From the NCBI GenBank assembly GCA_032595675.1, contig JAVQMD010000001.1:1768640-1832639 (forward strand): a DNA stretch of 64,000 bases, in the 5' to 3' direction. The notes under the pieces are model-generated. The model saw only the letters and a list, made by a program, of their open reading frames with translations. It had not been told where the DNA came from and ran no database searches. Position numbers and translations under genes: made by a program. This DNA comes from Candidatus Electrothrix rattekaaiensis (GTDB lineage: Bacteria; Desulfobacterota; Desulfobulbia; Desulfobulbales; Desulfobulbaceae). This document shows positions 1-64,000 of this stretch, piece by piece (positions within the stretch are counted from its first letter, which is position 1; the number at the start of each line of letters is the position of its first letter).

Positions 1-478
1 TAACCACAACGTCACGACCATCTATTTTCCATACTCCGTTCATCCCGGCTTGCGGCAAGGTCTCCACTGCCCCGTAAAATTTAGAGCCACCCCTGCGGTC
101 ATCAAAACGAGACTCCCGGCTGCGCTCGACCTCGATTTCATAGGCCGTAATGCTGTCGCCGTTACGTACACCTTCCACTTCAACATATCGCCCAGGAGCG
201 GCACGGTCATATTTTTCTTTTATTTTTGTTCGATCGGAAACCACCACGGTCTTTCCGTTAATGATCCATATTCCATTTAAACCGTTTTCAGGCATTTTTT
301 CTATCACGCCGTATAATTTGCTTTCTACCCTGTTCCGTACTTCAGGCCGCTCATCCCCGCTGGCATGAACGGGAACAGCAAATAACGAACACCCCAGCAT
401 GAGTGCTGAAAGAACAAGGGTATTTTTTTTAAAATTTCCAACAACGACCTGTGTTGTACTGGTAATCAGATTCTTCAT
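1..478 (-). CDS. DUF5666 domain secreted protein (3' end outside window)
   Basis: Reading the minus strand from ATG at 478 gives an uninterrupted frame to the window edge (159 codons, incomplete). An AAGGAG ribosome-binding site lies at 485-490. The first about 40 residues have a basic start, a hydrophobic stretch (LVLSALMLGCSLFAVPVHA) and a likely signal-peptidase site. The mature part contains at least two copies of a motif of the form YGxxExxPxxGxNGxWxIxGxxVVV, the second cut off by the window, which fits the DUF5666 family of small beta-barrel-like secreted domains. The molecular function of this family is not known. It is probably periplasmic or surface exposed. Neighbouring genes give no functional clue. 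Confidence 0.75.
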   Translation of the reverse strand, partial: MKNLITSTTQVVVGNFKKNTLVLSALMLGCSLFAVPVHASGDERPEVRNRVESKLYGVIEKMPENGLNGIWIINGKTVVVSDRTKIKEKYDRAAPGRYVEVEGVRNGDSITAYEIEVERSRESRFDDRRGGSKFYGAVETLPQAGMNGVWKIDGRDVVV

Positions 479-602
479 TGTATTCTCCTTGTAATTATTA
501 GGTGAGTCGGTGTCATTGCATTGCACGCCTTGATATTTTTCTACTCTACAAGAGAGAAGATGAAGAGAAGATGAAAACGCACAACAATCTTCACCTTCTT
601 TT

Positions 603-1760
603 TCATCTTTTTTTATCAGGTTTATCAGGTTGAGCTGTTTGAGCTGTTTTCTTTTTTTGCTTTTCTTCTTCATCTCCCAGCTCATCCATATGCTGAAGAC
701 CTTCCATCAATAATTTCATGAAATAACCGATTTCCGGAGCATCAAAATCGTCTGAAGCAAGACCGGGATTAAACTTAAAACGTCCCTTTTTTTCTCGAAG
801 TATTTTAAAAAAGGCGTGCTTGCCTTTAAGACCAGCATAGGAAGCTTTAATGAGAGCACCTTGACGCATGGAAAATCGTGCTGTCCCCTCAGAGACTTCG
901 GTAATGGTCAGAATACCTGTCTTAGCGTTGGCATGCAGCGTCTGAAAAAGAGCCTCAGGCGGAATTTCCTCCAACTTGCCGATCATTCCCGAAGCATATT
1001 CATCAGAACGAATCTGATTTGACCGGGCAAGTCTCTTCGCGAGCAAACGATTGAAATATCTATGCAAGGATGGATACTTATCCATAATAAACTGGAAATT
1101 CTTGCGGTGAATACTTAATATCTTCGTGTCTCCAGAGGCTTGGATGGTCGAGCCGACTTCCTGATCACAGATAAGGCTCATCTCGCCAAAGACCTCACCT
1201 TCCCCAAGGGTAGAAATAGAAATTCCGGTCTCATTCAAAACATTAACCTTCCCTTCGATCACAATATGTAAGTTTTTTCCTTGGTCTCCCTTGCGCAGAA
1301 CGATCTCATCTTTTGTATAGGTTCGTTGTTGAGCACTCTGAATAATTTCCGCAAGATTTTTGGGACTAATATTGCGAAAGAAAGAAAACTTGCTGATCTT
1401 ATTCAGCACAGGAGCCATTTCCTTACTCTGCCCCTTCAAGTTGTCATGCTCTAAGGAGAAAGGATGTTTGGTAGAATGCTCAAGACGAATACTACCCACG
1501 CAACCTGAGCAGGAAATAAGACAATCTGGAATCTGATCGGCACGCTCATACTTAATAATGATCTTAACCAAATCGCCATAAAGTATTTCGCAATTATCTC
1601 TGCTCTGATTCGAGTATACAGCTGTCGTGCAGACAAAGGAGCTGTCCCCATCAGTTTCCATCATGATGGCTACTCCGGAAACAGTAAATGCATCTCCATA
1701 CTGATACTTCGGGCACTTATTTGTTTCGCAGACCCGAAAGACTACTCTTGGAAGTCCCAT
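603..1760 (-). CDS. Cyclic nucleotide-binding / DUF4388 regulatory protein with Cys-rich N-terminus
   Basis: This 385-residue protein has three parts. Residues 1-95 are rich in cysteine (CETNKCPKY, then CLISCSGC) with a GD-F-V-G pattern, and may bind metal. Residues about 120-245 form a cyclic nucleotide-binding (CAP_ED) domain with the phosphate-binding pattern GEVFGEMSLI. Residues about 265-370 match DUF4388/PATAN-like domains (LFQTLHANAKTGILTI, RQGALIKASYAGLKG). The C-terminus is a charged low-complexity tail. There is no HTH and no membrane segment, so it is probably a cytoplasmic signal-sensing adaptor rather than a transcription factor. It stands alone between two large gaps, apparently monocistronic. 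The ligand is unknown. Confidence 0.75.
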   Translation of the reverse strand: MGLPRVVFRVCETNKCPKYQYGDAFTVSGVAIMMETDGDSSFVCTTAVYSNQSRDNCEILYGDLVKIIIKYERADQIPDCLISCSGCVGSIRLEHSTKHPFSLEHDNLKGQSKEMAPVLNKISKFSFFRNISPKNLAEIIQSAQQRTYTKDEIVLRKGDQGKNLHIVIEGKVNVLNETGISISTLGEGEVFGEMSLICDQEVGSTIQASGDTKILSIHRKNFQFIMDKYPSLHRYFNRLLAKRLARSNQIRSDEYASGMIGKLEEIPPEALFQTLHANAKTGILTITEVSEGTARFSMRQGALIKASYAGLKGKHAFFKILREKKGRFKFNPGLASDDFDAPEIGYFMKLLMEGLQHMDELGDEEEKQKKKTAQTAQPDKPDKKR

Positions 1761-2205
1761 TCGTTATGTGTTGATAAGTCTGAGTTGAACAAAACCGTCT
1801 GTCTCAAAGACAAAACAAAATCCTCCCCTGTAAGAAGGAGAGAGGAAGCAGAAAAAAGATTGCACAGAACCGCAAAGACTTATTTATAGCAACCTCCTCG
1901 GACGGCTATCTTTCCATGACAGGAACATTATTTTTAATCTATTATGACAATAAAAAAAAAAAATGCGCAACGTATTTCCCAAGATCTTTTTGTTTTAATT
2001 GTCAAGCCTAGGGCACCCCACCATCCCTTGTGCCTAAAAAAAAGATCAAGTGAGTTCAAAAGGAAGGGGCCTTTTTTCAGGGGAGCACGTTCATTTTCCA
2101 TGCCGGAAAACACGAAATAAAGGTATAATAGACAAACCATGAACAGGGTCTGTTTCCAGCAGGTGCAGCAGCCCTCCGTATCCCTACCCCCATACCTCAA
2201 GCTAG
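1761..2205. other. Intergenic gap before hflX
   Basis: No supported gene. The 88-codon minus frame here has a composition unlike a protein (Cys/Trp/Phe-rich runs). The stretch separates the divergent DUF4388 gene and hflX and should hold promoters for both, but I cannot point to convincing -35/-10 boxes. Confidence 0.4.
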
Positions 2206-2221
2206 AGGAGGAATCGTTATC
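2206..2221 (+). promoter_or_regulatory. Strong RBS with ATC in start position (hflX)
   Basis: AGGAGG at 2206-2211 is followed after 7 nt by ATC (2219-2221), in frame with hflX. No ATG, GTG or TTG lies in frame between this site and 2336, although the 39 intervening codons look like HflX. Confidence 0.5.
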
Positions 2222-3850
2222 AGTATCATCGGCAACAAATCAGGATTAAAAACAAAGCAGCTTCGACAACTGGAACGGTTAGGACAAAAAAAAGTCAGCC
2301 CGGATGAGATTATCGGGCGGGACGCAGCCCGTGCCATGACCTCTCTCTCCACGGAGCTGAACCGTCAGATAGGCCTTATTATCCATAGATCCGGTCAGGT
2401 GGAATTCGTTATTCTCGGTGATCACAGTCGGATCGAGATACCGGTCCTGAGTAAAATACGCTCTTCCGGGGGGCGATTACGCGGACTCCGCTGTGTCCAC
2501 ACCAGCTTCAACCAGTCCGGGCCCACTGAAGAGGATATCATGGATATGGCCTGCCTGCGGCTGGACATGATATCAGTCCTGACCATGAAAGACGGATATC
2601 CAGATCTGCTCCATACGGCTCATCTTCTTCCTAACCAAATAGATGACCGTGATTGGAGCCTTCTTGAGCCGGTACATCCGGCGGCACAGCAGCAATCCTG
2701 CTTGTCCCTGATCGAAAGGCTTGAACAACAATTTTCCAAAGCGCGACCGATTCGCACGGTTGATAAAGGGCGTGATCGGGCGATTCTGATTTCCGTCAGC
2801 ACAGGTTCACGTACCGAGGCTGAAGATTCCATGACCGAATTATCAGAACTCGCACGGGCAGCCAGAGTCCAGGTGGTCGATCAGGTTATCCAGCGACGGC
2901 GAAAGCTGCATCCCCGCTTTATCCTCGGGCGCGGCAAGCTGATCGATATTGTTCTGATGAGCTTACGTAACGGAGCAAATCTGCTTATCTTTGATCAGGA
3001 GCTAACACCATCCCAGGTCCGTTCGGTTACCAACCACACCGACCTGCGGGTCATCGACCGGACCCAGCTCATCCTGGATATCTTTGCCTCCCGTGCCCGT
3101 TCCAGAGAGGGTAAGCTCCAGATAGAAATGGCCCAGCTCAAGTACCTGCTGCCCATGCTGACCACAAAAGACGATGCGCTTTCCCGGCTCACCGGCGGCA
3201 TCGGTGCTCGCGGACCCGGTGAAACCAAGCTAGAAATTGACCGTCGCCGCATTAATGACCGGATCGCCCGGCTGGCCAAGGAGCTGAAGGCCGTGGGCGA
3301 GCAGCGATATCATCGCCGGAATCGACGGAGGAAACATGATGTGCCCGTGGTCTCTCTGGTGGGCTATACCAATGCGGGCAAATCCACCCTGCTCAATACC
3401 CTGACCCATTCTCATATCCAAGCTGAAGATATGCTCTTTGCCACCCTTGACCCCACCTCCCGCCGCCTTCGTTTTCCAGAGGACACCGAGGTGATCATCA
3501 CGGACACAGTGGGTTTTATCCGTCAGCTACCCGCAGAACTCCTCAAGGCCTTTGAATCCACCCTTGAAGAGCTGTTCGAAGCAGATCTCCTTCTCCATGT
3601 TATTGATATTTCAAACCATGCCTGGAAGGAGCAGGTCAAGGTGGTGGAGGAAATCTTACGTAAACTTGAGCTGGACAAAATCCCCTGCCTGCGGGTATAT
3701 AATAAAATTGATGCGGTGAGCGACAATCTCCCGTCTCTGGTGAAAAATGGGTTTTGTATCTGCGCTCGTGATGCAAGTACGCTGAAAGAGCTCCTGGGAA
3801 TGATGGAGCACCAGCTGTTCGATATTGGGAACAGCAGGAGGGCACAGTAA
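2219..3850 (+). CDS. hflX: GTPase HflX
   Basis: HflX is a ribosome-associated GTPase that splits or rescues stalled 70S ribosomes under stress. Counting from the first ATG (2336), the protein shows the HflX N-terminal domain, the Gly-rich linker GGIGARGPGETKLE (287-300), Walker A GYTNAGKST (343-351), a G3 element DTVGF and an NKID G4 element. The 504 residues from ATG 2336 lack the usual N-terminal beginning. The upstream in-frame codons (IIGNKSGLK, then LERLGQKKVSPDEII) match what the family normally starts with. I therefore place the start at the ATC at 2219, which is well spaced from AGGAGG. If non-canonical starts are excluded, use 2336. The gene appears monocistronic. Confidence 0.9.
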   Translation: MSIIGNKSGLKTKQLRQLERLGQKKVSPDEIIGRDAARAMTSLSTELNRQIGLIIHRSGQVEFVILGDHSRIEIPVLSKIRSSGGRLRGLRCVHTSFNQSGPTEEDIMDMACLRLDMISVLTMKDGYPDLLHTAHLLPNQIDDRDWSLLEPVHPAAQQQSCLSLIERLEQQFSKARPIRTVDKGRDRAILISVSTGSRTEAEDSMTELSELARAARVQVVDQVIQRRRKLHPRFILGRGKLIDIVLMSLRNGANLLIFDQELTPSQVRSVTNHTDLRVIDRTQLILDIFASRARSREGKLQIEMAQLKYLLPMLTTKDDALSRLTGGIGARGPGETKLEIDRRRINDRIARLAKELKAVGEQRYHRRNRRRKHDVPVVSLVGYTNAGKSTLLNTLTHSHIQAEDMLFATLDPTSRRLRFPEDTEVIITDTVGFIRQLPAELLKAFESTLEELFEADLLLHVIDISNHAWKEQVKVVEEILRKLELDKIPCLRVYNKIDAVSDNLPSLVKNGFCICARDASTLKELLGMMEHQLFDIGNSRRAQ

Positions 3851-4167
3851 AAAAAGCAGGGGTATAATTCCCGGTATGACTCCTCCCGGCATGACGCCTA
3901 CGCTGAGCGCAATGTTTTTCATGACATTACGGAAGATTCCCTGTCACTTTTGCCACAAGATTGTACGCCACCCGACTACTGGGCAATACAAAAAAAAACT
4001 CATTGGCGATGAAACAGAATTATACTTGACAACCAGACAAATTTACTCTTCATTATAAGAGCTTGTTTTTTACATCGTACCCCATCACAACAGTGCAGGT
4101 CGGCCTGTTCTGAATACAAGAAATATCTGCTCAACAGAACAGATACAGGAGGCGACACCGTCATATC
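3851..4167. other. Intergenic gap hflX-nuoA
   Basis: About 317 bp without a supported gene. A 77-codon plus frame overlapping the end of hflX has no recognisable features and is not called. GGAGG at 4148-4152 lies 15 nt before the nuoA ATG, which is longer than usual. Confidence 0.4.
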
Positions 4168-4551
4168 ATGGACAGCTACATAATCATCGGATTTTCGGCA
4201 TTCATCGGCACTATCTTTGTCGGCGGAGCCATTGGTCTGGCTAAACTGCTTGCGTTCCGCACCCCGGATACCGTACGCAAATTACAGCCCTTTGAGTGCT
4301 CGGAGGATCCTATCGGCGGAGCACGTATCCGCTTCAAAGTGTCCTATTACATCTTTGCCCTGCTTTTTCTTCTCTTCGACATTGAAACGCTGTTTCTCTT
4401 TCCCTGTGTAAAAATTTTCAGGGCTGTCGTGAACGGCGAAATTGCTGGCATAACTCACCAACTTGTTTTTATGGAATTATCTATTTTTATCTGTATTCTT
4501 TTTTCCGGTTTGCTTTATGCGTGGCGTAAGGGGGTTTTGATATGGGAGTAA
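4168..4551 (+). CDS. nuoA: NADH-quinone oxidoreductase subunit A
   Basis: This 127-residue protein has three predicted membrane helices (about 5-27, 60-82, 95-118) and the NuoA/ND3 signatures: the loop motif [12 protein letters not shown] with the conserved Cys, followed by [18 protein letters not shown] with its conserved acidic residue in the membrane. It is a membrane-arm subunit of complex I near the quinone site. It overlaps the next gene by 10 bp, indicating translational coupling. Length and motifs are normal. The remaining nuo genes (nuoD onward) do not follow in this window. Confidence 0.95.
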
Positions 4552-5819
4552 CAATTGAAGGCAAATCCTCTGGTAAAGCCTCTGTTGAATCCTCTGTTCT
4601 TGCCCATCAGGCAGGAAAAATAGCAGAAAAGCTTCCCGGCGGCAATCAGCTTGCCCATTCTGTGGAAATGTTGGTTGCTTGGGGACGGGCAAACTCGCTC
4701 TGGCCCCTGCTGTACGGTACATCCTGTTGCGCCATTGAAATGATGTCTACCGGTGCCTCCCGGCATGACTGGGCACGTTTCGGCACAGAGGTCGCCCGAG
4801 CCAGTGCCCGGCAGGCAGACCTGATCATTCTGGCAGGAACTGTTGTTGAAAAGATGAGCGAAAATCTTATCACCCTGTACGAGCAGATGCCTGCTCCCAA
4901 ATACGTTATTGCTATGGGCTCTTGTGCTATCTCAGGAGGGCCTTTTTATTATGATTCGTATTCTGTGGTCAAAGGGGCTGATCGAATTATTCCGGTGGAT
5001 GTCTACATTCCGGGCTGTCCTCCTCGGCCAGAGGCTTTATTCTACGGCATCATGCAGTTGCAGGAAAAAATCAAAAAAGAAGGTCGTGAAATTCCTTGGG
5101 AGATTGGTGAATTGGTGAAGAGTCCGTTCTTTGACACCTTCACTGAAGCGCAGCAGGATTGGGCCGCTCTGGAGGAGAAAAAGGATCAGGAGATGGCTGA
5201 AGCTAGGGAACAGTTTAAGAAAGAAAATCCTGATTACAAACCACCTAGGCCAGCACGGCTGAAAAAAGAGAAAATGCCCTCCCCTTCCCAAAGAAAACCT
5301 GCGGCAAAGGGGATCAGTAACTGGACGCTTTTACAGACGCTCCAGAAAAAGTTTCCCGAAATCACAGTTCATGATCACCCTGATGCTTCACCGAAACAGG
5401 TGGCCGAGCTGGGCACGGACTATGTTCTTGATCTGGTTGTCCCCAAAGAACAGTATAGGGAGGTTGTGCAGTATCTGAAGGAAGATGAAGATCTTAGTCT
5501 AGAGATGTTCATCCAGCTCACCTGCGTGGATTGGAAGGAATATTTTGACATCGTGGTACATCTCCTCTCTGTGAAGGACGGACACAAACTTTTTCTCCGC
5601 TGCCGGGTGGACAAAGAAGAGGACGGTGCTGAGATAGAGACCATTTCTGATCTGTATGTGGGAGCTGACTGGCATGAACGTGAGGTCTACGACATGTTTG
5701 GGGTCCGTTTTACTGATCATCCGGATATGCGCAGAATCTACCTCAAGAATGATTTTTCTGGACATCCCTTGTGTAAAGATTTTGAGGATCCTTCTCGGGT
5801 GATCGTGCGCCCTTATTAA
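4542..5819 (+). CDS. nuoB: NADH-quinone oxidoreductase subunits B and C fused
   Basis: A single 425-residue protein joins NuoB and NuoC. Residues about 40-180 are NuoB, the carrier of the terminal [4Fe-4S] cluster N2. The expected cluster cysteines are visible: Cys62 and Cys63 in TSCCAIEM, Cys128 in MGSCAISGG and Cys159 in [10 protein letters not shown] charged Lys/Glu/Pro-rich linker (about 185-255) follows. Residues about 260-425 are NuoC, ending in the family signature [12 protein letters not shown] and [12 protein letters not shown]. It works in the peripheral arm of complex I, passing electrons to quinone. NuoB-NuoC fusions are less common than separate genes. The gene is followed by a convergent unrelated gene, not by nuoD. 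Confidence 0.93.
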
Positions 5820-6009
5820 AAGCATCCCATTATGCAACCTCCGACCCATAGAATATCATAGATTATAAATCAATGGGCCGGGGGTAAACATTATGCTTTG
5901 AGAAAAAAAGTAAATTTTCGTCTCTTCTTCCAGCTAAAAAAGCATTTGTTCCAAGTCATGTCCTACTGTTTGCAAGAAAAGACGGAATTGCTTGCCCATG
6001 AATCCGGGC

Positions 6010-6960
6010 TCAGCCTTTTTTCCGAGCTTCTTCTTCCTGCTTGAGACGCTCACGCTCAGCCTTGAGCTGCTTGTACTCTTCTTCAACCTGACGCAAAGAA
6101 TCACCCTGGCGTTGCTTGAGTTCCTCAACCTTTTCCTTTATCTTCTCTTTTCTGAGCTTCATGCCCTCAGCACCGAACAGGGTATTGGCCAGATACTGGA
6201 AGGAAAAAAGCATCAAGGCCGTATCGTCTTCCTTGATTTTTTCAATGGTCTCCTGGTCAACATCATAGGTGTCCAAAAAGGAGCTTTCGAAAACGAAGCG
6301 GCGGAAATGTTCCAGGTCTGTCGAGGCCATAAAAAACATCCTCTGGGCCGCTTCAGAAAGATTGGCCTGATGCCCAAAGGACTTACGCCGCATAACCAAA
6401 CGAAGCCATTCCTTATTTATTTCATCGCGAAGAGCAACCCCCTGATCTTCCCGCCATTCCCCGACAGTCCACTGTTTCGGCTCTTCAAAACCCTTACAAT
6501 GGGGCTCCTTCACCAAAAAGAAAAACTTATCCTCTTTGACTCCTTCCTGGCCACCTTCATGAAAATCAGCCATGCCCACCGGATAATAACGGCAGGATGT
6601 AGGCCGATCCTCATACACGGTGCAGCCTTCTGGGGTAACAAAAGGGCAGGCATTCGTTTCCTCAGTCAGCTTTATCTGCACACCGGGCATATCTGTTTTT
6701 TCCAGGTAGGTCGGCTCTGTATACTGAGTAATAAATTCATGAGCAGCAATATTCAGCCTTTTCCGCAAAATCAAAATATCGTACGGCGTCAGGACAATCT
6801 GTATATGATGGCAGCATGCAGTAAAACAGCTGACCCCAGGATGGCATTCAAACTGCAAGGATGAATCCAGGGTTAATTTCTCAGGCATGATATTGGACGG
6901 ATTTTTATTGGTCCCCTGCTTAAAATCATTTTCTATATCAGTGCCTTTTGTATCGCTCAT
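6010..6960 (-). CDS. YkgJ-family cysteine cluster protein
   Basis: The family (UPF0153/YkgJ) is thought to bind zinc or iron through a cysteine cluster; its role is not settled. Visible ligands are in CHPGVSCFTACCHH near the N-terminus, then CPF, GC and SCRYYPVG further on. The C-terminal third is a charged, probably coiled-coil region (EKIKEKVEELKQRQG and onward). I chose the start at 6960 (MSDTKG) because GAGGAG sits just upstream; a longer frame begins 12 nt earlier. It is convergent with nuoBC. Confidence in the family is high and in function low. Confidence 0.8.
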   Translation of the reverse strand: MSDTKGTDIENDFKQGTNKNPSNIMPEKLTLDSSLQFECHPGVSCFTACCHHIQIVLTPYDILILRKRLNIAAHEFITQYTEPTYLEKTDMPGVQIKLTEETNACPFVTPEGCTVYEDRPTSCRYYPVGMADFHEGGQEGVKEDKFFFLVKEPHCKGFEEPKQWTVGEWREDQGVALRDEINKEWLRLVMRRKSFGHQANLSEAAQRMFFMASTDLEHFRRFVFESSFLDTYDVDQETIEKIKEDDTALMLFSFQYLANTLFGAEGMKLRKEKIKEKVEELKQRQGDSLRQVEEEYKQLKAERERLKQEEEARKKG

Positions 6961-7305
6961 TCTGCTCCTCATTCTTAACGTGTTTATTATATATTTTCAA
7001 AAATATTTGTTTTCAAGCATTCGTCGAAAGGTTATACATATTACCATCAAGAGGTATGCTGTCAAACGAAACTTGCCTTTTTCGCCTATTTCCCTTGATA
7101 CCCGTTTAAATTCGACCCCCCTCTTTCCTGCGGCCCGGTGCTCGGTCGGAATTATCTTCCCTTGTTTTCCCATGAATGAAAGCGGTGCCTTGCTTTTTTT
7201 CCGAAAGAAACTATAATTTATTTAGATACAGAGTCAAAGGACGGGCGGTTAATTCCTCAGGTGTTACCGACCCCGTTGCTATCAGATCATAACGCAACTA
7301 ATTAT
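6961..7305. other. Intergenic gap
   Basis: About 345 bp between divergent genes. A plus frame through the region ends at 7216 but is mostly the antisense of the YkgJ gene. I see no supported gene or RNA. The stretch probably contains the promoters of the two flanking genes. Confidence 0.35.
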
Positions 7306-7503
7306 ATGAAAAAAATATTCCCGACTCCGATTGACTACAGCAAGGTAGAGACCTTAGTTTATCATCTGCCTGACGGGCCTTCCCTTTCTATGGCGATGGA
7401 CGGAGTAGAAGATCTCTTTGATCTGGACATGGAACTCGGTGACATTTGCGATACCTCGGATATCGACGGTGTTATTCATTTTTTCCCCAGAGGTAATGCC
7501 TGA
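7306..7503 (+). CDS. Small acidic protein of unknown function
   Basis: This 65-codon frame starts at ATG 7306 (MKKIFPTPIDYSKVET); a GTG 45 nt upstream is also in frame. The product is acidic in its second half (DGVEDLFDLDMELGDICDTSDIDG) with no membrane segment or signal peptide. I do not recognise a family. Support for it being real comes from protein-like composition and a clear intrinsic terminator about 30 bp after its stop. The ribosome-binding site is weak, so the start is uncertain. Confidence 0.5.
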   Translation: MKKIFPTPIDYSKVETLVYHLPDGPSLSMAMDGVEDLFDLDMELGDICDTSDIDGVIHFFPRGNA

Positions 7504-7535
7504 TCAACCCCACTCTCTTTTTCCAAATACGCAAG

Positions 7536-7564
7536 AAACCACTCCATAACGGAGTGGTTTTTTC
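7536..7564 (+). terminator. Intrinsic terminator
   Basis: Perfect 10-bp stem AAACCACTCC / GGAGTGGTTT with the 5-nt loop ATAAC, followed by a T run. It ends the small-protein transcript and lies 18 bp before the PHP phosphatase start. Confidence 0.85.
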
Positions 7565-7582
7565 TTCCCTTACCCGCTCCAC

Positions 7583-8359
7583 ATGACTGATTTACCGCCA
7601 CTTGATATAACCGGAGACCATCACGTCCACACCCGCTTCTGTAATCATGCTGTCGGAGAGATGGAAGAATATGTAACAGCTGCCATTAATAAGGGATTGC
7701 GTAGCCTCACCTTTCTGGAGCATCTGGAATGCGGCCTTAGCTACAGCCCGCAGATCTGGCTGACCCCGGAGCTGTTTCAGCGATATTTCCAGGAAGGGGA
7801 ACGGCTCCGGGAGAAATACGCTGACCGAATCACGGTCAGGCTCGGGGCGGAAATCGGTTATAATCCCGGGGCAGTTGATGCGTTGCTCGCCATGCTTGCC
7901 GCCTTTCCTTTTGCCCATCGCGGGCTGTCCTGTCATTTCTTTTTTGACGGCCATGAGCATCTGAACATGCTGAGTCGCCGGACTGATCATATCAGAAAAA
8001 TAGCAGCGTTCGGTACCGAGGAAATCCTGGACACCTATTTCAGCAACCTGATCCAAGGCTGTCAGGATATCCCCTGCGACAAGCTTTGTCATCTTGATGC
8101 GGCCCTGCGCCATAATGCCCCTGTCCTGACAACGCACCATTATACGCTCATCAAAGAACTTTTTGCGGTGATGCTGGAAAAAAATATCGCCCTGGAGGTG
8201 AACACCTCGGGGTATGAGCTGCTTTCCCGGCCCTATCCGGCAATTGCGTTGATACAACAGGCCCGGCAGCTGGGCATTCCCCTAATTATTGGCTCTGATG
8301 CCCATCGCCCTGAGCAGGTGGGGCGTTTTTTTGAGAGGGTTGCGGAAGAGATTGGGTAG
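7583..8359 (+). CDS. PHP-domain histidinol-phosphatase-like protein
   Basis: This 258-residue protein of the PHP metal-dependent phosphoesterase superfamily is closest to HisJ-type histidinol phosphatases, which make L-histidinol in histidine synthesis. Metal-binding motifs are DHHVHTRFCNHA near the N-terminus, LEHLEC, a Glu in LGAEIGYNPG, SCHFF, CHLD and a terminal GSDAHRPEQVG. Length suits HisJ (about 260-280). hisD lies 9 kb away, consistent with scattered histidine genes in this organism. A different phosphoester substrate cannot be excluded from sequence alone. Confidence 0.82.
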   Translation: MTDLPPLDITGDHHVHTRFCNHAVGEMEEYVTAAINKGLRSLTFLEHLECGLSYSPQIWLTPELFQRYFQEGERLREKYADRITVRLGAEIGYNPGAVDALLAMLAAFPFAHRGLSCHFFFDGHEHLNMLSRRTDHIRKIAAFGTEEILDTYFSNLIQGCQDIPCDKLCHLDAALRHNAPVLTTHHYTLIKELFAVMLEKNIALEVNTSGYELLSRPYPAIALIQQARQLGIPLIIGSDAHRPEQVGRFFERVAEEIG

Positions 8360-8373
8360 AGGTATTGATTTCA

Positions 8374-8526
8374 GGGCGACCGCCGGTCGCCCCTACACAC
8401 GCCCTGCCCCTGATTCCCTGCCGGTTCCATTCGCGGTGGTGCCTGCTCCGCGACGGCAACCACCGGAACGGAAACCGCAGCGAATCCTGCCTGCCTGTAC
8501 GGGGCACGGCACGCCGTGTGCGCCCT
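8374..8526. repeat. Conserved 3' block and palindromes after FGE-like gene 1
   Basis: The block begins with the palindrome GGGCGAC-CGC-CGGTCGCCC (8374-8392), then about 95 bp (about 8401-8490) also found at about 9666-9750 and 15670-15757, then the palindrome GGGCACGGCACGCCGTG about 8501-8517, which abuts the stop of the FGE-like gene. All three copies lie just downstream of a DGR-like variable region in the same orientation. Confidence 0.8.
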
Positions 8527-9337
8527 ACTGCTTGCTTGTTCGACCTCGGGCAAGCCGGAAACCAATCCAGTCGTGGCGGGAGCCAGGCTCGAACCCGGAG
8601 CGAAGGGCAGAACGGCAGTCCCTCGCGTCGTTGATCCAGGAGCCGCCCCGACACACACGGTAACGCCCATCAGACGGTCCAACAGGATCAACAACAGACC
8701 CTGCTGGATAATCACCAAACCAGTCCTGACACCACTCCCGGACATTGCCGTGCATCTGGTATAGTCCCCAATCGTTACAGGGCAGGGCCTTGACATCCAC
8801 CGTCTCTTCACGATATTCGCCTTTTTCACCTCCGGCATAGGGGTAATTGCCGTCATAATTCACCTGATCGGTGGTGACATTCTCTCCAAAAGAAAACGGG
8901 GTGGTCGTTCCAGCTCGGCAGGCATATTCCCATTGGGCTTCTGTCGGCAGGATCAACTCAAGGCCAGGAATTTCCTTATTCAGTCGCTCCATAAATTCTT
9001 GGGTATCCTCCCAGCTAATCTGCTCAACCGGTCGTTGATCTCCTTTAAAATGACTGGGATTCTCTTGCATCACCGCCTGCCAGAGGGCCTGGGGCACAGT
9101 GGTAGCCCCTAGCCAAAAACCTTCGGTCAAGGTGACTTGGTGCAATATTTCATCATCATACCGCTCCGGCTCATCCTCCGGCGAACCCATCATAAAAGTC
9201 CCCGGCTCAATCCAACGCAGGACATGGCGCAACTTCTGAAAATGAAAGGCCATCCACAGGCCGTGTTCGTCTTCACCCCATTCTGAGGCCCAGCGGTCTG
9301 GGAAGGATTCTGGCCAGCGTTTGGATTCGTTTATCAT
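8525..9337 (-). CDS. FGE/SUMF1-like protein 1 with DGR-type variable C-terminus
   Basis: This 270-residue protein consists almost wholly of a formylglycine-generating-enzyme-like domain (C-type-lectin-like fold). Family motifs are GTFMMGSPEDEP, LPTEAQWEYACRAGT, NDWGLYQMHGNVREWC and GYRVCRGGSW-like, ending GFRLARG. True FGE oxidises a sulfatase cysteine, but most bacterial homologues of this size are binding or sensor domains, and I infer binding here. The only cysteines late in the protein are in YRVCRGG and DCRSA; whether a copper-binding Cys pair is intact cannot be decided. It is paralogous to the C-terminal third of the 9787-12624 gene and to the 15761-16585 gene. Its last variable codons (8564-8635) look DGR-diversified. 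The product is probably cytoplasmic, with no signal peptide. Confidence 0.88.
   Translation of the reverse strand: MINESKRWPESFPDRWASEWGEDEHGLWMAFHFQKLRHVLRWIEPGTFMMGSPEDEPERYDDEILHQVTLTEGFWLGATTVPQALWQAVMQENPSHFKGDQRPVEQISWEDTQEFMERLNKEIPGLELILPTEAQWEYACRAGTTTPFSFGENVTTDQVNYDGNYPYAGGEKGEYREETVDVKALPCNDWGLYQMHGNVREWCQDWFGDYPAGSVVDPVGPSDGRYRVCRGGSWINDARDCRSALRSGFEPGSRHDWIGFRLARGRTSKQ
8564..8635 (-). other. DGR-like variable repeat, copy 1
   Basis: A 72-bp segment near the 3' end of FGE-like gene 1. Compared with copy 2 (9826-9897) there are 14 substitutions in 10 codons, all at first or second codon positions and all amino-acid changing, while the intervening codons are identical. Each differing site could derive from adenine in an AAC/AAT-rich template. 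Confidence 0.75.
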
Positions 9338-9374
9338 GAATTTCTGGTGTTATTTGTCACGATTATGGTGGGTT

Positions 9375-9610
9375 GTAGGGGTAGGTCCCTGTGCCTACCC
9401 TGTTGCGCCGACCCAGGGTGAGGATTTCGGGCAGACACGGGGATCTGCCCCTACCGTATCAGCCCTGAAGGGGCTGTATTTAGCCAGCCTGGGGTAACAC
9501 CCCAGGTAAACGGTAACCGCGCTGAACCAACCTGCCTGTACGGGGGCACGGCACGCCGTGTACCCTACGATGTCCTCCAATCCTCTCGTAGGGGCGACCG
9601 GCGGTCGCCC
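9375..9610. repeat. Cluster of small palindromic repeats
   Basis: The gap between two FGE-like genes is packed with imperfect inverted repeats: 9375-9400 (TAGGTCCCTGTGCCTA core), 9429-9454 (GGGCAGACACGGGGATCTGCCC), about 9459-9508 (paired GCCCTGAAGGGGC and CCTGGGGTAACACCCCAGG), 9543-9568 (GGGCACGGCACGCCGTG) and 9588-9610 (GGGCGACCGGCGGTCGCCC). The same types recur at 15.6, 17.5, 19.0-19.4, 23.9 and 48.7 kb. Confidence 0.8.
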
Positions 9611-9632
9611 TGGTACAATTTCCCCGCATATT

Positions 9633-9787
9633 CAGGGTAGACACGGGGGTCTACCCCTACACACGCCCTTCCCTGATTCCCTGCCGGTTCCATTCGCGGT
9701 GGCGCCTGCTCCGCGACGGCAACCACCGGAACGGAAGCCGCAGCGAATCCTGAACTTGCCTGTACGGGCACGGCACGCCGTGCGCCC
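9633..9787. repeat. Conserved 3' block after the long FGE-like gene
   Basis: A palindrome (GGGTAGACACGGGGGTCTACCC, about 9635-9656) is followed by the second copy of the about 95-bp block (about 9666-9750) and by GGGCACGGCACGCCGTGCGCCC (9766-9787), which touches the stop codon of the upstream gene. Confidence 0.8.
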
Positions 9788-12624
9788 TACTGCTTGCTTG
9801 TTCGACCTCGGGCAAGCCGGAAACCAAACCAGTTGATGCGGTAGCCAGGCTCGAACCAGGAGCGATAGGCAGAACGGCAGTACCTCGCGATGAGGAACCA
9901 GGAGCCGCCCCGACACACACGGTCACGCCCCTCAGACGGTCCAGCAGGATCAATCGCGATCTCGTCTGAATAATCACCGAACCAATCCCGGCACCATTCC
10001 CAAACATTACCATGCATCTGGTACAGGCCCCAATCATTACAAGGCAAATCTTTGACGTCAACGGTTTCCTCACGATACTCGCCCTTTTCACCGTCTGCAT
10101 AGGGAAAATTACCGTCATAATTGACGTGCTCCGGGGTGATATCGGCACCGAAGGAAAACGGGGTAGAGGTTCCGGCGCGGCAGGCATATTCCCATTGAGC
10201 CTCGGAGGGCAAGTCCAGCTCAAGACCGGGGTTCTCCTTATTGAGCTGCACCATAAATTTCTGCACATCCTCCCAGCTCACCCGTTCCACTGGTCGTTCA
10301 GCCCCTTTGAATCTACTTGGATTATTTCCGGTCACAGCCTTCCACAGGGCTTGGGGACAGGCAGTATCAGCCAGCCAATAGCTTTCGGTCAGAATCACCT
10401 CATGCTGCGGCCCTTCTTTTTCCCATCGCTTCGGTTCATTATCAGGTGAACCCATCATAAAACGCCCCGGCTGAACCCAACGAAACCGTTGGGTCACGCC
10501 TTTGAAAACCAAATCTGCGTACAGGCCGTATTGATCTTCGCCGATATGTTCTGCCCATGAAGGTTGACGAAAGCCCTGTTCTCGAATTTCATCAAACTCA
10601 TCCTCTCGCATCCAGCAGCCTTTTTTGATGGCAAAACTCCCCAACGAACCACCTTGCTTATCCCGCAAGGGATATTCCTGGGGCGGCAACCAGTAGAGAT
10701 CCGCAGTATCGCTCCCCGAGGACAAACAAAGCCCCAACCCCTTTTGATCACGACGAATACGCTTTGCCCATTTGGGCAAAGTGATCCCCTCAACGGTCAA
10801 GCGTTCTTGCGAACCCTGAATGTGGAGCAGCCCGGATTTTGGCACCGGGATCGAGTCGAGATGTTCTGTATTGCGAAGATGCAAGCCCCCTTGCCTGCCC
10901 TGCTCATCTTCATGCTGCCACTGGAACTGCATGCTGTCCAGATGCAAAACACCAAGCGGACTGCCCTGCGCTGGCCCGCTGTCCGGTTCAAGCTCCAAGG
11001 GTTCAAGCCGCTGCATCAGCCGATACCGTTTTTCTTGGCCAGCTCCCTGTAAGGCCCAGAGTACCTTGTTACAATCAAAGCCTTCAGGTAACTCAGGGTC
11101 CTGACCAACTTCCACCCTTTTACTGGCCATCCGGGCGACCACCGCGCTCAGGGGATCAGCAAGGGCAGATTGCCATATAGCGGGGTGCATATCCCCCTGC
11201 TTGCGCCGAACCCAGGATTCAAGTTGGTTCAGACGGGAAAAACCTTGTGGATCATCCTGGGTAGCAACCAGGTCCCAGAAAAACTGTTGGGCCTGTTCTG
11301 CCAGCGCAGATTTACCTTCCAGTTCTGCCAGGATCAACTCTTCAGCAGCCTGTTCAGCTTGGGGCAGATACTTATGCAAAGCCTGCAAGAGCTTGCTGAC
11401 AGCGACCTTTTTGTCTGAGGGCAAAGCCCGAAATCTTTCCCGTCGCCTGTGCATGGCTTCCGGGTTCCACAGGGCACCCAGCGGGGTTGGGTAGACATCC
11501 TGATGCAACCAGGCCGCAATTTCACAACCCACATCCATAGGCTCTGAAGACAGGAGACAGCGCACAGCACGAATCAGGGCCGGTTCCAGATGTGTTGCTG
11601 GGGCCAACAGATCAAGCAGCTGATCAACCTGGGCCTCGGCTTCTTCTCCGCTCCCTCCCTTTTTCCGCATCCTCTGCATGGGTTTGGCAGGGAAACGCCG
11701 TTCAATATCCCAGACATACATGCTGAACAGGCGGGCTGTCCGCCGCGACCAATAGCGCTCAGGACAGGGAACCAAGGCAACCGGCTCCAGACCGGCTGAC
11801 CGCAACAGCCTGCCAAAGCTCATCCAGGCCTTTTTTTGTCCTCCGGGCAGGAGCCCGAGATCTCCCAGCACCAAGATCGGTGTTCCGGCAACAGGGCGAC
11901 GATAGTGCTGCAAGGGGAAACGTTTTCCTGGCTCGTACTGGCGACAAGGACCGTTGGGCCCCTGTTCAAAAACAAGGATTTCCATCCCGGCAGTACCGCG
12001 AAAGGAAGACAGCCTGTCTGCCAGGGCAATAAAATCCTGCCAAAAGGGCAACAGGCGAAGATCACGATCAAGAATCAGCTGGCAGCTTGTACTCCAGGAA
12101 CGACGGGGAATTTTAGGGAGAACTCGGAGGACTTCCCCCTGAGAAATACACTTTATCAAACGCCGGAGATCCAACGTGCGACCATACTGCGCCTGACCAA
12201 GGACAAGACGTAAAAAGGGCCAAAGCCGTTTCCAAGGGGCAAGGTCCGCAGGGATTGGTGGACTTCCCAGGGTAATCCCGGTTTGTTCCCGTTCAGCAAG
12301 CGAACGCCCGGTATCCGCATCCAGGGGGCGTTCCAGATGCCGATCTTTCGGGGCAATGGCCTCCCGTTCCCTGACCAGAAAAAAACGAGCCTTGGGTTTC
12401 TTGGTAGACCCTATCGACGGAGGCGTTGGTTCTGTTGCTCCGGCTTGCCCGTCTGTCTCAGGAAAAGGCCGCTGTTTTTTAGCTGGCAGCTCTCTCTGCG
12501 CCGGTTCAAAACCGACAAGATCAGCCAGTTCAGCATGGCGAGCTGAAGCATGCTGGGCCAGCAAATAGAGCAGGTCAGCCCGAGATCGTGCCGAACGACG
12601 AAAGGGGCGATCAGGAGGAATCAT
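9787..12624 (-). CDS. vWA-like/FGE-like fusion protein of the MoxR cluster
   Basis: This 945-residue protein starts 12 bp after the MoxR gene, clearly in one operon. Residues 1-120 are a Pro/Arg-rich low-complexity leader. Residues about 175-330 resemble a von Willebrand A fold (QLILDRDLRLLPFWQD, GTPILVLGDLGLLPGG, GLEPVALVPCP), but the metal-site motif DxSxS is replaced by DRDLR, so the MIDAS is probably inactive. A helical middle follows. Residues about 690-945 are an FGE/SUMF1-like domain (GRFMMGSPDNEP, LPSEAQWEYACRAGT, MHGNVWEWC) ending in a DGR-type variable region. MoxR ATPases commonly remodel partners through vWA proteins; here the vWA partner also carries the presumed recognition domain. 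Confidence 0.85.
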   Translation of the reverse strand: MIPPDRPFRRSARSRADLLYLLAQHASARHAELADLVGFEPAQRELPAKKQRPFPETDGQAGATEPTPPSIGSTKKPKARFFLVREREAIAPKDRHLERPLDADTGRSLAEREQTGITLGSPPIPADLAPWKRLWPFLRLVLGQAQYGRTLDLRRLIKCISQGEVLRVLPKIPRRSWSTSCQLILDRDLRLLPFWQDFIALADRLSSFRGTAGMEILVFEQGPNGPCRQYEPGKRFPLQHYRRPVAGTPILVLGDLGLLPGGQKKAWMSFGRLLRSAGLEPVALVPCPERYWSRRTARLFSMYVWDIERRFPAKPMQRMRKKGGSGEEAEAQVDQLLDLLAPATHLEPALIRAVRCLLSSEPMDVGCEIAAWLHQDVYPTPLGALWNPEAMHRRRERFRALPSDKKVAVSKLLQALHKYLPQAEQAAEELILAELEGKSALAEQAQQFFWDLVATQDDPQGFSRLNQLESWVRRKQGDMHPAIWQSALADPLSAVVARMASKRVEVGQDPELPEGFDCNKVLWALQGAGQEKRYRLMQRLEPLELEPDSGPAQGSPLGVLHLDSMQFQWQHEDEQGRQGGLHLRNTEHLDSIPVPKSGLLHIQGSQERLTVEGITLPKWAKRIRRDQKGLGLCLSSGSDTADLYWLPPQEYPLRDKQGGSLGSFAIKKGCWMREDEFDEIREQGFRQPSWAEHIGEDQYGLYADLVFKGVTQRFRWVQPGRFMMGSPDNEPKRWEKEGPQHEVILTESYWLADTACPQALWKAVTGNNPSRFKGAERPVERVSWEDVQKFMVQLNKENPGLELDLPSEAQWEYACRAGTSTPFSFGADITPEHVNYDGNFPYADGEKGEYREETVDVKDLPCNDWGLYQMHGNVWEWCRDWFGDYSDEIAIDPAGPSEGRDRVCRGGSWFLIARYCRSAYRSWFEPGYRINWFGFRLARGRTSKQ
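9826..9897 (-). other. DGR-like variable repeat, copy 2
   Basis: The 72-bp segment at the 3' end of the vWA/FGE gene. Codons at ten slots (TTC, CTC, ATC, TAC, TAT, TGG, TAC, ATC, AAC, TTT) differ from copy 1 (ATC, AAC, GAC, GAC, CTT, GGG, TCC, CAC, GAC, ATT), always keeping the third base. Flanking codons are identical through the stop. Confidence 0.75.
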
Positions 12625-12636
12625 GGGTTAGGCCCC

Positions 12637-13614
12637 TTAATCTTCATCCAGATCAACGTATTTTTTCAAGGCATATTCAGCCACTGTTGCAAGCAGATTT
12701 TTTTGCTCCTTAAAATCACCAAGGGCAAGACGGGACAGGGCACGCAGCATATCAAGGTATTCGGCCTGCCCCGGCGGCGTACCGCCCTGACGACGGGCCT
12801 CAGCCCGATCTGCCCAGAGCAATTTTGCGGTTTCCCGCATCACCTCTTCGGAACAGCCGGTGCCGAAATGATGCTCTCCCCGTTTCATCAAAAAGCGGCA
12901 AAACTCTTTTTCCTCTTTGGGCAGGCGCAGATGCAGGACCAGACAGCGTCGGACAAAGGCCGGAGGCAGCTCCCGCTCCTCGTTGGTGGTGATAATCACC
13001 AAGGGAACGGTTGTGTTACTCATCCCCACTGGCTCTTGCAGATACGGCACCGGAAAACTGCCGTTCCCCAAGGTCTCCAGCAGGCCGTTGGGCAGGTCCG
13101 CATCAGCCTTGTCGATCTCATCTATGAGCAGAACAGTCCCCTTTTCTTTTGTCCACCCTTGGGGTGGTTCAGGACGAGAGTAATGATGGGGGCATTGCTT
13201 GTATCGCGTATCTGCCTTTTCCCAATCAAAGACCCACCAGAGCGGACCAGGGCTGAGATAATTAATCGGGGCCAGTTTTTTCCGTACCTCTTCTTCCTGA
13301 CGGCAGATATGGCCCAAGGCCTGGGCCTCACCTAACCGTCCCACCGCATCAAAATGATATTGCAGCTCTTGGCTCTCGCTGCGGGAATGGACGACCTCAG
13401 ACACGAAAAGCCGTTCCAGATGCTCGGCAGCAGCTCGGGCCAGCTGGCTCTTGCCGGTTCCGGGTTCGCCCCGGATCAACAGCGGTCGTTCAGCGCATAG
13501 AGCGGCCCGAATCGCATTGACGCTGTAGCTGTCAAAGACATGCACGGTTGCTGGCCAGGAACCTCTTTTAGGGAGAGTTATTTTTTCTTCAAGGGGGAAT
13601 GCTTTGATCTTCAT
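12637..13614 (-). CDS. MoxR-family AAA+ ATPase
   Basis: This 325-residue AAA+ ATPase has Walker A GEPGTGKS (49-56), Walker B VLLIDE (161-166), sensor 1 near VIITTNEERELP and an arginine-finger region PPAFVRRCLVLHL. It belongs to the MoxR-like group, whose members act as chaperones or remodellers together with vWA-domain partners. Its start overlaps the end of the nucleoside-phosphorylase-like gene by 4 bp (ATGA), and the vWA/FGE gene begins 12 bp after its stop, so these three genes are translated as a unit. It is the likely NTP-dependent switch of the cluster. Its specific client is unknown. Confidence 0.9.
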   Translation of the reverse strand: MKIKAFPLEEKITLPKRGSWPATVHVFDSYSVNAIRAALCAERPLLIRGEPGTGKSQLARAAAEHLERLFVSEVVHSRSESQELQYHFDAVGRLGEAQALGHICRQEEEVRKKLAPINYLSPGPLWWVFDWEKADTRYKQCPHHYSRPEPPQGWTKEKGTVLLIDEIDKADADLPNGLLETLGNGSFPVPYLQEPVGMSNTTVPLVIITTNEERELPPAFVRRCLVLHLRLPKEEKEFCRFLMKRGEHHFGTGCSEEVMRETAKLLWADRAEARRQGGTPPGQAEYLDMLRALSRLALGDFKEQKNLLATVAEYALKKYVDLDED

Positions 13615-15479
13615 GTGTATTGCCTCAATCTTATAAGAAAATTGCGAATATATTCACTCAACTCCTCTCCGGCCCAAGTCACCCCGGTGCCCCTGCCTTT
13701 AACACCGAATGCGATCATTTTCAGACAGGGCACACGATAACGCAACAGCTCTATAACATCAGGATCATTGAGGGGATTATGCTGTTCATTGCCAGAGGAC
13801 ATACAGTAGAAGTCCTTTTCCCATAAACTCGACTCTCTCAGCGCGGTATTAAGCCGTTGATCCAGGCGGAGGCGATCCTTTCGTTGCTCTTCCGGGTTAT
13901 CACCCTTGACCTCTGGACGATCTGAACCGTAAATAATTTTCCAGACAGCCCGTATCATCCCCTCCACCTGATCCTCTTTTCGATACCCGAACTCAGCAAG
14001 ACGATTCAGGTCAATAGCACCCAGCCCATAGACCTGATCAGATTGAATTTCCGTTTGATACCCCGCAGAACGCTTGCCGGTAAAGGCAATAACGACCTCC
14101 ACCGGAGCATACTCATGCAAACCAATTTCCAGGCGGAATCCTTGATCCGGGGCAGGTTGACCGATCTGATCAATGAGAAATCGTTCATCAACAGCCCGAA
14201 GCAGCAGCCAACCTATGATCATTTTGACACGCTCCACTGCATTGGGAAGCTTGGCAGGCTCATGCAACTGAAGTTTATCCAAAAAAGAAAAAACCGGGTC
14301 TTTTAACTTGTCCAGGGGCCAACGAGGAATCGGATGACGGCAGAGTATTTTTGTCGCCTCCAGAGCAGTCTCTCCCTTGACCTGATCATGCAGTTTTTCC
14401 CACATCAACTGGAACAACTCTGGAAGAAACTCCAGTTCTTTGCAGACATGGTCTTCAATCATCTGCTGAACAGGAGTCAGGTCCTCATCAGCCATTATCC
14501 GATCAGAGGTGGAAGGTGCAATGATACTGCTGTTGCTCTGCACAACGTTGTCGGCGTCTCCGCTCTCCTGCTCTGTTGGCGGAGAATCGTCAAGCGCAGA
14601 CAATTTCCTACCCGGCGTTTTCGTGTCCAGGTATTGGGCTAGCAGCTCAAAGGCAAAGGCGGCAGCGTGGGCTGAGGCGATTTCCTGGGAACCTCCGGCA
14701 TCGGATGCACCCTTTTTATCTAACAGGTCGGAAATGCCGCGAATGACAATGGCTGGTTTCCCCTGGTGCTCCCGTATAGCCCGCAGAAAACCAATACCTT
14801 CCATTTCAACAGCAGCAGTATCGTTATAGGAACGTTTAATCAATAAATAATATTGGCTCTTAGTGGTAGCATGCAACTTACCACCAGTGGCAATCGGAGC
14901 CACTTTTGCCTGTATGCTTTTCTGCTTTTCATCTGCCGAAACACGCTGAAGCCAATCCGTTTTTCTGGCAATAATTCTGGATAGACTGATGAGCTCTTTG
15001 CTGGAATGTTCGAGCTGAGGCCGTGCATTCAGTTGTACCTGCTCCTGGGAACTTGATTCACCGGGCCTGCTGAATGTACGTATTATTTTGGCCCAAATGC
15101 CATCAGATCGTTTTTCAGTGGATGATTTCGGACGCTCTTCTATTTTTACTTGCTCATATCCATAGACCTTGTCGCCAATAACAACATCCCCTACCTGCAT
15201 ATCTTTTACGCCGCCTGCAACACCGACAAAAAAAAGGCAGTCCGGTTTGAGTTCCCTGACCACGTTATGGGTTTCTAGCAAGGCCTCATCCGATCCCATA
15301 CCGATCTCAGCAACTGCCACACGACAAATCACTGTATCATCAACGACGAACTCGCCATGTTCACAGCAGGCCCCGCTATCTAATGGTTGCACACCCTGAA
15401 CATTGATCATTGAACAAACCGCCTTTGCTTCCACAGGCAAGGCAGTGAGAATGACGGCTAAGGGTCTTTTTTTTGACAT
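13611..15479 (-). CDS. Nucleoside phosphorylase-like (PNP/MTAN fold) protein with C-terminal extension
   Basis: This is a 622-residue protein; I start it at 15479 (MSKKRPLAV) because GGAG lies just upstream and the longer frame runs back through repeat DNA. Residues 1-310 match the PNP_UDP/MTA-SAH nucleosidase superfamily: ILTALPVEAKAV, FFVGVAGGVKDMQVGDVV, AVEMEGIGFL and VIRGISDLLD with the catalytic-type Asp. Similar domains open many conflict or NLR-like proteins, where they may cleave a nucleotide or sense one. Residues about 345-622 are a second domain that I do not recognise. It is the first gene of the tightly coupled set with the MoxR ATPase and vWA/FGE gene and could be the effector or the sensor. 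Confidence 0.8.
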   Translation of the reverse strand: MSKKRPLAVILTALPVEAKAVCSMINVQGVQPLDSGACCEHGEFVVDDTVICRVAVAEIGMGSDEALLETHNVVRELKPDCLFFVGVAGGVKDMQVGDVVIGDKVYGYEQVKIEERPKSSTEKRSDGIWAKIIRTFSRPGESSSQEQVQLNARPQLEHSSKELISLSRIIARKTDWLQRVSADEKQKSIQAKVAPIATGGKLHATTKSQYYLLIKRSYNDTAAVEMEGIGFLRAIREHQGKPAIVIRGISDLLDKKGASDAGGSQEIASAHAAAFAFELLAQYLDTKTPGRKLSALDDSPPTEQESGDADNVVQSNSSIIAPSTSDRIMADEDLTPVQQMIEDHVCKELEFLPELFQLMWEKLHDQVKGETALEATKILCRHPIPRWPLDKLKDPVFSFLDKLQLHEPAKLPNAVERVKMIIGWLLLRAVDERFLIDQIGQPAPDQGFRLEIGLHEYAPVEVVIAFTGKRSAGYQTEIQSDQVYGLGAIDLNRLAEFGYRKEDQVEGMIRAVWKIIYGSDRPEVKGDNPEEQRKDRLRLDQRLNTALRESSLWEKDFYCMSSGNEQHNPLNDPDVIELLRYRVPCLKMIAFGVKGRGTGVTWAGEELSEYIRNFLIRLRQYT

Positions 15480-15596
15480 CCCAGACTCCAACTCTGAAAA
15501 TATTTTTATTTCCCAGAGAGCTACCCTGGGCAGAATACATTGAACCCCTTCAGGGTTCCCTGCCCTGAACACCCCAGGCACTCGGTGGCAAACGGG

Positions 15597-15757
15597 CACG
15601 GCACGCCGTGTACCCTACGATATTCCAGTTTTCATTCCAGGGCGACCGCCGGTCGCCCCTACGCACGCCCTCCTCTGATTCCCTGCCGGTTCCATTCTCG
15701 GGGCTGCCTGCTCCGCGACGGCAACCACCGGAACGGAAGCCGCAGCGAATCCTGCCT
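15597..15757. repeat. Palindromes and conserved 3' block after FGE-like gene 3
   Basis: GGGCACGGCACGCCGTG begins about 15595, then GGGCGACCGCCGGTCGCCC about 15641-15659, then the third copy of the about 95-bp block (about 15670-15757). Here the GGGCACGG palindrome is on the far side of the block rather than between block and gene as in the other two copies. Confidence 0.75.
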
Positions 15758-15760
15758 GCT

Positions 15761-16585
15761 TTATCTTGACGTGCTTGTTCGACCTCGGGAAAGACGAAAA
15801 CCAAGCGTGATGCTGCGGGCATCCGGCGTGAGCCTGCTGCGGATGGCAGAACGGCAGAGCCTGCCGAGGCTGAACCAGGAGCCGCCGCGATACACACGGA
15901 GACGCCCGGTAGCAGCCCCCAAAGGATCAGTCACCGATTCCTTGGGGTAGTCTCCGTACCGATCCCGGCACCATTCCCAAACATTGCCATGCATCTGGTA
16001 CAACCCCCAATCATTACAGGGCAGAGCCTTGACCTCTACGGTCTTTTTACGATACTCTCCCTTCTCACCATCTGCGTAAGGATGATTACCATCGTAATTG
16101 ACTTGGTCTGTACTGATATTGTCACCAAAAAAAAATGGGGTAGTGGTTCCGGACCGGCAGGCATATTCCCATTGGGCCTCGGTGGGCAGGTCCAGCTCAA
16201 GACCGGGAATTTCCTTATTGAGCTGGGCCATAAACTTTTGCGCATTCTCCCAACTCACCTGCTCCACCGGTCGTTGATCTCCTTGAAACTTGCTGGGATT
16301 ATCTCCGACCACAGCCTGCCACAGGGCCTGAGTCACCGTGGTGGCACCGAGCCAGAAGCCCTCACTCAGGGTTACCTGATGCAGCGTTTCATCTGTTCCC
16401 AAAGACTCGCGCTCCGCCTCATCCTTTGGCGATCCCATCATAAAAGTCCCCGGCTCAATCCAGCGCATAACATGGCGCACCTTTTTATAATGAAAGGCCA
16501 TCCACAACCCATACTCATCCTCACCCCATTCCGAGGCCCAACGGTCAGGAAAAGATTCCGGCCAACGTTTGGATTCATCGATCAT
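15761..16585 (-). CDS. FGE/SUMF1-like protein 3 with variable C-terminus
   Basis: This 274-residue protein has the start set at 16585 (MIDESKRWPES) because AGGAAAGGGAAT precedes it and the aligned paralogue starts at the same residue; a longer frame begins at 16648. It carries the same FGE-like motifs as its paralogues (GTFMMGSPKDEA, LPTEAQWEYACRSGT, MHGNVWEWC, GFRLSRG). The variable C-terminal codons (15803-15874) fall at the same slots as in the other copies, but invariant codons also differ, so it is an older duplicate or uses a different template. It starts 16 bp after the membrane-protein gene and so shares its transcript. Confidence 0.87.
   Translation of the reverse strand: MIDESKRWPESFPDRWASEWGEDEYGLWMAFHYKKVRHVMRWIEPGTFMMGSPKDEAERESLGTDETLHQVTLSEGFWLGATTVTQALWQAVVGDNPSKFQGDQRPVEQVSWENAQKFMAQLNKEIPGLELDLPTEAQWEYACRSGTTTPFFFGDNISTDQVNYDGNHPYADGEKGEYRKKTVEVKALPCNDWGLYQMHGNVWEWCRDRYGDYPKESVTDPLGAATGRLRVYRGGSWFSLGRLCRSAIRSRLTPDARSITLGFRLSRGRTSTSR
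15803..15874 (-). other. DGR-like variable repeat, copy 3
   Basis: The 72-bp counterpart of copies 1 and 2. The variable slots read TTC, AGC, CTC, CTC, ATC, AGG, GCC, AGC, ATC, CTT: nearly all NNC or NNT, as expected from AAC/AAT template codons. Several fixed codons differ from copies 1 and 2. Confidence 0.6.
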
Positions 16586-16601
16586 ATTCCCTTTCCTGCG
16601 A

Positions 16602-17159
16602 TTATTTAAACACTTCAGCGTACAAAATAATCTGGACGGCAAGGACAAGGAGCATCACCCCGTCGCAGACACACAAAAACAGAGCTGCCCAGGACACATG
16701 ACCTGCCAACAAAAAAAAGGCAATAAGCGCGACAAAGCCGGAACAACAAAAGGCGATCAGGTCAACAATAAGCTGGAGAATCTTACGGCTTACGCGGTGA
16801 TCATCATCCCGATGCTCATTTTCCCAGCGGAAAGGCAGGCCCTTTGGTACGCCGCAATCCTGCTCCAACTGGGCAGTCAAACCTGTACGAATATACCGAC
16901 CAATGGCCGAAATGGCCCGGTCGTTCATCAGGTAGGTCCAACCGAGAATAAAACAGGCCCAGGGAATAAGAAGGAGGGCAGTAGCATATTCCGGCTTTTT
17001 GACTGCATAGGCACAGACCCCGCCGACCACACCCAGCGTAACATAGAGCAGGTTATCGCGAAAACCGATCCGACTGGCCTGCTCCGCCTTCAGGCTGCTG
17101 TACTCATCCTGATGCAGGGCAAAGAGCTGTTCCTGCTGCCGGGATTCGTTCTCTTGCAT
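16602..17159 (-). CDS. Four-helix membrane protein of the MoxR/FGE cluster
   Basis: This 185-residue protein has a polar, Gln/Glu-rich N-terminus (about 1-32). It has hydrophobic segments at about 35-52, 58-78, 130-152 and 157-180, arranged as two hairpins separated by a charged loop rich in Asp/Arg/His (about 105-128). No signal peptide is needed. I do not recognise a named family. As the first gene of the minus-strand island with an FGE-like gene 16 bp behind, it could be a membrane effector or anchor for the cluster; this is inference from position only. Confidence 0.7.
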   Translation of the reverse strand: MQENESRQQEQLFALHQDEYSSLKAEQASRIGFRDNLLYVTLGVVGGVCAYAVKKPEYATALLLIPWACFILGWTYLMNDRAISAIGRYIRTGLTAQLEQDCGVPKGLPFRWENEHRDDDHRVSRKILQLIVDLIAFCCSGFVALIAFFLLAGHVSWAALFLCVCDGVMLLVLAVQIILYAEVFK

Positions 17160-17256
17160 ATGATTTCTCCTTTATCTCGATTGAAATATACCCTGTTATA
17201 TGGCACTGTATACAGTTACACGTAAACAGTATAATCACCAGCTATCGTGCATAACC

Positions 17257-17529
17257 ATGCGTAAAATTACAGCAAATAAATTCCAATCCGACTTAAAACG
17301 CTACGCAGACCAAAGCATTGCTAACCACGAACCCCTACGGGTAATCCGTAAGCGGGGCAAGGACTTTGTGATCATCGGGGCGGAAGATTGGGGGCAAATC
17401 CAGGAGACTCTGTATATTCTCCAAAATACCTCGCTCATGCAGCAAATCAAACAATCTCGTGGAACACATCGAAACGGAAAGGACTATTCTCCAACTAAGG
17501 AGCAGCTTGATGAGATCAATAGTCTTTGA
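17257..17529 (+). CDS. Phd/YefM-type antitoxin, no partner toxin visible
   Basis: The 90 residues from ATG 17257 (MRKITANKFQSDLKRYAD) follow the Phd/YefM antitoxin plan: an N-terminal DNA-binding half with the pattern of a central strand (EPLRVIRKRGKDFVIIGAEDW) and a helical tail. I prefer this ATG to an in-frame ATG 57 nt upstream, because family proteins begin here. Such antitoxins neutralise RelE/ParE or Doc toxins and repress their own operon. The next sequence is repeat DNA and then the convergent hisD, so no toxin gene follows. It may be a solitary or remnant antitoxin, or a regulator. Confidence 0.7.
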   Translation: MRKITANKFQSDLKRYADQSIANHEPLRVIRKRGKDFVIIGAEDWGQIQETLYILQNTSLMQQIKQSRGTHRNGKDYSPTKEQLDEINSL

Positions 17530-17538
17530 GGGTTAAAC

Positions 17539-17634
17539 GGGCACGGCACGCCGTGCGCCCTACCTTCCCTCGGTTTGCCCTTCCGCCCTGAAGGGGATCT
17601 ATCTATCAGCCTAGGGGTAACACCCCAGGCAAAC
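17539..17634. repeat. Palindromic repeats between antitoxin and hisD
   Basis: GGGCACGGCACGCCGTGCGCCC (17539-17560) is followed by the paired repeat type CCCTGAAGGGG ... CCTAGGGGTAACACCCCAGG (about 17591-17630). This matches the arrangement at about 9459-9508 and fills the gap between convergent genes. Confidence 0.75.
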
Positions 17635-17636
17635 GT

Positions 17637-18944
17637 TTATCCTTTCACCCGAACAGCCACAGAATTGGCATGGGCACTCAACCCCTCCAGCTGAGCCAAC
17701 CGCTGAATATGCTTAGCATCGTTGAGCAGGGCCTGACGGGAATAGGAGATAATCGAACTCTTCTTGAGAAAGGTCTCCACCCCAAGGGCCGAGGAAATGC
17801 GGGCCGTGCCCATGGTCGGCAAAACATGGTTGGGACCGGCCACATAATCACCCGCCGCCTCTGGAGTATGAGGCCCAAGAAAAATCGCGCCTGCATGCTT
17901 GATCATGGGTAACCACTGCCAAGGGTCTTCCACCTGAAGCTCCAGATGCTCGATAGCGATCTCATTAGCCAACTGAATCCCCTCTTCCACGCTGTCCACC
18001 ACCAGAATCAGGCCCCGCTGCTGTAAGGAGGTTCTGGCGATATCCTCCCGAGTCAGGTTCGGCAACTGCTTTTCTAACTCCACCTTGACCGCCTCAGCAA
18101 CCGAAGTTTCCGTGGTGAGCAACAGAGCCAGGGCCATCGGGTCATGCTCAGCCTGGGCCAGCATATCAGCGGCAATATAGGCCGGGTTTGCTGCCTGATC
18201 GGCAACGATCAGCACCTCGCTGGGACCGGCGATCATATCAATACGCACCCTGCCCATGACCTGCCGCTTGGCCTCGGTGACAAACTGGTTGCCCGGCCCG
18301 ACAATGACATCCACCGCAGGCACGGATTCGGTGCCAAAGGCTAGGGCTGCGATGGCCCAGGCTGATCCGGCCTTATAGACCTCTGTGACCCCAACCTCCT
18401 GGGCTGCCATGAGCAGGGCCGGGGCAATTTTGCCCTCCTTGTTCGGCGGGGTCATCATGATCCGCTGCTCCACCCCGGCAATGCCTGCGGGAATGGCGTT
18501 CATCAGCACCGACGAGACTAAAGGCGTTGAACCGCCCTGCCCTCCTGGCACATACAAGCCAGCTGAATCCACCGGTCGGACCAAGCGCCCGGTAATGGTC
18601 CCGTCGTCACGGGTCATCATCCAGGAATCTTCCATTTCCCGTTCATGAAACAGGCGAATCCGCTCGGCGGCAAAGGCGAGGGTGTCCATGAAATCATCAT
18701 CAACCGCCTCAGCTGCTTGGACAAACTCTTCCTCGCTTACCTTGAATGCCTTCAGGCTCAGCTCTGGAGCATCAAAACGGCGGGTGTACTCCAACACGGC
18801 TTCATCGCCCCGACTGCGCACCTGCTCCAAAATATCAGTCACGGTTTGGGCACATTTGCTGTCAGCAAGGGTAAAACGATCCCGCAAGCTGTCCATGCTC
18901 TTTTTGCCCTGATCTGTTGCATAGCTTTCAATACGAATAGTCAT
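17637..18944 (-). CDS. hisD: Histidinol dehydrogenase
   Basis: HisD oxidises L-histidinol to L-histidine in two NAD-dependent steps, the last of histidine synthesis. The 435-residue protein is full length and shows family signatures: VPGGQGGSTPLVSS, PAVDVIVGPGNQFV, IAGPSEVLIVAD, the zinc-ligand segment DMLAQAEHDP, the segment GDYVAGPNHVLPT and the closing LSAHANSVAVR. It is cytoplasmic. The neighbours are not histidine genes, although a histidinol-phosphatase-like gene is 9 kb upstream. It is flanked on both sides by palindromic repeats. Confidence 0.97.
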   Translation of the reverse strand: MTIRIESYATDQGKKSMDSLRDRFTLADSKCAQTVTDILEQVRSRGDEAVLEYTRRFDAPELSLKAFKVSEEEFVQAAEAVDDDFMDTLAFAAERIRLFHEREMEDSWMMTRDDGTITGRLVRPVDSAGLYVPGGQGGSTPLVSSVLMNAIPAGIAGVEQRIMMTPPNKEGKIAPALLMAAQEVGVTEVYKAGSAWAIAALAFGTESVPAVDVIVGPGNQFVTEAKRQVMGRVRIDMIAGPSEVLIVADQAANPAYIAADMLAQAEHDPMALALLLTTETSVAEAVKVELEKQLPNLTREDIARTSLQQRGLILVVDSVEEGIQLANEIAIEHLELQVEDPWQWLPMIKHAGAIFLGPHTPEAAGDYVAGPNHVLPTMGTARISSALGVETFLKKSSIISYSRQALLNDAKHIQRLAQLEGLSAHANSVAVRVKG

Positions 18945-19010
18945 AAATTTTTCCTCTAAAATATCAATGAGCCCTTATAAACAAGGACGTTATCTTTTCA
19001 GACGCAATAT

Positions 19011-19372
19011 TGTAGGGGCAGACCTATGTGTCTGCCCTTTATTGTCCGGGTGGCGACAAGGGTAAACACACAGGTTTACCCCTACGACACCCAACACAAG
19101 CGATATTTTTATCTGGTTCCCAAGCTCCAGCTTGGGAACTGCTTTTCTTGAAGCTCTGCTTCATTTCCCGAAGCCGGAGCTTCTCTATTCAAGATGCCCA
19201 AACAGAGCTTGGGCACCAGCACCCCCTGCATACAAAACAAAGAAACCCCGCCCCAAGGGACGGGGTTGTCAAATAACCCGATGAATCGAACGCTGTAGGG
19301 ACAAGCCCCTGTGCCTGCCCGTTTATATCCCGCACGGATATTCAGGGCGAACACAAGGATTCGCCCCTACAA
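19011..19372. repeat. Palindromic repeat cluster upstream of hisD
   Basis: This gap contains at least five inverted repeats and no supported gene: about 19011-19040 (GGGGCAGACCTATGTGTCTGCC), about 19060-19083, 19116-19139 (perfect 11-bp arms GTTCCCAAGCT/AGCTTGGGAAC), about 19295-19320, and about 19343-19372 (GGGCGAACACAAGGATTCGCCC). Confidence 0.75.
19244..19267 (-). terminator. Likely intrinsic terminator
   Basis: Stem AACCCCG-x-CCC / GGG-x-CGGGGTT. On the minus strand it is followed by TTCTTTGTTTT, as expected for termination of the DUF2058/DUF21 transcript that ends at 19402. Confidence 0.55.
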
Positions 19373-19401
19373 TCACGCTGCAAAATAAAATCAACAGGTT
19401 A

Positions 19402-19905
19402 TCACCAGTCTTCTTCCTCGCTGGGTTCCCGCAGGGAAACCACCGCCTCTTTATCGCGTTCTGCGACCTGACGGACCACTTTGGCGGGCACCACCTCAAA
19501 GCTGTCAGCAAGCTGAACAATGCCTAGCTGCCCCTCACAAAGCCGGTCAATCATCTCCTCAGCTACAAAAATACGGTGGATTTTTTTTCCTAGGGCAAAA
19601 TGATAGGCTTGCCCGTTCTTCTCGTCCCGTTCCACACGATTTTGCATGACAAGCTGCTTGATCTGAGCCTGCTTCTCATGCTGCTTTCTTTCTTCAGCCT
19701 GCTTACGACTGATCTCCTTATTGCGGGCCACCTCAGCAGCCCGAGCTACCTCAGCCTGACTGATCGGTTTCCTGGCATTTTTCCTGACAGACTTGCCTTT
19801 TTTCTTCTTTTTACTTTGAACGTACTGTTCCTGATTTACCTTACTCGCCTGCTTTTTACTGACCAGCCCTGCCTTGAGGAGTTGGTCCTGAAGAGGGTTA
19901 CCCAT
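19402..19905 (-). CDS. DUF2058 (YaiL-like) protein
   Basis: This 167-residue protein has the DUF2058 layout: a short start MGNPLQDQLLKAGLVSKKQA, a long Lys/Arg/Glu-rich helical stretch (about 30-100), and a compact C-terminal part (AYHFALGKKIHRIFVAEEM and onward to VVRQVAERD). The role of the family is unknown; the basic helical part could bind nucleic acid, but that is inference. It follows the DUF21/CBS gene by 20 bp on the same strand, so they probably share a transcript. Confidence 0.85.
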   Translation of the reverse strand: MGNPLQDQLLKAGLVSKKQASKVNQEQYVQSKKKKKGKSVRKNARKPISQAEVARAAEVARNKEISRKQAEERKQHEKQAQIKQLVMQNRVERDEKNGQAYHFALGKKIHRIFVAEEMIDRLCEGQLGIVQLADSFEVVPAKVVRQVAERDKEAVVSLREPSEEEDW

Positions 19906-19925
19906 AATTTTTTTTCTCCGTTTTC

Positions 19926-21017
19926 TTACCTGCGGCCTTCTTCTCTGTTCGACTTCTTTGCTCCCTGCCCATTTGAGGAATCTGATGATGACAAGGATCG
20001 TTCTTTTCCAGCAGCGCGGGCAAGAGCCCGCATATTCTGGGTTCTATCCGACTCATCAACAATTTCTCGCCCAATGATCTCTTCCAAGATATCTTCCAGA
20101 CTGATCACCCCGGTCACGGAACCGTATTCATCCACCACCACAAAAAGATGCTGGCTCTCTTCAAAGAACTCCAACATCACCTTATTGAGCGGTGCTATTT
20201 CTGGAACAAAATGGACCGGTTGCATAACTTCCTCCAGTCTGCACTCCATCTTGCCCTCTGCTGCCGCCTGCATGACCTCATAACTGAGCACAATACCAAC
20301 AACATCATTACTGTCCCTGCCATAGACCGGAACCCGGCTGTGAATACGCCATTGGTCAGTCAACAAAGCGGCTTGAGCCACGGTCATCTCCCTGCTCAGG
20401 GTAAAGGTGACAGTCCTCGGAGTCATGACTTGGCGCACTGCCTTATGACGCAGATCAATAATATTGGTGATCACCTTTTCCTGATCTCTTTCTATCTCAC
20501 CTGATTTCCGACTCATTCGAGCCATAGCGATCACCTCTTCCGCTGAAACCTGTGATCCAAACGATTTGGGAATCAAATGGGTCATGGCCTGACAAACCAA
20601 AATAATCGGCTTCAGAACAACAACCATCAGATGAAGAGGGCGGGCCACATAAGGTGCCAATGAACCGTTAAATTCCACCCCTATGGTCTTGGGCAGAATC
20701 TCTGATAAAAGAAGGATCACCAAGGTGAAAAAGACAGAAAACCAAATAAGATTATTTGCCCCAAAAACCGATGCAGCAGCAGCCCCGGCCACAGCAGCTC
20801 CCATAGTGTTGGCTATGGTATTCAGGGTAAGGATAGCCGTAATGGGTTGGTCTATATTCTCCTTCAACTTCTTGAGGATAGACGAAGTTATCGGTCGTGT
20901 ATTCGCCAGCAGCTCAATACGACTCATGGGCAGGGAATAGAGCACCGCCTCCAGCAGGCTACAGAATGCGGAAGTAAACACGGCAAAACTGACAGCAAGA
21001 ACAAGTTCCAAAAGCAT
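19926..21017 (-). CDS. DUF21/CBS-domain (CNNM/CorC-like) membrane protein
   Basis: Residues about 1-170 form a DUF21 (CNNM) membrane domain with about four hydrophobic segments and the conserved ILTLNTIANTMG and SEILPKTIG motifs. Residues about 190-330 form a pair of CBS domains (VMTPRTVTFTL, then VVVDEYGSVTGVISLEDILEEIIG). The CorC_HlyC C-terminal domain seen in many relatives is missing; the protein ends in a Ser/Arg-rich tail. Relatives are linked to magnesium or divalent-metal efflux with nucleotide sensing by the CBS pair. The gene starts 28 bp after the upstream MobB/ADH gene ends, so it may be co-transcribed with it. Confidence 0.87.
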   Translation of the reverse strand: MLLELVLAVSFAVFTSAFCSLLEAVLYSLPMSRIELLANTRPITSSILKKLKENIDQPITAILTLNTIANTMGAAVAGAAAASVFGANNLIWFSVFFTLVILLLSEILPKTIGVEFNGSLAPYVARPLHLMVVVLKPIILVCQAMTHLIPKSFGSQVSAEEVIAMARMSRKSGEIERDQEKVITNIIDLRHKAVRQVMTPRTVTFTLSREMTVAQAALLTDQWRIHSRVPVYGRDSNDVVGIVLSYEVMQAAAEGKMECRLEEVMQPVHFVPEIAPLNKVMLEFFEESQHLFVVVDEYGSVTGVISLEDILEEIIGREIVDESDRTQNMRALARAAGKERSLSSSDSSNGQGAKKSNREEGRR

Positions 21018-21044
21018 ATAACGCCCTCCGGGCGAATAAGATGA

Positions 21045-22805
21045 CTACAACATAATCTCATGCCGATAGGCCCGCTCATACACGGCAATAACATCGGCAA
21101 GGGAAGGCTGACGAGGATTGTTTTCCACTGGTCGGGTTACGGTCAGGGCGATCTCGGCCATCTTGGGAATCTGATCAAAGGGAATATCCAAATCTTTGAG
21201 AGTGGCGGGAATACCCACATCGGCATTCAGGTCATACAGGGCCTCAACACAGAGAGAGGCAGCATGGCGTCGAGACAGCCCTTCAGTATTCTGGCCAAGA
21301 ACCTCAGCAAGCAGAGCAAATTTCTCGTAATTTCCTGGCAAATTATACTGCACCACATAGGGCAGAAGAACCGCATTAGCCAGCCCGTGCGGAACCTTGA
21401 ACATCCCCCCCATAGGATAGGCCATAGCATGGACCAGACCAACTCCGGCTGTAGCCAAGGCCTTGCCGCCCAGCAAAGAACCCATGAGCATGGCAGAGCG
21501 GGCCGCAAGATTGCCACCGTTGGCGCAGGCCGCAGGCAGGTTGCGAGCAATCAGATCAATGGCCTCTAAAGAGTACATCTCCGAGATGAGATGGGCTTGG
21601 GTGGAGGTATAGGCCTCCAGGGCATGGGTCAGGGCGTCGATGCCGGTATAAGCCGTAACCTTGGCAGGCAGACTGAGGGTCAATTCCGGGTCAAGGATGG
21701 CAGCATCCGGGTACAGGGGATCGCCGTTCATCCCGCCCTTGGAGCCAGTTTCCTCGTTGATAAACACGGCAGTGAAGGTCACTTCCGCGCCAGTCCCGGC
21801 AGAGGTGGGGATCATAATTTTGGGCACACCCGGCTTTTTGATCAGGCCCAGTCCAAGATAATCAACCGCCTTGCCGCCGTTAGTCAACAGGATAGCCACA
21901 GCCTTGGCCACATCCATTGCTGATCCCCCGCCTGCACCGATTACACAATCACAACCAGCCTCTTTGGCCATGGCACAGCCTTTATCAGCCAGTTTCAGGC
22001 CCGGTTCTGGATCAATCTCATCGTAGACAATAAAGGAAATACCTTCCTGTTCCAGAGGAGCTGTAAAACGGTCAAGCAGGCCCGCCTTGACCAAGCCGGG
22101 ATCGACTACCAGCAGAACCTTGCTGCCGTTAAAATCCTTAACTGTCTTGCCGAGATCTTTAACCGTGCCCGCACCAAAGTGAAGACGAGTGGGTTGAGTC
22201 ACGGTGAAGGGTTGCATACTGTTCATAATTTTACCTTGTCTTGTTTTGATCAAATGGACCTTGCGATCGTGCGCAGAGGGAACTCGAATATATTCTTTTT
22301 CCAGAAAGTCTGCTATTTTTTCCGGCTGATTCAGGGAAAAAACCAAAGGGCAGGATATCTCCTGATTCATCTCCTGATAAATTTCCTGATCTGTTGCTAG
22401 GGCTATGACACCACCAACCTGATCTGCAAGGCGAGTCCCCTGCCCACGAAAAACCTCAATCTTGGGCACCTTGCCTGCCTCTTTAAAGCCCTCGCCAATG
22501 ACCAAGTCGACATCGGGAAAAAAGCGGTGAGCCAAGGCGGGTAGATCCTTTTCTGGATGGGCAGCAGTCATAACCAGCTGGTCTGGAGCAACCAGCGTGA
22601 CCGCATCAGCACCAGCCTTGCTATAGGCACCGGTATCTGTCCCCTCCTGATTAGGCAGCAACCCGGTGTCCTTGGTGGACTTAATCACTGCCACGGAATA
22701 GCCACGCTCTTTTAGCAGACGTACCACCTGAGAAGCCAACGTGGTTTTCCCGGAATCGTGCCAGCCTATGAAGGTAATAATGGGGGGCATAGTGAGACGC
22801 ATCAT
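21045..22805 (-). CDS. MobB - iron-containing alcohol dehydrogenase fusion
   Basis: The 586-residue frame joins two families. Residues about 5-170 are MobB-like (molybdopterin-guanine dinucleotide adapter, P-loop GWHDSGKTTL at about 14-23, LVIGEGFK). Residues about 194-586 are a full-length iron-containing alcohol dehydrogenase (GGGSAMDVAKAVA, PTSAGTGAEVT, metal-ligand regions DALTHALEAY, HAMAYPMGG, PHGLANAVLLPY). An internal ATG at 22224-22226 (MNSMQPF), preceded by AAGG, could start the dehydrogenase separately. The two activities have no obvious shared pathway. Either a true fusion, or two genes in one frame without an intervening stop. Confidence 0.88.
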   Translation of the reverse strand: MMRLTMPPIITFIGWHDSGKTTLASQVVRLLKERGYSVAVIKSTKDTGLLPNQEGTDTGAYSKAGADAVTLVAPDQLVMTAAHPEKDLPALAHRFFPDVDLVIGEGFKEAGKVPKIEVFRGQGTRLADQVGGVIALATDQEIYQEMNQEISCPLVFSLNQPEKIADFLEKEYIRVPSAHDRKVHLIKTRQGKIMNSMQPFTVTQPTRLHFGAGTVKDLGKTVKDFNGSKVLLVVDPGLVKAGLLDRFTAPLEQEGISFIVYDEIDPEPGLKLADKGCAMAKEAGCDCVIGAGGGSAMDVAKAVAILLTNGGKAVDYLGLGLIKKPGVPKIMIPTSAGTGAEVTFTAVFINEETGSKGGMNGDPLYPDAAILDPELTLSLPAKVTAYTGIDALTHALEAYTSTQAHLISEMYSLEAIDLIARNLPAACANGGNLAARSAMLMGSLLGGKALATAGVGLVHAMAYPMGGMFKVPHGLANAVLLPYVVQYNLPGNYEKFALLAEVLGQNTEGLSRRHAASLCVEALYDLNADVGIPATLKDLDIPFDQIPKMAEIALTVTRPVENNPRQPSLADVIAVYERAYRHEIML

Positions 22806-22938
22806 AGCAGGGAGCGTTCAATATGGAAACTGAAAAACAGCCTGACAGACCTGCTTGTTGCGTGGGATTTTTTTTACTGGTATATTCTCTGGATTCATTC
22901 ATTAATCTTCAATTTCTTCAATTCTATCAGCAAAGACT

Positions 22939-23907
22939 ATGCAACGTATACTCTCCGGCATCCAGCCTTCAGGACAACTCCATATCGGCAATTACTTCGG
23001 CATGATGAAAACCATGATCGCCAGCATGGAGACCTCAGATCTTCTTGTCTTTATTGTCGATCTTCACGCTCTCACCTCAGTGCAGGATCGTGAAAAACTC
23101 TCTGCTGGCACCTTGGAGGCGGCAGCGGATTTCCTCGCCTTGGGGCTTGATCCAGAAAAATGCACGTTCTGGGTTCAATCCGATGTACCGGAGGTCTGTG
23201 AGCTCTCCTGGATCTTATCAAATATGACCCCTATGGGCCTGCTGGAGCGCTGCCATTCCTATAAGGACAAGGTAGCCAAGGGCATTGCCGCAAATCACGG
23301 CCTGTTTGCCTATCCCGTGCTCATGGCCGCAGACATTCTTCTGTATCAGTCGGAAATCGTACCCGTGGGTAAGGACCAGAAGCAGCATCTGGAAGTAGCT
23401 CGGGATATTGCTATCAAATTCAATAATACCTATGGGGAAACCTTTGTGGTTCCAGAACCAGCAATCAGTGAGAATACCGCGATCGTTCCAGGGCTGGACG
23501 GTCAGAAGATGTCCAAGTCCTACGACAACACCATTCCTATCTTTCTGGATGATAAACCGCTGCGTAAACGGGTTATGGCTGTGCAGACAGACTCAACTCC
23601 GGTGGAAGACCCGAAAGACCCTGCGAAGTGCAACCTTTATGCCCTGCTCAAGCTCTTTGCCTCTGAGGAAAAAATGGCAGAAGTGCATGACCTGTATATT
23701 AATGGGGGCGCAGCCTATGGTTATCTCAAGCAGGATCTCTTTGAGCTGATCCGGGATTATTATGCCGATGCCCGGAGTAAAAAGAAAGAGCTGTTGCAGA
23801 ATCAGGATTATTTACGGGAGGTTTTGCAGAAAGGAGCAGGTAAGGCCCGAGCAAAAGCGGCTGAAACCTTGGATGTGGTGCGAGATAGGGTTGGCTTGCG
23901 GTATTAA
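22939..23907 (+). CDS. trpS: Tryptophanyl-tRNA synthetase
   Basis: TrpS charges tRNA(Trp) with tryptophan using ATP. The 322-residue protein is normal in length and has the class I signatures HIGN (15-18) and KMSKS (190-194, within GLDGQKMSKSYDN). Further family motifs are SGIQPSGQLHIG, YPVLMAADILLY and VPVGKDQKQHLE. The ATG at 22939 has no strong ribosome-binding site, but the start matches the family. It stands alone, divergent from the MobB/ADH gene and followed by palindromic repeats. Confidence 0.97.
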   Translation: MQRILSGIQPSGQLHIGNYFGMMKTMIASMETSDLLVFIVDLHALTSVQDREKLSAGTLEAAADFLALGLDPEKCTFWVQSDVPEVCELSWILSNMTPMGLLERCHSYKDKVAKGIAANHGLFAYPVLMAADILLYQSEIVPVGKDQKQHLEVARDIAIKFNNTYGETFVVPEPAISENTAIVPGLDGQKMSKSYDNTIPIFLDDKPLRKRVMAVQTDSTPVEDPKDPAKCNLYALLKLFASEEKMAEVHDLYINGGAAYGYLKQDLFELIRDYYADARSKKKELLQNQDYLREVLQKGAGKARAKAAETLDVVRDRVGLRY

Positions 23908-23928
23908 AGGTAGAACAGGGCGGATATT

Positions 23929-23998
23929 GTAGGGGCGAATCCCTGTGTTCGCCCTCAGAACAGACAACAAGGGCGATCTCAAGAATCGCCCCTACAGG
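23929..23998. repeat. Palindromic repeats between trpS and tatA
   Basis: Two adjacent inverted repeats, GGGGCGAATCCCTGTGTTCGCCC and GGGCGATCTCAAGAATCGCCCC, lie between convergent genes. Either may also act as a bidirectional terminator. Confidence 0.7.
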
Positions 23999-24000
23999 GC

Positions 24001-24255
24001 TTATTTGACAATCATCTTGCCAACGTCTTTTGCCTTATCAATTTTTTCCTGCACAGCTGCGACCTCCCGGACACCGGGAAGATTCTTGGTCATCTCGCCA
24101 AGGCCAGCAGTATCCTCGACCTCACCAAGGCCTTTTTTAAAGGAACTGATGGCCTTACCAAGGCCGGAGCCAATCTCTGGTAATTTTTTCCCACCAAAGA
24201 GGAGGAAAGCTATAGCCAGGATAACAACAAGTTCAGGGGTTCCGAGTCCGAACAT
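24001..24255 (-). CDS. tatA: Sec-independent translocase protein TatA (copy 1)
   Basis: This 84-residue protein has one N-terminal membrane helix (MFGLGTPELVVILAIAFLLF), the conserved hinge FGGKKLPEIG and an amphipathic helix (GKAISSFKKGLGEVE). These are the TatA/E hallmarks. TatA oligomerises to form the passage for folded proteins across the inner membrane, together with the TatBC receptor encoded at 25994-27255. Copy 2 ends upstream of it, 35 bp from its start, so the two TatA genes probably share a transcript. Confidence 0.93.
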   Translation of the reverse strand: MFGLGTPELVVILAIAFLLFGGKKLPEIGSGLGKAISSFKKGLGEVEDTAGLGEMTKNLPGVREVAAVQEKIDKAKDVGKMIVK

Positions 24256-24289
24256 AACGATTCTCTCTCCGTATCAAAAAACGAATTTC

Positions 24290-24475
24290 TCAGCTTTCTT
24301 TGCTGTTGTCCTTGTCTTCTATGGGTTTCGGGTCATCATCGCTTTTTGTAGCATCTTTGAAATTCCTGATCCCTTTTCCGATACCGGAGCCGATTTCAGG
24401 CAGTTTCCCTGCGCCGAAAATAATAACAATAATAACCAGGATGATAATCAGTTCAGGCATTCCGAGTCCGAACAT
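24290..24475 (-). CDS. tatA: Sec-independent translocase protein TatA (copy 2)
   Basis: This short 61-residue TatA/E paralogue has the helix [20 protein letters not shown], the hinge [16 protein letters not shown], a brief amphipathic helix and a charged tail ([14 protein letters not shown]). Its start ATG is followed by the same FGLGxPEL as copy 1, showing a tandem duplication. Compared with copy 1 the C-terminal tail is shorter and more acidic. Two TatA proteins could give separate channel types or stoichiometries. Confidence 0.9.
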
Positions 24476-24679
24476 ACTCTCTCACCTCTTTACAGTTTGT
24501 TCCGTAAGTAGTAAAAATGATCCGCACTGCACGCAGCAGAACGGTACATCAGTGTAGCACCAAGAGGTCTTCCCTGTCAATAAACAAGAGGCTGTCACGG
24601 TACTTTTCAAACAAGATCAGTAAGATTTTTTCCATTTCATCACCGCCTGAACGCCTAAACAGTTATTCCCGGATACCCA

Positions 24680-25987
24680 ATGAAGCATACAGCCACAAAG
24701 CATACTGTTACTATAGAGAAAGTTATACCCGGCGGGAAAGGACTAGCCCGGACAGCTGACGGACAAGTCGTCATGACTCCTTTTACCCTGCCGAACGAGG
24801 GCGTACTGGTCAAAGAAGACAAAAAAAAATCCGGCTATCTTGAAGGAAAAATCGAAAGAATACTTTCCCCCTCTCCTGCTCGGATCAAACCTCTTTGCCC
24901 CTTATACGGAGAATGCGGAGGCTGTGATTTGCAGCACGGCAGCTATGCTGAACAGCTCAGAATCAAAAAGGGGATTGTTGCTGAATCACTGCACCGTGCC
25001 AAAGTACCCATTGAACATGTACAAAAGCATGTGCAAGATACAGTGGCCTCACCAGCCCAATGGGGGTACCGTTATCGCCTTCGCCTCAAAATTAACCCTG
25101 CTGGACAGCTTGGTTTCTTCAAAAAAAGAAGTAACGATTTTCTTCCTGTCAGCCACTGCCCGGTGGCAACACAGGGTATCAACGCCGCCTTGGCCGAGCT
25201 GAGTGAGACAGGAATTCTCCAACCGCTCGCCGGACTCTACCGAGAAGTTGAGCTGATGGAATCGCCTGCTGACGGAAAAATCACTCTCGTTCTCCGAGGT
25301 GAAAAGCAGAAGCCACCATCCGCAACACTCCAGGCCCTTGCCACAAGCCCTTGTATTCACCAAGTGGGATGGGCTGCACGGAAAAAATTTCTTTATACTT
25401 CCCCACTGACCCAGCACGTTCGGTTTGGTGAAAAAAACTGTGCTTTGTCTTGGTCCGGAGGTTGTTTTTCCCAAGTCAATCCTGGTCAGAATGAGCAGCT
25501 GATCCGTTTGGTCTGCGATCTTGCCGGAGCCCTTTCAGGAGATCTGAGCGGCAAAACCGTTCTAGATCTTTACTGCGGCATGGGTAATTTTTCTATCCCT
25601 CTTGGGCTCTGCGGCGGGACCGTTACCGGCATTGAGGGAAACAAAGAAAGTATCCATTGGGCAGAGAAAAACGCTCAGCAGGCCGGAATTTCCGCCCGTT
25701 TCCTTGTCGCCGATGTACGCGCCGCGCTGAAGCAGCTTGTTAATCAAGGAGAAAAAGTAGGCTGTATTCTCCTTGATCCGCCACGAAGCGGGGTCGGGAA
25801 AGACATCACCTTACTCTCGCGCTTGGAGCCAGAAAAAACCATTTACGTCTCCTGCGACCCAGCCACCCTTGCCCGCGACCTAAATCTTCTTTGCACTCAC
25901 GGTTATAATATTACCCGTGTTGTTCCTGTAGATATGTTCCCCCAGACCAGTCATATTGAATCTGTTGTTCTGTTGGAACGCAGCTAA
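24680..25987 (+). CDS. rlmD: 23S rRNA uracil-C5 methyltransferase (RlmD/TrmA family)
   Basis: This 435-residue class I methyltransferase has an N-terminal TRAM domain (about 8-62), an iron-sulfur cluster site (Cys73, Cys79, Cys82 in CPLYGECGGC plus a Cys in SHCPVA), the SAM-binding motif DLYCGMGNFSIPLG and the catalytic cysteine in VSCDPATLARD. These are the marks of TrmA/RlmC/RlmD enzymes, which make 5-methyluridine in rRNA or tRNA. RlmD (U1939 of 23S rRNA) is the likeliest assignment, but related family members cannot be separated by motif. It lies between the tatA pair and tatBC. Confidence 0.9.
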   Translation: MKHTATKHTVTIEKVIPGGKGLARTADGQVVMTPFTLPNEGVLVKEDKKKSGYLEGKIERILSPSPARIKPLCPLYGECGGCDLQHGSYAEQLRIKKGIVAESLHRAKVPIEHVQKHVQDTVASPAQWGYRYRLRLKINPAGQLGFFKKRSNDFLPVSHCPVATQGINAALAELSETGILQPLAGLYREVELMESPADGKITLVLRGEKQKPPSATLQALATSPCIHQVGWAARKKFLYTSPLTQHVRFGEKNCALSWSGGCFSQVNPGQNEQLIRLVCDLAGALSGDLSGKTVLDLYCGMGNFSIPLGLCGGTVTGIEGNKESIHWAEKNAQQAGISARFLVADVRAALKQLVNQGEKVGCILLDPPRSGVGKDITLLSRLEPEKTIYVSCDPATLARDLNLLCTHGYNITRVVPVDMFPQTSHIESVVLLERS

Positions 25988-25993
25988 CAGAGC

Positions 25994-26743
25994 CTAAACA
26001 GATTGAGATTCTCCGTCGTCTTTCTGCTTGATAAAAATTCGTCCAGCAATAATCCCAGCTTCATAAAGGGCGAACAAGGGCAAGACAAGCAGTACAGTCG
26101 CAGTCACCTCGCCAGCTGTCAGCAGGAAGGAAAGAACAACGATAGCAATATAAAAATACTTGCGCTTCGTTTTAAAGTGATCATGAGTAACGAGCCCAAC
26201 AACCGTGGTCATGACCATAAGAAAAGGAATTTCAAACGAGATGGCAAAGGCGAGCACCATGCGGGCGACAAAGGTCAGATAAAGGCCCAGCTTGGGCATA
26301 GGCACCAAGTTCTCTCCGGCATAGCTCATGAAAAAAGACAAGGTTTTCGGGAGAACAATAAAAAAGCCAAACAAAGCTCCCCCGATAAACAGGCTGGTCG
26401 ACCACAGAATAACCCTGCGGGCCACGACCCGCTCCTTGCTCAGCAACCCCGGAGCGATAAACATCCAGCACTGATACAGCAGATAAGGAAAACTGACTAT
26501 AATCCCTGCGAGAAGGGCAAGTTTGATATAAGATACAAAGGCATCGGTCAGTTTGGTATAGACCAGTTTTTCCAACGTCGGAGCTGCAAAAAACAGCGGC
26601 TGGGTACAGAATGCTGCAAGATGATCAATAAAAAAATAGGCAAGAGCTGTGCTCAGCGCGATAGCTGTAAACGATTTCAGCAACCTTTTTCGCAACTCCT
26701 GATGATGGGGGCGAAAACGATCTAACAGTGTGGCGGTACTCAT
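25994..26743 (-). CDS. tatC: Sec-independent translocase protein TatC
   Basis: TatC is the signal-peptide receptor of the Tat pathway. The 249-residue protein has six predicted membrane helices and family motifs HHQELRKRL near the N-terminus, SFPYLLYQCWMFIAPGL, and FGFFIVLPKTLSFFMSY. The start overlaps the tatB stop by 4 bp (ATGA), so tatB and tatC are translationally coupled. It is convergent with rlmD, only 6 bp apart. Confidence 0.95.
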   Translation of the reverse strand: MSTATLLDRFRPHHQELRKRLLKSFTAIALSTALAYFFIDHLAAFCTQPLFFAAPTLEKLVYTKLTDAFVSYIKLALLAGIIVSFPYLLYQCWMFIAPGLLSKERVVARRVILWSTSLFIGGALFGFFIVLPKTLSFFMSYAGENLVPMPKLGLYLTFVARMVLAFAISFEIPFLMVMTTVVGLVTHDHFKTKRKYFYIAIVVLSFLLTAGEVTATVLLVLPLFALYEAGIIAGRIFIKQKDDGESQSV

Positions 26744-27255
26744 ATGACAGAAGAAGGCCGTTGTGCTGAGGTCTCATCATCGGAAGTCTTATCATCCCCC
26801 TCGGCCTCATGCTGTTCAGATTCATTCTCAGCATCACCTTCAGCAAGCTCAGTTTGCTGGTCAGATATACTCTCTTCTTGGAGAACAGGCTCTGTTTCCT
26901 CCTCCCACGAACGCGGGGACGGAGATTCTGCTTCAGCTTCAATGACTTCATTCCCTTCTAGGATATCTGAAGCAGGAGGAGTCTCCCCTTCTTGCTTCCA
27001 CTGGTTGGGATTCCTTGTTACATCTTCGAGCAGATGTGTTTTCATCTGACCAGCTGTCTGCTGGAGATCATGCTGCACCGAGCTGACGATCTTTGTTTCT
27101 TCGTTCAGGCTGTCTTTCACCTGATTCAAGGTGCTCTTTAGCTCGTTAACACCTTTTGCCAGCGAACGGGCCAATTCTGGGAGCTTGTCCGGCCCGACCA
27201 CAATCAATGCTACAGCCAGAATTACAATCATTTCTGGCAAACCTATTCCAAACAT
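26740..27255 (-). CDS. tatB: Sec-independent translocase protein TatB
   Basis: This 171-residue protein has the N-terminal helix MFGIGLPEMIVILAVALIVV, the hinge GPDKLPELARSLAKG, an amphipathic helix and a long acidic, Glu/Ser-rich tail (about 95-171), typical of TatB. It forms the substrate-binding complex with TatC. First gene of the tatBC pair; divergent from the STN-domain gene. The acidic tail is long compared with the common 130-150 residue proteins. Confidence 0.93.
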   Translation of the reverse strand: MFGIGLPEMIVILAVALIVVGPDKLPELARSLAKGVNELKSTLNQVKDSLNEETKIVSSVQHDLQQTAGQMKTHLLEDVTRNPNQWKQEGETPPASDILEGNEVIEAEAESPSPRSWEEETEPVLQEESISDQQTELAEGDAENESEQHEAEGDDKTSDDETSAQRPSSVI

Positions 27256-27423
27256 ATTATTTTAACGGTGTTGTTATATAACTATTTTTATGCACAATTT
27301 TCAGGCTATCTTTTTTTTGTTATTCTAAGCACACGTACTATATACACTTAACCTCCTGACCGTCAAGGATAAACCTATGCAAAGAAGTTTAGGATAATCC
27401 TGCAAATTAACACTTTTTTTTTC

Positions 27424-27452
27424 TTGACGCCTTTCTTTCACTATAGTTTATT
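27424..27452 (+). promoter_or_regulatory. Possible sigma70-type promoter
   Basis: TTGACG (27424-27429), 17 nt, then TTTATT (27447-27452), in an AT-rich stretch 74 bp before the STN-domain gene. The -35 is good and the -10 matches 4 of 6. Confidence 0.3.
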
Positions 27453-27525
27453 AAAGATTATATGATATAAAATATTCTAGGCAGTTTTGATAGAAAAATC
27501 TAAATAATAAAGCAAGTGACACTCT

Positions 27526-28380
27526 ATGCTGATTTTCACAAAAAATGTAACGATTTTATACATAACACTTTTATTGTCTATATCTCTTACCACCTTGGCA
27601 GCCGGGCAGGATAAGACAGCATGGCTGGATGATAGCGTATCAGTACGATTTCAAGAAGAGCCAATGAGTACCGTGCTGGGAGAAATTTCTCAACAAACAG
27701 GAATAGCTATCTTGTATGATCAAAAATTGGCAGATCAAAAGGTGACAGGCTCCTACAAAGAAATTAAATTTTCAGAAGCAATTAATAGACTGTTCAGTGA
27801 AAAAAATAAAAGTATTCAGGTTTTTAAAAACGAAAAAAAAATAATTGTTAAGACCTTTGGGGCTAAGCAGTTTATATTGGCTGGTAAGGATAGCACTTCG
27901 GGCTCAGCGAATCGCGCGGATGATTCAGAGAAAATGACGCTTGCTGAACTTGAAAAAATGCACAAGCAGCAGTATAGTGAATATAAGGAACGAATTGCGG
28001 ATGAGAGCGAGGTACTTGAAGGTGGCATGACGCGGGGCGAGGTTAAGGTTATGCATAAAAAACAATATGAAGAATATATAAAGCGTATCGCTGATGATAA
28101 CGAGGTCTTTGAGGGAGGCATGACCCGTGGTGAAATTAAAAAAATGCAGGAAAAACAATATGAAGAATTTAAAAAACGTATCGCTAATGATAACGAGGTC
28201 TTTGAGGGAGGCATGACCCGTGGTGAAATTAAAAAAATGCAGGAAAAACAATATGAAGAATTTAAAAAACGTATCGCTGATGATAACGAGGTCTTTGAGG
28301 GAGGCATGACCCGTGGTGAAATTAAAAAAATGCAGGAAAAACAATATCGCAACTTCAAAGAAAGACAAAGTTTTGAATAA
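27526..28380 (+). CDS. Secreted STN-domain protein with 31-residue tandem repeats
   Basis: This 284-residue protein has a signal peptide (about 1-26, ending TTLAAG) and a short secretin/TonB N-terminus-like (STN) domain at about 37-112 (FQEEPMSTVLGEISQQTGI, then KEIKFSEAINRLF). A spacer follows, then about 4.8 copies of a 31-residue repeat (137-284). The repeat is MTRGEIKKMQEKQY-EEFKKRIADDNEVFEGG in form: a charged, probably alpha-helical or coiled-coil unit. STN domains usually sit in outer-membrane secretins or receptors, but no such barrel follows here, so it may be a periplasmic adaptor or a structural protein. Function unknown. Divergent from tatBC. Confidence 0.75.
   Translation: MLIFTKNVTILYITLLLSISLTTLAAGQDKTAWLDDSVSVRFQEEPMSTVLGEISQQTGIAILYDQKLADQKVTGSYKEIKFSEAINRLFSEKNKSIQVFKNEKKIIVKTFGAKQFILAGKDSTSGSANRADDSEKMTLAELEKMHKQQYSEYKERIADESEVLEGGMTRGEVKVMHKKQYEEYIKRIADDNEVFEGGMTRGEIKKMQEKQYEEFKKRIANDNEVFEGGMTRGEIKKMQEKQYEEFKKRIADDNEVFEGGMTRGEIKKMQEKQYRNFKERQSFE
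27934..28377 (+). repeat. 93-bp in-frame tandem repeats (4.8 copies)
   Basis: Units start at 27934, 28027, 28120, 28213 and 28306 (last one partial). Units 3 and 4 differ at one base (AAT/GAT), whereas units 1 and 2 have diverged, showing recent expansion at the 3' end of the array. A multiple of three keeps the frame open when copy number changes. Confidence 0.9.
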
Positions 28381-28509
28381 CCTTTTTTCGTCATAAATTA
28401 TTGAGTTAACGCTGCTAAAAACGGAAATACTGATTTTTCACCTGACCATCTTGATTGATTTTGTCGTAAGACTTGGAACGCCAACTAACAGAGAATAGGA
28501 GATAAGATT

Positions 28510-28872
28510 ATGAAAGTAAAAATGAGTTTTAAAATTGGCTTACTAGCTGTAATTGTAGGAGTAAGCTTATCTTTTTTCACAAGTGTTAATGCTGCGGTTG
28601 ATTGTGAGGAAGCAACAGTTACCATGGTGGGAGTACTGCCACTCAAAGAGAACACAACTACAAGTAAGTATATGATTAGAGCTGATTGTGCTGATGATTC
28701 CAAATGGGCTGGTGAAAGGCAATATATGCTATCGGCAGATATAGGAGACAGCGGGTATGCTACACTGTTAACTGCTATGTCACTCAACCAACCGATTTAC
28801 CTACGAGTTGAGAGTGCGAATTGGTGGTCATTAGCGACCCTTCTTTATCTTAGTAGCTCTCCGTCGCTCTAA
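28510..28872 (+). CDS. Small secreted cysteine-containing protein
   Basis: This 120-residue protein has a clear signal peptide (MKVKMSFKIGLLAVIVGVSL onward, cleavage after VNA about residue 28). The mature part has two cysteines spaced about 30 residues apart (VDCEEAT, RADCADD) and a Trp-rich end (SANWWSLATLLYL). AGGAG lies 8 nt before the ATG. I do not recognise a family. It follows the STN-domain gene by 129 bp and could be co-transcribed. Confidence 0.65.
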   Translation: MKVKMSFKIGLLAVIVGVSLSFFTSVNAAVDCEEATVTMVGVLPLKENTTTSKYMIRADCADDSKWAGERQYMLSADIGDSGYATLLTAMSLNQPIYLRVESANWWSLATLLYLSSSPSL

Positions 28873-28936
28873 AACCCCCATTAAGGACGCTGGGGAGTTT
28901 CCTGGGGGGCAAAATTTACAGAGAATAATCCGTAAG

Positions 28937-28949
28937 CCCCCCCCCCCCC
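28937..28949. repeat. C13 homopolymer
   Basis: Thirteen consecutive C residues in the intergenic stretch between the small secreted protein and the polysaccharide locus. Not inside a gene. Confidence 0.9.
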
Positions 28950-29082
28950 TTACTACAAAAACCTTATTATCAATATGTTACCATGTACGGAATGTCCTAT
29001 ACTAGACTTTTCCTCCCTTTATTAACGCACCTTGCCTAGGCGGGGTTATTGAAAAACGAGGTTCTCTGGACTCAATTTTTTA

Positions 29083-29580
29083 TCATTTTTCACAATTTTC
29101 AATAAAATTTTGGATTGCTTCAATGAGTGCTAATGAAGGAGTACGAGTAAACGGGGTTAATTTCCCTCTTGGTTTTTTGACTAACATATCAATTTTTCTT
29201 ATTAATTCTGTTCCAGAATAAGCAATATCAATATTATATTGTGATAAGGCGAAATGCCTTACCGTATCCATCTGATGGTTTGTTGTGTGTTCGCCTCGCG
29301 AGGTGTCTCTAGGCATCATCAACAGAGGTTTACCATATTCCATTGCAGTAATAATTGTTCCCATTCCGGCATGACCAATTATGAAATCAGCAGCTTGAAA
29401 TCTATTGTGAAATTCATCTGGAGGTATAAAGTCAAAAGTATCAACAAATTGAGCTCGATACTTACTTCTACCTGTCTGGGCAAATACATTAGTATAGCGA
29501 TTGTTTTCAGCCCAAAAATCCACTGATTTTATTAGACGGTCAAATGGGTGTTGGGTTCCAACAGTAACAAAGATTATCAT
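29083..29580 (-). CDS. pssE: Alg13/PssE-like glycosyltransferase subunit (catalytic half)
   Basis: This is a 165-residue GT28 C-terminal type protein (MIIFVTVGTQHPFDRL, DFIIGHAGMGTIITAMEYGKPLLMMPR). Bacterial PssE and eukaryotic Alg13 are half-enzymes that work with a PssD/Alg14 membrane-anchored partner to add a sugar from a UDP donor to a lipid-linked sugar. The start at 29580 overlaps the PssD stop by 4 bp (ATGA), which supports it over the in-frame ATG 51 nt upstream. It is the last gene of the polysaccharide locus. Confidence 0.85.
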   Translation of the reverse strand: MIIFVTVGTQHPFDRLIKSVDFWAENNRYTNVFAQTGRSKYRAQFVDTFDFIPPDEFHNRFQAADFIIGHAGMGTIITAMEYGKPLLMMPRDTSRGEHTTNHQMDTVRHFALSQYNIDIAYSGTELIRKIDMLVKKPRGKLTPFTRTPSLALIEAIQNFIENCEK

Positions 29581-30032
29581 ATAATCGCACCGTAATAATG
29601 CGGTCCTTCTGGTTGAGCAAGATGCTCCCATTGTGTCAGCCAGAGGTCTGCATATTTTCCTGCTTTCTCTCCAGACATAGAGAGCTTTTGAGAATTGGCA
29701 ATACTGTCAAGCCAAATCGTTTTTGCTCCCATTTTTTTCCCAAAAAAAATAGCAAAAAAACCAGGTAACGCACCAGTAGATATAACGATATTAGGCTTCT
29801 GAAAAACTAACAGCCAAAACATTTTCCATGCGAGCATAACAATTTTCAGTTTATTACAACGATCAGCATCTGGAACCAAAAAAAAAGCATTATTATTGAC
29901 CTGCTCTCTGTTAAATTTCAGTGTGGTTACATAGAGCAAGTCATGATTGTTATTCTCAAAAACACTAGTTAAACGATTCAACTGTATCCAGTGTCCACCT
30001 GATGATGCAACTAACATGATTTTCTTTTTCAT
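29577..30032 (-). CDS. pssD: Alg14/PssD-like glycosyltransferase subunit (anchor half)
   Basis: This 151-residue protein starts MKKKIMLVASSGGHWIQLNRL, the Alg14/PssD signature GGH. A hydrophobic helix (about 70-85) could dock it on the inner membrane, followed by VISTGALPGFFAIFFGKKMGA and DSIANSQKLS motifs. It recruits the PssE half encoded just after it. The pair transfers a sugar to an undecaprenyl-linked intermediate. About 720 bp of non-coding, partly decayed DNA precede it. Confidence 0.87.
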   Translation of the reverse strand: MKKKIMLVASSGGHWIQLNRLTSVFENNNHDLLYVTTLKFNREQVNNNAFFLVPDADRCNKLKIVMLAWKMFWLLVFQKPNIVISTGALPGFFAIFFGKKMGAKTIWLDSIANSQKLSMSGEKAGKYADLWLTQWEHLAQPEGPHYYGAII

Positions 30033-30170
30033 TCGTCTATTCCGTTAAGAATTCAGGCCTATCCCGGCGACACCTGTCATGTACCTGCCTAGCATTAGGG
30101 AGGCGGAAAGTAATATCTGTCCAATTCCAGAATACTCTAGGGGTATAACTCTGCGGGTGTCTGAATTACG

Positions 30171-30194
30171 ACGGTATCAACACGTTGATACCGT
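30171..30194. repeat. Perfect inverted repeat
   Basis: Arms ACGGTATCAA (30171-30180) and TTGATACCGT (30185-30194) around CACG. It lies 140 bp upstream of pssD in DNA with transposon remnants, so it may be a transposon end or a hairpin. There is no T run, so it is not a standard terminator. Confidence 0.6.
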
Positions 30195-30396
30195 TCGCAG
30201 GTAATATATTTTGGGTGAATATTTTCTTCCGGCCCCCTTAGTTCTCGTGAGACTGCGAACTGTACTTAAAGCCTCTCCTTACAAAGTCGTGGCTCCATCA
30301 GGACGACGCAGCAGGTCTTGAATTTGCCAAAAGAATCTCCATAATCAAGCGGCAACTTGATTCAGCAGGCTGTACTGATTTGATAAAAACGAATTG

Positions 30397-30550
30397 CTAA
30401 ACTTTTCCTGCAACTTTCTGAACAAGAACCATCAGGTTCATCACCAGGAAGATGCAGTTGATCCAAGCCTTGGAAATACGGTAGATATAGCCAGGATCTA
30501 GTCGAGTCTATAGAGACGGACTTTCAGTCGGTGAGTCGTTTCGTTAAACA
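30397..30550 (-). pseudogene. Probable transposase C-terminal remnant
   Basis: On the minus strand, about 35 codons ending at a TAG (30397-30399) read like a transposase C-terminus (YIYRISKAWINCIFLVMN, then QKVAGKV). The part just upstream (NETTHRLKVRLYRLD) continues in another frame, so at least one frameshift is present. No N-terminal part survives. The IS family was not identified. Confidence 0.35.
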
Positions 30551-30609
30551 GATTCTTGTCTATCTATCTGTTGGTTAGCTACTAATCATCATCCTTGCCG
30601 CTTATAAAA

Positions 30610-31280
30610 TTACTTTCCAATAAGAAACATATAATTTCTCGTCAAGAACATCATATTAGTTTTCCATATTAGTTTTCTACCTCTTAGTCGTGCCGCTAAT
30701 GGAAAACGCATATTTGTCCCACTCTGTTCAAATATTTTAAGGCCAACAAAATTCATCAATTCATCAATGCATCAATATTCTGATAGGAATAACTCGCAAT
30801 ATGCCCTTCTGTGTCACCATATTTTCTTAAATTATTAAAAATTTCAAGCCAACAATAAACATTAGGTACCGATAAAACTAGCTTTCCATCACACCTAAGA
30901 ACTCTTTTCACTTCTTCTAAAAAAAAAGTTGCATTTTCAAGATGTTCCATCACTTCAAGGCAAACAATATAATCTGCGCTCTCATCAGGAAAAGGAAGCC
31001 CATTATTAACATTTTTACATATAAACTGTTCCTTATTGTATCCAGGAATCCCCTGTAATGTCCTTTGATCTATATCCACTGCTTTATATAGATACTGCTC
31101 ACCTGTCTCTTGTAAAAGACTGCACAATTCCCCATACTTACACCCAATCTCTATAATATTTGGTCTATCTTTAAGCGACATCCAGGAGAGCGCCTTTTTG
31201 CAACGAAGAAGAGTTTCTGGGCAATCTTTTTCATAAGTTTCTCCCCGCCTATCATAGTAGGCTTCTTTTGTCATCTTCAT
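30610..31280 (-). pseudogene. Class I SAM methyltransferase, frameshifted near its end
   Basis: The frame from ATG 31280 gives 174 residues of a methyltransferase: SAM-binding IIEIGCKYGELCSLL, acidic AVDID, and the VCLEVMEHLENA motif typical of sugar/lipid or O-methyltransferases. It stops at 30756, where the 8-bp unit TTCATCAA occurs twice in tandem (30752-30759, 30760-30767). Removing one copy restores a further 49 codons (NFVGLKIFEQSGTNMRF and onward) to TAA at 30610-30612, giving the usual length of about 220 residues. So this is a full-length gene broken by a tandem duplication, or a sequencing artefact. Its role was probably to modify a sugar of the surface polymer. Confidence 0.75.
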
Positions 31281-31598
31281 CCTGTACTTTTCATGGCTAA
31301 ATTTAGATATGCTTAATCTGAGTTTGACGTAAAATAGACACAGTGTCCCGTTCTACCCTAACCATTATTTTTAAAACTTGAACCCCATCCTCTCCTGCCG
31401 GATAATGCTTATTTCTGCATCAACAAACAGTACCTTCCCAAGGCTTATCGGAGCGCACACTTTTCATATAACGACAGCAAATACTTGTCCGGTTTTCCAG
31501 TTTTTTCGTGTTAATTCAATAAGTTGACTTTTAAATTGTGATTTTTTGATCAATACATGCGTTAGCCCCTGGAATAATCCTTGAAACCACACTTTCAA
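31281..31598. other. Intergenic gap within polysaccharide locus
   Basis: 318 bp without a supported gene. I saw no repeat, tRNA or convincing promoter; it may hold decayed coding sequence. Confidence 0.35.
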
Positions 31599-32567
31599 TC
31601 ACATCCTTGAATATCCCATCGCATTAATATGTGATGATAAAATTCGATTTACTTGTGATTGCTCTTTTAAGCTTAAATCTTTAAGCCATCTGCCTGCATT
31701 GACATGATTTAATTTAATGTTCAGCAGACGTTCATCAAAAGGTATCTCAAGAAATTTGCAGATCTCGGATAAATATTTTCTTGGTTTTTCTGATATTTTT
31801 TCTAAAGAAAATTCTGCGTATAAAGAATCTGATAAGCCTTCTTTTATAATGAACCATTGATTCAGGATTCCATTTATACGATTCGCAATTACAGAGATAT
31901 CCCGTCCTCCCCATACCTTTGTTCGGTAAGAGGCAGTAACGTCCCTAGGATCTCTATATATATGTAATAATTTCATTTTCGGGAAAATTTTTTTTAATCT
32001 ATGTGCTTGCAAGAAATTATACGGTGTATCATCAAGCCAATGAGTGGCTGTCTCAGTAGCGTTATTACTAAATATTCCTACCACAAAATCAGCTACCATT
32101 TTTGATACCTCGTCCCTAGCAAAGGGACCGACTTCATAAATTACTTTCGATAGCTGAAAAGGAACACTTCCTCCCCAATATCCATGGTTTTCCCGAATAT
32201 TCAGAGCGTTTATCAAGGTGTTAAGTTGAGAACGGTAGTTTCTCTGCCCGATTGCACTGCCAATTCCTACACCAGGATACCTGAAGGGAGTAACGCCTAC
32301 ATAGGAAATAAGGCGGGCCAGCACCTTATTCAGAAGAGATGTTTGTTGACAATTTACTGTAAGTTTCAAAAAATTATACAGGGCAATGTCAGCATTATAC
32401 GGGGTCCAACAGTCTGACAAATGGTCAATTAAGTCTAACGCACCTCCTGGATCTATAATAATCCTAGCTTCAAATGGCAGTGAACTTATTTGTTGATGTT
32501 GTGATAAAATATGTTTAAAAATAGTGGTGCCGCTTCTTCCTGTGCCACCAATAAAAATTGCTTCCAT
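31599..32567 (-). CDS. Sulfotransferase family protein
   Basis: This 322-residue protein has the PAPS 5'-phosphosulfate loop GGTGRSGTT (7-15) and a 3'-phosphate-binding region LLHIYRDPRDVTASY. Such enzymes transfer sulfate from PAPS to sugars or other acceptors. Its place inside the polysaccharide locus suggests a sulfated surface polymer, which is inference. No signal peptide. The flanking genes are an acetyltransferase and a broken methyltransferase, both also potential decorating enzymes. Confidence 0.85.
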   Translation of the reverse strand: MEAIFIGGTGRSGTTIFKHILSQHQQISSLPFEARIIIDPGGALDLIDHLSDCWTPYNADIALYNFLKLTVNCQQTSLLNKVLARLISYVGVTPFRYPGVGIGSAIGQRNYRSQLNTLINALNIRENHGYWGGSVPFQLSKVIYEVGPFARDEVSKMVADFVVGIFSNNATETATHWLDDTPYNFLQAHRLKKIFPKMKLLHIYRDPRDVTASYRTKVWGGRDISVIANRINGILNQWFIIKEGLSDSLYAEFSLEKISEKPRKYLSEICKFLEIPFDERLLNIKLNHVNAGRWLKDLSLKEQSQVNRILSSHINAMGYSRM

Positions 32568-32693
32568 ACTAATAGGTTTTAATAGTCCTGCTTAGGAATC
32601 GGTCTTTAATAACTGTCGCTTTTTAGGGTAGCAATGCCCGTCATAGCGTGCGTCTCGGAAAGACAAAGGGGAAAGTTATTTTAGACTCATTCC

Positions 32694-33245
32694 TTAGCTT
32701 ATTTTTCTATTTCTTAGAATAGAAATAGGCGAGCCAACCGCAACAGAATACGGAGGTATATCCTTTGATACCACAGAATTTGCACCAATTACAGAACCTT
32801 TCGCTATTGTGCATCCAGGCAGTACAACAACGCGGGCACCAAGCCAAACATCATCCTCTATAACGACAGGGGCATATTCCATAGGCTGTTCCTTAATGGA
32901 AAGCCCTGGATTGTCAAAGCTGTGTTTTCCAGTTAAAATAATTACATCTGGTCCCATTATAACATTTTCACCTAACGTTACACTTCCCTTAGCATTTATC
33001 CAACAATTAACTCCCAGATGTGAGCCGCTTCCAACTGACAAACGTCTTCCTGTTCCGAAGTGTGCATTTCGGTGTATACTCACATTCCTTCCGCAGGATA
33101 AAAACAATTTTCTACCAATAAAGCTACGGGCCGTATTGAAAATACTAAATTTAGGATGATGATATCCTTCGGGCAAGTATCTCAAAAACCAATAATAAGA
33201 TGTAAGTAATAAAAATAATTTTATACGCTCAATCTGTTGTTTCAT
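32694..33245 (-). CDS. Hexapeptide-repeat acyltransferase (left-handed beta-helix)
   Basis: This 183-residue protein shows hexapeptide repeats of the [LIV]-G-x4 type from about residue 70 (VSIHRNAHFGTGRRLSVGSG, ITLGENVIMGPDV-like, GARVVVLPGCTIAKGSVIGA). These define the LacA/WcaF-type CoA acyltransferases that acetylate sugars. The putative catalytic His is in GKHSFDNPG. It likely acetylates a polymer sugar or precursor. It ends 9 bp before the GT4 gene starts downstream on the same strand. Confidence 0.85.
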   Translation of the reverse strand: MKQQIERIKLFLLLTSYYWFLRYLPEGYHHPKFSIFNTARSFIGRKLFLSCGRNVSIHRNAHFGTGRRLSVGSGSHLGVNCWINAKGSVTLGENVIMGPDVIILTGKHSFDNPGLSIKEQPMEYAPVVIEDDVWLGARVVVLPGCTIAKGSVIGANSVVSKDIPPYSVAVGSPISILRNRKIS

Positions 33246-33254
33246 CTCAACTTG

Positions 33255-34322
33255 TTACTGTTCACTCTGTAAATTTGCAATAAGCCTATCATAAACTCCT
33301 TCCATCTGATCAATAACTTTTTCCAATGAATATGAATAATTAGAATTTTCAGCATTTTGGCACATATTAGAATATTCAAGGCCGCTCATAGATAAGGCTC
33401 GTTGCATAACCAATGTAATCTCCTTTAGATCAAGAGATCTAATAAGCAAACCATTTACTAAATCTTCAACCTGCCCCCGTAATCCACCTATATTACTAAC
33501 AATACAAGGAACGCCGCAATATAATGCTTCACTTACAACCAGACCAAATGTTTCATACTTGCTCGGCAGAATAAGAAACTTGCTTTGATGTAAAATTGGT
33601 GCAATATCATTCTGTGAATAGTTATTATGAATAGTTATCTGGTGAGTCTTTGCACATTTTCTAATTAGATATTCTTCTTTTCCACTCCCGATAAAGCAAT
33701 ATCTTATTTTTTTACTTAGTATTGATATAGCCGTTACGAGTAAATTTATTCCTTTTCCTTCTAAAAATGACCCTACAAAGATAAAATCAAACTTTTTTCT
33801 TGCTAAATTTATCTTACTTTTTGTATTAAATATTTTCCTATCTATTCCCATCGGTATAATTAACGAAGCGTTATAGCCGAAGACATCAAAGAACTCATCA
33901 GCAAGATCTTTACCAACGCAATGTACAAAATTTATCTTTCTTAATGCGTATCTGTGAAGTAAGTTAGAGAACCTCCCCTTAAATCGTGAATGAAGGTCAC
34001 TTCCATGGAAAGTCACCATAACAGGTGTTTCTGGCCGAAATAGCTTATAAATAAAAACTATCCAAATAAGCGGATAAAAAAAATGTAGGTGAATCAAGTC
34101 AAAAGATTGAAAGAGTAAAGGGATAAAGCGTAAAGCTGCTTTTGTATATTTAATAATAGAGCCAAGAGGACTTGTAAATTTTCGATGCATAACAAATGAG
34201 GTAACAACATAGTTTCCTCTGCGATTCAGTTCGTTGATGTGATTTTTTACAAAAATTCCAGCATAAGGTTTTTCCTTCGACGGGTATGTATTGCTAATTA
34301 TTAACAGTCTTTTTTTTTGCAT
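33255..34322 (-). CDS. Glycosyltransferase family 4 protein
   Basis: This is a GT4 (GT-B fold) transferase of about 355 residues. Signatures are NTYPSKEKPYAGIFVKNHI at the N-terminus, FVGSFLEGKGIN, and the EX7E-type element ILPSKYETFGLVVSEALYCG. It adds a sugar to a lipid-linked precursor at the inner-membrane cytoplasmic face. I chose ATG 34322 (MQKKRLL); a longer frame begins at 34358. It overlaps the ligase-like gene by about 29 bp. Confidence 0.88.
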   Translation of the reverse strand: MQKKRLLIISNTYPSKEKPYAGIFVKNHINELNRRGNYVVTSFVMHRKFTSPLGSIIKYTKAALRFIPLLFQSFDLIHLHFFYPLIWIVFIYKLFRPETPVMVTFHGSDLHSRFKGRFSNLLHRYALRKINFVHCVGKDLADEFFDVFGYNASLIIPMGIDRKIFNTKSKINLARKKFDFIFVGSFLEGKGINLLVTAISILSKKIRYCFIGSGKEEYLIRKCAKTHQITIHNNYSQNDIAPILHQSKFLILPSKYETFGLVVSEALYCGVPCIVSNIGGLRGQVEDLVNGLLIRSLDLKEITLVMQRALSMSGLEYSNMCQNAENSNYSYSLEKVIDQMEGVYDRLIANLQSEQ

Positions 34323-35619
34323 TTTTATTTCTAAAATAAAACCCTGCATACCCTGCAATTAAAGTTGTCGGTGTCGGGCTGCACATAGCATGACCGGCGA
34401 GTAAGGAGTGTCCAGTATACATACAGACTGCTACAAAAATCGCCCCATAAATATTGTCACGAGTCCTTATATAAGACTTGAAAGACACGTATAATAAAAC
34501 AAAAAAGAATAAATGTATAATAACACTAAAAAAGACACCATATGCTCCTATAAAATCTATAAAATCTACTTCAACATTTTTTTCTTTTAGAGTAAATTGT
34601 TGGTTTTTGAGGTAGGCAGGAAGGTTAGACATATACGAGACCATGCCTTCACCTGTTACGTGAAGAAATAATGCACGTTTTTGAAAATAATATAATCCAG
34701 ATGTAATAAGCATTGATCGCGGCAACTCTCTGTTTATTAAAATCTTCTCAATTTTTTCTTTTTGATAGGATGATTGACTTTGCAGTATGAATCCATAACC
34801 ACTCAAAATTATCATTATTCCTGAAATAACAAAAGCAGGAAAAAAAGACTTCTTTTGCCTGTGAGACCAACCTCCTCGTGATGAAGTCTCTCCCCAGACA
34901 GCGAGAGTTATAATAAATAATGCGTTGATTACAATAACAATCGCTGATGCTTTAGTTCCTATTTGTAAACACGACCATATTGATAAAATAAGTAGCAGAC
35001 ATCGAGTAATTGAAAATTCCTCAATTACTCGATATGATGCGGCCAGTAAAGTTAAGCCAAAAGTTAAAGACAAATCGTTCTGTGCATAAAAAACTCCTGT
35101 ATCACCATATGCATAAGTTCCATATGTTAATCTTTCAATACCAATATTTCGAGATATCAACAGGGTAATTCCTAATAAATAGGCCGTACCCTCAATATAG
35201 GCAAGGAAATTCTGTACTGAAATAGAATATATTCGAATTAGTATTATTACAAGAAGAATCATCAATGGCCCATAAACTGCTCGTAAAATATAGAGGATAT
35301 CTCTACCTATATCATAGGTACAGCCAACAGCAAAACTGTAAATGATGCTTGGGAATGTAAGTAGTAACGTCCCTAAGCACCAGCGAAAAACATGCTGAGG
35401 AATACAATAGCGGTATTTTAAAATCATAGTTACAGCTAAGAACAATGCAAAACCACGAAGAAATATTCCTGGACTTACCGGGGAAGAAAAACCATAATAA
35501 TCCAACAGTCCATAGAGTATGTCGGCAAGAAAAAGTGTTGGAAACAGAAAGGCTAACCATAGTTGTTTTCGAGTTACACGGAACAGGCTTCTGTTAGATG
35601 TAGAAAAATCGTTATACAT
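34294..35619 (-). CDS. O-antigen ligase/polymerase-like membrane protein
   Basis: This polytopic protein of about 441 residues has roughly ten to twelve hydrophobic segments and a larger loop (about 270-350) between late helices, the layout of WaaL/Wzy-type proteins. The start is 35617-35619 (MYNDF), sharing its A with the TAA of the glycosidase gene (TAATG). Wzy polymerises, or WaaL ligates, undecaprenyl-linked polymers on the periplasmic face. Because a Wzx-like flippase is in the same locus, a Wzy polymerase is the more likely role, but sequence alone does not distinguish them. Confidence 0.78.
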   Translation of the reverse strand: MYNDFSTSNRSLFRVTRKQLWLAFLFPTLFLADILYGLLDYYGFSSPVSPGIFLRGFALFLAVTMILKYRYCIPQHVFRWCLGTLLLTFPSIIYSFAVGCTYDIGRDILYILRAVYGPLMILLVIILIRIYSISVQNFLAYIEGTAYLLGITLLISRNIGIERLTYGTYAYGDTGVFYAQNDLSLTFGLTLLAASYRVIEEFSITRCLLLILSIWSCLQIGTKASAIVIVINALFIITLAVWGETSSRGGWSHRQKKSFFPAFVISGIMIILSGYGFILQSQSSYQKEKIEKILINRELPRSMLITSGLYYFQKRALFLHVTGEGMVSYMSNLPAYLKNQQFTLKEKNVEVDFIDFIGAYGVFFSVIIHLFFFVLLYVSFKSYIRTRDNIYGAIFVAVCMYTGHSLLAGHAMCSPTPTTLIAGYAGFYFRNKNAKKKTVNN

Positions 35620-36914
35620 TATTTTTTCTTGTTCTGTTTTAAAATAGCCCACATGCCAGCCTGCACTGTCGTCTCCCGCGATGAACTCTGGCCTTTATTG
35701 CCTCCCAACGGGGAGTAACTTAGATCATATTTTATATCCATCGTTATTGGTTTTTTTCCGGCAACAATAATACTCTCGCCTTCTTTGCCGAGAATAAGAA
35801 CAGCGTGAGAAGAGAGCACGTTAATTTGATATCCTCTGTGAATGGCCTTCCAGATTGCGATGAATTCCAAATACCATCCTTTCGGTCGGCCGTGAATATC
35901 AAATGCACCTAACTGAGTGCTTGAAAAAATATTACTATCCATTAGTTTGAACAAATAGACCCTGTCTACCTTATTCCGGTGACAGGAAATTAATAATTGA
36001 AGGAAAAATTTCCCCCAAGCTCCAGGGCTGGTGAATATCTTTTTTGCCTTCCGTGCCTGCGATGATACATTCCACTCGGAAATTATTAATTGGCGTTGAC
36101 TTTCCCTTATCCAGGTCGGAAATTTTTCTAACGGATCTGAGTAGTTGCTTAACTTGTCTCGATCATAAAGATGAAAAGAAATAAACAATTTTTTATCGTT
36201 AGCAGTTGAAAAACTATTTCGCATAATCTCTCGATAAGCTCGGCTTCTGCTGTCAAGGTACTCAACGGGAAAAATAGCATGGTGAGTCACTCCATATCCA
36301 CCAATATGGAGAATGCCGTTCATCTTCAGAACCTCAGCTGCAGCTTTAGAAATTTGTTCGAATTGCCTTGGTGTCCCCCAGAAATACATAGGGGCATCTG
36401 GCTCATTACCTATTTCAAACCACCATTGAACCACTTGCTCACGCCCATAATTATGAAAAAGGAAATCCAAGAGCGACTGAATTTTTTTTTTGTATTGTTG
36501 CAAGTCGTTAGGTGGAAATCGATTTGAATATAGAAGTGTCTTAGCTATCCTTTTTTTCACTTTAGCTGGTAATAATATGGTGTTCTCTTCTCTCTTCTTT
36601 TTCCCCGGAATGAGTTCAGCAGGAACATTGGAAATGGAGAGCATCGGTATCATCCCATTCTCTACTATTAAATCTAATGCTGTTTTTAAACGCTTCTGAT
36701 AAGTGATACTACCATAAAAAATTTCAAATATGCGAACATGATGGACTCCGATTTGATTAATTTTTTTTAACGCCAATTTTTTTTGAGGTACTCTGTCAGG
36801 ATAGCTAAGATTAAATCCTATTTCCACCTTATGCCATTCAGGTAAAGAGAGTGAAGGAAAGGCCATACAGCATATTAATCCACAAAGAAGAAAAAAAAAT
36901 ATTTGTCGTGCCAT
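35619..36914 (-). CDS. Secreted clan-A glycoside hydrolase (GH39-like)
   Basis: This 431-residue protein has a signal peptide (MARQIFFFLLCGLICCMAF onward). It has the features of a TIM-barrel clan GH-A enzyme: the acid/base glutamate in FEIGNEPDAPMYFWG (about residue 170) and the nucleophile glutamate in QLIISEWNVSS (about 280). GH39-type beta-xylosidases/iduronidases carry this pair. In the middle of a polysaccharide locus it probably trims or degrades the polymer or its repeat units in the periplasm; the sugar is unknown. Stop codon overlaps the next start. Confidence 0.75.
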   Translation of the reverse strand: MARQIFFFLLCGLICCMAFPSLSLPEWHKVEIGFNLSYPDRVPQKKLALKKINQIGVHHVRIFEIFYGSITYQKRLKTALDLIVENGMIPMLSISNVPAELIPGKKKREENTILLPAKVKKRIAKTLLYSNRFPPNDLQQYKKKIQSLLDFLFHNYGREQVVQWWFEIGNEPDAPMYFWGTPRQFEQISKAAAEVLKMNGILHIGGYGVTHHAIFPVEYLDSRSRAYREIMRNSFSTANDKKLFISFHLYDRDKLSNYSDPLEKFPTWIRESQRQLIISEWNVSSQARKAKKIFTSPGAWGKFFLQLLISCHRNKVDRVYLFKLMDSNIFSSTQLGAFDIHGRPKGWYLEFIAIWKAIHRGYQINVLSSHAVLILGKEGESIIVAGKKPITMDIKYDLSYSPLGGNKGQSSSRETTVQAGMWAILKQNKKK

Positions 36915-37243
36915 TCTGATAACCTAGTAACTTGTAACTTCTCATAGTCCACAGGCGACACTTTGAATAACCTCAGCCATTGCGGGAAGCTGGTTCATCG
37001 CACATTAGTGGGAAAGCCCATATTCCGCAACTACCCAACGCCTGAAATCTTCATGGTTATAACGAATTCTGTTGATTTTAATCAGTAACTCCCCATTCGC
37101 TCATTTCAAAACGTAGTTCGGAGAATTTCACCAAACCTGACTAAAAAATCCTGATTTCGATGTCGGAGAGGGTGAAATTCGTTTATGTGGCAACAAATTT
37201 CTCGCCCTTCAATATGTGGAGCGAAAAACCATCTGGAATTTAT

Positions 37244-38930
37244 TTGGGTGCGGCTCTTTTCCTACGAGTCGCTCAACGGTCATATCGTTGCCGGAACTGC
37301 ATTATCGTTTGGCATCCAGATGTAATTTCTGCACCTCTCCTTCCAAAAATGAAAGCTTAGGTATTGTTTCATGTCTCCGCTGGCTTTCAGTGCTCTTAAC
37401 TTCAGCACTGCATCTGCTGATTTGAGCCGCCAACGGGCACCAGTGAGATCCATGCGATCTTTAACCAGATGCCGACAAGCTCCCTCTATCACACCGGTAG
37501 CGATGGGCAATCCCTTTGACAAGGCTTCTTCATATCTCAGTCGTTTTTGATTTTTCTCAATATAATTCGCAGCGGTATCCGAAGGAATACGTTCTTTTTA
37601 TCCAAACCTCTGCGTGTAGCGGCACGTCGTAAACCGCTGGCCACGCTTTGCCCGTTTCCTTTCAGGATCTCAAGCGTACGTCCCCCAACCCACTCTTCTC
37701 GCCTTTCAGCTTCCTCTTGCCGGGGTAAAGCGCATGAGCAGATTTCCATAGGTATTCGATAACATGAATAAAATCCTGAATAACGGTTACCTCCACATTA
37801 TGCTTCTCCGCCTGCGCCTCAACTTGCCTGATCAGATCGGTCTGCCCATCGATAAGAACAACCCATTCCATTTTTGTTCAGGATCTCGTCGAAGTGCCTC
37901 CTGGAATCCTTGGTCAAGGGCGTTTCCCATATCTTCAGTAATCTCCGCCCAGACCCGCTTGTTTTTAACCTCGGGACGTGGTGGTGCGGTTTCTCCATCA
38001 ATATTGAGAAGTTGTTCAGGAGTGCGCTGATAAGGGGATGTTTCATACACTGAGACAACGGTCGCCATCCGTTTACGCCCCTTTTCTCTCCGGGCTGAAG
38101 TCGGGCTTTTTCTTATCCTGCTCCTTTTCCGCTTGTTTTTGGCAGCAGGCCGCAGATCCTGATTATGCATTGATACGCCCTTACCGTCCGCCGTGATGAC
38201 TAAAATACTACCCTTTTCGGACGATAAGTTAAGGGGTTGTTCGTAAAATTCCTTGAAATCACGAACGATATCTGCGGATACTTCCTGAAGTTGACGTTTA
38301 GGCAGTATTCCACCTCCCTGCCGTTCCAGCAGCTCCAATGTTTCGTCAAAAGAAGCGACTGCTGTCAGATGTGCTATTTCACTCCGCAGACCGTGTGAAT
38401 ACTTGTTGGGCGGCAAATTCAACTCGGCATCCAGAGGAAAAACGCTGCCGACAAACGGTCCGCAATAACCAATTCGTGAGAGCTTAACCTCTCCAAAACG
38501 TGATTCAATTTTTCGAGTACAACCTGTTCTGCGATGATTGCGACGAATGCCGTCTTCTCCGAGAACAAATTCTTTTTTCTTCTTCCGCAGAACGCTGAGA
38601 CAGATACCCCTGTGCCAGCAGTCGTAAAATTTCCTGCCCTTTTCTTGAATAACTGCTTCCACATCTCCGAAGGAGGATGAGGAGAATTCCATGCCGGATA
38701 TGTGGGATGCCAGTTTATCAAGTGCTTCAAAAGATCGAAGATAATGCTCTTTATTGCTTTCTGCGAGGTGACAGGGGCTGTACATATGGACTCTCCAAGG
38801 TGCTGAGTAAAAATACTGTAATTCTTTTACCGCATCAGCATGCACAATTCAAGCAAATTATCGACAGTCAACCCATAAGAATGAAAAATTTATCAATATG
38901 TTGCTTTTATTTCAAAAGAGCCGCACCCAA
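37244..38930 (-). mobile_element. ISKra4-family insertion sequence, decayed
   Basis: About 1.69 kb bounded by the inverted repeats TTGGGTGCGGCTCTTTT (37244-37260) and its reverse complement (38914-38930). The bases TTTAT lie immediately outside both ends (left ...AATTTAT, right TTTATTTT), a possible target duplication. The single transposase reading frame is interrupted several times, so the copy is no longer functional by itself. It sits between the glycosidase and flippase genes. Confidence 0.8.
37280..38845 (-). pseudogene. ISKra4-family transposase, frameshifted
   Basis: The transposase is readable only as pieces in different frames: 38845-37832 (337 residues, N-terminal and central part, with VITADGKGVSM), then 37871-37662 (WVVLIDGQTDLIRQVEA), then about 37749-37537, then 37522-37280 (GVIEGACRHLVKDRMDLTGARW, a conserved C-terminal ISKra4/IS1202-like block). 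Together they cover one full transposase of about 500 residues, so at least three frameshifts have occurred. Catalytic motifs are recognisable but the protein cannot be made intact. Confidence 0.8.
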
Positions 38931-39110
38931 TTTATTTTGCGTAAAAAAAACAAATCACGCAAGTACAGGTAATTAAAAATTCATCAAACTACAAAAAAAA
39001 TAAGCGAATGGGGAGTTAGATGGGTAAATTTATTTTTCGGAGATTCCTTAGAGCTTCGGCTAATTCAAGTCAAAAAGTTGAGATAGCTATCTGTAACGCG
39101 AACCTTCATT

Positions 39111-40487
39111 TCATTGAAGCTTCTTGCCTCCAATACGTTGCCTGCCCATAAGGACTAACGTTGCTAAATAAGTCCCGTCCATATGTGTCCATACTCCGCA
39201 CCGATAACGAGCAAATACAAGCATAGTGAGCTGATGTACAAACATAGCAACTGTATAACCAATTGCTACACCTATACTCCCATATTGCGGTACTAACAGC
39301 AGAGCACCGCAGAGAGCAATGATTGAGCTCGCTGCCGATATGAGCATTATTGCATGGTTGTGTCCCGTCATAATTAATACGTATCCACATGAACCAACAA
39401 AAACACAGATTGCTTGACCTAAGCTCATAATCATCAACACTGTTTCTCCGGCTCGATAATACTCACCATAAACAGTTTCCAAAATCCAACCGCCAAATAA
39501 AATGTAGGAAGAAAGCAACGCTAACGATGGCACAGCAGCAATTGTTGCTGTGCTTCTCAACACCTGTTCAAGTCGTTCTTTCTGCTTATCTGCATGAAAA
39601 TGAACAATTAATGGTGGGATAATCATGTTGACAGCCATTAACGCCATGCTTGTTGAGCGTACCAAACGAACAGCTGCCCCGTAAGCTGCCACTTCCGCAT
39701 CAGAACGAAAAGCACTTATGACCCAGAGAGCAGACTGACCCATAATGAACATCATCACCGTATTAATAAGCAACGGCCATGAGTGACCTGCAAATTTTAA
39801 GTACCCTATAGTTTTAATTTTCTTTGTCGGCGCATTGAGTTTATATTTTTCTTTGATTAACGTCAAAAAAGCAACCATTATATTTACTCCGCCTGCAATT
39901 AATACCCAAGGCAGTATCTGCTGGAATGTAGCGTGTTTTTTTGCGATCAAATAGCAAGCGATAAGAAAAGTCGTGATAGCGGAAGGCAACAAGCCATTTA
40001 CCAACACAGCCATACGTATATCCTTAACCGCCTGAAATATTGCGGTGAAAACATACTGAAATGTAAGCAGAACAAGCCAGACGGATACGAATCCCATAGA
40101 ATTACTTAACCTATAAGATTTTAAGAGATATTGAGCAATCCAAGGCCCCACCCAAAAATAAACTAATATGGCCACCAAAAACGCGCTTGTCAAAGTCAGA
40201 ATTAAGCCTTTACGGATAATAGTACATGCCATATGAGGTTGATTGTTTCCAAACGCCTCAGCAACAAAGCGTTGTAACGTATTATCAATGCCCATTCTGG
40301 AAAAAATTGAAAAAAAGGTGGCCAGATTAAAAGCCAAGAAGTAGGCCCCCATATCCTCGGGAGAAAGCAAACGCGCCAGCAGCGATGAGAGTGCCAGTCC
40401 CACTATGAGTGCCGCGACTTTCCCGGCAAAAGCCCATAGGCCCCCTTTAATAAGATATTGTTTCACTGAAGCCCTGTTCATCTGCAC
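39111..40487 (-). CDS. Wzx-like polysaccharide flippase
   Basis: This 458-residue protein has about 12-14 hydrophobic segments and the MATE/MOP-type start YLIKGGLWAFAGKVAALIVG with LARLLSPEDMGAYFLA, the typical Wzx/RfbX pattern. It moves undecaprenyl-linked repeat units across the inner membrane. Near-complete length suggests it is functional. It is followed, after a 92-bp gap and the outer inverted repeat, by the IS. It belongs with the sugar transferase and ligase/polymerase genes of the locus. Confidence 0.88.
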   Translation of the reverse strand: MQMNRASVKQYLIKGGLWAFAGKVAALIVGLALSSLLARLLSPEDMGAYFLAFNLATFFSIFSRMGIDNTLQRFVAEAFGNNQPHMACTIIRKGLILTLTSAFLVAILVYFWVGPWIAQYLLKSYRLSNSMGFVSVWLVLLTFQYVFTAIFQAVKDIRMAVLVNGLLPSAITTFLIACYLIAKKHATFQQILPWVLIAGGVNIMVAFLTLIKEKYKLNAPTKKIKTIGYLKFAGHSWPLLINTVMMFIMGQSALWVISAFRSDAEVAAYGAAVRLVRSTSMALMAVNMIIPPLIVHFHADKQKERLEQVLRSTATIAAVPSLALLSSYILFGGWILETVYGEYYRAGETVLMIMSLGQAICVFVGSCGYVLIMTGHNHAIMLISAASSIIALCGALLLVPQYGSIGVAIGYTVAMFVHQLTMLVFARYRCGVWTHMDGTYLATLVLMGRQRIGGKKLQ

Positions 40488-40625
40488 GGGCAGCAGGACT
40501 CGGCGTCAGAACACGCACAGCCTGTGGACAATTTTCTATCTTCCTTATATTTCGAAAGAAGCATACATCCCGACAGATTCCTGCCATCACTCATATTGGA
40601 CCACCTAGCCTTGCATGAAACACAC

Positions 40626-42071
40626 TCATTGCCCATGAAAGCTAATAACTTCCCTGAATGTCTTGAGGAGAATTTTACTATCCAACATCAAAGACCACTG
40701 ATCAATATATTCCAAATCCAAACGCATCCAACGCTCAAAATTAATATTGTTACGCCCGTTAACCTGCCAAGTACAAGTCAATCCCGGCTTCATTGATAAC
40801 CGTCGACGCTGCCATGTCTCATACTTTTTGACCTCTTCAGGCAAAGGGGGACGTGGCCCCACTAAACTCATATGCCCCATAAGAACATTAAGCAACTGAG
40901 GGAGCTCGTCTAAACTGGTTTTACGAAGAAATTTCCCAAAAGAAGTAATTCGAGGATCATGAGTGATTTTAAAAACTGGGCCGTCAGCCTCATTATCTTC
41001 CTGCAAATTCTCTTTCAATTTCTCCGCATCTTTTACCATAGTACGGAACTTAATCAAAGGGAAAGTACGTCCGTACAGACCACAACGCTGTTGAATAAAA
41101 AAAGCCGGGCCATTGGAAGTAATTTTAATCAGCAAAATAATAACAAGGAATATCGGAAAAAGAATTATCAGACCTGTTCCTGCAAAGGAATAATCTATAA
41201 TATCTTTAATAATCAAGGCATTTTTTCGCTGGGGAGTTGTTGACAAAGACAGGGTCGGGTGACCGAAAAAATCCTGTATAGAGATAGACGCTATCTCAGG
41301 TTGGTACATAATTTTTTCTAACTGAAAATCTGGGACAATATAAATATTCACCCCTAGATATTCCGCAAATCTAATAAAATTATCAATATACTCTATTTTT
41401 TCTATATCAGCAGCAAAAATAATTTCATCGACAATTTCCTCTGTCAGAATGACCGGCAAAATACCTACAGAACCGAGTATTTCAACTTTTCTTAAGATAT
41501 CATCACCTTTATTTCGCTTATTGCCACTGTCCGTGGTTAAACAGCCAAGAATGCGGTAGCCTGATTCCTTATGATTTTGGATTGCATCAATAATCTTTTT
41601 TGCCCTCAGCCCAGCTCCGACAATAAGGAGATTGCGTGTATTATAGCTCTGAGAACGGTAATATCTGAGAATATAATAAATAATTCCTTTACTCAGAAAG
41701 AGAAAAAAAGTCAGAAAGATGATGAAGAGTACAATCAGCATCCTGCTGACATTATGTTCGTGCAGCAAGTAGAGTAGAATAATTGTACCGAACAAAATGC
41801 CGATAACGGCCCTGATGACTCTCGAATATATTTTCAGTAGTGTTTGAGTACGATATGGTCTGTAACATCCTGTTGCAGAAAAAGAAAAGAAAGCCACGAC
41901 AACAGCAATCAGGAGGACGAGATAGTAATTCGGCTCCGTTGAAAGGCCTTGTCCCACAAAAGGAATAAAGCTCCTTTTCGCATGATACGCTGCAACGAAA
42001 GCAAAGATCACCCAAAAAATGTCCACAATCATGTGGATACGCGTCAGCAATGTACTATGTTCTCGCAACAT
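40626..42071 (-). CDS. Polyprenyl-phosphate sugar-1-phosphate transferase (initiating EPS transferase)
   Basis: This 481-residue protein has N-terminal membrane helices (about 15-125), a Rossmann-like CoA_binding_3 region (NTRNLLIVGAGLRAKKII), a further membrane anchor (about 280-305) and the catalytic bacterial sugar-transferase domain (KFRTMVKDAE, RKTSLDELPQLLNVL, LVGPRPPLPEEV, PGLTCTWQVNGR). These enzymes (WbaP/WcaJ/CpsE type) start polymer synthesis by loading a sugar-1-phosphate on undecaprenyl phosphate. As the initiating step it defines the locus as an undecaprenyl-dependent pathway. Confidence 0.9.
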   Translation of the reverse strand: MLREHSTLLTRIHMIVDIFWVIFAFVAAYHAKRSFIPFVGQGLSTEPNYYLVLLIAVVVAFFSFSATGCYRPYRTQTLLKIYSRVIRAVIGILFGTIILLYLLHEHNVSRMLIVLFIIFLTFFLFLSKGIIYYILRYYRSQSYNTRNLLIVGAGLRAKKIIDAIQNHKESGYRILGCLTTDSGNKRNKGDDILRKVEILGSVGILPVILTEEIVDEIIFAADIEKIEYIDNFIRFAEYLGVNIYIVPDFQLEKIMYQPEIASISIQDFFGHPTLSLSTTPQRKNALIIKDIIDYSFAGTGLIILFPIFLVIILLIKITSNGPAFFIQQRCGLYGRTFPLIKFRTMVKDAEKLKENLQEDNEADGPVFKITHDPRITSFGKFLRKTSLDELPQLLNVLMGHMSLVGPRPPLPEEVKKYETWQRRRLSMKPGLTCTWQVNGRNNINFERWMRLDLEYIDQWSLMLDSKILLKTFREVISFHGQ

Positions 42072-42139
42072 AAAATTATCAGCACTCTCCTCAAATCAAT
42101 ATCATGAATTGAACTTCAGAAGTGAGCAATGAGACCGAT

Positions 42140-44008
42140 TCAGTTACACTCGCTAACAGCATCTTTCCTTCTATTTTTCCACAACAAATAAATATACAAA
42201 CACCACAGCCGATAACCGTGATCACGAAGCCCCTGCCTGTGCTGCTGCAAGAGCTGAAGAACCTGCGGAACATTCAGCGGAGTCTGCTTCTGGATAAGCA
42301 GTTGCTCCAGTTCCTTTCCCAGCTCGTTTCTGAACCAATCATGGATAGGCACTCCAAAGCCCTGCTTTCGCCTGTTCCATATAGCATCGGGCAATATATC
42401 AGAAAACGATCTTCGTAACATCTTTTTTCCGGTCACCCCTGATCGATGCCAGCTTCGCGGTAACGAAAAGGCAAGCTCCACAACATCACGATCCAAAAAC
42501 GGTGCCCGACTCTCCAAGGAATTGCCCATAGATGCACGGTCAACCTTCACCAGGATATCCTGGGGCAGATAAATCAGAGCATCAGCAAACATCATCCGCT
42601 GGATATCATCAAGATTACACTCCTCGGGGATGTTGGGCGGTTTATGCCCCCTTCCCAGCAGTTCGGGAAATAACGCATTATAATCGTTACGGGCATAAAG
42701 GACCGGAGCAAAATAAGGGGTTTCCTCCTTAATCCGATTCAGTATATCCTGAAAAAGATGTGCTTTTTTAATGAACGAATGGCTATGATGCGCCATAGGC
42801 TCTGGAATTGCCCGAATAATTTTTTCCGCACCAAGGCGAAGCGATTTTGGCAGCCGAGTATACCAACGAAGAATGGACCTAGCCTGATAGCGTTGGTAGC
42901 CGCTGAACAGCTCGTCACCGCCGTCGCCGGATAGTGCCACCTTGACCTTTGATGCAGCAAGCTGCGATACCATTGCTGTGGGCAGAAGCGATGAATCGGA
43001 AAAAGGCTGACCGATATTGTTCAGGATTAACCCTGTCAGATATTCCCGGTCCCAAGAGTCCAACACCTTGACATAATGATCCGTGTTCTGTTGAACAGCG
43101 ATCTGTTCGGCAAATTCCCGCTCATCATAAGAACGTTCGTTAAAACCAATAGTGAAGGTCTTTGGATGCACGCCCAGCTCGGTAGCCATAATCGAAACCA
43201 CTAGGGAAGAATCAACGCCTCCAGAGAGAAAGGCCCCGACCTCGACATCGGCAACCATGCGGCGTTCAACGGCCCGTATAAATGTGCTGCGCAATTCAGC
43301 AGCAGCATCTTCCCGACTTCCGGCAAAAGAACGTATCTGTAAGGACCAATAGGAATCTTCTCGGCAAGATGCTCCGGGTGACCAATGAAGAAGATGTCCG
43401 GGCAAAACCTCATGCACTCCCTGGTATGCTGTTGTTCCTGGAAGGTAGTAGCCGTGGCGGAGAAAATCAGCGGTAGAATCCAGATCCTCCTCCCATGCTC
43501 CGACTGCCAGCCTACTCAGCGCCGGAAGCTCCGAAGCACAAAGCAAAGCAGAACCTGCTGCTTGGTAATAAAGCGGCTTTTTCCCCATCCGATCCCGGCA
43601 GAGAAGAAGCTTTTTTTCCTGATTATCCCAGAGGGCAAAGCCCCACATCCCCTCCATTCTGTCGATAAAAGAGATTCCCTGAGTGATCAGACCGGCGAGC
43701 AGAACCTCGGTATCACCTTTGGTCTGAAATTTCCACCTTCCCTCCAGCAGCGGTCTCAGTTCTTTATAATTATATATTTCTCCGTTATAGCTGAGAATAA
43801 ACCGCCCGTCAGGACTCTGCATGGGCTGGAGACTGCCAGCTTGGTCAATAATAGAAAGGCGGCGATGGCCGATACTGACGTCTCTGCCCTGCCAGACTCC
43901 TTCATCGTCAGGGCCGCGATGCTCCATCGCACTGAGGGCACGGCCTATCTTGACCCGATGTTCTTCCCCGGTCAAGTCTTCGCTATAAGAAAAAGCAATG
44001 CCGCACAT
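42140..44008 (-). CDS. asnB: Asparagine synthase (glutamine-hydrolysing) family protein
   Basis: This 622-residue AsnB-type protein begins MCGIAFSYSED, with Cys2 as the N-terminal nucleophile of the glutaminase domain (1-200; MSYNGEIYNYKELRP-like motif). It continues with the synthetase domain: ATP-binding SGGVDSSLVVSIMA and SGDGGDELFSGYQRY. In free metabolism it makes asparagine. Homologues in polysaccharide loci are common and may amidate uronic or other sugars; position directly before the initiating transferase favours such a role here. The length is normal. Confidence 0.87.
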   Translation of the reverse strand: MCGIAFSYSEDLTGEEHRVKIGRALSAMEHRGPDDEGVWQGRDVSIGHRRLSIIDQAGSLQPMQSPDGRFILSYNGEIYNYKELRPLLEGRWKFQTKGDTEVLLAGLITQGISFIDRMEGMWGFALWDNQEKKLLLCRDRMGKKPLYYQAAGSALLCASELPALSRLAVGAWEEDLDSTADFLRHGYYLPGTTAYQGVHEVLPGHLLHWSPGASCREDSYWSLQIRSFAGSREDAAAELRSTFIRAVERRMVADVEVGAFLSGGVDSSLVVSIMATELGVHPKTFTIGFNERSYDEREFAEQIAVQQNTDHYVKVLDSWDREYLTGLILNNIGQPFSDSSLLPTAMVSQLAASKVKVALSGDGGDELFSGYQRYQARSILRWYTRLPKSLRLGAEKIIRAIPEPMAHHSHSFIKKAHLFQDILNRIKEETPYFAPVLYARNDYNALFPELLGRGHKPPNIPEECNLDDIQRMMFADALIYLPQDILVKVDRASMGNSLESRAPFLDRDVVELAFSLPRSWHRSGVTGKKMLRRSFSDILPDAIWNRRKQGFGVPIHDWFRNELGKELEQLLIQKQTPLNVPQVLQLLQQHRQGLRDHGYRLWCLYIYLLWKNRRKDAVSECN

Positions 44009-44072
44009 GGTCTATATTTCTCCCTCCGGGGATTGAATCATCTTCACGATACCAAAAGACCTACTAACCAAC

Positions 44073-44885
44073 TTATTTATTTTCTTCTATGAACTGACAA
44101 ACTTCAGGACTAAGCCCCAGAGAACTGCCCAACTCGTCAAACCATCTCCTTTCACTCTCTGTATCAATAATGACTGCCGAGGCGGCAACGGCATACATGG
44201 CCTGTCCCAGTCGAACATCTTCAATTCCTTGGGTCAGTTCAGCAAGACTGCGAGGGTGATGCAGCTCTTCCAGGAGAAACATCTTTTCTTCCTGGGCAAG
44301 TTCCACTGCACGCAGACGATCAAGAATCACCCTTTCCTCCTCACTGTCAAGCATGCCGTCCGCATGGGCGGCCCCGACCATGACCTGAATCAAGCGACGG
44401 GCAACGTCCTGCTCATCAAGTGCTGTTCTCAACGGTTTGACAGAGGCGGTCTGCGGTGAACTCGTCGGGACCGGAGAAACAGGGTTCATAGCCTGTTCCT
44501 GCTGCGCCCCGGTCGGCGGAGGCGGGGGCGGAGGAGCAGCAGAGGCAACCTGTACCGGCGTTGCCTGCGGGCTATATTGTGCTCCAACCCCGACAGCTGC
44601 TTGGCGCTGCTGGGTCTGTTTACTTGTTCGATATATTTCGTAGGCCCCGACCCCCAACCCAATGGCCGTGAGCAGGCCTTTGCCAGACGTCAAATTACCG
44701 GTCAAATTATCAAGCAAAGATCTCTTTTTTGAGACGTGTTGCGAAGATGCACCTTGCCGGTAATATCCGTCTCCTCCTTTGTGCTTATACTTTTTTTTAT
44801 ATTTTTTATGCTTCTTATTAAACTGGTTCCCGCCGGAACCTGTGACCTCATGTAACAGCTTACCAAACAATTTTTCAATGTCCAT
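44073..44885 (-). CDS. DUF533 / TerB-like protein
   Basis: This protein of about 270 residues has the start set at 44885 (MDIEKLFGKLL) because AGGAGAGGCT is directly upstream; a longer frame begins at 44948. Residues 1-60 carry a Lys/Tyr/His-rich basic stretch, then a hydrophobic segment (GLLTAIGLGVGAYEIY), then a Pro/Ala/Gln-rich linker. The C-terminal about 110 residues are a helical TerB-like domain (VMVGAAHADGMLDSEEERVILDR) that in relatives binds metal. Role unknown. It may be membrane-associated through the single hydrophobic segment. Confidence 0.75.
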   Translation of the reverse strand: MDIEKLFGKLLHEVTGSGGNQFNKKHKKYKKKYKHKGGDGYYRQGASSQHVSKKRSLLDNLTGNLTSGKGLLTAIGLGVGAYEIYRTSKQTQQRQAAVGVGAQYSPQATPVQVASAAPPPPPPPTGAQQEQAMNPVSPVPTSSPQTASVKPLRTALDEQDVARRLIQVMVGAAHADGMLDSEEERVILDRLRAVELAQEEKMFLLEELHHPRSLAELTQGIEDVRLGQAMYAVAASAVIIDTESERRWFDELGSSLGLSPEVCQFIEENK

Positions 44886-44948
44886 AGCCTCTCCTGAAAA
44901 AGGATGAATATTTCGTCTCTGCCAGTGATAGACAAAAATAATCTCCAA

Positions 44949-45253
44949 TACCCTTCTGATAGAATCAGTTTATTGTACCTATTGCGTCGTTGGAAGCAAG
45001 AAGAATTCGACCATTCCCTCAGAGAATCGTTCAGGCACTAAGGAGCATGACCTCTATACCTTCAATCCGTTGTAAAACCTGCGAGTTGCTAGTTTTCATT
45101 TTTTCTTTTTCCACTCTTGACTCATGAAAGTTACCAAGAAAAAATTCCGTCCCAGTGCGAATTATGAAAAAACCAGCTTGCAGGAACCCGTTTTTTTGCT
45201 ACACTAAAAAATTTGTCGCAAATAAAGGCGACCACAAAATCATCGGATAAAAA
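44949..45253. other. Intergenic gap between divergent genes
   Basis: About 305 bp with no supported gene; it must include promoters for the DUF533-like and dGTPase-like genes. No clear hairpin or operator noticed. Confidence 0.35.
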
Positions 45254-46441
45254 ATGGAAAAAGCCAGCTCGCTGTTTACTGGTTTGAGAGACAAACTTGC
45301 CAGGGAAGAAAAAAGCCGTTTTTCCCCTCTTGCATGCCTCAGCCAAGACAGCATTCGCAGAAAAAAGGAGAACCGACAGGGGTACCGCCAGCCGTTTGCC
45401 AAGGATGCTGATCGCATTCTTCACTCCAAGGCCTATACCCGCTATATTGACAAAACACAGGTTTTCTCGCTGATCGATAATGATCACATCACGCATCGCG
45501 TGCTGCACGTACAATTGGTCTCCAGGATCGCCAGAACAGCAGGACGTTTTCTGGGATTAAATGAAGATCTGATTGAGGCGATTGCCTTGGGTCACGATAT
45601 CGGTCATCCTCCTTTCGGGCATGAAGGGGAACATATTTTGGACCGTCTGTGTCTGGCTCATGGATTACCCGGCTTTCGCCATAATATCCAGTCAGTTCAG
45701 TTCCTGGACAGGATTGAAAAAAAAGGCGCAGGCTGGAATCTGACCCTTCAGGTTCTGGACGGGATACTCTGCCATGACGGAGAAGCAAATATTACCCTGC
45801 TCGTGCCAAAACGGCAACGAGAACCAAGCTTTTCCTCTTTTGATCGCCTTGTGAAGCAAGAGGCAGAGAAAGAAGCTCTTGAAAAAAGCCTGATGCCCAT
45901 GACCCTTGAGGGTTGCCTAGTACGACTTGCCGATACTGTTGCCTATATAGGACGTGATATTGAAGATGCTATAGAACTGAACCTGATTACACGAGAGGAA
46001 ATTCCTGCTGCCTGCGGTGAAATATTGGGCAGAAGCAACGGCACCATTGTCCATACCTTGGTGACCGATCTCATTGCTCACAGCACCCCCTCTTCTGACT
46101 GTATTGGATTCAGTGATGAAATCGGCGTTGCACTTCTTAAGCTGAAAAAATTCAACTATGAGCGAATCTATCGGAATCCACTCTTTAAGCCGGATTTCAA
46201 ACGCATTCACTCCTGTTACGAACAACTTTTTTCATTCTATCTGGACCAGCTCACGAGGGGATCTTCACCGAAAAAATCAGAGCGGATTTTTTGGCATTCC
46301 ATGTCGGAAACCTATCTTAACAACCATGCACCGGCAGCTCTAGTCAGAGATTACCTCGCTGGGATGACAGATAAATTTTTTCTACACCAAGCTGAACAGC
46401 TTGGATGCGATGTACCGGAGCGGAAATGTATAGTAAATTAA
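45254..46441 (+). CDS. dgt: HD-domain dGTPase-like triphosphohydrolase
   Basis: This 395-residue protein of the dGTPase family of HD phosphohydrolases cleaves dNTPs to nucleosides and triphosphate. Metal-binding motifs are His81 in THRVLH, the HD pair His114-Asp115 with GHDIGHPPFGHEGE, and the later RLADTVAYIGRDIEDA. Start ATG 45254 has a weak ribosome-binding site. Other bacterial relatives cut other dNTPs, so the preferred substrate is open. The ClC gene overlaps its 3' end. Confidence 0.85.
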   Translation: MEKASSLFTGLRDKLAREEKSRFSPLACLSQDSIRRKKENRQGYRQPFAKDADRILHSKAYTRYIDKTQVFSLIDNDHITHRVLHVQLVSRIARTAGRFLGLNEDLIEAIALGHDIGHPPFGHEGEHILDRLCLAHGLPGFRHNIQSVQFLDRIEKKGAGWNLTLQVLDGILCHDGEANITLLVPKRQREPSFSSFDRLVKQEAEKEALEKSLMPMTLEGCLVRLADTVAYIGRDIEDAIELNLITREEIPAACGEILGRSNGTIVHTLVTDLIAHSTPSSDCIGFSDEIGVALLKLKKFNYERIYRNPLFKPDFKRIHSCYEQLFSFYLDQLTRGSSPKKSERIFWHSMSETYLNNHAPAALVRDYLAGMTDKFFLHQAEQLGCDVPERKCIVN

Positions 46442-48207
46442 AAGGCTTTATACCAGGTGAAAACACAGCTGTCATTATGACTGCTGCTGTTATCGGTCTC
46501 TTGGCCGGTTGTGTAATTATTGTTTTTCACGAGTCGGTAGAGTTTGTCCATACATATATTTTTGAGCAGGGATCAGAGCTCCTGCACATTGACAAAGGAG
46601 GGTGGCATAGGCTGCTTCTTCCCCTTATCCCTATGTCTGGTATGATTTTGCTTATTCCTCTTTCCTGGATGTGGCCGGGAAAGGTTAACGGATACGGCTT
46701 TACGAAATTTCTCCGCCGGGTAAACCTGGAGAACGGTGTCATTAATGCCCGAAATATTTTTATTAAAATAGCTGCAACAGCCATCACCATCGGTTCTGGA
46801 AACTCAGCCGGGGTGGAAGGACCGACCGCACAGATCGGCGGTGCTCTCGGATCCCAGTTCGGCCAGAGACTCAGGGTCTCGGGAGCCCGAATGAAGGTCT
46901 ATATTGCTGCTGGTAGTGCTGGTGCTATTGCAGGCATCTTTAACGCGCCCTTAGCTGGTATATTTTTTGCCGCAGAAATCATCTTGCTCGGCACCTATAA
47001 GATCTCTTCCTTTTCCGCCTTGGTGGTTGCCTCAGCCATGTCCACAGTGGTTTCCCGTGCCTATTATGGCAAGATACCCGCCTTTCCCATCCCAGACTAT
47101 CACATGGTCAACCCGCTCATAGAGATCCCTCTATACGCAGTTATGGCTGTACTCATCGGTCTGCTTGCTGTCATACATATCCGCTTTTTTTATTTTGTCC
47201 GAGACTGGTTCCTCGAACTCTCTCTTCCAGAACATGCGAAACCCATTATCGGTGCCTTCCTAGTAGGTAGTATCGGCATAATTTTCCCCCAGGTTATGGG
47301 AGACGGCTATGAATATATCGAACAGGTTCTGGCCGGTGACGGGATCGTCTGGGTCATGCTGGCTCTGATAGCCTTAAAATCAGTGGCCACCGCCATAACC
47401 CTTGGATCCGGTGGGGCTGGCGGTGTATTCGCACCGGCCTTGTTTATTGGAGCGGTGATCGGCGGGGCCTTCGGCGGTATTGTCCATTCATTCCTGCCCA
47501 ACTTAACCGCAACACCCGGGGCCTATGCCACTATCGGTATCGGGGCTTTCCTGGCCGCCTCAACCCATGCACCGATGACAGCTATCTTTCTGCTTGTTGA
47601 AATGACAGGGAATTATATGATTATCGTCCCGGTTATGCTGACGGCCATTGTAGGCACTGTGACAGCCAATAAATTCTACAGTGACTCTATCGACACCGTA
47701 GATTTCACCCGAGAAGGAATTAACATCCATGAAGGGCGAGAGGTGGCTATCCTCAGATCCATTCGCGTGGGCAAGGCAATCAGTGAGGATGTTGATTTTA
47801 TCAGTGAAACTGCTAATATTAATAATCTCCTGGATCTCTTTGCCATTGCCAAAGACTCGCTCTATTTTCCCGTAGTTGATCATGAAGGCAAGATGGTCGG
47901 AGTCGTATCCATGCAAGATGTGAAGACAATTCTCCATGATGAGCAAAAGCGATGCTGCCATCTGGTTGGTGCTATTTGCAGCCGCGATGTGATCACTCTG
48001 ACACCGGATCATAACCTGTTTGAAGCGATGCAGCTCTTTGATGTCAAAGGCATTGAGGAAATCCCGGTAGTGGAAAGTATGGAGGAACAATGGGTTGTTG
48101 GAAAACTCAAGCGAAGAGACGTGATTTCAGTGTATAATCATGAAGTACTAAAACGAGGAATCAGCGAAAAGGCCGAAGATATCCGCCTGCTCTGTTCATC
48201 ATCATAA
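46426..48207 (+). CDS. ClC-family chloride channel/transporter with CBS domains
   Basis: About 593 residues with a ClC membrane domain (ten or more helices) followed by two CBS domains (about 460-590). Selectivity motifs are GSGNSAGVEGPTAQIGGALGS, which keeps the gating glutamate in GVEGP, and GSGGAGGVFAPALFIGAVIGG. The start at ATG 46426 (MYSKLKGF) lies inside the end of the dGTPase gene, so the genes overlap by 16 bp. Such proteins exchange chloride for protons or conduct chloride; the CBS pair suggests control by nucleotides. An earlier in-frame ATG is at 46405. Confidence 0.88.
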   Translation: MYSKLKGFIPGENTAVIMTAAVIGLLAGCVIIVFHESVEFVHTYIFEQGSELLHIDKGGWHRLLLPLIPMSGMILLIPLSWMWPGKVNGYGFTKFLRRVNLENGVINARNIFIKIAATAITIGSGNSAGVEGPTAQIGGALGSQFGQRLRVSGARMKVYIAAGSAGAIAGIFNAPLAGIFFAAEIILLGTYKISSFSALVVASAMSTVVSRAYYGKIPAFPIPDYHMVNPLIEIPLYAVMAVLIGLLAVIHIRFFYFVRDWFLELSLPEHAKPIIGAFLVGSIGIIFPQVMGDGYEYIEQVLAGDGIVWVMLALIALKSVATAITLGSGGAGGVFAPALFIGAVIGGAFGGIVHSFLPNLTATPGAYATIGIGAFLAASTHAPMTAIFLLVEMTGNYMIIVPVMLTAIVGTVTANKFYSDSIDTVDFTREGINIHEGREVAILRSIRVGKAISEDVDFISETANINNLLDLFAIAKDSLYFPVVDHEGKMVGVVSMQDVKTILHDEQKRCCHLVGAICSRDVITLTPDHNLFEAMQLFDVKGIEEIPVVESMEEQWVVGKLKRRDVISVYNHEVLKRGISEKAEDIRLLCSSS

Positions 48208-48277
48208 ATAAAAAAATCTGAGAGCATTTACGCCCCTGCCCCCTCCAAAAAAGGGAAAGGGATACCAGAGTCTCGCT

Positions 48278-48655
48278 ATGAAAATCACCCTTTTTTCCTT
48301 CGGCTTTAAACACGGATATCCTGAAGCCAACATCGTTTGGGATGTCCGTTTTCTTCCCAACCCGTATTGGGTGGAAAACCTGCGGGAACATACCGGCCTG
48401 GAAGAACAGGTGGCCGCCTATGCCTTGGACAATGCAACAGGCCAGGAGTTTGTAGAGCATCTTTCCTCACTCGTCTCCTTTACAGTGAAGAAACATAAGG
48501 CAGGAAAACGGGAAGAACTTCGTTGTGCCATAGGCTGCACCGGCGGACGGCATCGTTCTGTTGCGGTGACCGAGTACCTGCGCGGCGTTCTGTCCGAATG
48601 TCTGGACAGCAGGGACGAGCTGATTGTGTATCATAGGGATATTGAGAAGAGGTAG
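48278..48655 (+). CDS. Free-standing RapZ C-terminal domain protein
   Basis: This 125-residue protein corresponds to the C-terminal half of RapZ only (FSFGFKHGYPEANIVWDVRF, LPNPYWVENLREHTGL, and IGCTGGRHRSVAVTEYL). In RapZ this half binds RNA and has a nucleotide-like phosphate site; the P-loop ATPase half that normally precedes it is absent here. The start ATG lies 70 bp after the ClC gene. The standalone form suggests a small RNA- or nucleotide-binding regulator. Confidence 0.82.
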   Translation: MKITLFSFGFKHGYPEANIVWDVRFLPNPYWVENLREHTGLEEQVAAYALDNATGQEFVEHLSSLVSFTVKKHKAGKREELRCAIGCTGGRHRSVAVTEYLRGVLSECLDSRDELIVYHRDIEKR

Positions 48656-48656
48656 A

Positions 48657-48676
48657 GGGACGGCGTGCCGTGCCCC
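48657..48676. repeat. Isolated palindromic repeat
   Basis: GGGACGGCGTGCCGTGCCCC, the same family as the palindromes adjoining the FGE-like genes, lies directly after the RapZ-like gene (stop at 48655), far from the island. Confidence 0.7.
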
Positions 48677-48715
48677 TGCCAAAACATAACATGTCTAACC
48701 AAGGAGGAACACATC

Positions 48716-49063
48716 ATGAAAGAATTGCTCAAGAATATGTTGTACACCGGTGTTGGAGCCGCTTTTCTCACCCGTGATAAGCTTGATGAGATACGCAAGG
48801 ACTTGGTGGATCGGGGCAACCTGACCAAGGAAGAAGGCAAAGAATTCGTTGAAGACCTGCTCAAAAAATCAAACAGTGCCCGTGATCAGCTAGAGATCTG
48901 GCTTGATCGTCAGGTGGAAGATCGCATCAAAGGGTTCAACCTTGCAACAACGGACGAGGTAGCAGAGCTGCGTCGCAAGGTTGAAGAATTGCAGGTCGCT
49001 TTAAACAGCAAGAAAACGCCGGAAACGAACAGTGAAGAAACAGAAGATATTGAAGATGCGTAA
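48716..49063 (+). CDS. Phasin-like / PhaF-type helical protein
   Basis: This 115-residue protein starts at ATG 48716 (MKELLKNMLYTG), with AAGGAGG 7-10 nt upstream; the longer frame to 48665 is rejected. It has an N-terminal amphipathic helical segment (LLKNMLYTGVGAAFLTRDKLDEI), a charged helical middle (VDRGNLTKEEGKEFVEDLLKK) and a coiled-coil-like C-terminus (ATTDEVAELRRKVEELQ) resembling phasin/poly(hydroxyalkanoate) granule proteins. It could coat storage granules or act as a regulator. It ends 6 bp before the UbiB start, so the two are co-translated neighbours. Confidence 0.65.
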   Translation: MKELLKNMLYTGVGAAFLTRDKLDEIRKDLVDRGNLTKEEGKEFVEDLLKKSNSARDQLEIWLDRQVEDRIKGFNLATTDEVAELRRKVEELQVALNSKKTPETNSEETEDIEDA

Positions 49064-49069
49064 ATTTTA

Positions 49070-50815
49070 ATGGTCAGTATCAGGCGACTTGGTGCCATTA
49101 ACCGCACCTACCGACATCTTACCCGATACCGGCAGATCCTGCGGATTCTGTTTAAATACGGTTTTAATGATCTGGTCGATTATTTGCATCTCGACCATTA
49201 TCTGGAAACCGGCCTACAGATGATCAGCCGTAAACCCCGTGAGCAGATATTCCGCTATTCCCGACCGGAACGTCTGCGCATGGGATTGGAAGAATTGGGC
49301 CCGACCTTTATCAAGCTTGGTCAATTGCTTTCGACCCGTCCTGATTTCGCCCCACCTGAGTATCTTGATGAATTAAGGAAACTTCAGGACAATGTACCAC
49401 CCTTTTCCTATCAGGAAGTACAACAGATTTTCCAAGAAGATCAAGGGAAAGATCCCACGGAAATCTTCACCGACTTTGCAGTCACCCCTTTAGCTGCCGC
49501 CTCTATCGGACAGGTCCATCTTGCGCGTATTTCCTCGGATTCTCTCAAGAGCACAACGCTTTCCCGAAAAAACAAAGAAGCTTCAAAACGCGATGTGGTG
49601 GTCAAGGTTCAACGCCCGGGTCTGGAAAATATCATTGCGGTCGACCTAGAAATTCTGGCTCAGATCGCCACCCTGATGGAAGATCATTTTGAGGAGGTCC
49701 AGGGACATCAGCCCTCAGCTATTGTTGAAGAATTCGCTCTCAGTCTTTCCCGCGAGATTGACTTCACGACGGAGCTTGCCAATATCCATCATTTTTCCAA
49801 GCTATTATCTGATAATCCAACTATATATGTGCCAGAAGTTTTTCCAGAGCTATCTACGGAACGAATTCTGGTTATGGAATGGGTGAATGGCATTAAGGCC
49901 TCTGATGTTTCTGAGCTGAAAAAACAGGGGTACAATCTAAGTCTCATTGCCGAACGAGGCGCCAACCTCGTCATGGAACAAATCTTTGTTCATGGTTTTT
50001 TTCACGCTGATCCACATCCGGGAAACCTCTTTATCTTACCGGGGAACAAAATTTGCTTCATTGATTTCGGCCAGATGGGCAGACTACTCTTAAAGGACAG
50101 GGAGAACTTTACTGACTTTGTCCTCAGCATTACCTCAGGTAATGAAAACGAAGCAGTCAATAGCATCCTTAAAATGACTGTGCATAAAGAAGAAATATAT
50201 CGTGACAGACTAGCTCTGGATATCAGTGAGTTAGTAGGTCGCTACATGCATCTGCCCATTGGTGAATTGGAAGTAGAAAAAATACATTTTGAACTGCTAA
50301 AGCTCCTGAGCAAGCATAAACTCTTTTTAAAACCCAATCTCTACCTGATGTTTAAGGCATTGGCAACTGTGGAGGGGGTAGGAACGATACTTGCCCCTGA
50401 GATTGAACTCCTCGCCTTGGCTAAGCCTTTTATGAAAAAAATCAAACTCGACAGGGTGCATCCTCGCCGCTTGATTGATGATCTTTCCATAACTGGCCAC
50501 CAGTACCTCAGTCTGATCCGTGATCTTCCCAGCGAAACCCGCACTATCCTTACCCAGCTTCGCCAGGGCAAAATGAAAATGGAGTTCAAACACAGAGGGC
50601 TGCTCCCGCTAGAACGGGCACTTTACCGGGTTTCCAATCAGATCGCCTTTGCCATTGTCCTTGCCGCCCTGATTGTCGGCTCCTCCCTGATTGTCCTTTC
50701 CGGCATCAAACCGCGTTGGCACGATATTCCCGTTATAGGTCTGGCCGGTTTTCTTGTTGCCGGAATCATGGGTTTCTGGTTGCTTATTTCTATTCTTCGG
50801 CGTGGCAAGCTATGA
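49070..50815 (+). CDS. ubiB: UbiB/ABC1/ADCK-family atypical kinase
   Basis: This 581-residue protein has the ABC1 kinase signatures: LGPTFIKLGQLLSTRPD, AAASIGQVHLA (ATP-binding Ala-rich loop), VVKVQRPG with the conserved Lys, a FFHADPHPGN catalytic loop and CFIDFGQMG. Two C-terminal hydrophobic segments (about 525-545, 555-575) anchor it in the membrane. UbiB promotes ubiquinone synthesis by an ATPase/kinase role not fully understood; in quinone-using bacteria lacking ubiquinone the same family may act on menaquinone or lipids. The gene follows the phasin-like gene with 6 bp between. Confidence 0.88.
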   Translation: MVSIRRLGAINRTYRHLTRYRQILRILFKYGFNDLVDYLHLDHYLETGLQMISRKPREQIFRYSRPERLRMGLEELGPTFIKLGQLLSTRPDFAPPEYLDELRKLQDNVPPFSYQEVQQIFQEDQGKDPTEIFTDFAVTPLAAASIGQVHLARISSDSLKSTTLSRKNKEASKRDVVVKVQRPGLENIIAVDLEILAQIATLMEDHFEEVQGHQPSAIVEEFALSLSREIDFTTELANIHHFSKLLSDNPTIYVPEVFPELSTERILVMEWVNGIKASDVSELKKQGYNLSLIAERGANLVMEQIFVHGFFHADPHPGNLFILPGNKICFIDFGQMGRLLLKDRENFTDFVLSITSGNENEAVNSILKMTVHKEEIYRDRLALDISELVGRYMHLPIGELEVEKIHFELLKLLSKHKLFLKPNLYLMFKALATVEGVGTILAPEIELLALAKPFMKKIKLDRVHPRRLIDDLSITGHQYLSLIRDLPSETRTILTQLRQGKMKMEFKHRGLLPLERALYRVSNQIAFAIVLAALIVGSSLIVLSGIKPRWHDIPVIGLAGFLVAGIMGFWLLISILRRGKL

Positions 50816-51079
50816 CACAGCACCCCCAGGACGTCAGGTACCGCAACAGCTTAGGAATTCTGCTGCCCTCCCCTCTCTCTTCAACAGGAAGCTGTAACCA
50901 TGTCCCTCTTTCGCCACCTCCCTATTACCGGAAAACAGCCCAAAAAGACAGAGAACTTCTTGACACCTATCTTGCTTCTTTTCCCCATTCAGTCCGCCTG
51001 TTGACCACCAATCTTCCGTTATAAAGCGGGTTGCGCGATAAGCTGGATCCATGCTTGATCACTTGATCAGCAAAAAAAA

Positions 51080-53095
51080 TCATCCATACAGAGCAGCCTT
51101 CTCGAGATCCGCCATGCTCCCGATGGGCAGATCCAAGGCAAACCAGACCCCCTGCCCCAGCTCACTCTCACAATACAAGATGCCGTGATGGCGTTGAACA
51201 AGGTTATAGCTGATATACATTCCAAGGCCACTACCGGAACCACGTTTTGTGGTGTAGAAGGGCTCAAAGAGATGCTCCAAAGTTTCAGGACTCATCCCCT
51301 TGCCGTTATCCCGGTATTCCATAAGAAAAGTATTCCGTGAACTACAAAAAATATGAATTTCTCCTCTTAAGGCTCCATTATCAAAGCCGTGAATAAGGCT
51401 GTTTTGAATGAGGTTGACTAAGACCTGCTCAAGCAAACCAGGCACACTGATGATGCGCAGCTCTTCAGGACATTCGACAGTCACCTTGACCTTTGTTTTC
51501 TTTAAGGTATTATGAAGACTGACCAACACATCTTCGATCAATTCCCGGACACAAAAATGGCGAAGTTCCTCAGAGGTTTGATCCACAGATGAACGCTTAA
51601 ACCGTTGAACCAAGTCGGCAGCTCGGCGGAGATTATTCAACGTCAATCCGGTCCCCTCTTTAATAATTTCCAGTACCTCTTCCAGTTCATCCTCATCTAC
51701 CTCCTCGGATGCCAGCATCTGCTTGATCTCGTTTGCAGCATCCTGAAGCTGAGATGCAGCCCCCACAGCAATTCCGATAGGCGTATTGATCTCATGGGCA
51801 AAGCCAGCCACAAGACGTCCTAATGAGGCCATTTTCTCATTGGCCACGAGATGATCCCGTGCCTGTTCCAGCTCCATAACTTTACAGTGCAGTTCACGGG
51901 TCCGTTGAGCGACCTTTCTGTCCAAATTATGCAAAGTAGCCTCAAGCTCTTCTTCAACCATTTTCTGTTTATTAATATCAGTACTTACCTGCACAACGCC
52001 CTTCCTCCCCCCTCCTGTACCCACTAAACTCAGGGTAAACTTACGCCAGCCCCGTTCGTTATCCAGTTTCAACTCTGTGGGGGGAAGTTCAACACCAATT
52101 TGGAGAGCCCAGCATAAGGGACAGGACTCCCTGTTGAGGTGAACAGGATGAAACAGGGCATGGCAATCCTTGCCAACCAGTTCATTTTCTTCCAGACCGA
52201 TCTCCAAACAGGCAGCCTTATTCGCCTGTCGCAGCCTGCCGTCCAGATCAAGCAGAACCGTCGCTTGGGGGATTGCATGATATACGTTTGCATCACGGGC
52301 CAACACCGTAAAGGGCTCACGTAACGTCGTATGAATGATTGCTTCGTAAATGAGCCAGAACGAGTAGAGCTTAAAGAAATGGCCGATCAAATTCGTGAGA
52401 CCGTAGGTACTTACATAAAAGGTGAAGGCCAGCTCGGCACTTATGGTCAACGCGATTCCAAGCAACATAATTTGGTAGATTCGGGGAGCCAACAGGGTTC
52501 TACGCTGGTGAACAAAGAATCCGGCCGCAGCCATGAGCATCATGATAAGATACTCACTGTACATCTTAAAGGGCGTTAACCCGATACCGTCCTGATACGC
52601 ATCAGGAAAAAATCGAAAGAAAACAGCTGTGATCAGGAGAAAGGTGACAGCTGCCTGAACAAACATGGCCGTCTGACGGTTCAGGGAACGAGTAAGAAAA
52701 ACAGGTGCTGTGACCAGCAGCAGAGCTTCCAGGTAACGCCCGACAATCCATAATTGCGCCCCCGGATTACCGCCGGTAATTGTCGAAAAAACGATCATCC
52801 CTTTATACATCAGGGTATGGAGGAGATCTGTCAGGCCGACCCAAAGATATCCGCAGCCGAGATACATCAAAAAATGATTTCTGGAAAAAGTATACGTGTG
52901 CCAAGTGACCACAAACATTATGATGGCAACAACAATAGAAAGAAACTCAGCCAAGAAATGGAACAGCAGATAACTGTATTGGCTGATCAAGACCAGCAGA
53001 AAACTAAAGCCAGACATAAACAAAAAGCCTGGAAGTAGATTCTGAGGAAAGAGAGGAGAGTTACCGCAGCCCGTGTCTGATCGGCTCAGGATCAT
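51080..53095 (-). CDS. Membrane sensor histidine kinase (MASE3-type input, PAS, HisKA/HATPase)
   Basis: This 671-residue kinase has an N-terminal multi-helix membrane sensor of MASE3 type (about 25-255; YLGCGYLWVGLTDLLHTLMY), a PAS-like region (about 270-380), a coiled-coil and H-box AGFAHEINTPIG (phosphoacceptor His), and ATP-binding motifs NLIQNSLIHGFD (N), RDNGKGM (G1) and GSGLGMYI (G2). It phosphorylates a response regulator, most likely the HD-GYP protein encoded directly upstream, whose stop overlaps its start (ATGA at 53092-53095). The stimulus is unknown. Confidence 0.9.
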   Translation of the reverse strand: MILSRSDTGCGNSPLFPQNLLPGFLFMSGFSFLLVLISQYSYLLFHFLAEFLSIVVAIIMFVVTWHTYTFSRNHFLMYLGCGYLWVGLTDLLHTLMYKGMIVFSTITGGNPGAQLWIVGRYLEALLLVTAPVFLTRSLNRQTAMFVQAAVTFLLITAVFFRFFPDAYQDGIGLTPFKMYSEYLIMMLMAAAGFFVHQRRTLLAPRIYQIMLLGIALTISAELAFTFYVSTYGLTNLIGHFFKLYSFWLIYEAIIHTTLREPFTVLARDANVYHAIPQATVLLDLDGRLRQANKAACLEIGLEENELVGKDCHALFHPVHLNRESCPLCWALQIGVELPPTELKLDNERGWRKFTLSLVGTGGGRKGVVQVSTDINKQKMVEEELEATLHNLDRKVAQRTRELHCKVMELEQARDHLVANEKMASLGRLVAGFAHEINTPIGIAVGAASQLQDAANEIKQMLASEEVDEDELEEVLEIIKEGTGLTLNNLRRAADLVQRFKRSSVDQTSEELRHFCVRELIEDVLVSLHNTLKKTKVKVTVECPEELRIISVPGLLEQVLVNLIQNSLIHGFDNGALRGEIHIFCSSRNTFLMEYRDNGKGMSPETLEHLFEPFYTTKRGSGSGLGMYISYNLVQRHHGILYCESELGQGVWFALDLPIGSMADLEKAALYG

Positions 53096-54657
53096 TGCCC
53101 GGTCTCTTCAGATCCGGCCTTTTTTTCCGATTCCCTCGGGAAGACCCCGCGATCTGTTAAACGAAGAAAGGCGTCAACCACCCTCTGATCAAACTTGGTA
53201 CCAGCATTTTCTCGGAGATTGGCAATACAACGCTCGGGCTCCCAGGCCTCTTTATAAGGACGTTTATGGGAAAGGGCATCATAGACATCTGCAACCGAGA
53301 CAATGCGGGCGGTCAAGGGGATTTCACTCCCCCTAAGCCCCAGGGGATATCCGCCCCCGTCCCAATGTTCATGATGATACAAGGCGATATCCTTGGCTAG
53401 CTGAAACCAATGATGCCGCTCCAGAATACGGGCCCCCAAGGTGGTGTGGCGACGGATAAACGTAAACTCATCCTCTGTGAGTCGTGCCGGTTTCTGCAGA
53501 ATAGCATCAGGTATCCCCAACTTTCCGATATCATGCAATATGCTTGCTTGCCCGCATTTTTCTGCCTCTTCAGACCGCATCCCCATCTCCAAGGCAAGCA
53601 GTCGGGTATATTCGGATATCCTGCGAATATGATTCCCCGTATTCTGATCCTTAAACTCAGCCGCCATAGCAAGCATATAGAGGGATTCTCGGTTAGCCTC
53701 TTTCAGCTCAAAATGGAGTTTCAAATTTTCCAAGGCCGACGAACATTGGTTAACCATAACCTGGATAAGATGCCGATCATCTTCAGTCAAGCAATGGGTA
53801 TTCTCCAAATAAATAAAGCCGGGGACCTGCTGTTTATTGCCAAGAGGAAGCAGCAAGGCCCCTGATTTCAACTCTCCAGATCGCGGCTTCCGCCCTTCTT
53901 TAATGATCCTTGAGCAACTTCGGATAACCTCAACGCATTCAGGATTCTGGTGAACATTATCCCGTAGGAAAAAATCCCCTGTCCCTGCACGGACTTGCGC
54001 ATTATTACTGTCAAAGGTGGAAATAAAGCTGTTGATGGTGCAAAGCAGACCGTTTTTACCCAACTGGCAGAGACCGATGACTTGCTGTAAGACACCCTGA
54101 AAAAATTGATCCGCAGAACCAAAGCTGGGCAGATACAGCCCAGGAGTGGCATGAAGAATACGTTCCAGCCCCTGCCGGTTACTCTCAATAATCATGATAT
54201 CACGGTAGGCCTTGAGAGCAGACCGAATGGCTGTATACAGCTTCTGAGAGGTCAACTCGGTCTTGTCCTTATAATCATCAATATCGTAATGATCAATAAC
54301 CTCCCGTTCTGGTGCTGAGCCAGCCTGTCCCGTTCGGATAACCAGTCTAATATGCTCATTGCCCAATTCCTCACGGATATACTCCACCAGCTCCAATCCG
54401 GCATGTTCGCTCTCCATGACCACATCGACCACGGCCACTGCAATGTCCGCCTCTTTATGGAGCACTTTTTTGGCCTCTTCGGCTGAGTAAGCCGAGAAAA
54501 GCTGCACCCTGCGACCGGAGAATTTCATACGTTTCAGGATAAGCTGGGTCAGGGTATGCACAGACGGTTCATCGTCAATAACCAGTATCTTCCACGGTTG
54601 CTCCGCAGCCTCTTCAGCCGACGAAGGAGGGCTCCTTTTTTTTCTGACTAATCGCAT
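53092..54657 (-). CDS. Response regulator with DUF3369 and HD-GYP output
   Basis: This 521-residue protein has a receiver domain (1-140) with the phospho-acceptor Asp in VAVVDVVMESE, a DUF3369 region (about 165-335) and an HD-GYP domain (about 340-500; HDIGKLGIPD, HHEHWDGGGYPLGLRG). HD-GYP proteins hydrolyse cyclic di-GMP; with an intact HD and GYP it is likely active. Its gene overlaps the histidine kinase by 4 bp, so the two form a coupled two-component pair that probably lowers c-di-GMP on signal. Start 54657 follows a gap of 90 bp after lpxB's end. Confidence 0.9.
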   Translation of the reverse strand: MRLVRKKRSPPSSAEEAAEQPWKILVIDDEPSVHTLTQLILKRMKFSGRRVQLFSAYSAEEAKKVLHKEADIAVAVVDVVMESEHAGLELVEYIREELGNEHIRLVIRTGQAGSAPEREVIDHYDIDDYKDKTELTSQKLYTAIRSALKAYRDIMIIESNRQGLERILHATPGLYLPSFGSADQFFQGVLQQVIGLCQLGKNGLLCTINSFISTFDSNNAQVRAGTGDFFLRDNVHQNPECVEVIRSCSRIIKEGRKPRSGELKSGALLLPLGNKQQVPGFIYLENTHCLTEDDRHLIQVMVNQCSSALENLKLHFELKEANRESLYMLAMAAEFKDQNTGNHIRRISEYTRLLALEMGMRSEEAEKCGQASILHDIGKLGIPDAILQKPARLTEDEFTFIRRHTTLGARILERHHWFQLAKDIALYHHEHWDGGGYPLGLRGSEIPLTARIVSVADVYDALSHKRPYKEAWEPERCIANLRENAGTKFDQRVVDAFLRLTDRGVFPRESEKKAGSEETGQ

Positions 54658-54747
54658 AGTATACTACCCTGTATCTTCTTTGTTTAAGATACCCTCAGCA
54701 CAAGGATACCTGACCAAGCTGTCTTGTTTTTTCGAAGAAGATCCGAT

Positions 54748-55938
54748 TCAAAACGATGCATTCCGGTCCATACATGTAAAAGCAAGTTTTGCTGCCCGCT
54801 GTGCGCAGCCTGGAGGCCCAAGTTTTTCTGTCACCTCGGCAAGCCCCTGGATACATTTTTTTCTATAGGTGCGATCATTCACCATGACTTGAAGATGTTC
54901 GGCAATAGCCACAGGAGTGACAGCATCTTGCAGCAATTCTGGAATAACCTCCTGGTCAGCAATCAGGTTAACCAGAGAAAAATGACGGATATGGCGAATG
55001 AGCAGACGGCCCAATCGGTACGTTCGCGGTGAAAGCCGATAGGTGGTCAGGGTGGGAATACCGAGAATAGCAAGCTCAAGGGTCACTGTACCGGAGGCAG
55101 CAACCACGGCATCGCAGGCTGCCATCAGGTCGTATCGGTTATCAGCCAGGACATGGATATCAAGTCTATCCTTTCCATCTTCTCGATAGGAAGCTAGGCC
55201 GCTTTCCAGCAGCAATTTCTCAGAGACTGTGGAGGCACGGGGGAGAAGGAAAAGCCATTTTTTTCCTTGTTCCCTGCGCACTAAGATTCGGGCCGCAGCA
55301 AGAAAATCAGGGAGCAGCGAACGAATCTCCTTGGTTCGGCTGCCGGGCAGCAGACCGATAATCCGGGTCTTTTGATCAATGGACAGGTTATGTGACCGGA
55401 GAAAGTCCTCCTTGCAAGCAACCTTATCTCGACTGACTGTATCCTTGAGCGGATGCCCGACAAAATCCACCTCAACACCGCGAGCAGCGTAAAAATCTTT
55501 TTCAAAGGGCAGGATAACGCCGATTCGGTCGGTGAGCCTGTCAATCTTTTTCACCCTGCCACTGCGCCAAGCCCAGACCTGTGGACTCACATAATAGAAG
55601 ACCGGGATGCCCAGCTTCTTTGCCTTGGCAGCGAGCAAAAGATTAAAATCCGGGTAGTCGATCAGGATCAGCAGTGCCGGTTTTTCCTCCTGCATCCGGC
55701 GAATCAAAGCCCTACGGGCCGCCAGGATATCCCCAAGATGACTGATAACCTCGGTGATTCCCACCACAGCCAACTTGGAGGCATCAAAAAGCATTTCCAC
55801 GCCCGCAGCGGTCAGTTCCTTGCCGCCAATACCGGAAAAAGAGAGATCAGGCTGCATCGCCTGCATGGCTTCAACCAGTCGGGCTCCGTGCATATCGCCG
55901 GAGGCCTCTCCGGCGACAATCATAATGTGGGTGGTCAT
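54748..55938 (-). CDS. lpxB: Lipid-A-disaccharide synthase
   Basis: LpxB joins UDP-2,3-diacylglucosamine and 2,3-diacylglucosamine-1-phosphate to make the lipid A disaccharide. The 396-residue protein has the GT19 signatures: VAGEASGDMHGARLVEAM near the N-terminus, FSGIGGKELTAAGVEM, DYPDFNLLLAAKAKKLGI, YYVSPQVWAWRSGRV and the C-terminal AASGTVTLELAILG. Presence shows a lipopolysaccharide-type outer membrane. It is transcribed as a single gene, with the HD-GYP gene behind it. Confidence 0.96.
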   Translation of the reverse strand: MTTHIMIVAGEASGDMHGARLVEAMQAMQPDLSFSGIGGKELTAAGVEMLFDASKLAVVGITEVISHLGDILAARRALIRRMQEEKPALLILIDYPDFNLLLAAKAKKLGIPVFYYVSPQVWAWRSGRVKKIDRLTDRIGVILPFEKDFYAARGVEVDFVGHPLKDTVSRDKVACKEDFLRSHNLSIDQKTRIIGLLPGSRTKEIRSLLPDFLAAARILVRREQGKKWLFLLPRASTVSEKLLLESGLASYREDGKDRLDIHVLADNRYDLMAACDAVVAASGTVTLELAILGIPTLTTYRLSPRTYRLGRLLIRHIRHFSLVNLIADQEVIPELLQDAVTPVAIAEHLQVMVNDRTYRKKCIQGLAEVTEKLGPPGCAQRAAKLAFTCMDRNASF

Positions 55939-56456
55939 ATTTTTTTCAGATGGTTGCGCAAAAAAACTGTCAGTTTTGAACTGAGTCGTCCTTACAGTGC
56001 ATCCTGGATGAAATGAACTCTCCCGCTCCCAGAAGACGGAGAGTCAAAATTATTAACATGTTGTTTAACGGTCTCAAAATAAGCAAATCGAATCGTCCCA
56101 GAGGGTTCAAAGGATGACCAGACTACCCAAGTATCAATTGCACAATACCGCATTCTGAGGCCGGATCAAAGCTTTCTCAAAATTATGACCGGGATGGCCT
56201 TCCCCTGACAAGAGATAATTTCACGGAAGATATTTCGATATCGAATAGTTATGTTTTCGGTATAAGGGACTCGGAAAAAATCCGTTATAATCAGAAAAAT
56301 CCAACTACCTCAAAAAATCCAACCGCCGAATATGCTTTCTTTCGGCAGGATGCCGTGTTACTCTCTCCGTATGAATATACATACCGGTTTATGGAATGAA
56401 ATCGGTCGGTATGTTTTTCTGATGAGGGTTATGCTCATGCCCACCTTTTTTCTCGC
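55939..56456. other. Gap between lpxB and the glucan synthase
   Basis: About 520 bp with no supported gene. The plus frame 56332-56574 only overlaps the following gene in another frame. Likely contains the promoters of the two divergent genes. AT-rich runs are present but no box stands out. Confidence 0.35.
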
Positions 56457-56471
56457 AAGGAGAATATCATC
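56457..56471 (+). promoter_or_regulatory. RBS with ATC in start position (glucan synthase)
   Basis: AAGGAG at 56457-56462, then 6 nt, then ATC (56469-56471). The frame is closed by a TGA about 70 nt upstream and contains no ATG, GTG or TTG before codon 23 from here, whereas residues after the ATC resemble the family N-terminus. Confidence 0.45.
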
Positions 56472-59400
56472 GTTACCAAAGAGTTCGAATCCTCAAGATA
56501 CACACGGAATACACAGCGCAGCAACGGGAATACGGAGTTGCTACGCTCGGAGCTGTTCAGCATCGGGCAACTGAAGCGTCACGCGGTACTACTGGCCGGG
56601 CAACATAAAATTGAGCCGCGTCCGGGACCGGACAAATTGCTGCGCCGACTGGCTGATAATGAACGCGTTCTCCTGATGGCCTATGATGTTGTGACAGCAG
56701 CAGCACCAGGACAACGGATCGTCCCGGCAGAGGCTTGGCTGCTTGACAATTTTTATCTCATCGAGCAGCAGATCAGTTTGGCGCGTCGGCATTTGCCGCG
56801 CGGGTATAGCCGTCAGTTGCCGCGACTGGCCGACGGCCTGTCAGCTGGTTTTCCCCGCATCTATGACTTGGCTTTGGAGCTGATCTCGCACATGGACGGT
56901 CGTGTCGACAGCGACAATACCATCCAATTCATTGCCGCATACCAGACCGCTGAACCCTTAATGCTGGGAGAATTGTGGGCTTTCCCGATCATGCTGCGCT
57001 TGGCGTTACTGGAAAATCTTCGCCGGATCGGGTGGCTTATCGCCCGTCGGCGCGAGGAGCTTGATGCAGCCATCACCTGGGCGGATCGCATGCTCGAAGC
57101 GGCTGAACGGGAACCAAAACAGCTTATCCAGCTACTTGCCGAGTTTGCCAATGCCGATGTGCCTTTGACTGCACCGTTTGTGGAGGAATTTTACGCAAGA
57201 CTCCAGGCACAGGGGTCTGCTATGGCCTTTGTGCAAGCCTGGGTTGAACAAAAACTCCTCGAACAGGGGGTAACCGCAACACAGTTGTCGGCAGCGGCCG
57301 GACGAACAGCAGCAGCAAACCAGATTTCCATTGCAAACAGTATCAGCAGCCTGCGTTTTATCGGCGCAATGGACTGGAGTGATTTTGTCGAGTCGCTCAG
57401 TGTGGTTGAGCAGACCTTGCGTGATGACCCGTCGGGAATGCATGTCAACCAGGATTTCGCTACCCGGGACAGGTACCGGCATATCATCGAAGTCGTGGCA
57501 AGGGACACTGCACACAGTGAGTTGGCAGTGGCACAGCAAACCGTCGCCTTAGCCCGGACTGCTGCGGAAAAATCCGGGACCGATGACCGCACTGCGCATG
57601 TTGGTTTTTATCTGATCGATCAAGGACGACCGGCATTAGAACAGGCGGTCGGCTGCCGTTTTTCATGGCGTTTGTTATGGAAATTACCGGCCAGCCGGAT
57701 GAGTCAACATTTTCGTCTGAGCCTTTACCTGCTCCCTATCCTTTTGCTCACCCTGCTTTCGACCTCTGTCGTCCTTTCCTCTTTCAACGGATTTGTATCA
57801 GGGGGCTGGCGTTTCTGTTTTTTTGCAATCACCGGCCTCATCAGCTCCACTGCCCTGGCCGTGCCGCTGGTAAATCGGTTGGCGACGCTTCTCATGCCGC
57901 CCCGCACCCTGCCGCGATTGGATTTTTCCAAAGGCATTCCATTTGTTCATCGCACTATGGTCATTGTCCCGACTTTACTGGGCAGTCAGCAGGATATTGA
58001 TGAGCTTCTCGAAGCCCTGGAAATCCGCTATCTCGGCAATCGCGATCCGCATTTGTTTTTTGCCTTACTGACGGATTTTCATGATGCATCCGAACGCACT
58101 CTGCCGGACGATGACGCTCTGATCTCCCATGCGCGCAAAGCAATCCAAGTGCTCAACAAGACCTACCGCGACGACCGTCCATGCATTTTCTATCTGTTTC
58201 ACCGACCCCGGGTTTGGAATCCCTACGAACAAATATGGATGGGATACGAGCGCAAGCGCGGCAAATTGGAGCAGTTCAACAGTATACTGCGCGGCGAAGC
58301 ACAAACTGCATTCTCTGATATTGTCGGTGATCCTTCCATTCTCCGTTCGATTAAGTATGTCATCACGCTGGATACGGACACGCAACTGCCCCGCGACGCA
58401 GCCCGCACCCTGATCGGTAATATTGCCCATCCTCTGAATCGACCTGTTTATGACCCCGACAAGGGGCGCGTTGTCCAAGGCTATGCGATTCTCCAACCAC
58501 GCGCATCAATCAGTCTGATCAGCGCAGGCCGATCACAGTTTACCAAATTGTTCGCAGGTGAAGCAGGCATTGATCCCTATACTCGCGAAATATCAGATGT
58601 CTACCAGGATATTTTCGGTGAGGGATCGTTTGTCGGCAAGGGCATCTATGATGTGGATGCATTTCGTCAGGCCGTGGATGGACGCTTTCCAGAGAATCTC
58701 ATTCTCAGTCACGATTTATTGGAAAGCGGCTATGCGCGTTCGGCCTTGGTGACTGATGTGGATCTCATTGAAGAGTATCCGGCCAGTTACGTTATGGAAG
58801 TCAGCCGGCGACACCGTTGGATACGCGGCGACTGGCAGCTTGCTGGCTGGCTGTTACCGCATGTGCTCGGCTCAAGCGGAGCAAAAGCAAAGCGGCAATC
58901 GAAGAATCCGCTCAGTGCCTTGTCGGTGTGGAAAATTTTCGACAACCTGCGCCGCAGTCTTGTATCACCGGCACTGTTTGCCTTGTTGGTCGGTGGTTGG
59001 CTCTTTGGTCCGGGATCGGCATGGTTCTGGACCGTGCTGGTTGTGACTGTATTGTTTCTGCCATCCGTGCTGGGAGCTGTGATTGAGTTCATCCGTAAGC
59101 CGGAAGAACATGATTGGCCGATGCACCTGCTCCTGACCGGCAAATCCACAGGCCGTCCAATTGTGCTTGCTTTGCTGACCTTGGTCTTTTTGCCCTATGA
59201 CACCTTGATTTGCCTGGATGCGATCCGCCGCTCAGGTGTACGGATGCTGTTCACGCAGCGCGGATTATTGCTCTGGCATTTACCGTCCTATGCACGTCGC
59301 AACGCGCGTCGGTCGTGGGCTGATTTTTTTATCGAGATGTGGATTGCGCCGGTTCTGGCAATGGCTCTAGGCCTAGCTTTAGCTTTTGTAGTAGGGGGCG

Positions 59401-62400
59401 GCAGTCGATCAGCGGACCTGCTCTTTTCTGCGCCTGTCCTGTTGCTCTGGCTGGTGTCGCCAATCATCGGCTGGTGGATCAGCAGGCCGCTGTTGTCGCC
59501 CTCTCCGGATGTAAGCGATGAGCAGCGGTCATTCCTGCGAATGTCGGCCCGGCGAACCTGGCGTTTCTTTGCGGATTTCGTCGGACCGGAGGACAACTGG
59601 CTGCCGCCTGACAACTTCCAGGAATATCCGGTTCCGGCCATTGCCTCCCGGACCTCGCCCACGAACATCGGCATGTCCTTGCTTGCCAACCTAGCTGCAT
59701 ACGATTTCGGTTACATTGCCGCCGGAGAACTTCTGCAGCTGACCGAAAACACCTTGACCACCATGGAAAAGCTGGAGCGTTACTGCGGCCATTTTTACAA
59801 TTGGTACGATACGCGAAGCCTGCAACAGCTCCGTCCGCAATATATCTCTTCCGTAGACAGCGGCAACTTGGTGGGCAGCCTGCTCACCTTGCAAGCGGGA
59901 CTGGTCGAGTTGAAACATCAACCGGTGTTGTCCTTAAATGCTTTTTTGGGATTACAGGACACCTTGCAGGTCTTAGCTGAACAGGTCTTAGTTGAACAAG
60001 AGTTAACCGAGCAGGTTTCCTCTTCGCAAATCGCTGATCTTCAAGAGAAGGTGAAGGCTTTACAGGATACGCTCCACTCACACACGCTCACCAAGCAGCC
60101 CCGGACACTGGCTGCGGCTACGATCCTGTTGGATGAGATGTATCGTCTTGGCGGCGAACTGGTTTCGTGGTTGCCAGCGGATATTGATACTGACGGAGAG
60201 CTTTATTGCTGGGCAAAGGCATTTGACCGGCAATTGCAAGCCCTTCGAGATGATCTGAAGTTTCTTGCATCCGTACCACAGCAGTTCAGTCATATCCCGA
60301 CATTGACGGAATTAGCTGAACTGGCCGGATCGACCAAGAAAACCTCAGCCGCAGGAGCGTGCTGTCAGGGCGCGTTGGAGCGACTCAACATCATCGACGA
60401 TCTGGTGCATCGTTGCCGTAAACTTGCGGAAATGGACTTTGAATTTCTCTACGATACGTCACGCTGCCTGCTGACCATAGGTTACGATGCAGGAGAACGG
60501 CGGAGCGATCCCGGCTGCTACGACCTGCTGGCCTCAGAAGCACGCTTGGCCAGTTTCCTGCTCATCTCGCAGGGTCAGGTGCCGCAGAAGCATTGGTTTT
60601 CACTCGGTCGCCTGCTGACAAGTCATGGGGGTGATGTGAGCTTAATTTCGTGGAGCGGCTCAATGTTCGAATACCTCATGCCAGCACTGATCATGCCGAG
60701 TTACGAGAATACCTTGTTGGCGCAGGCCTGCAAGGCCGCAGTGTCCCGCCAGATAGAATACGGTCGACAACGCGCGGTGCCGTGGGGTATTTCCGAGTCC
60801 TGCTATAATGCCACGGATAGACATCAGGTCTATCAATACAGGGCCTTTGGTGTTCCCGGTCTGGGCCTCAAGCGCGGGTTGGGAGACGATCTGGTCATTG
60901 CTCCTTATGCCAGCGCACTGGCACTGACAGTGATGCCGCAGGAAGCATGTCATAACTTGCAGACGCTGGCAACTAATGGGTTTCTCGGCAGCTATGGCTT
61001 CTATGATGCCGTGGATTACACGCCGTCCCGGGTGCCGCGCGGGAAGAATAATGCCATTGTTCGTACCTTTATGGCGCATCATCAGGGAATGAGCCTGCTG
61101 GCTTTTGCGCACGTATTGCTCAATCAGCCGATGCAGCGCCGATTCATATCCGACCCTCTTGTCCGGGCCACGGAATTGTTATTACAGGAGCGGGTGCCGA
61201 AAAAAGAATCCACCCTGCACCCGCACGCAGCTGAAGTGAGTGCTGCCGCTCATCCCTCCCCGGCTGAAGCAGGCGAGATCATGCGCGTCTTTACTGACCC
61301 GGACACGCCGACACCTGAAGTTCACCTGTTGTCCAACGGCAGATACCACGTTATGGCGACCAATGCCGGTGGCGGGTACAGCAGCTGGCGAGATCTGGCC
61401 GTGACCCGCTGGCGCGAGGACGTCACTGCCGACTGCTGGGGAACATTTATTTATTTGCGGGATCGCGACACCGGTCATTATTGGTCAACCGCACATCAAC
61501 CGACTCTGCGCAAGGCTGATCATTACGAGGCGATTTTTGTGCAGGCGCGTGCTGAATACCGGCGATGCGATCAGGCCGTGGAAGCATACACCGAAATCAG
61601 CGTTTCCCCTGAAGACGATGTGGAGATCCGTCGTGTTACGCTCACGAATAAATCGAATCGTACCCGTCATATCGAGACGACAAGTTACGCAGAGGTCGTT
61701 CTGGCACCGTTGAATGCCGACCTAGCCCACCGTTCTTTCAGTAATTTGTTTGTGCAGACCGAAATCCTCGCCGACCGGCAGGCGATTCTCTGCACTCGTC
61801 GCCCCCGCACACCGGGAGAGCAGGTGCCGTGGATGTTTCACCTGTTAGCAGCACCCGGCACGATTGCCGACGAACCGTCTTTTGAGACGGATCGCGCCCA
61901 ATTTATCGGTCGAGGGCGAACTCCGGCCAACCCGGTGGTCATGGAGAAGACAGGGCCGTCGACGTTGTCAAATACTGATGGTTCGGTGCTTGATCCCATC
62001 GTGGCAATCCGCCGTACCATCACCTTGTCTGCCGACGAATCAGCAACCGTGCAGATCATCTCCGGTATCGCGGATACGCAGGAGGCGGCATTGGCCTTGC
62101 TTGACAAGTACTGTGACCGGCATTTTGTTGACCGCGCCTTTGAAATGGCATGGTTCCAGAGCCAGGAGGTCTTACGCAACCTGGGCGCAAGCGAAGTCGA
62201 TGCACAGTTTTTTGGCCGCCTGGCTGCTTCGGTCATTTACAGCAATGCCCTGCGCCGCGCCGCACCCGGCATCATTGCCCGCAACCGGCTTGGTCAATCT
62301 GGACTTTGGCGTTTTGCCATTTCAGGCGATCTACCCATTGTCCTGATATACATCAGCGACATAAAACGCATTGATCTGGTCAAACAGATGCTGCAGGCCC

Positions 62401-64000
62401 ATGCCTATTGGCGGATGAAGGGCCTGACTGCGGATTTGGTGATAGTGAACGAGGATTTCTCCGGCTACCGGGCGGTTCTGCACGACCGGATCATGGGGCT
62501 GATCAACGCTGGCCCGGAAGCGCAAATGTTCGAGAAACCGGGAGGGGTCTTTGTCCGGCGTGCTGATGAACTTTCCGAGGAAGACCGGGTGTTGTTTCAG
62601 ACGGTCGCCCGCATAGTCTTTACCGATACCGCCGAGACCTTGGCCGAACAGATGGATCGCCGTGTATCGCCCAAGCGTGTGCCGGATAATCTGGTGCCCT
62701 TACAGCAACCCGCAGCTGAGATTGTTTATCCGCTGTCAGCACGCGAACGCATTTTCTCCAACGGTCTTGGGGGCTTCACACCCGACGGCCACGAATACAT
62801 TATCACCCTTGAACCTGGTCAGAATACGCCGGCACCGTGGGTCAATGTCATTGCCAGCCCGCATATCGGCACCGTGGTCAGCGAGAGCGGCAGTGCCTAT
62901 ACCTGGGTGGAAAACGCCCACGAATTTCGCTTGACCACCTGGCACAACGACCCTCTCTGCGACAGCAGCGGCGAGGCATTCTACATCCGGGACGAAGAAA
63001 CAGGGGCATTCTGGTCACCGACACCCTTGCCCGCCTGCGGTCGGTCCGGGTATGTCTGCCGACACGGCTTCGGGTACAGTATATTCGAGCATGAGGAAGC
63101 CGGTATTTCCTCGGAGCTGTCCACCTACGTTGCAATGGACGCTCCGGTGAAGTTTGCGGTCATAAAGCTTCGCAATACTTCAAATCGTCCACGTCAATTA
63201 TCACTGACCGGTTATTGGGAACTGGTGCTTGGTGAATGGCGACACGCTAATATGATGCACATTGTTACTGAGACAGATCCGCACAGCGGGGCGTTGTTTG
63301 CCCGTAATGCATACGGTCGCGAATGCGGTAATCGGGTCGTCTTTGTGCAGATCAGTGAGCTTGAGCGTGCAGTGACTGGAAACCGTACAGGGTTCATTGG
63401 CCGTAACGGCACACTGGCCAACCCGGCGGCTATGCGCCGCAAGCGTTTGTCCGGCAGGACAGGGGCTGGTTTTGATCCCTGTGCCGCGATGCAGACCCGG
63501 ATCGAACTGGCCCAAGGCCAGGAGCGCGAGATCGTCTTCATCTTCGGGGCAGCCCAACACACCGACGAAGCACAGCATTTCATCCAGCGATTCAGCGGCT
63601 CAGCCGGTGCTCGGCTGGCATTGGAATCAGTGTGGGAATACTGGAACCACACCTTGGGCGCGGTGAACGTAGACACACCTGATCCCGCCTTGAACGTACT
63701 GGCCAATGGCTGGCTGATCTATCAAACACTGTCCAGCAGGCTCTGGGGCCGGAGCGGATATTATCAGTCCGGCGGGGCCTACGGTTTTCGCGATCAATTG
63801 CAGGACACTATGGCCTTGGTCCATACGACACCCTGGCTCGCCCGGGAGCAGTTGATCCGTTGCGCTGAACGCCAGTTCCTTCAGGGGGATGTGCAGCACT
63901 GGTGGCATCCACCCAACGGACAAGGGGTACGCACCCATTTTTCCGATGACTACCTGTGGCTGCCCTATGCAACCTGTCGTTATGTGCTGGCGACCGGCGA
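56469..64000 (+). CDS. ndvB: Cyclic beta-1,2-glucan synthase (NdvB type), incomplete at window end
   Basis: The window contains about 2,510 codons of one unbroken frame that runs off the end. Order: an N-terminal helical region (SELFSIGQLKRHA, YDVV, DNFYLIEQQ); membrane segments from about 57,690; a GT84 domain (about 57,950-58,850; TLDTDTQLPRDAART, ESGYARSALVTDVD, RRHRWIRGDWQ); more membrane segments (about 58,960-59,480); a glycoamylase-like domain (about 60,470-61,150; GYDAGERRSDPGCYDLLASE); and a GH94 phosphorylase-like domain from about 61,300. NdvB makes cyclic periplasmic glucans by self-glucosylation. The start is probably ATC at 56469 with AAGGAG upstream; the first usual start codon in frame is a TTG about 70 nt on. 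Confidence 0.9.
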   Translation, partial: MVTKEFESSRYTRNTQRSNGNTELLRSELFSIGQLKRHAVLLAGQHKIEPRPGPDKLLRRLADNERVLLMAYDVVTAAAPGQRIVPAEAWLLDNFYLIEQQISLARRHLPRGYSRQLPRLADGLSAGFPRIYDLALELISHMDGRVDSDNTIQFIAAYQTAEPLMLGELWAFPIMLRLALLENLRRIGWLIARRREELDAAITWADRMLEAAEREPKQLIQLLAEFANADVPLTAPFVEEFYARLQAQGSAMAFVQAWVEQKLLEQGVTATQLSAAAGRTAAANQISIANSISSLRFIGAMDWSDFVESLSVVEQTLRDDPSGMHVNQDFATRDRYRHIIEVVARDTAHSELAVAQQTVALARTAAEKSGTDDRTAHVGFYLIDQGRPALEQAVGCRFSWRLLWKLPASRMSQHFRLSLYLLPILLLTLLSTSVVLSSFNGFVSGGWRFCFFAITGLISSTALAVPLVNRLATLLMPPRTLPRLDFSKGIPFVHRTMVIVPTLLGSQQDIDELLEALEIRYLGNRDPHLFFALLTDFHDASERTLPDDDALISHARKAIQVLNKTYRDDRPCIFYLFHRPRVWNPYEQIWMGYERKRGKLEQFNSILRGEAQTAFSDIVGDPSILRSIKYVITLDTDTQLPRDAARTLIGNIAHPLNRPVYDPDKGRVVQGYAILQPRASISLISAGRSQFTKLFAGEAGIDPYTREISDVYQDIFGEGSFVGKGIYDVDAFRQAVDGRFPENLILSHDLLESGYARSALVTDVDLIEEYPASYVMEVSRRHRWIRGDWQLAGWLLPHVLGSSGAKAKRQSKNPLSALSVWKIFDNLRRSLVSPALFALLVGGWLFGPGSAWFWTVLVVTVLFLPSVLGAVIEFIRKPEEHDWPMHLLLTGKSTGRPIVLALLTLVFLPYDTLICLDAIRRSGVRMLFTQRGLLLWHLPSYARRNARRSWADFFIEMWIAPVLAMALGLALAFVVGGGSRSADLLFSAPVLLLWLVSPIIGWWISRPLLSPSPDVSDEQRSFLRMSARRTWRFFADFVGPEDNWLPPDNFQEYPVPAIASRTSPTNIGMSLLANLAAYDFGYIAAGELLQLTENTLTTMEKLERYCGHFYNWYDTRSLQQLRPQYISSVDSGNLVGSLLTLQAGLVELKHQPVLSLNAFLGLQDTLQVLAEQVLVEQELTEQVSSSQIADLQEKVKALQDTLHSHTLTKQPRTLAAATILLDEMYRLGGELVSWLPADIDTDGELYCWAKAFDRQLQALRDDLKFLASVPQQFSHIPTLTELAELAGSTKKTSAAGACCQGALERLNIIDDLVHRCRKLAEMDFEFLYDTSRCLLTIGYDAGERRSDPGCYDLLASEARLASFLLISQGQVPQKHWFSLGRLLTSHGGDVSLISWSGSMFEYLMPALIMPSYENTLLAQACKAAVSRQIEYGRQRAVPWGISESCYNATDRHQVYQYRAFGVPGLGLKRGLGDDLVIAPYASALALTVMPQEACHNLQTLATNGFLGSYGFYDAVDYTPSRVPRGKNNAIVRTFMAHHQGMSLLAFAHVLLNQPMQRRFISDPLVRATELLLQERVPKKESTLHPHAAEVSAAAHPSPAEAGEIMRVFTDPDTPTPEVHLLSNGRYHVMATNAGGGYSSWRDLAVTRWREDVTADCWGTFIYLRDRDTGHYWSTAHQPTLRKADHYEAIFVQARAEYRRCDQAVEAYTEISVSPEDDVEIRRVTLTNKSNRTRHIETTSYAEVVLAPLNADLAHRSFSNLFVQTEILADRQAILCTRRPRTPGEQVPWMFHLLAAPGTIADEPSFETDRAQFIGRGRTPANPVVMEKTGPSTLSNTDGSVLDPIVAIRRTITLSADESATVQIISGIADTQEAALALLDKYCDRHFVDRAFEMAWFQSQEVLRNLGASEVDAQFFGRLAASVIYSNALRRAAPGIIARNRLGQSGLWRFAISGDLPIVLIYISDIKRIDLVKQMLQAHAYWRMKGLTADLVIVNEDFSGYRAVLHDRIMGLINAGPEAQMFEKPGGVFVRRADELSEEDRVLFQTVARIVFTDTAETLAEQMDRRVSPKRVPDNLVPLQQPAAEIVYPLSARERIFSNGLGGFTPDGHEYIITLEPGQNTPAPWVNVIASPHIGTVVSESGSAYTWVENAHEFRLTTWHNDPLCDSSGEAFYIRDEETGAFWSPTPLPACGRSGYVCRHGFGYSIFEHEEAGISSELSTYVAMDAPVKFAVIKLRNTSNRPRQLSLTGYWELVLGEWRHANMMHIVTETDPHSGALFARNAYGRECGNRVVFVQISELERAVTGNRTGFIGRNGTLANPAAMRRKRLSGRTGAGFDPCAAMQTRIELAQGQEREIVFIFGAAQHTDEAQHFIQRFSGSAGARLALESVWEYWNHTLGAVNVDTPDPALNVLANGWLIYQTLSSRLWGRSGYYQSGGAYGFRDQLQDTMALVHTTPWLAREQLIRCAERQFLQGDVQHWWHPPNGQGVRTHFSDDYLWLPYATCRYVLATG

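Follow-up and report, generated by a model that had tools for sequence, protein, structure and literature searches.

Are the three 72-bp segments that lie on the minus strand at the 3' ends of FGE-type genes variable regions (VRs) of a diversity-generating retroelement (DGR) and, if so, where is the machine that rewrites them? The first-pass annotation of the window, that is, of the whole 64-kb stretch of DNA analysed here, proposed that a DGR, active or recently active, diversifies these genes in trans. Its coordinates and counts for the segments are right, and Pfam FGE-sulfatase is found in all three genes. Its reading of the segments as DGR variable regions also stands, on the placement of the changes at adenine slots, replication in the congener G007, hairpins behind the genes, homologous loci that carry a reverse transcriptase (RT) and a template repeat (TR), and the solved relative 2y3c; from these sequence comparisons we hold with great confidence that they are real VRs of DGR origin. 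Our explanation of the whole, which we favour with moderate confidence, is that they belong to targets of a MoxR conflict-type locus that were orphaned when their cassette was lost. The targets look like genuine ones, left behind or diversified by something outside the assembly.

The features of the locus are collected in Table 1. The open reading frame of the third target reaches 16648 from a TTG and that of the effector-like protein reaches 15599 from a GTG; in both cases the ATG (at 16585 and 15479, respectively) is the likelier start. Among solved sequences the best relative of the short target is 2y3c, a variable protein of Treponema denticola (E 4.6e-28), which matches it in two stretches, residues 66-120 and 128-263 of 270, and in alignments with solved relatives the VR overlies the C-terminal part of FGE. 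By sequence (Pfam FGE-sulfatase, 2y3c), the segments are thus C-terminal VRs in a C-type-lectin/FGE fold, as in DGR targets. PMC7159879 gives the 2y3c protein as a DGR target; no DGR partner was found here.

Table 1. Features of the locus, in positions of the 64-kb window
Feature	Position	Strand	Description
Hairpin element behind VR copy 1	8391..8500	(-)	fold z -3.5
Short target	8525..9337	(-)	stand-alone FGE / C-type-lectin-fold protein, 270 aa; Pfam FGE-sulfatase E 4.9e-45
VR copy 1	8564..8635	(-)	24 codons, 3' end of short target
Gap, long to short target	9338..9786	.	HRDC-RT-TR site in homologous loci; no RT here
Hairpin element behind VR copy 2	9655..9765	(-)	fold z -4.2
Long target	9787..12624	(-)	945 aa; N-terminal extension of ~680 aa and C-terminal FGE domain; Pfam FGE-sulfatase E 1.1e-40
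VR copy 2	9826..9897	(-)	3' end of long target; same template class as copy 1
MoxR-like AAA ATPase	12637..13614	(-)	Pfam AAA_5 E 2e-12; similar genes at same place in homologous loci
Effector-like protein	13611..15479	(-)	nucleoside-phosphorylase domain and C-terminal module; Pfam PNP_UDP_1 E 1.1e-18
Hairpin element behind VR copy 3	15657..15754	(-)	fold z -2.6
Third target	15761..16585	(-)	stand-alone FGE protein; Pfam FGE-sulfatase E 1.8e-45
VR copy 3	15803..15874	(-)	3' end of third target; other template class

The three segments are the 24 codons that lie 3' of an RGGSW motif. A recount confirmed that copies 1 and 2 differ by 14 substitutions over 10 codons (nine at codon position 1, five at position 2, none at position 3), with identical flanks comprising the eight codons before the VR and all 13 after it, stop included. 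The binomial probability of zero third-position changes in 14 is 0.0034. From two copies alone, any difference could be traced to an A that is not seen, and the annotation's statement that every change could come from adenine is therefore empty without a template; the TRs of other loci are needed to give it content. In 130 sources we looked for a further copy of every FGE tail, one having A at 80% or more of the mismatched positions; this gave 35 VR/TR rows in 19 loci, 4 of the rows being duplicates listed under another locus id. Since this threshold selects for A, the scan serves as a catalogue and not as a test.

The slot test relies on 19 TRs, from 17 catalogue loci (without L107 and L190) and from L110 and L112, the latter two TRs chosen by eye beside RTs. 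The same genus supplies four of the 19, two of which (those of G005 and of L103 in G006) are orthologous. When the 22 of 96 positions at which half or more of the TRs have A are taken as consensus slots, 11 of the 14 differences between copies 1 and 2 fall on adenines of other loci's TRs (p=2e-6). The remaining three lie at codons 15, 26 and 28, each at position 1 (counting RGGSW as 0). As no TR of these VRs was found, their adenine specificity is inferred from other loci, and it is in this indirect form, adenine-slot variation with third bases kept, that the annotation's claim survives. The pattern is replicated in the single-contig congener G007, where the long and third targets show 20 differences (11/9/0 at positions 1, 2 and 3), 16 of them on slots (p=4e-10). 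A target pair from G005 and G006 also has 20 differences (8/9/3), with 15 on slots.

Two controls behave otherwise. The second tandem NTPase-FGE gene, a non-target, shows 14 differences between the present assembly (G000) and G007, distributed 1/0/13 and none on a slot, and the second MoxR set of G000 has 24 third-position changes among 50. There are also contrary cases: the short and third targets of G006 have 6 third-position differences, with 14 of 31 changes on slots, and the first tandem FGE gene has 16 third-position differences among 41 between G000 and G007. We read these pairs as probable products of different templates or of age. Copy 3 has 30 differences from copy 1 and 29 from copy 2, with 7 at third positions in each comparison, which can be explained only by assuming a second template; the template class of this copy also occurs in the short target of G006.

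The element downstream of the targets provides a further feature of DGR targets, a hairpin or cruciform behind the VR. It is long and conserved, its stem starts about 10-40 bp past the stop, and it has three matches in the whole assembly (E<=0.001), one 3' of each target. In the DGR of the Bordetella phage BPP-1, as reported in PMC3240598, the VR is likewise followed by a hairpin/cruciform, which is required for efficient retrohoming, and mutagenesis is at adenines; there, however, RT, Avd and TR are in cis, and the hairpin, with a stem of 8 bp and a loop of 4 nt, is far shorter than the one found here.

When the 170 nt downstream of FGE tails were scanned uniformly at a cut-off of z<=-2, a hairpin followed 3 of the 15 TRs, 16 of the 25 VRs of cis-DGRs (p=0.005 against TRs) and 9 of the 11 VRs classed as orphan or trans (p=0.0006 against TRs); none of the 3 other FGE tails had one. 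These counts leave out one tail that is neither a clear VR nor a clear TR (L201 7149, z -1.1) as well as loci L107, L108, L112, L113, L166, L190 and L228, and the orphan group includes tails of inferred DGR origin, such as L105 5925 and L116 6481. The scan is noisy: VR copy 2 itself reaches only -1.7 in it, and 9 of the 25 cis VRs miss the cut-off. L176, L210 and most of L215, which are cyanobacterial or planctomycete loci, give no hairpin signal. Separately, a dispersed repeat lies just behind VR copies 1 and 2; it has at least 40 other short matches genome-wide (E<=10) and is not VR-specific, and we set it aside.

Where, then, would the machine belong? In five homologous loci the genes follow the order MoxR, long target, HRDC protein (which we take to be Avd), RT, TR and second target: L110 (G056), L154 (Methylomonas koyamae), L155 (Magnetococcales), L157 (Zoogloea) and L176 (Isosphaeraceae), the last with one extra FGE. 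L167 has the same order, with no match to the N-terminal extension, an RT frame of only 226 aa and a TR seen only as a short FGE match. The order in the window is MoxR, long target, gap and short target, that is, the homologous order minus HRDC-RT-TR. The 449-bp gap holds a 29-nt inverted repeat (9374-9402 / 9633-9661) and dispersed repeats, and the locus showed no RT remnant. The same interval measures 61 bp in G006, and G007 has no short target. Such loci are frequent: of 20 named loci examined, 10 have MoxR and FGE and no RT in the fetched DNA, and one of these 10, L213, has kept its HRDC protein.

That the window holds neither RT nor template, as the annotation had said, was borne out by our TR scan and RT search of its 64 kb and extends to the whole assembly. 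A genome-wide search for a DGR RT and a template, which had been asked for beforehand, found neither in 4.48 Mb (5 contigs), and here the trans part of the proposal fails. The assembly has two RVT_1 matches, neither with the SQ motif. With a DGR-RT profile built from three sequences its best score is 89 bits, against 193-557 bits for whole DGR RTs. RTs of at least 193 bits occur in 13 of 96 genomes, including the congeners G001 and G006; the profile found no DGR-grade RT in the single-contig congeners G007 and G004, and in G005 it picked up a piece of 48 bits at the end of a contig. Two inferred templates match the three VRs and otherwise stretches of only 14-20 bases in the assembly, and the HRDC partner was not found there either (best match 21 bits, to the HRDC protein of G001).

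Beyond the assembly, the inferred template had zero matches in phages, two exact template patterns had zero in viral contigs, and plasmids gave two weak matches (72-77% identity), one in an FGE-family protein and one in a hypothetical protein. The completeness of the assembly (96.45) is like that of the single-contig congeners G004, G006 and G007 (96, 95 and 96), so that nothing points to a large missing portion. With the assembly in 5 contigs, a small element could still lie hidden on a small plasmid, in a gap or in a subpopulation. We consider it probable, all told, that the HRDC-RT-TR cassette is truly absent from this genome.

When were the VRs last rewritten? By their third-position difference (49%), the gene bodies of copies 1 and 2 are old paralogues, whereas from the VR to the stop this difference is 0%. 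Between the short targets of G000 and G006, third positions of the body differ by 6%, and VR positions 1 and 2 by 46% and 33%, respectively. This contrast suggests that rewriting of the VRs followed a recent split or exchange of the locus. Recent activity, after the locus split from that of the congener G006, is thus a supported part of the annotation's claim, as judged from sequence divergence, and the trans part is the one for which no RT, TR or HRDC partner was found. Third positions of the flanking hisD differ by 26% between the same two genomes, and those of the N-terminal extension by 4% over its first half and by 24% over the second; the locus is, on these figures, a mosaic. We also observed that the VR appears overwritten from different templates in sister species.

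The orphaned-target explanation would then run as follows. A cDNA of an RNA template, mutated at adenines, would have replaced the ends of three lectin-fold sensor genes, the 3' flank and the downstream hairpin guiding the replacement. The HRDC-RT-TR cassette, to judge from gene order in relatives, would once have stood between the long and the short target, and would later have been lost, with repeats taking its place. The last rewriting of the VRs would postdate the separation of the locus from that of G006, and the VRs would now be either frozen or waiting for a returning DGR.

The strongest competitor keeps the machine alive: a DGR would still be rewriting these genes in trans from an RT and a TR on a plasmid, on a phage, in an assembly gap or in part of the population. 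We regard such live diversification as possible and rather unlikely. The 0% third-position difference from the VR to the stop of copies 1 and 2 points to recent rewriting, and the relative G056 (same order) offers a precedent. Over 96 nt, the TR on its contig C86 and a VR on contig C15 have 16 mismatches, all at TR adenines (16 of 17 over 108 nt), while the VR beside the TR fits more poorly (11 of 15). Thirteen genomes have FGE-target loci that are RT-less in the fetched DNA; a DGR-grade RT (at least 234 bits) lies elsewhere in 7 of them, and none was found in the other 6, which may be incomplete. Cis controls score in 4 of 4 cases. The G056 fit and the RTs outside the fetched DNA make trans action on this family of targets credible.

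For the genome at hand, the same reading must contend with an assembly in which neither machine nor template was found, with the single contig of G007, which likewise carries DGR-type VRs and no DGR-grade RT (its three template matches are all VRs), and with the yield from phages, viral contigs and plasmids given above. Trans sources were tested in seven named genomes, with at most two RT loci each (G098, G101 and G108 have more RT matches). Partial fits came from G096 (best, 5 of 18 mismatches off TR adenines) and G101 (best, 4 of 19), and the fetched RT loci of G098, G104, G105, G106 and G108 gave none. The DGR of G006 (C1:2059271) was rejected as the source of the L101 VRs, the best fits leaving 16, 19 and 31 mismatches off adenine with its own TR and the L103 TR tried together.

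Could the pattern have arisen in this lineage with no DGR at all? Gene conversion would have homogenised the 3' ends, and diversifying selection would have changed exposed residues of the binding face. FGE-type domains do vary at this face in general, and the sequence shared by copies 1 and 2 starts ahead of the VR and runs past the hairpin, which is what gene conversion would produce. Selection, however, would not spare third positions (0 of 14 and 0 of 20 changes), which are changed freely in the two non-target or old FGE pairs (13 of 14 and 24 of 50), and the changes sit on TR adenines of other genomes; moreover, the hairpins and the homologous cis-DGR loci would stay unexplained. We judge this account highly improbable. 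Mutagenesis by the genome's own group II intron-type RT (G000:C4) or UG10-type RT (G000:C2), its sole two RVT_1 matches, is rejected as extremely unlikely, for their motifs are QGGVISP and GLPQG where the DGR RTs of this study have [IVL]GxxxSQ, the 89-bit profile score belongs to the former while the latter has no match at 1e-10 and is RT_UG10_large (PADLOC), a candidate defence RT, and no VR template for either to copy was found anywhere in the assembly.

Returning to orphaned targets, the kind of system is already known, since incomplete loci, replacement of RTs by MITE-like repeats and trans targets have been described. PMC10907252 reports incomplete and trans DGR loci, among them DGR 4, 5 and 7 of Thiohalocapsa PB-PSB1, which like the locus here are MoxR conflict-type loci with CLec targets. 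There the RT (DGR 4 and 5) is replaced by MITE-like arrays, or the TR is replaced (DGR 7), and the VRs still vary. That genome, however, has seven DGR RTs, and none was found here. Clade 5A DGR loci of the same paper have a similar neighbourhood; with neither RT nor TR in the locus, its RT clade cannot be assigned.

The neighbourhood also resembles the vWA-MoxR-VMAP ternary systems, for which PMC7159879 reports a MoxR ATPase, an FGS/FGE domain and a nucleoside-phosphorylase or trypsin domain, all shared with this locus, and links FGS domains to DGRs. The effector-like protein matches the PADLOC effector PN-superfamily (E 4.9e-18), and its C-terminal module is identical at 160 of 300 positions to a trypsin-like protein at the same place in G006. 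The ATPase is of MoxR type by its AAA_5 match, the name MoxR being one that we assume from context. No Pfam family, vWA included, scores above threshold in the N-terminal extension of the long target, and no VMAP model matches the effector-like protein, which consists of the phosphorylase domain and the conserved C-terminal module; the locus is therefore not filed as a member of these systems. For the three targets and the MoxR protein, PADLOC has no family and NCBIfam gives nothing over cut-off. By analogy, the locus probably works like a MoxR ternary conflict system, with targets that might sense phage or other invaders.

The case is a clean one of DGR targets apart from their machine, and it asks whether orphan VRs are rewritten, and from where. 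It also shows why RT-first DGR surveys overlook targets; the authors of one such survey state, in PMC8144416, that the approach would miss remote targets. Among the matches listed in our search of open-licence literature, none describes DGR targets where the genome lacks a DGR RT altogether, and none deals with DGRs in cable bacteria. A more speculative view, to which we give little credence, is that the genus has 'receiver-only' DGR targets, which keep VR and hairpin while the RT/TR cassette comes and goes, the sensors of a lineage that lacks its own DGR RT being re-randomised from outside; the cassette would be mobile, or only some members of the population would carry it. It would fit the VRs of G000 and G007, for which no DGR RT was found, the switch of template in sister species and the TR of L103, which has no RT in the fetched stretch.

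The genus itself offers a series of states. G001 has target, HRDC protein, RT and TR together; G005 has TR and VR, with the RT cut by a contig end; G006 (L103) has TR and VR and no RT in the fetched stretch; and G000 and G007 have VRs only. This series may make the loss of the machine datable.

Diversity-generating retroelements (DGRs) occur within the genus. One congener (G001, contig C97) carries a cis-DGR made up of an FGE target, an HRDC protein, a reverse transcriptase (RT) with the motif IGNLISQ and a template repeat (TR), in which all 14 mismatches between the variable region (VR) and the TR fall at TR adenines. We observed a further DGR in the congener G006 (C1:2050000-2069000), where RT and TR are flanked on both sides by large FGE-tailed targets; every mismatch in these two targets is at an adenine (10 of 10 in one, 21 of 21 in the other).

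At other loci, parts of the system are cut or were not found in the stretch examined. We found a TR and its target at a separate G006 locus (L103), with 16 of 20 TR-VR mismatches at adenines and no RT in the 12 kb examined. In G005, the RT of the same locus is truncated where the contig ends. The ORF at 4997-5545, near the L103 TR, looks transposase-like by eye. In G004, a VR-like sequence lies in an FGE tail (L104:6013), adjoined by ORFs that resemble transposases by eye; among the ORFs listed, no FGE ORF of at least 200 aa is found at this tail. This may be a target that was truncated; the G004 genome is a single contig and has no DGR-grade RT.

The two VRs in the MoxR locus of a Deltaproteobacteria MAG (L213) show 19 base differences, none at third positions. 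No RT is present in the stretch examined, and three DGR-grade RTs of this genome lie outside it. An HRDC protein is also found at this locus.

The source assembly (G000) holds other FGE-tailed genes. A second set of MoxR, long and short FGE genes (C1:1636000-1650000) has tails whose divergence from each other is rich in third-position changes, with no RT in the 14 kb examined. Tandem FGE-tailed genes, NTPase-like by eye, occur in G000 (C1:690000-706000) and in G007 (L105); between species the first tail is hypervariable and the second conserved, and these genes form a natural control pair. PADLOC assigned the very large RT of the source assembly to RT_UG10_large, a PrimPol match being weaker.

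The long target of G006 (L101:5980-9699, at the locus homologous to that in the window) has a different, non-VR-like FGE tail and an additional C-terminal part weakly matching the effector C-terminus (28 bits).

Four of the five exact copies of a near-palindromic dispersed repeat (core on the minus strand, CACGGCGTGCCGTG) lie around the targets in the window; the matches listed include 40 other short ones genome-wide.

Coordinates of the RT, TR and repeat features
Feature	Coordinates	Location	Details
Very large RT protein	G000:C2:3641-4300 (L002)	near contig end	open frame 1841 aa
TR	L103:5877-5972	G006:C1, about 187.9 kb	target present, VR at 6928
Near-palindromic dispersed repeat	8505-8518, 9547-9560, 9769-9782, 15597-15610, 17542-17555	window	five exact copies
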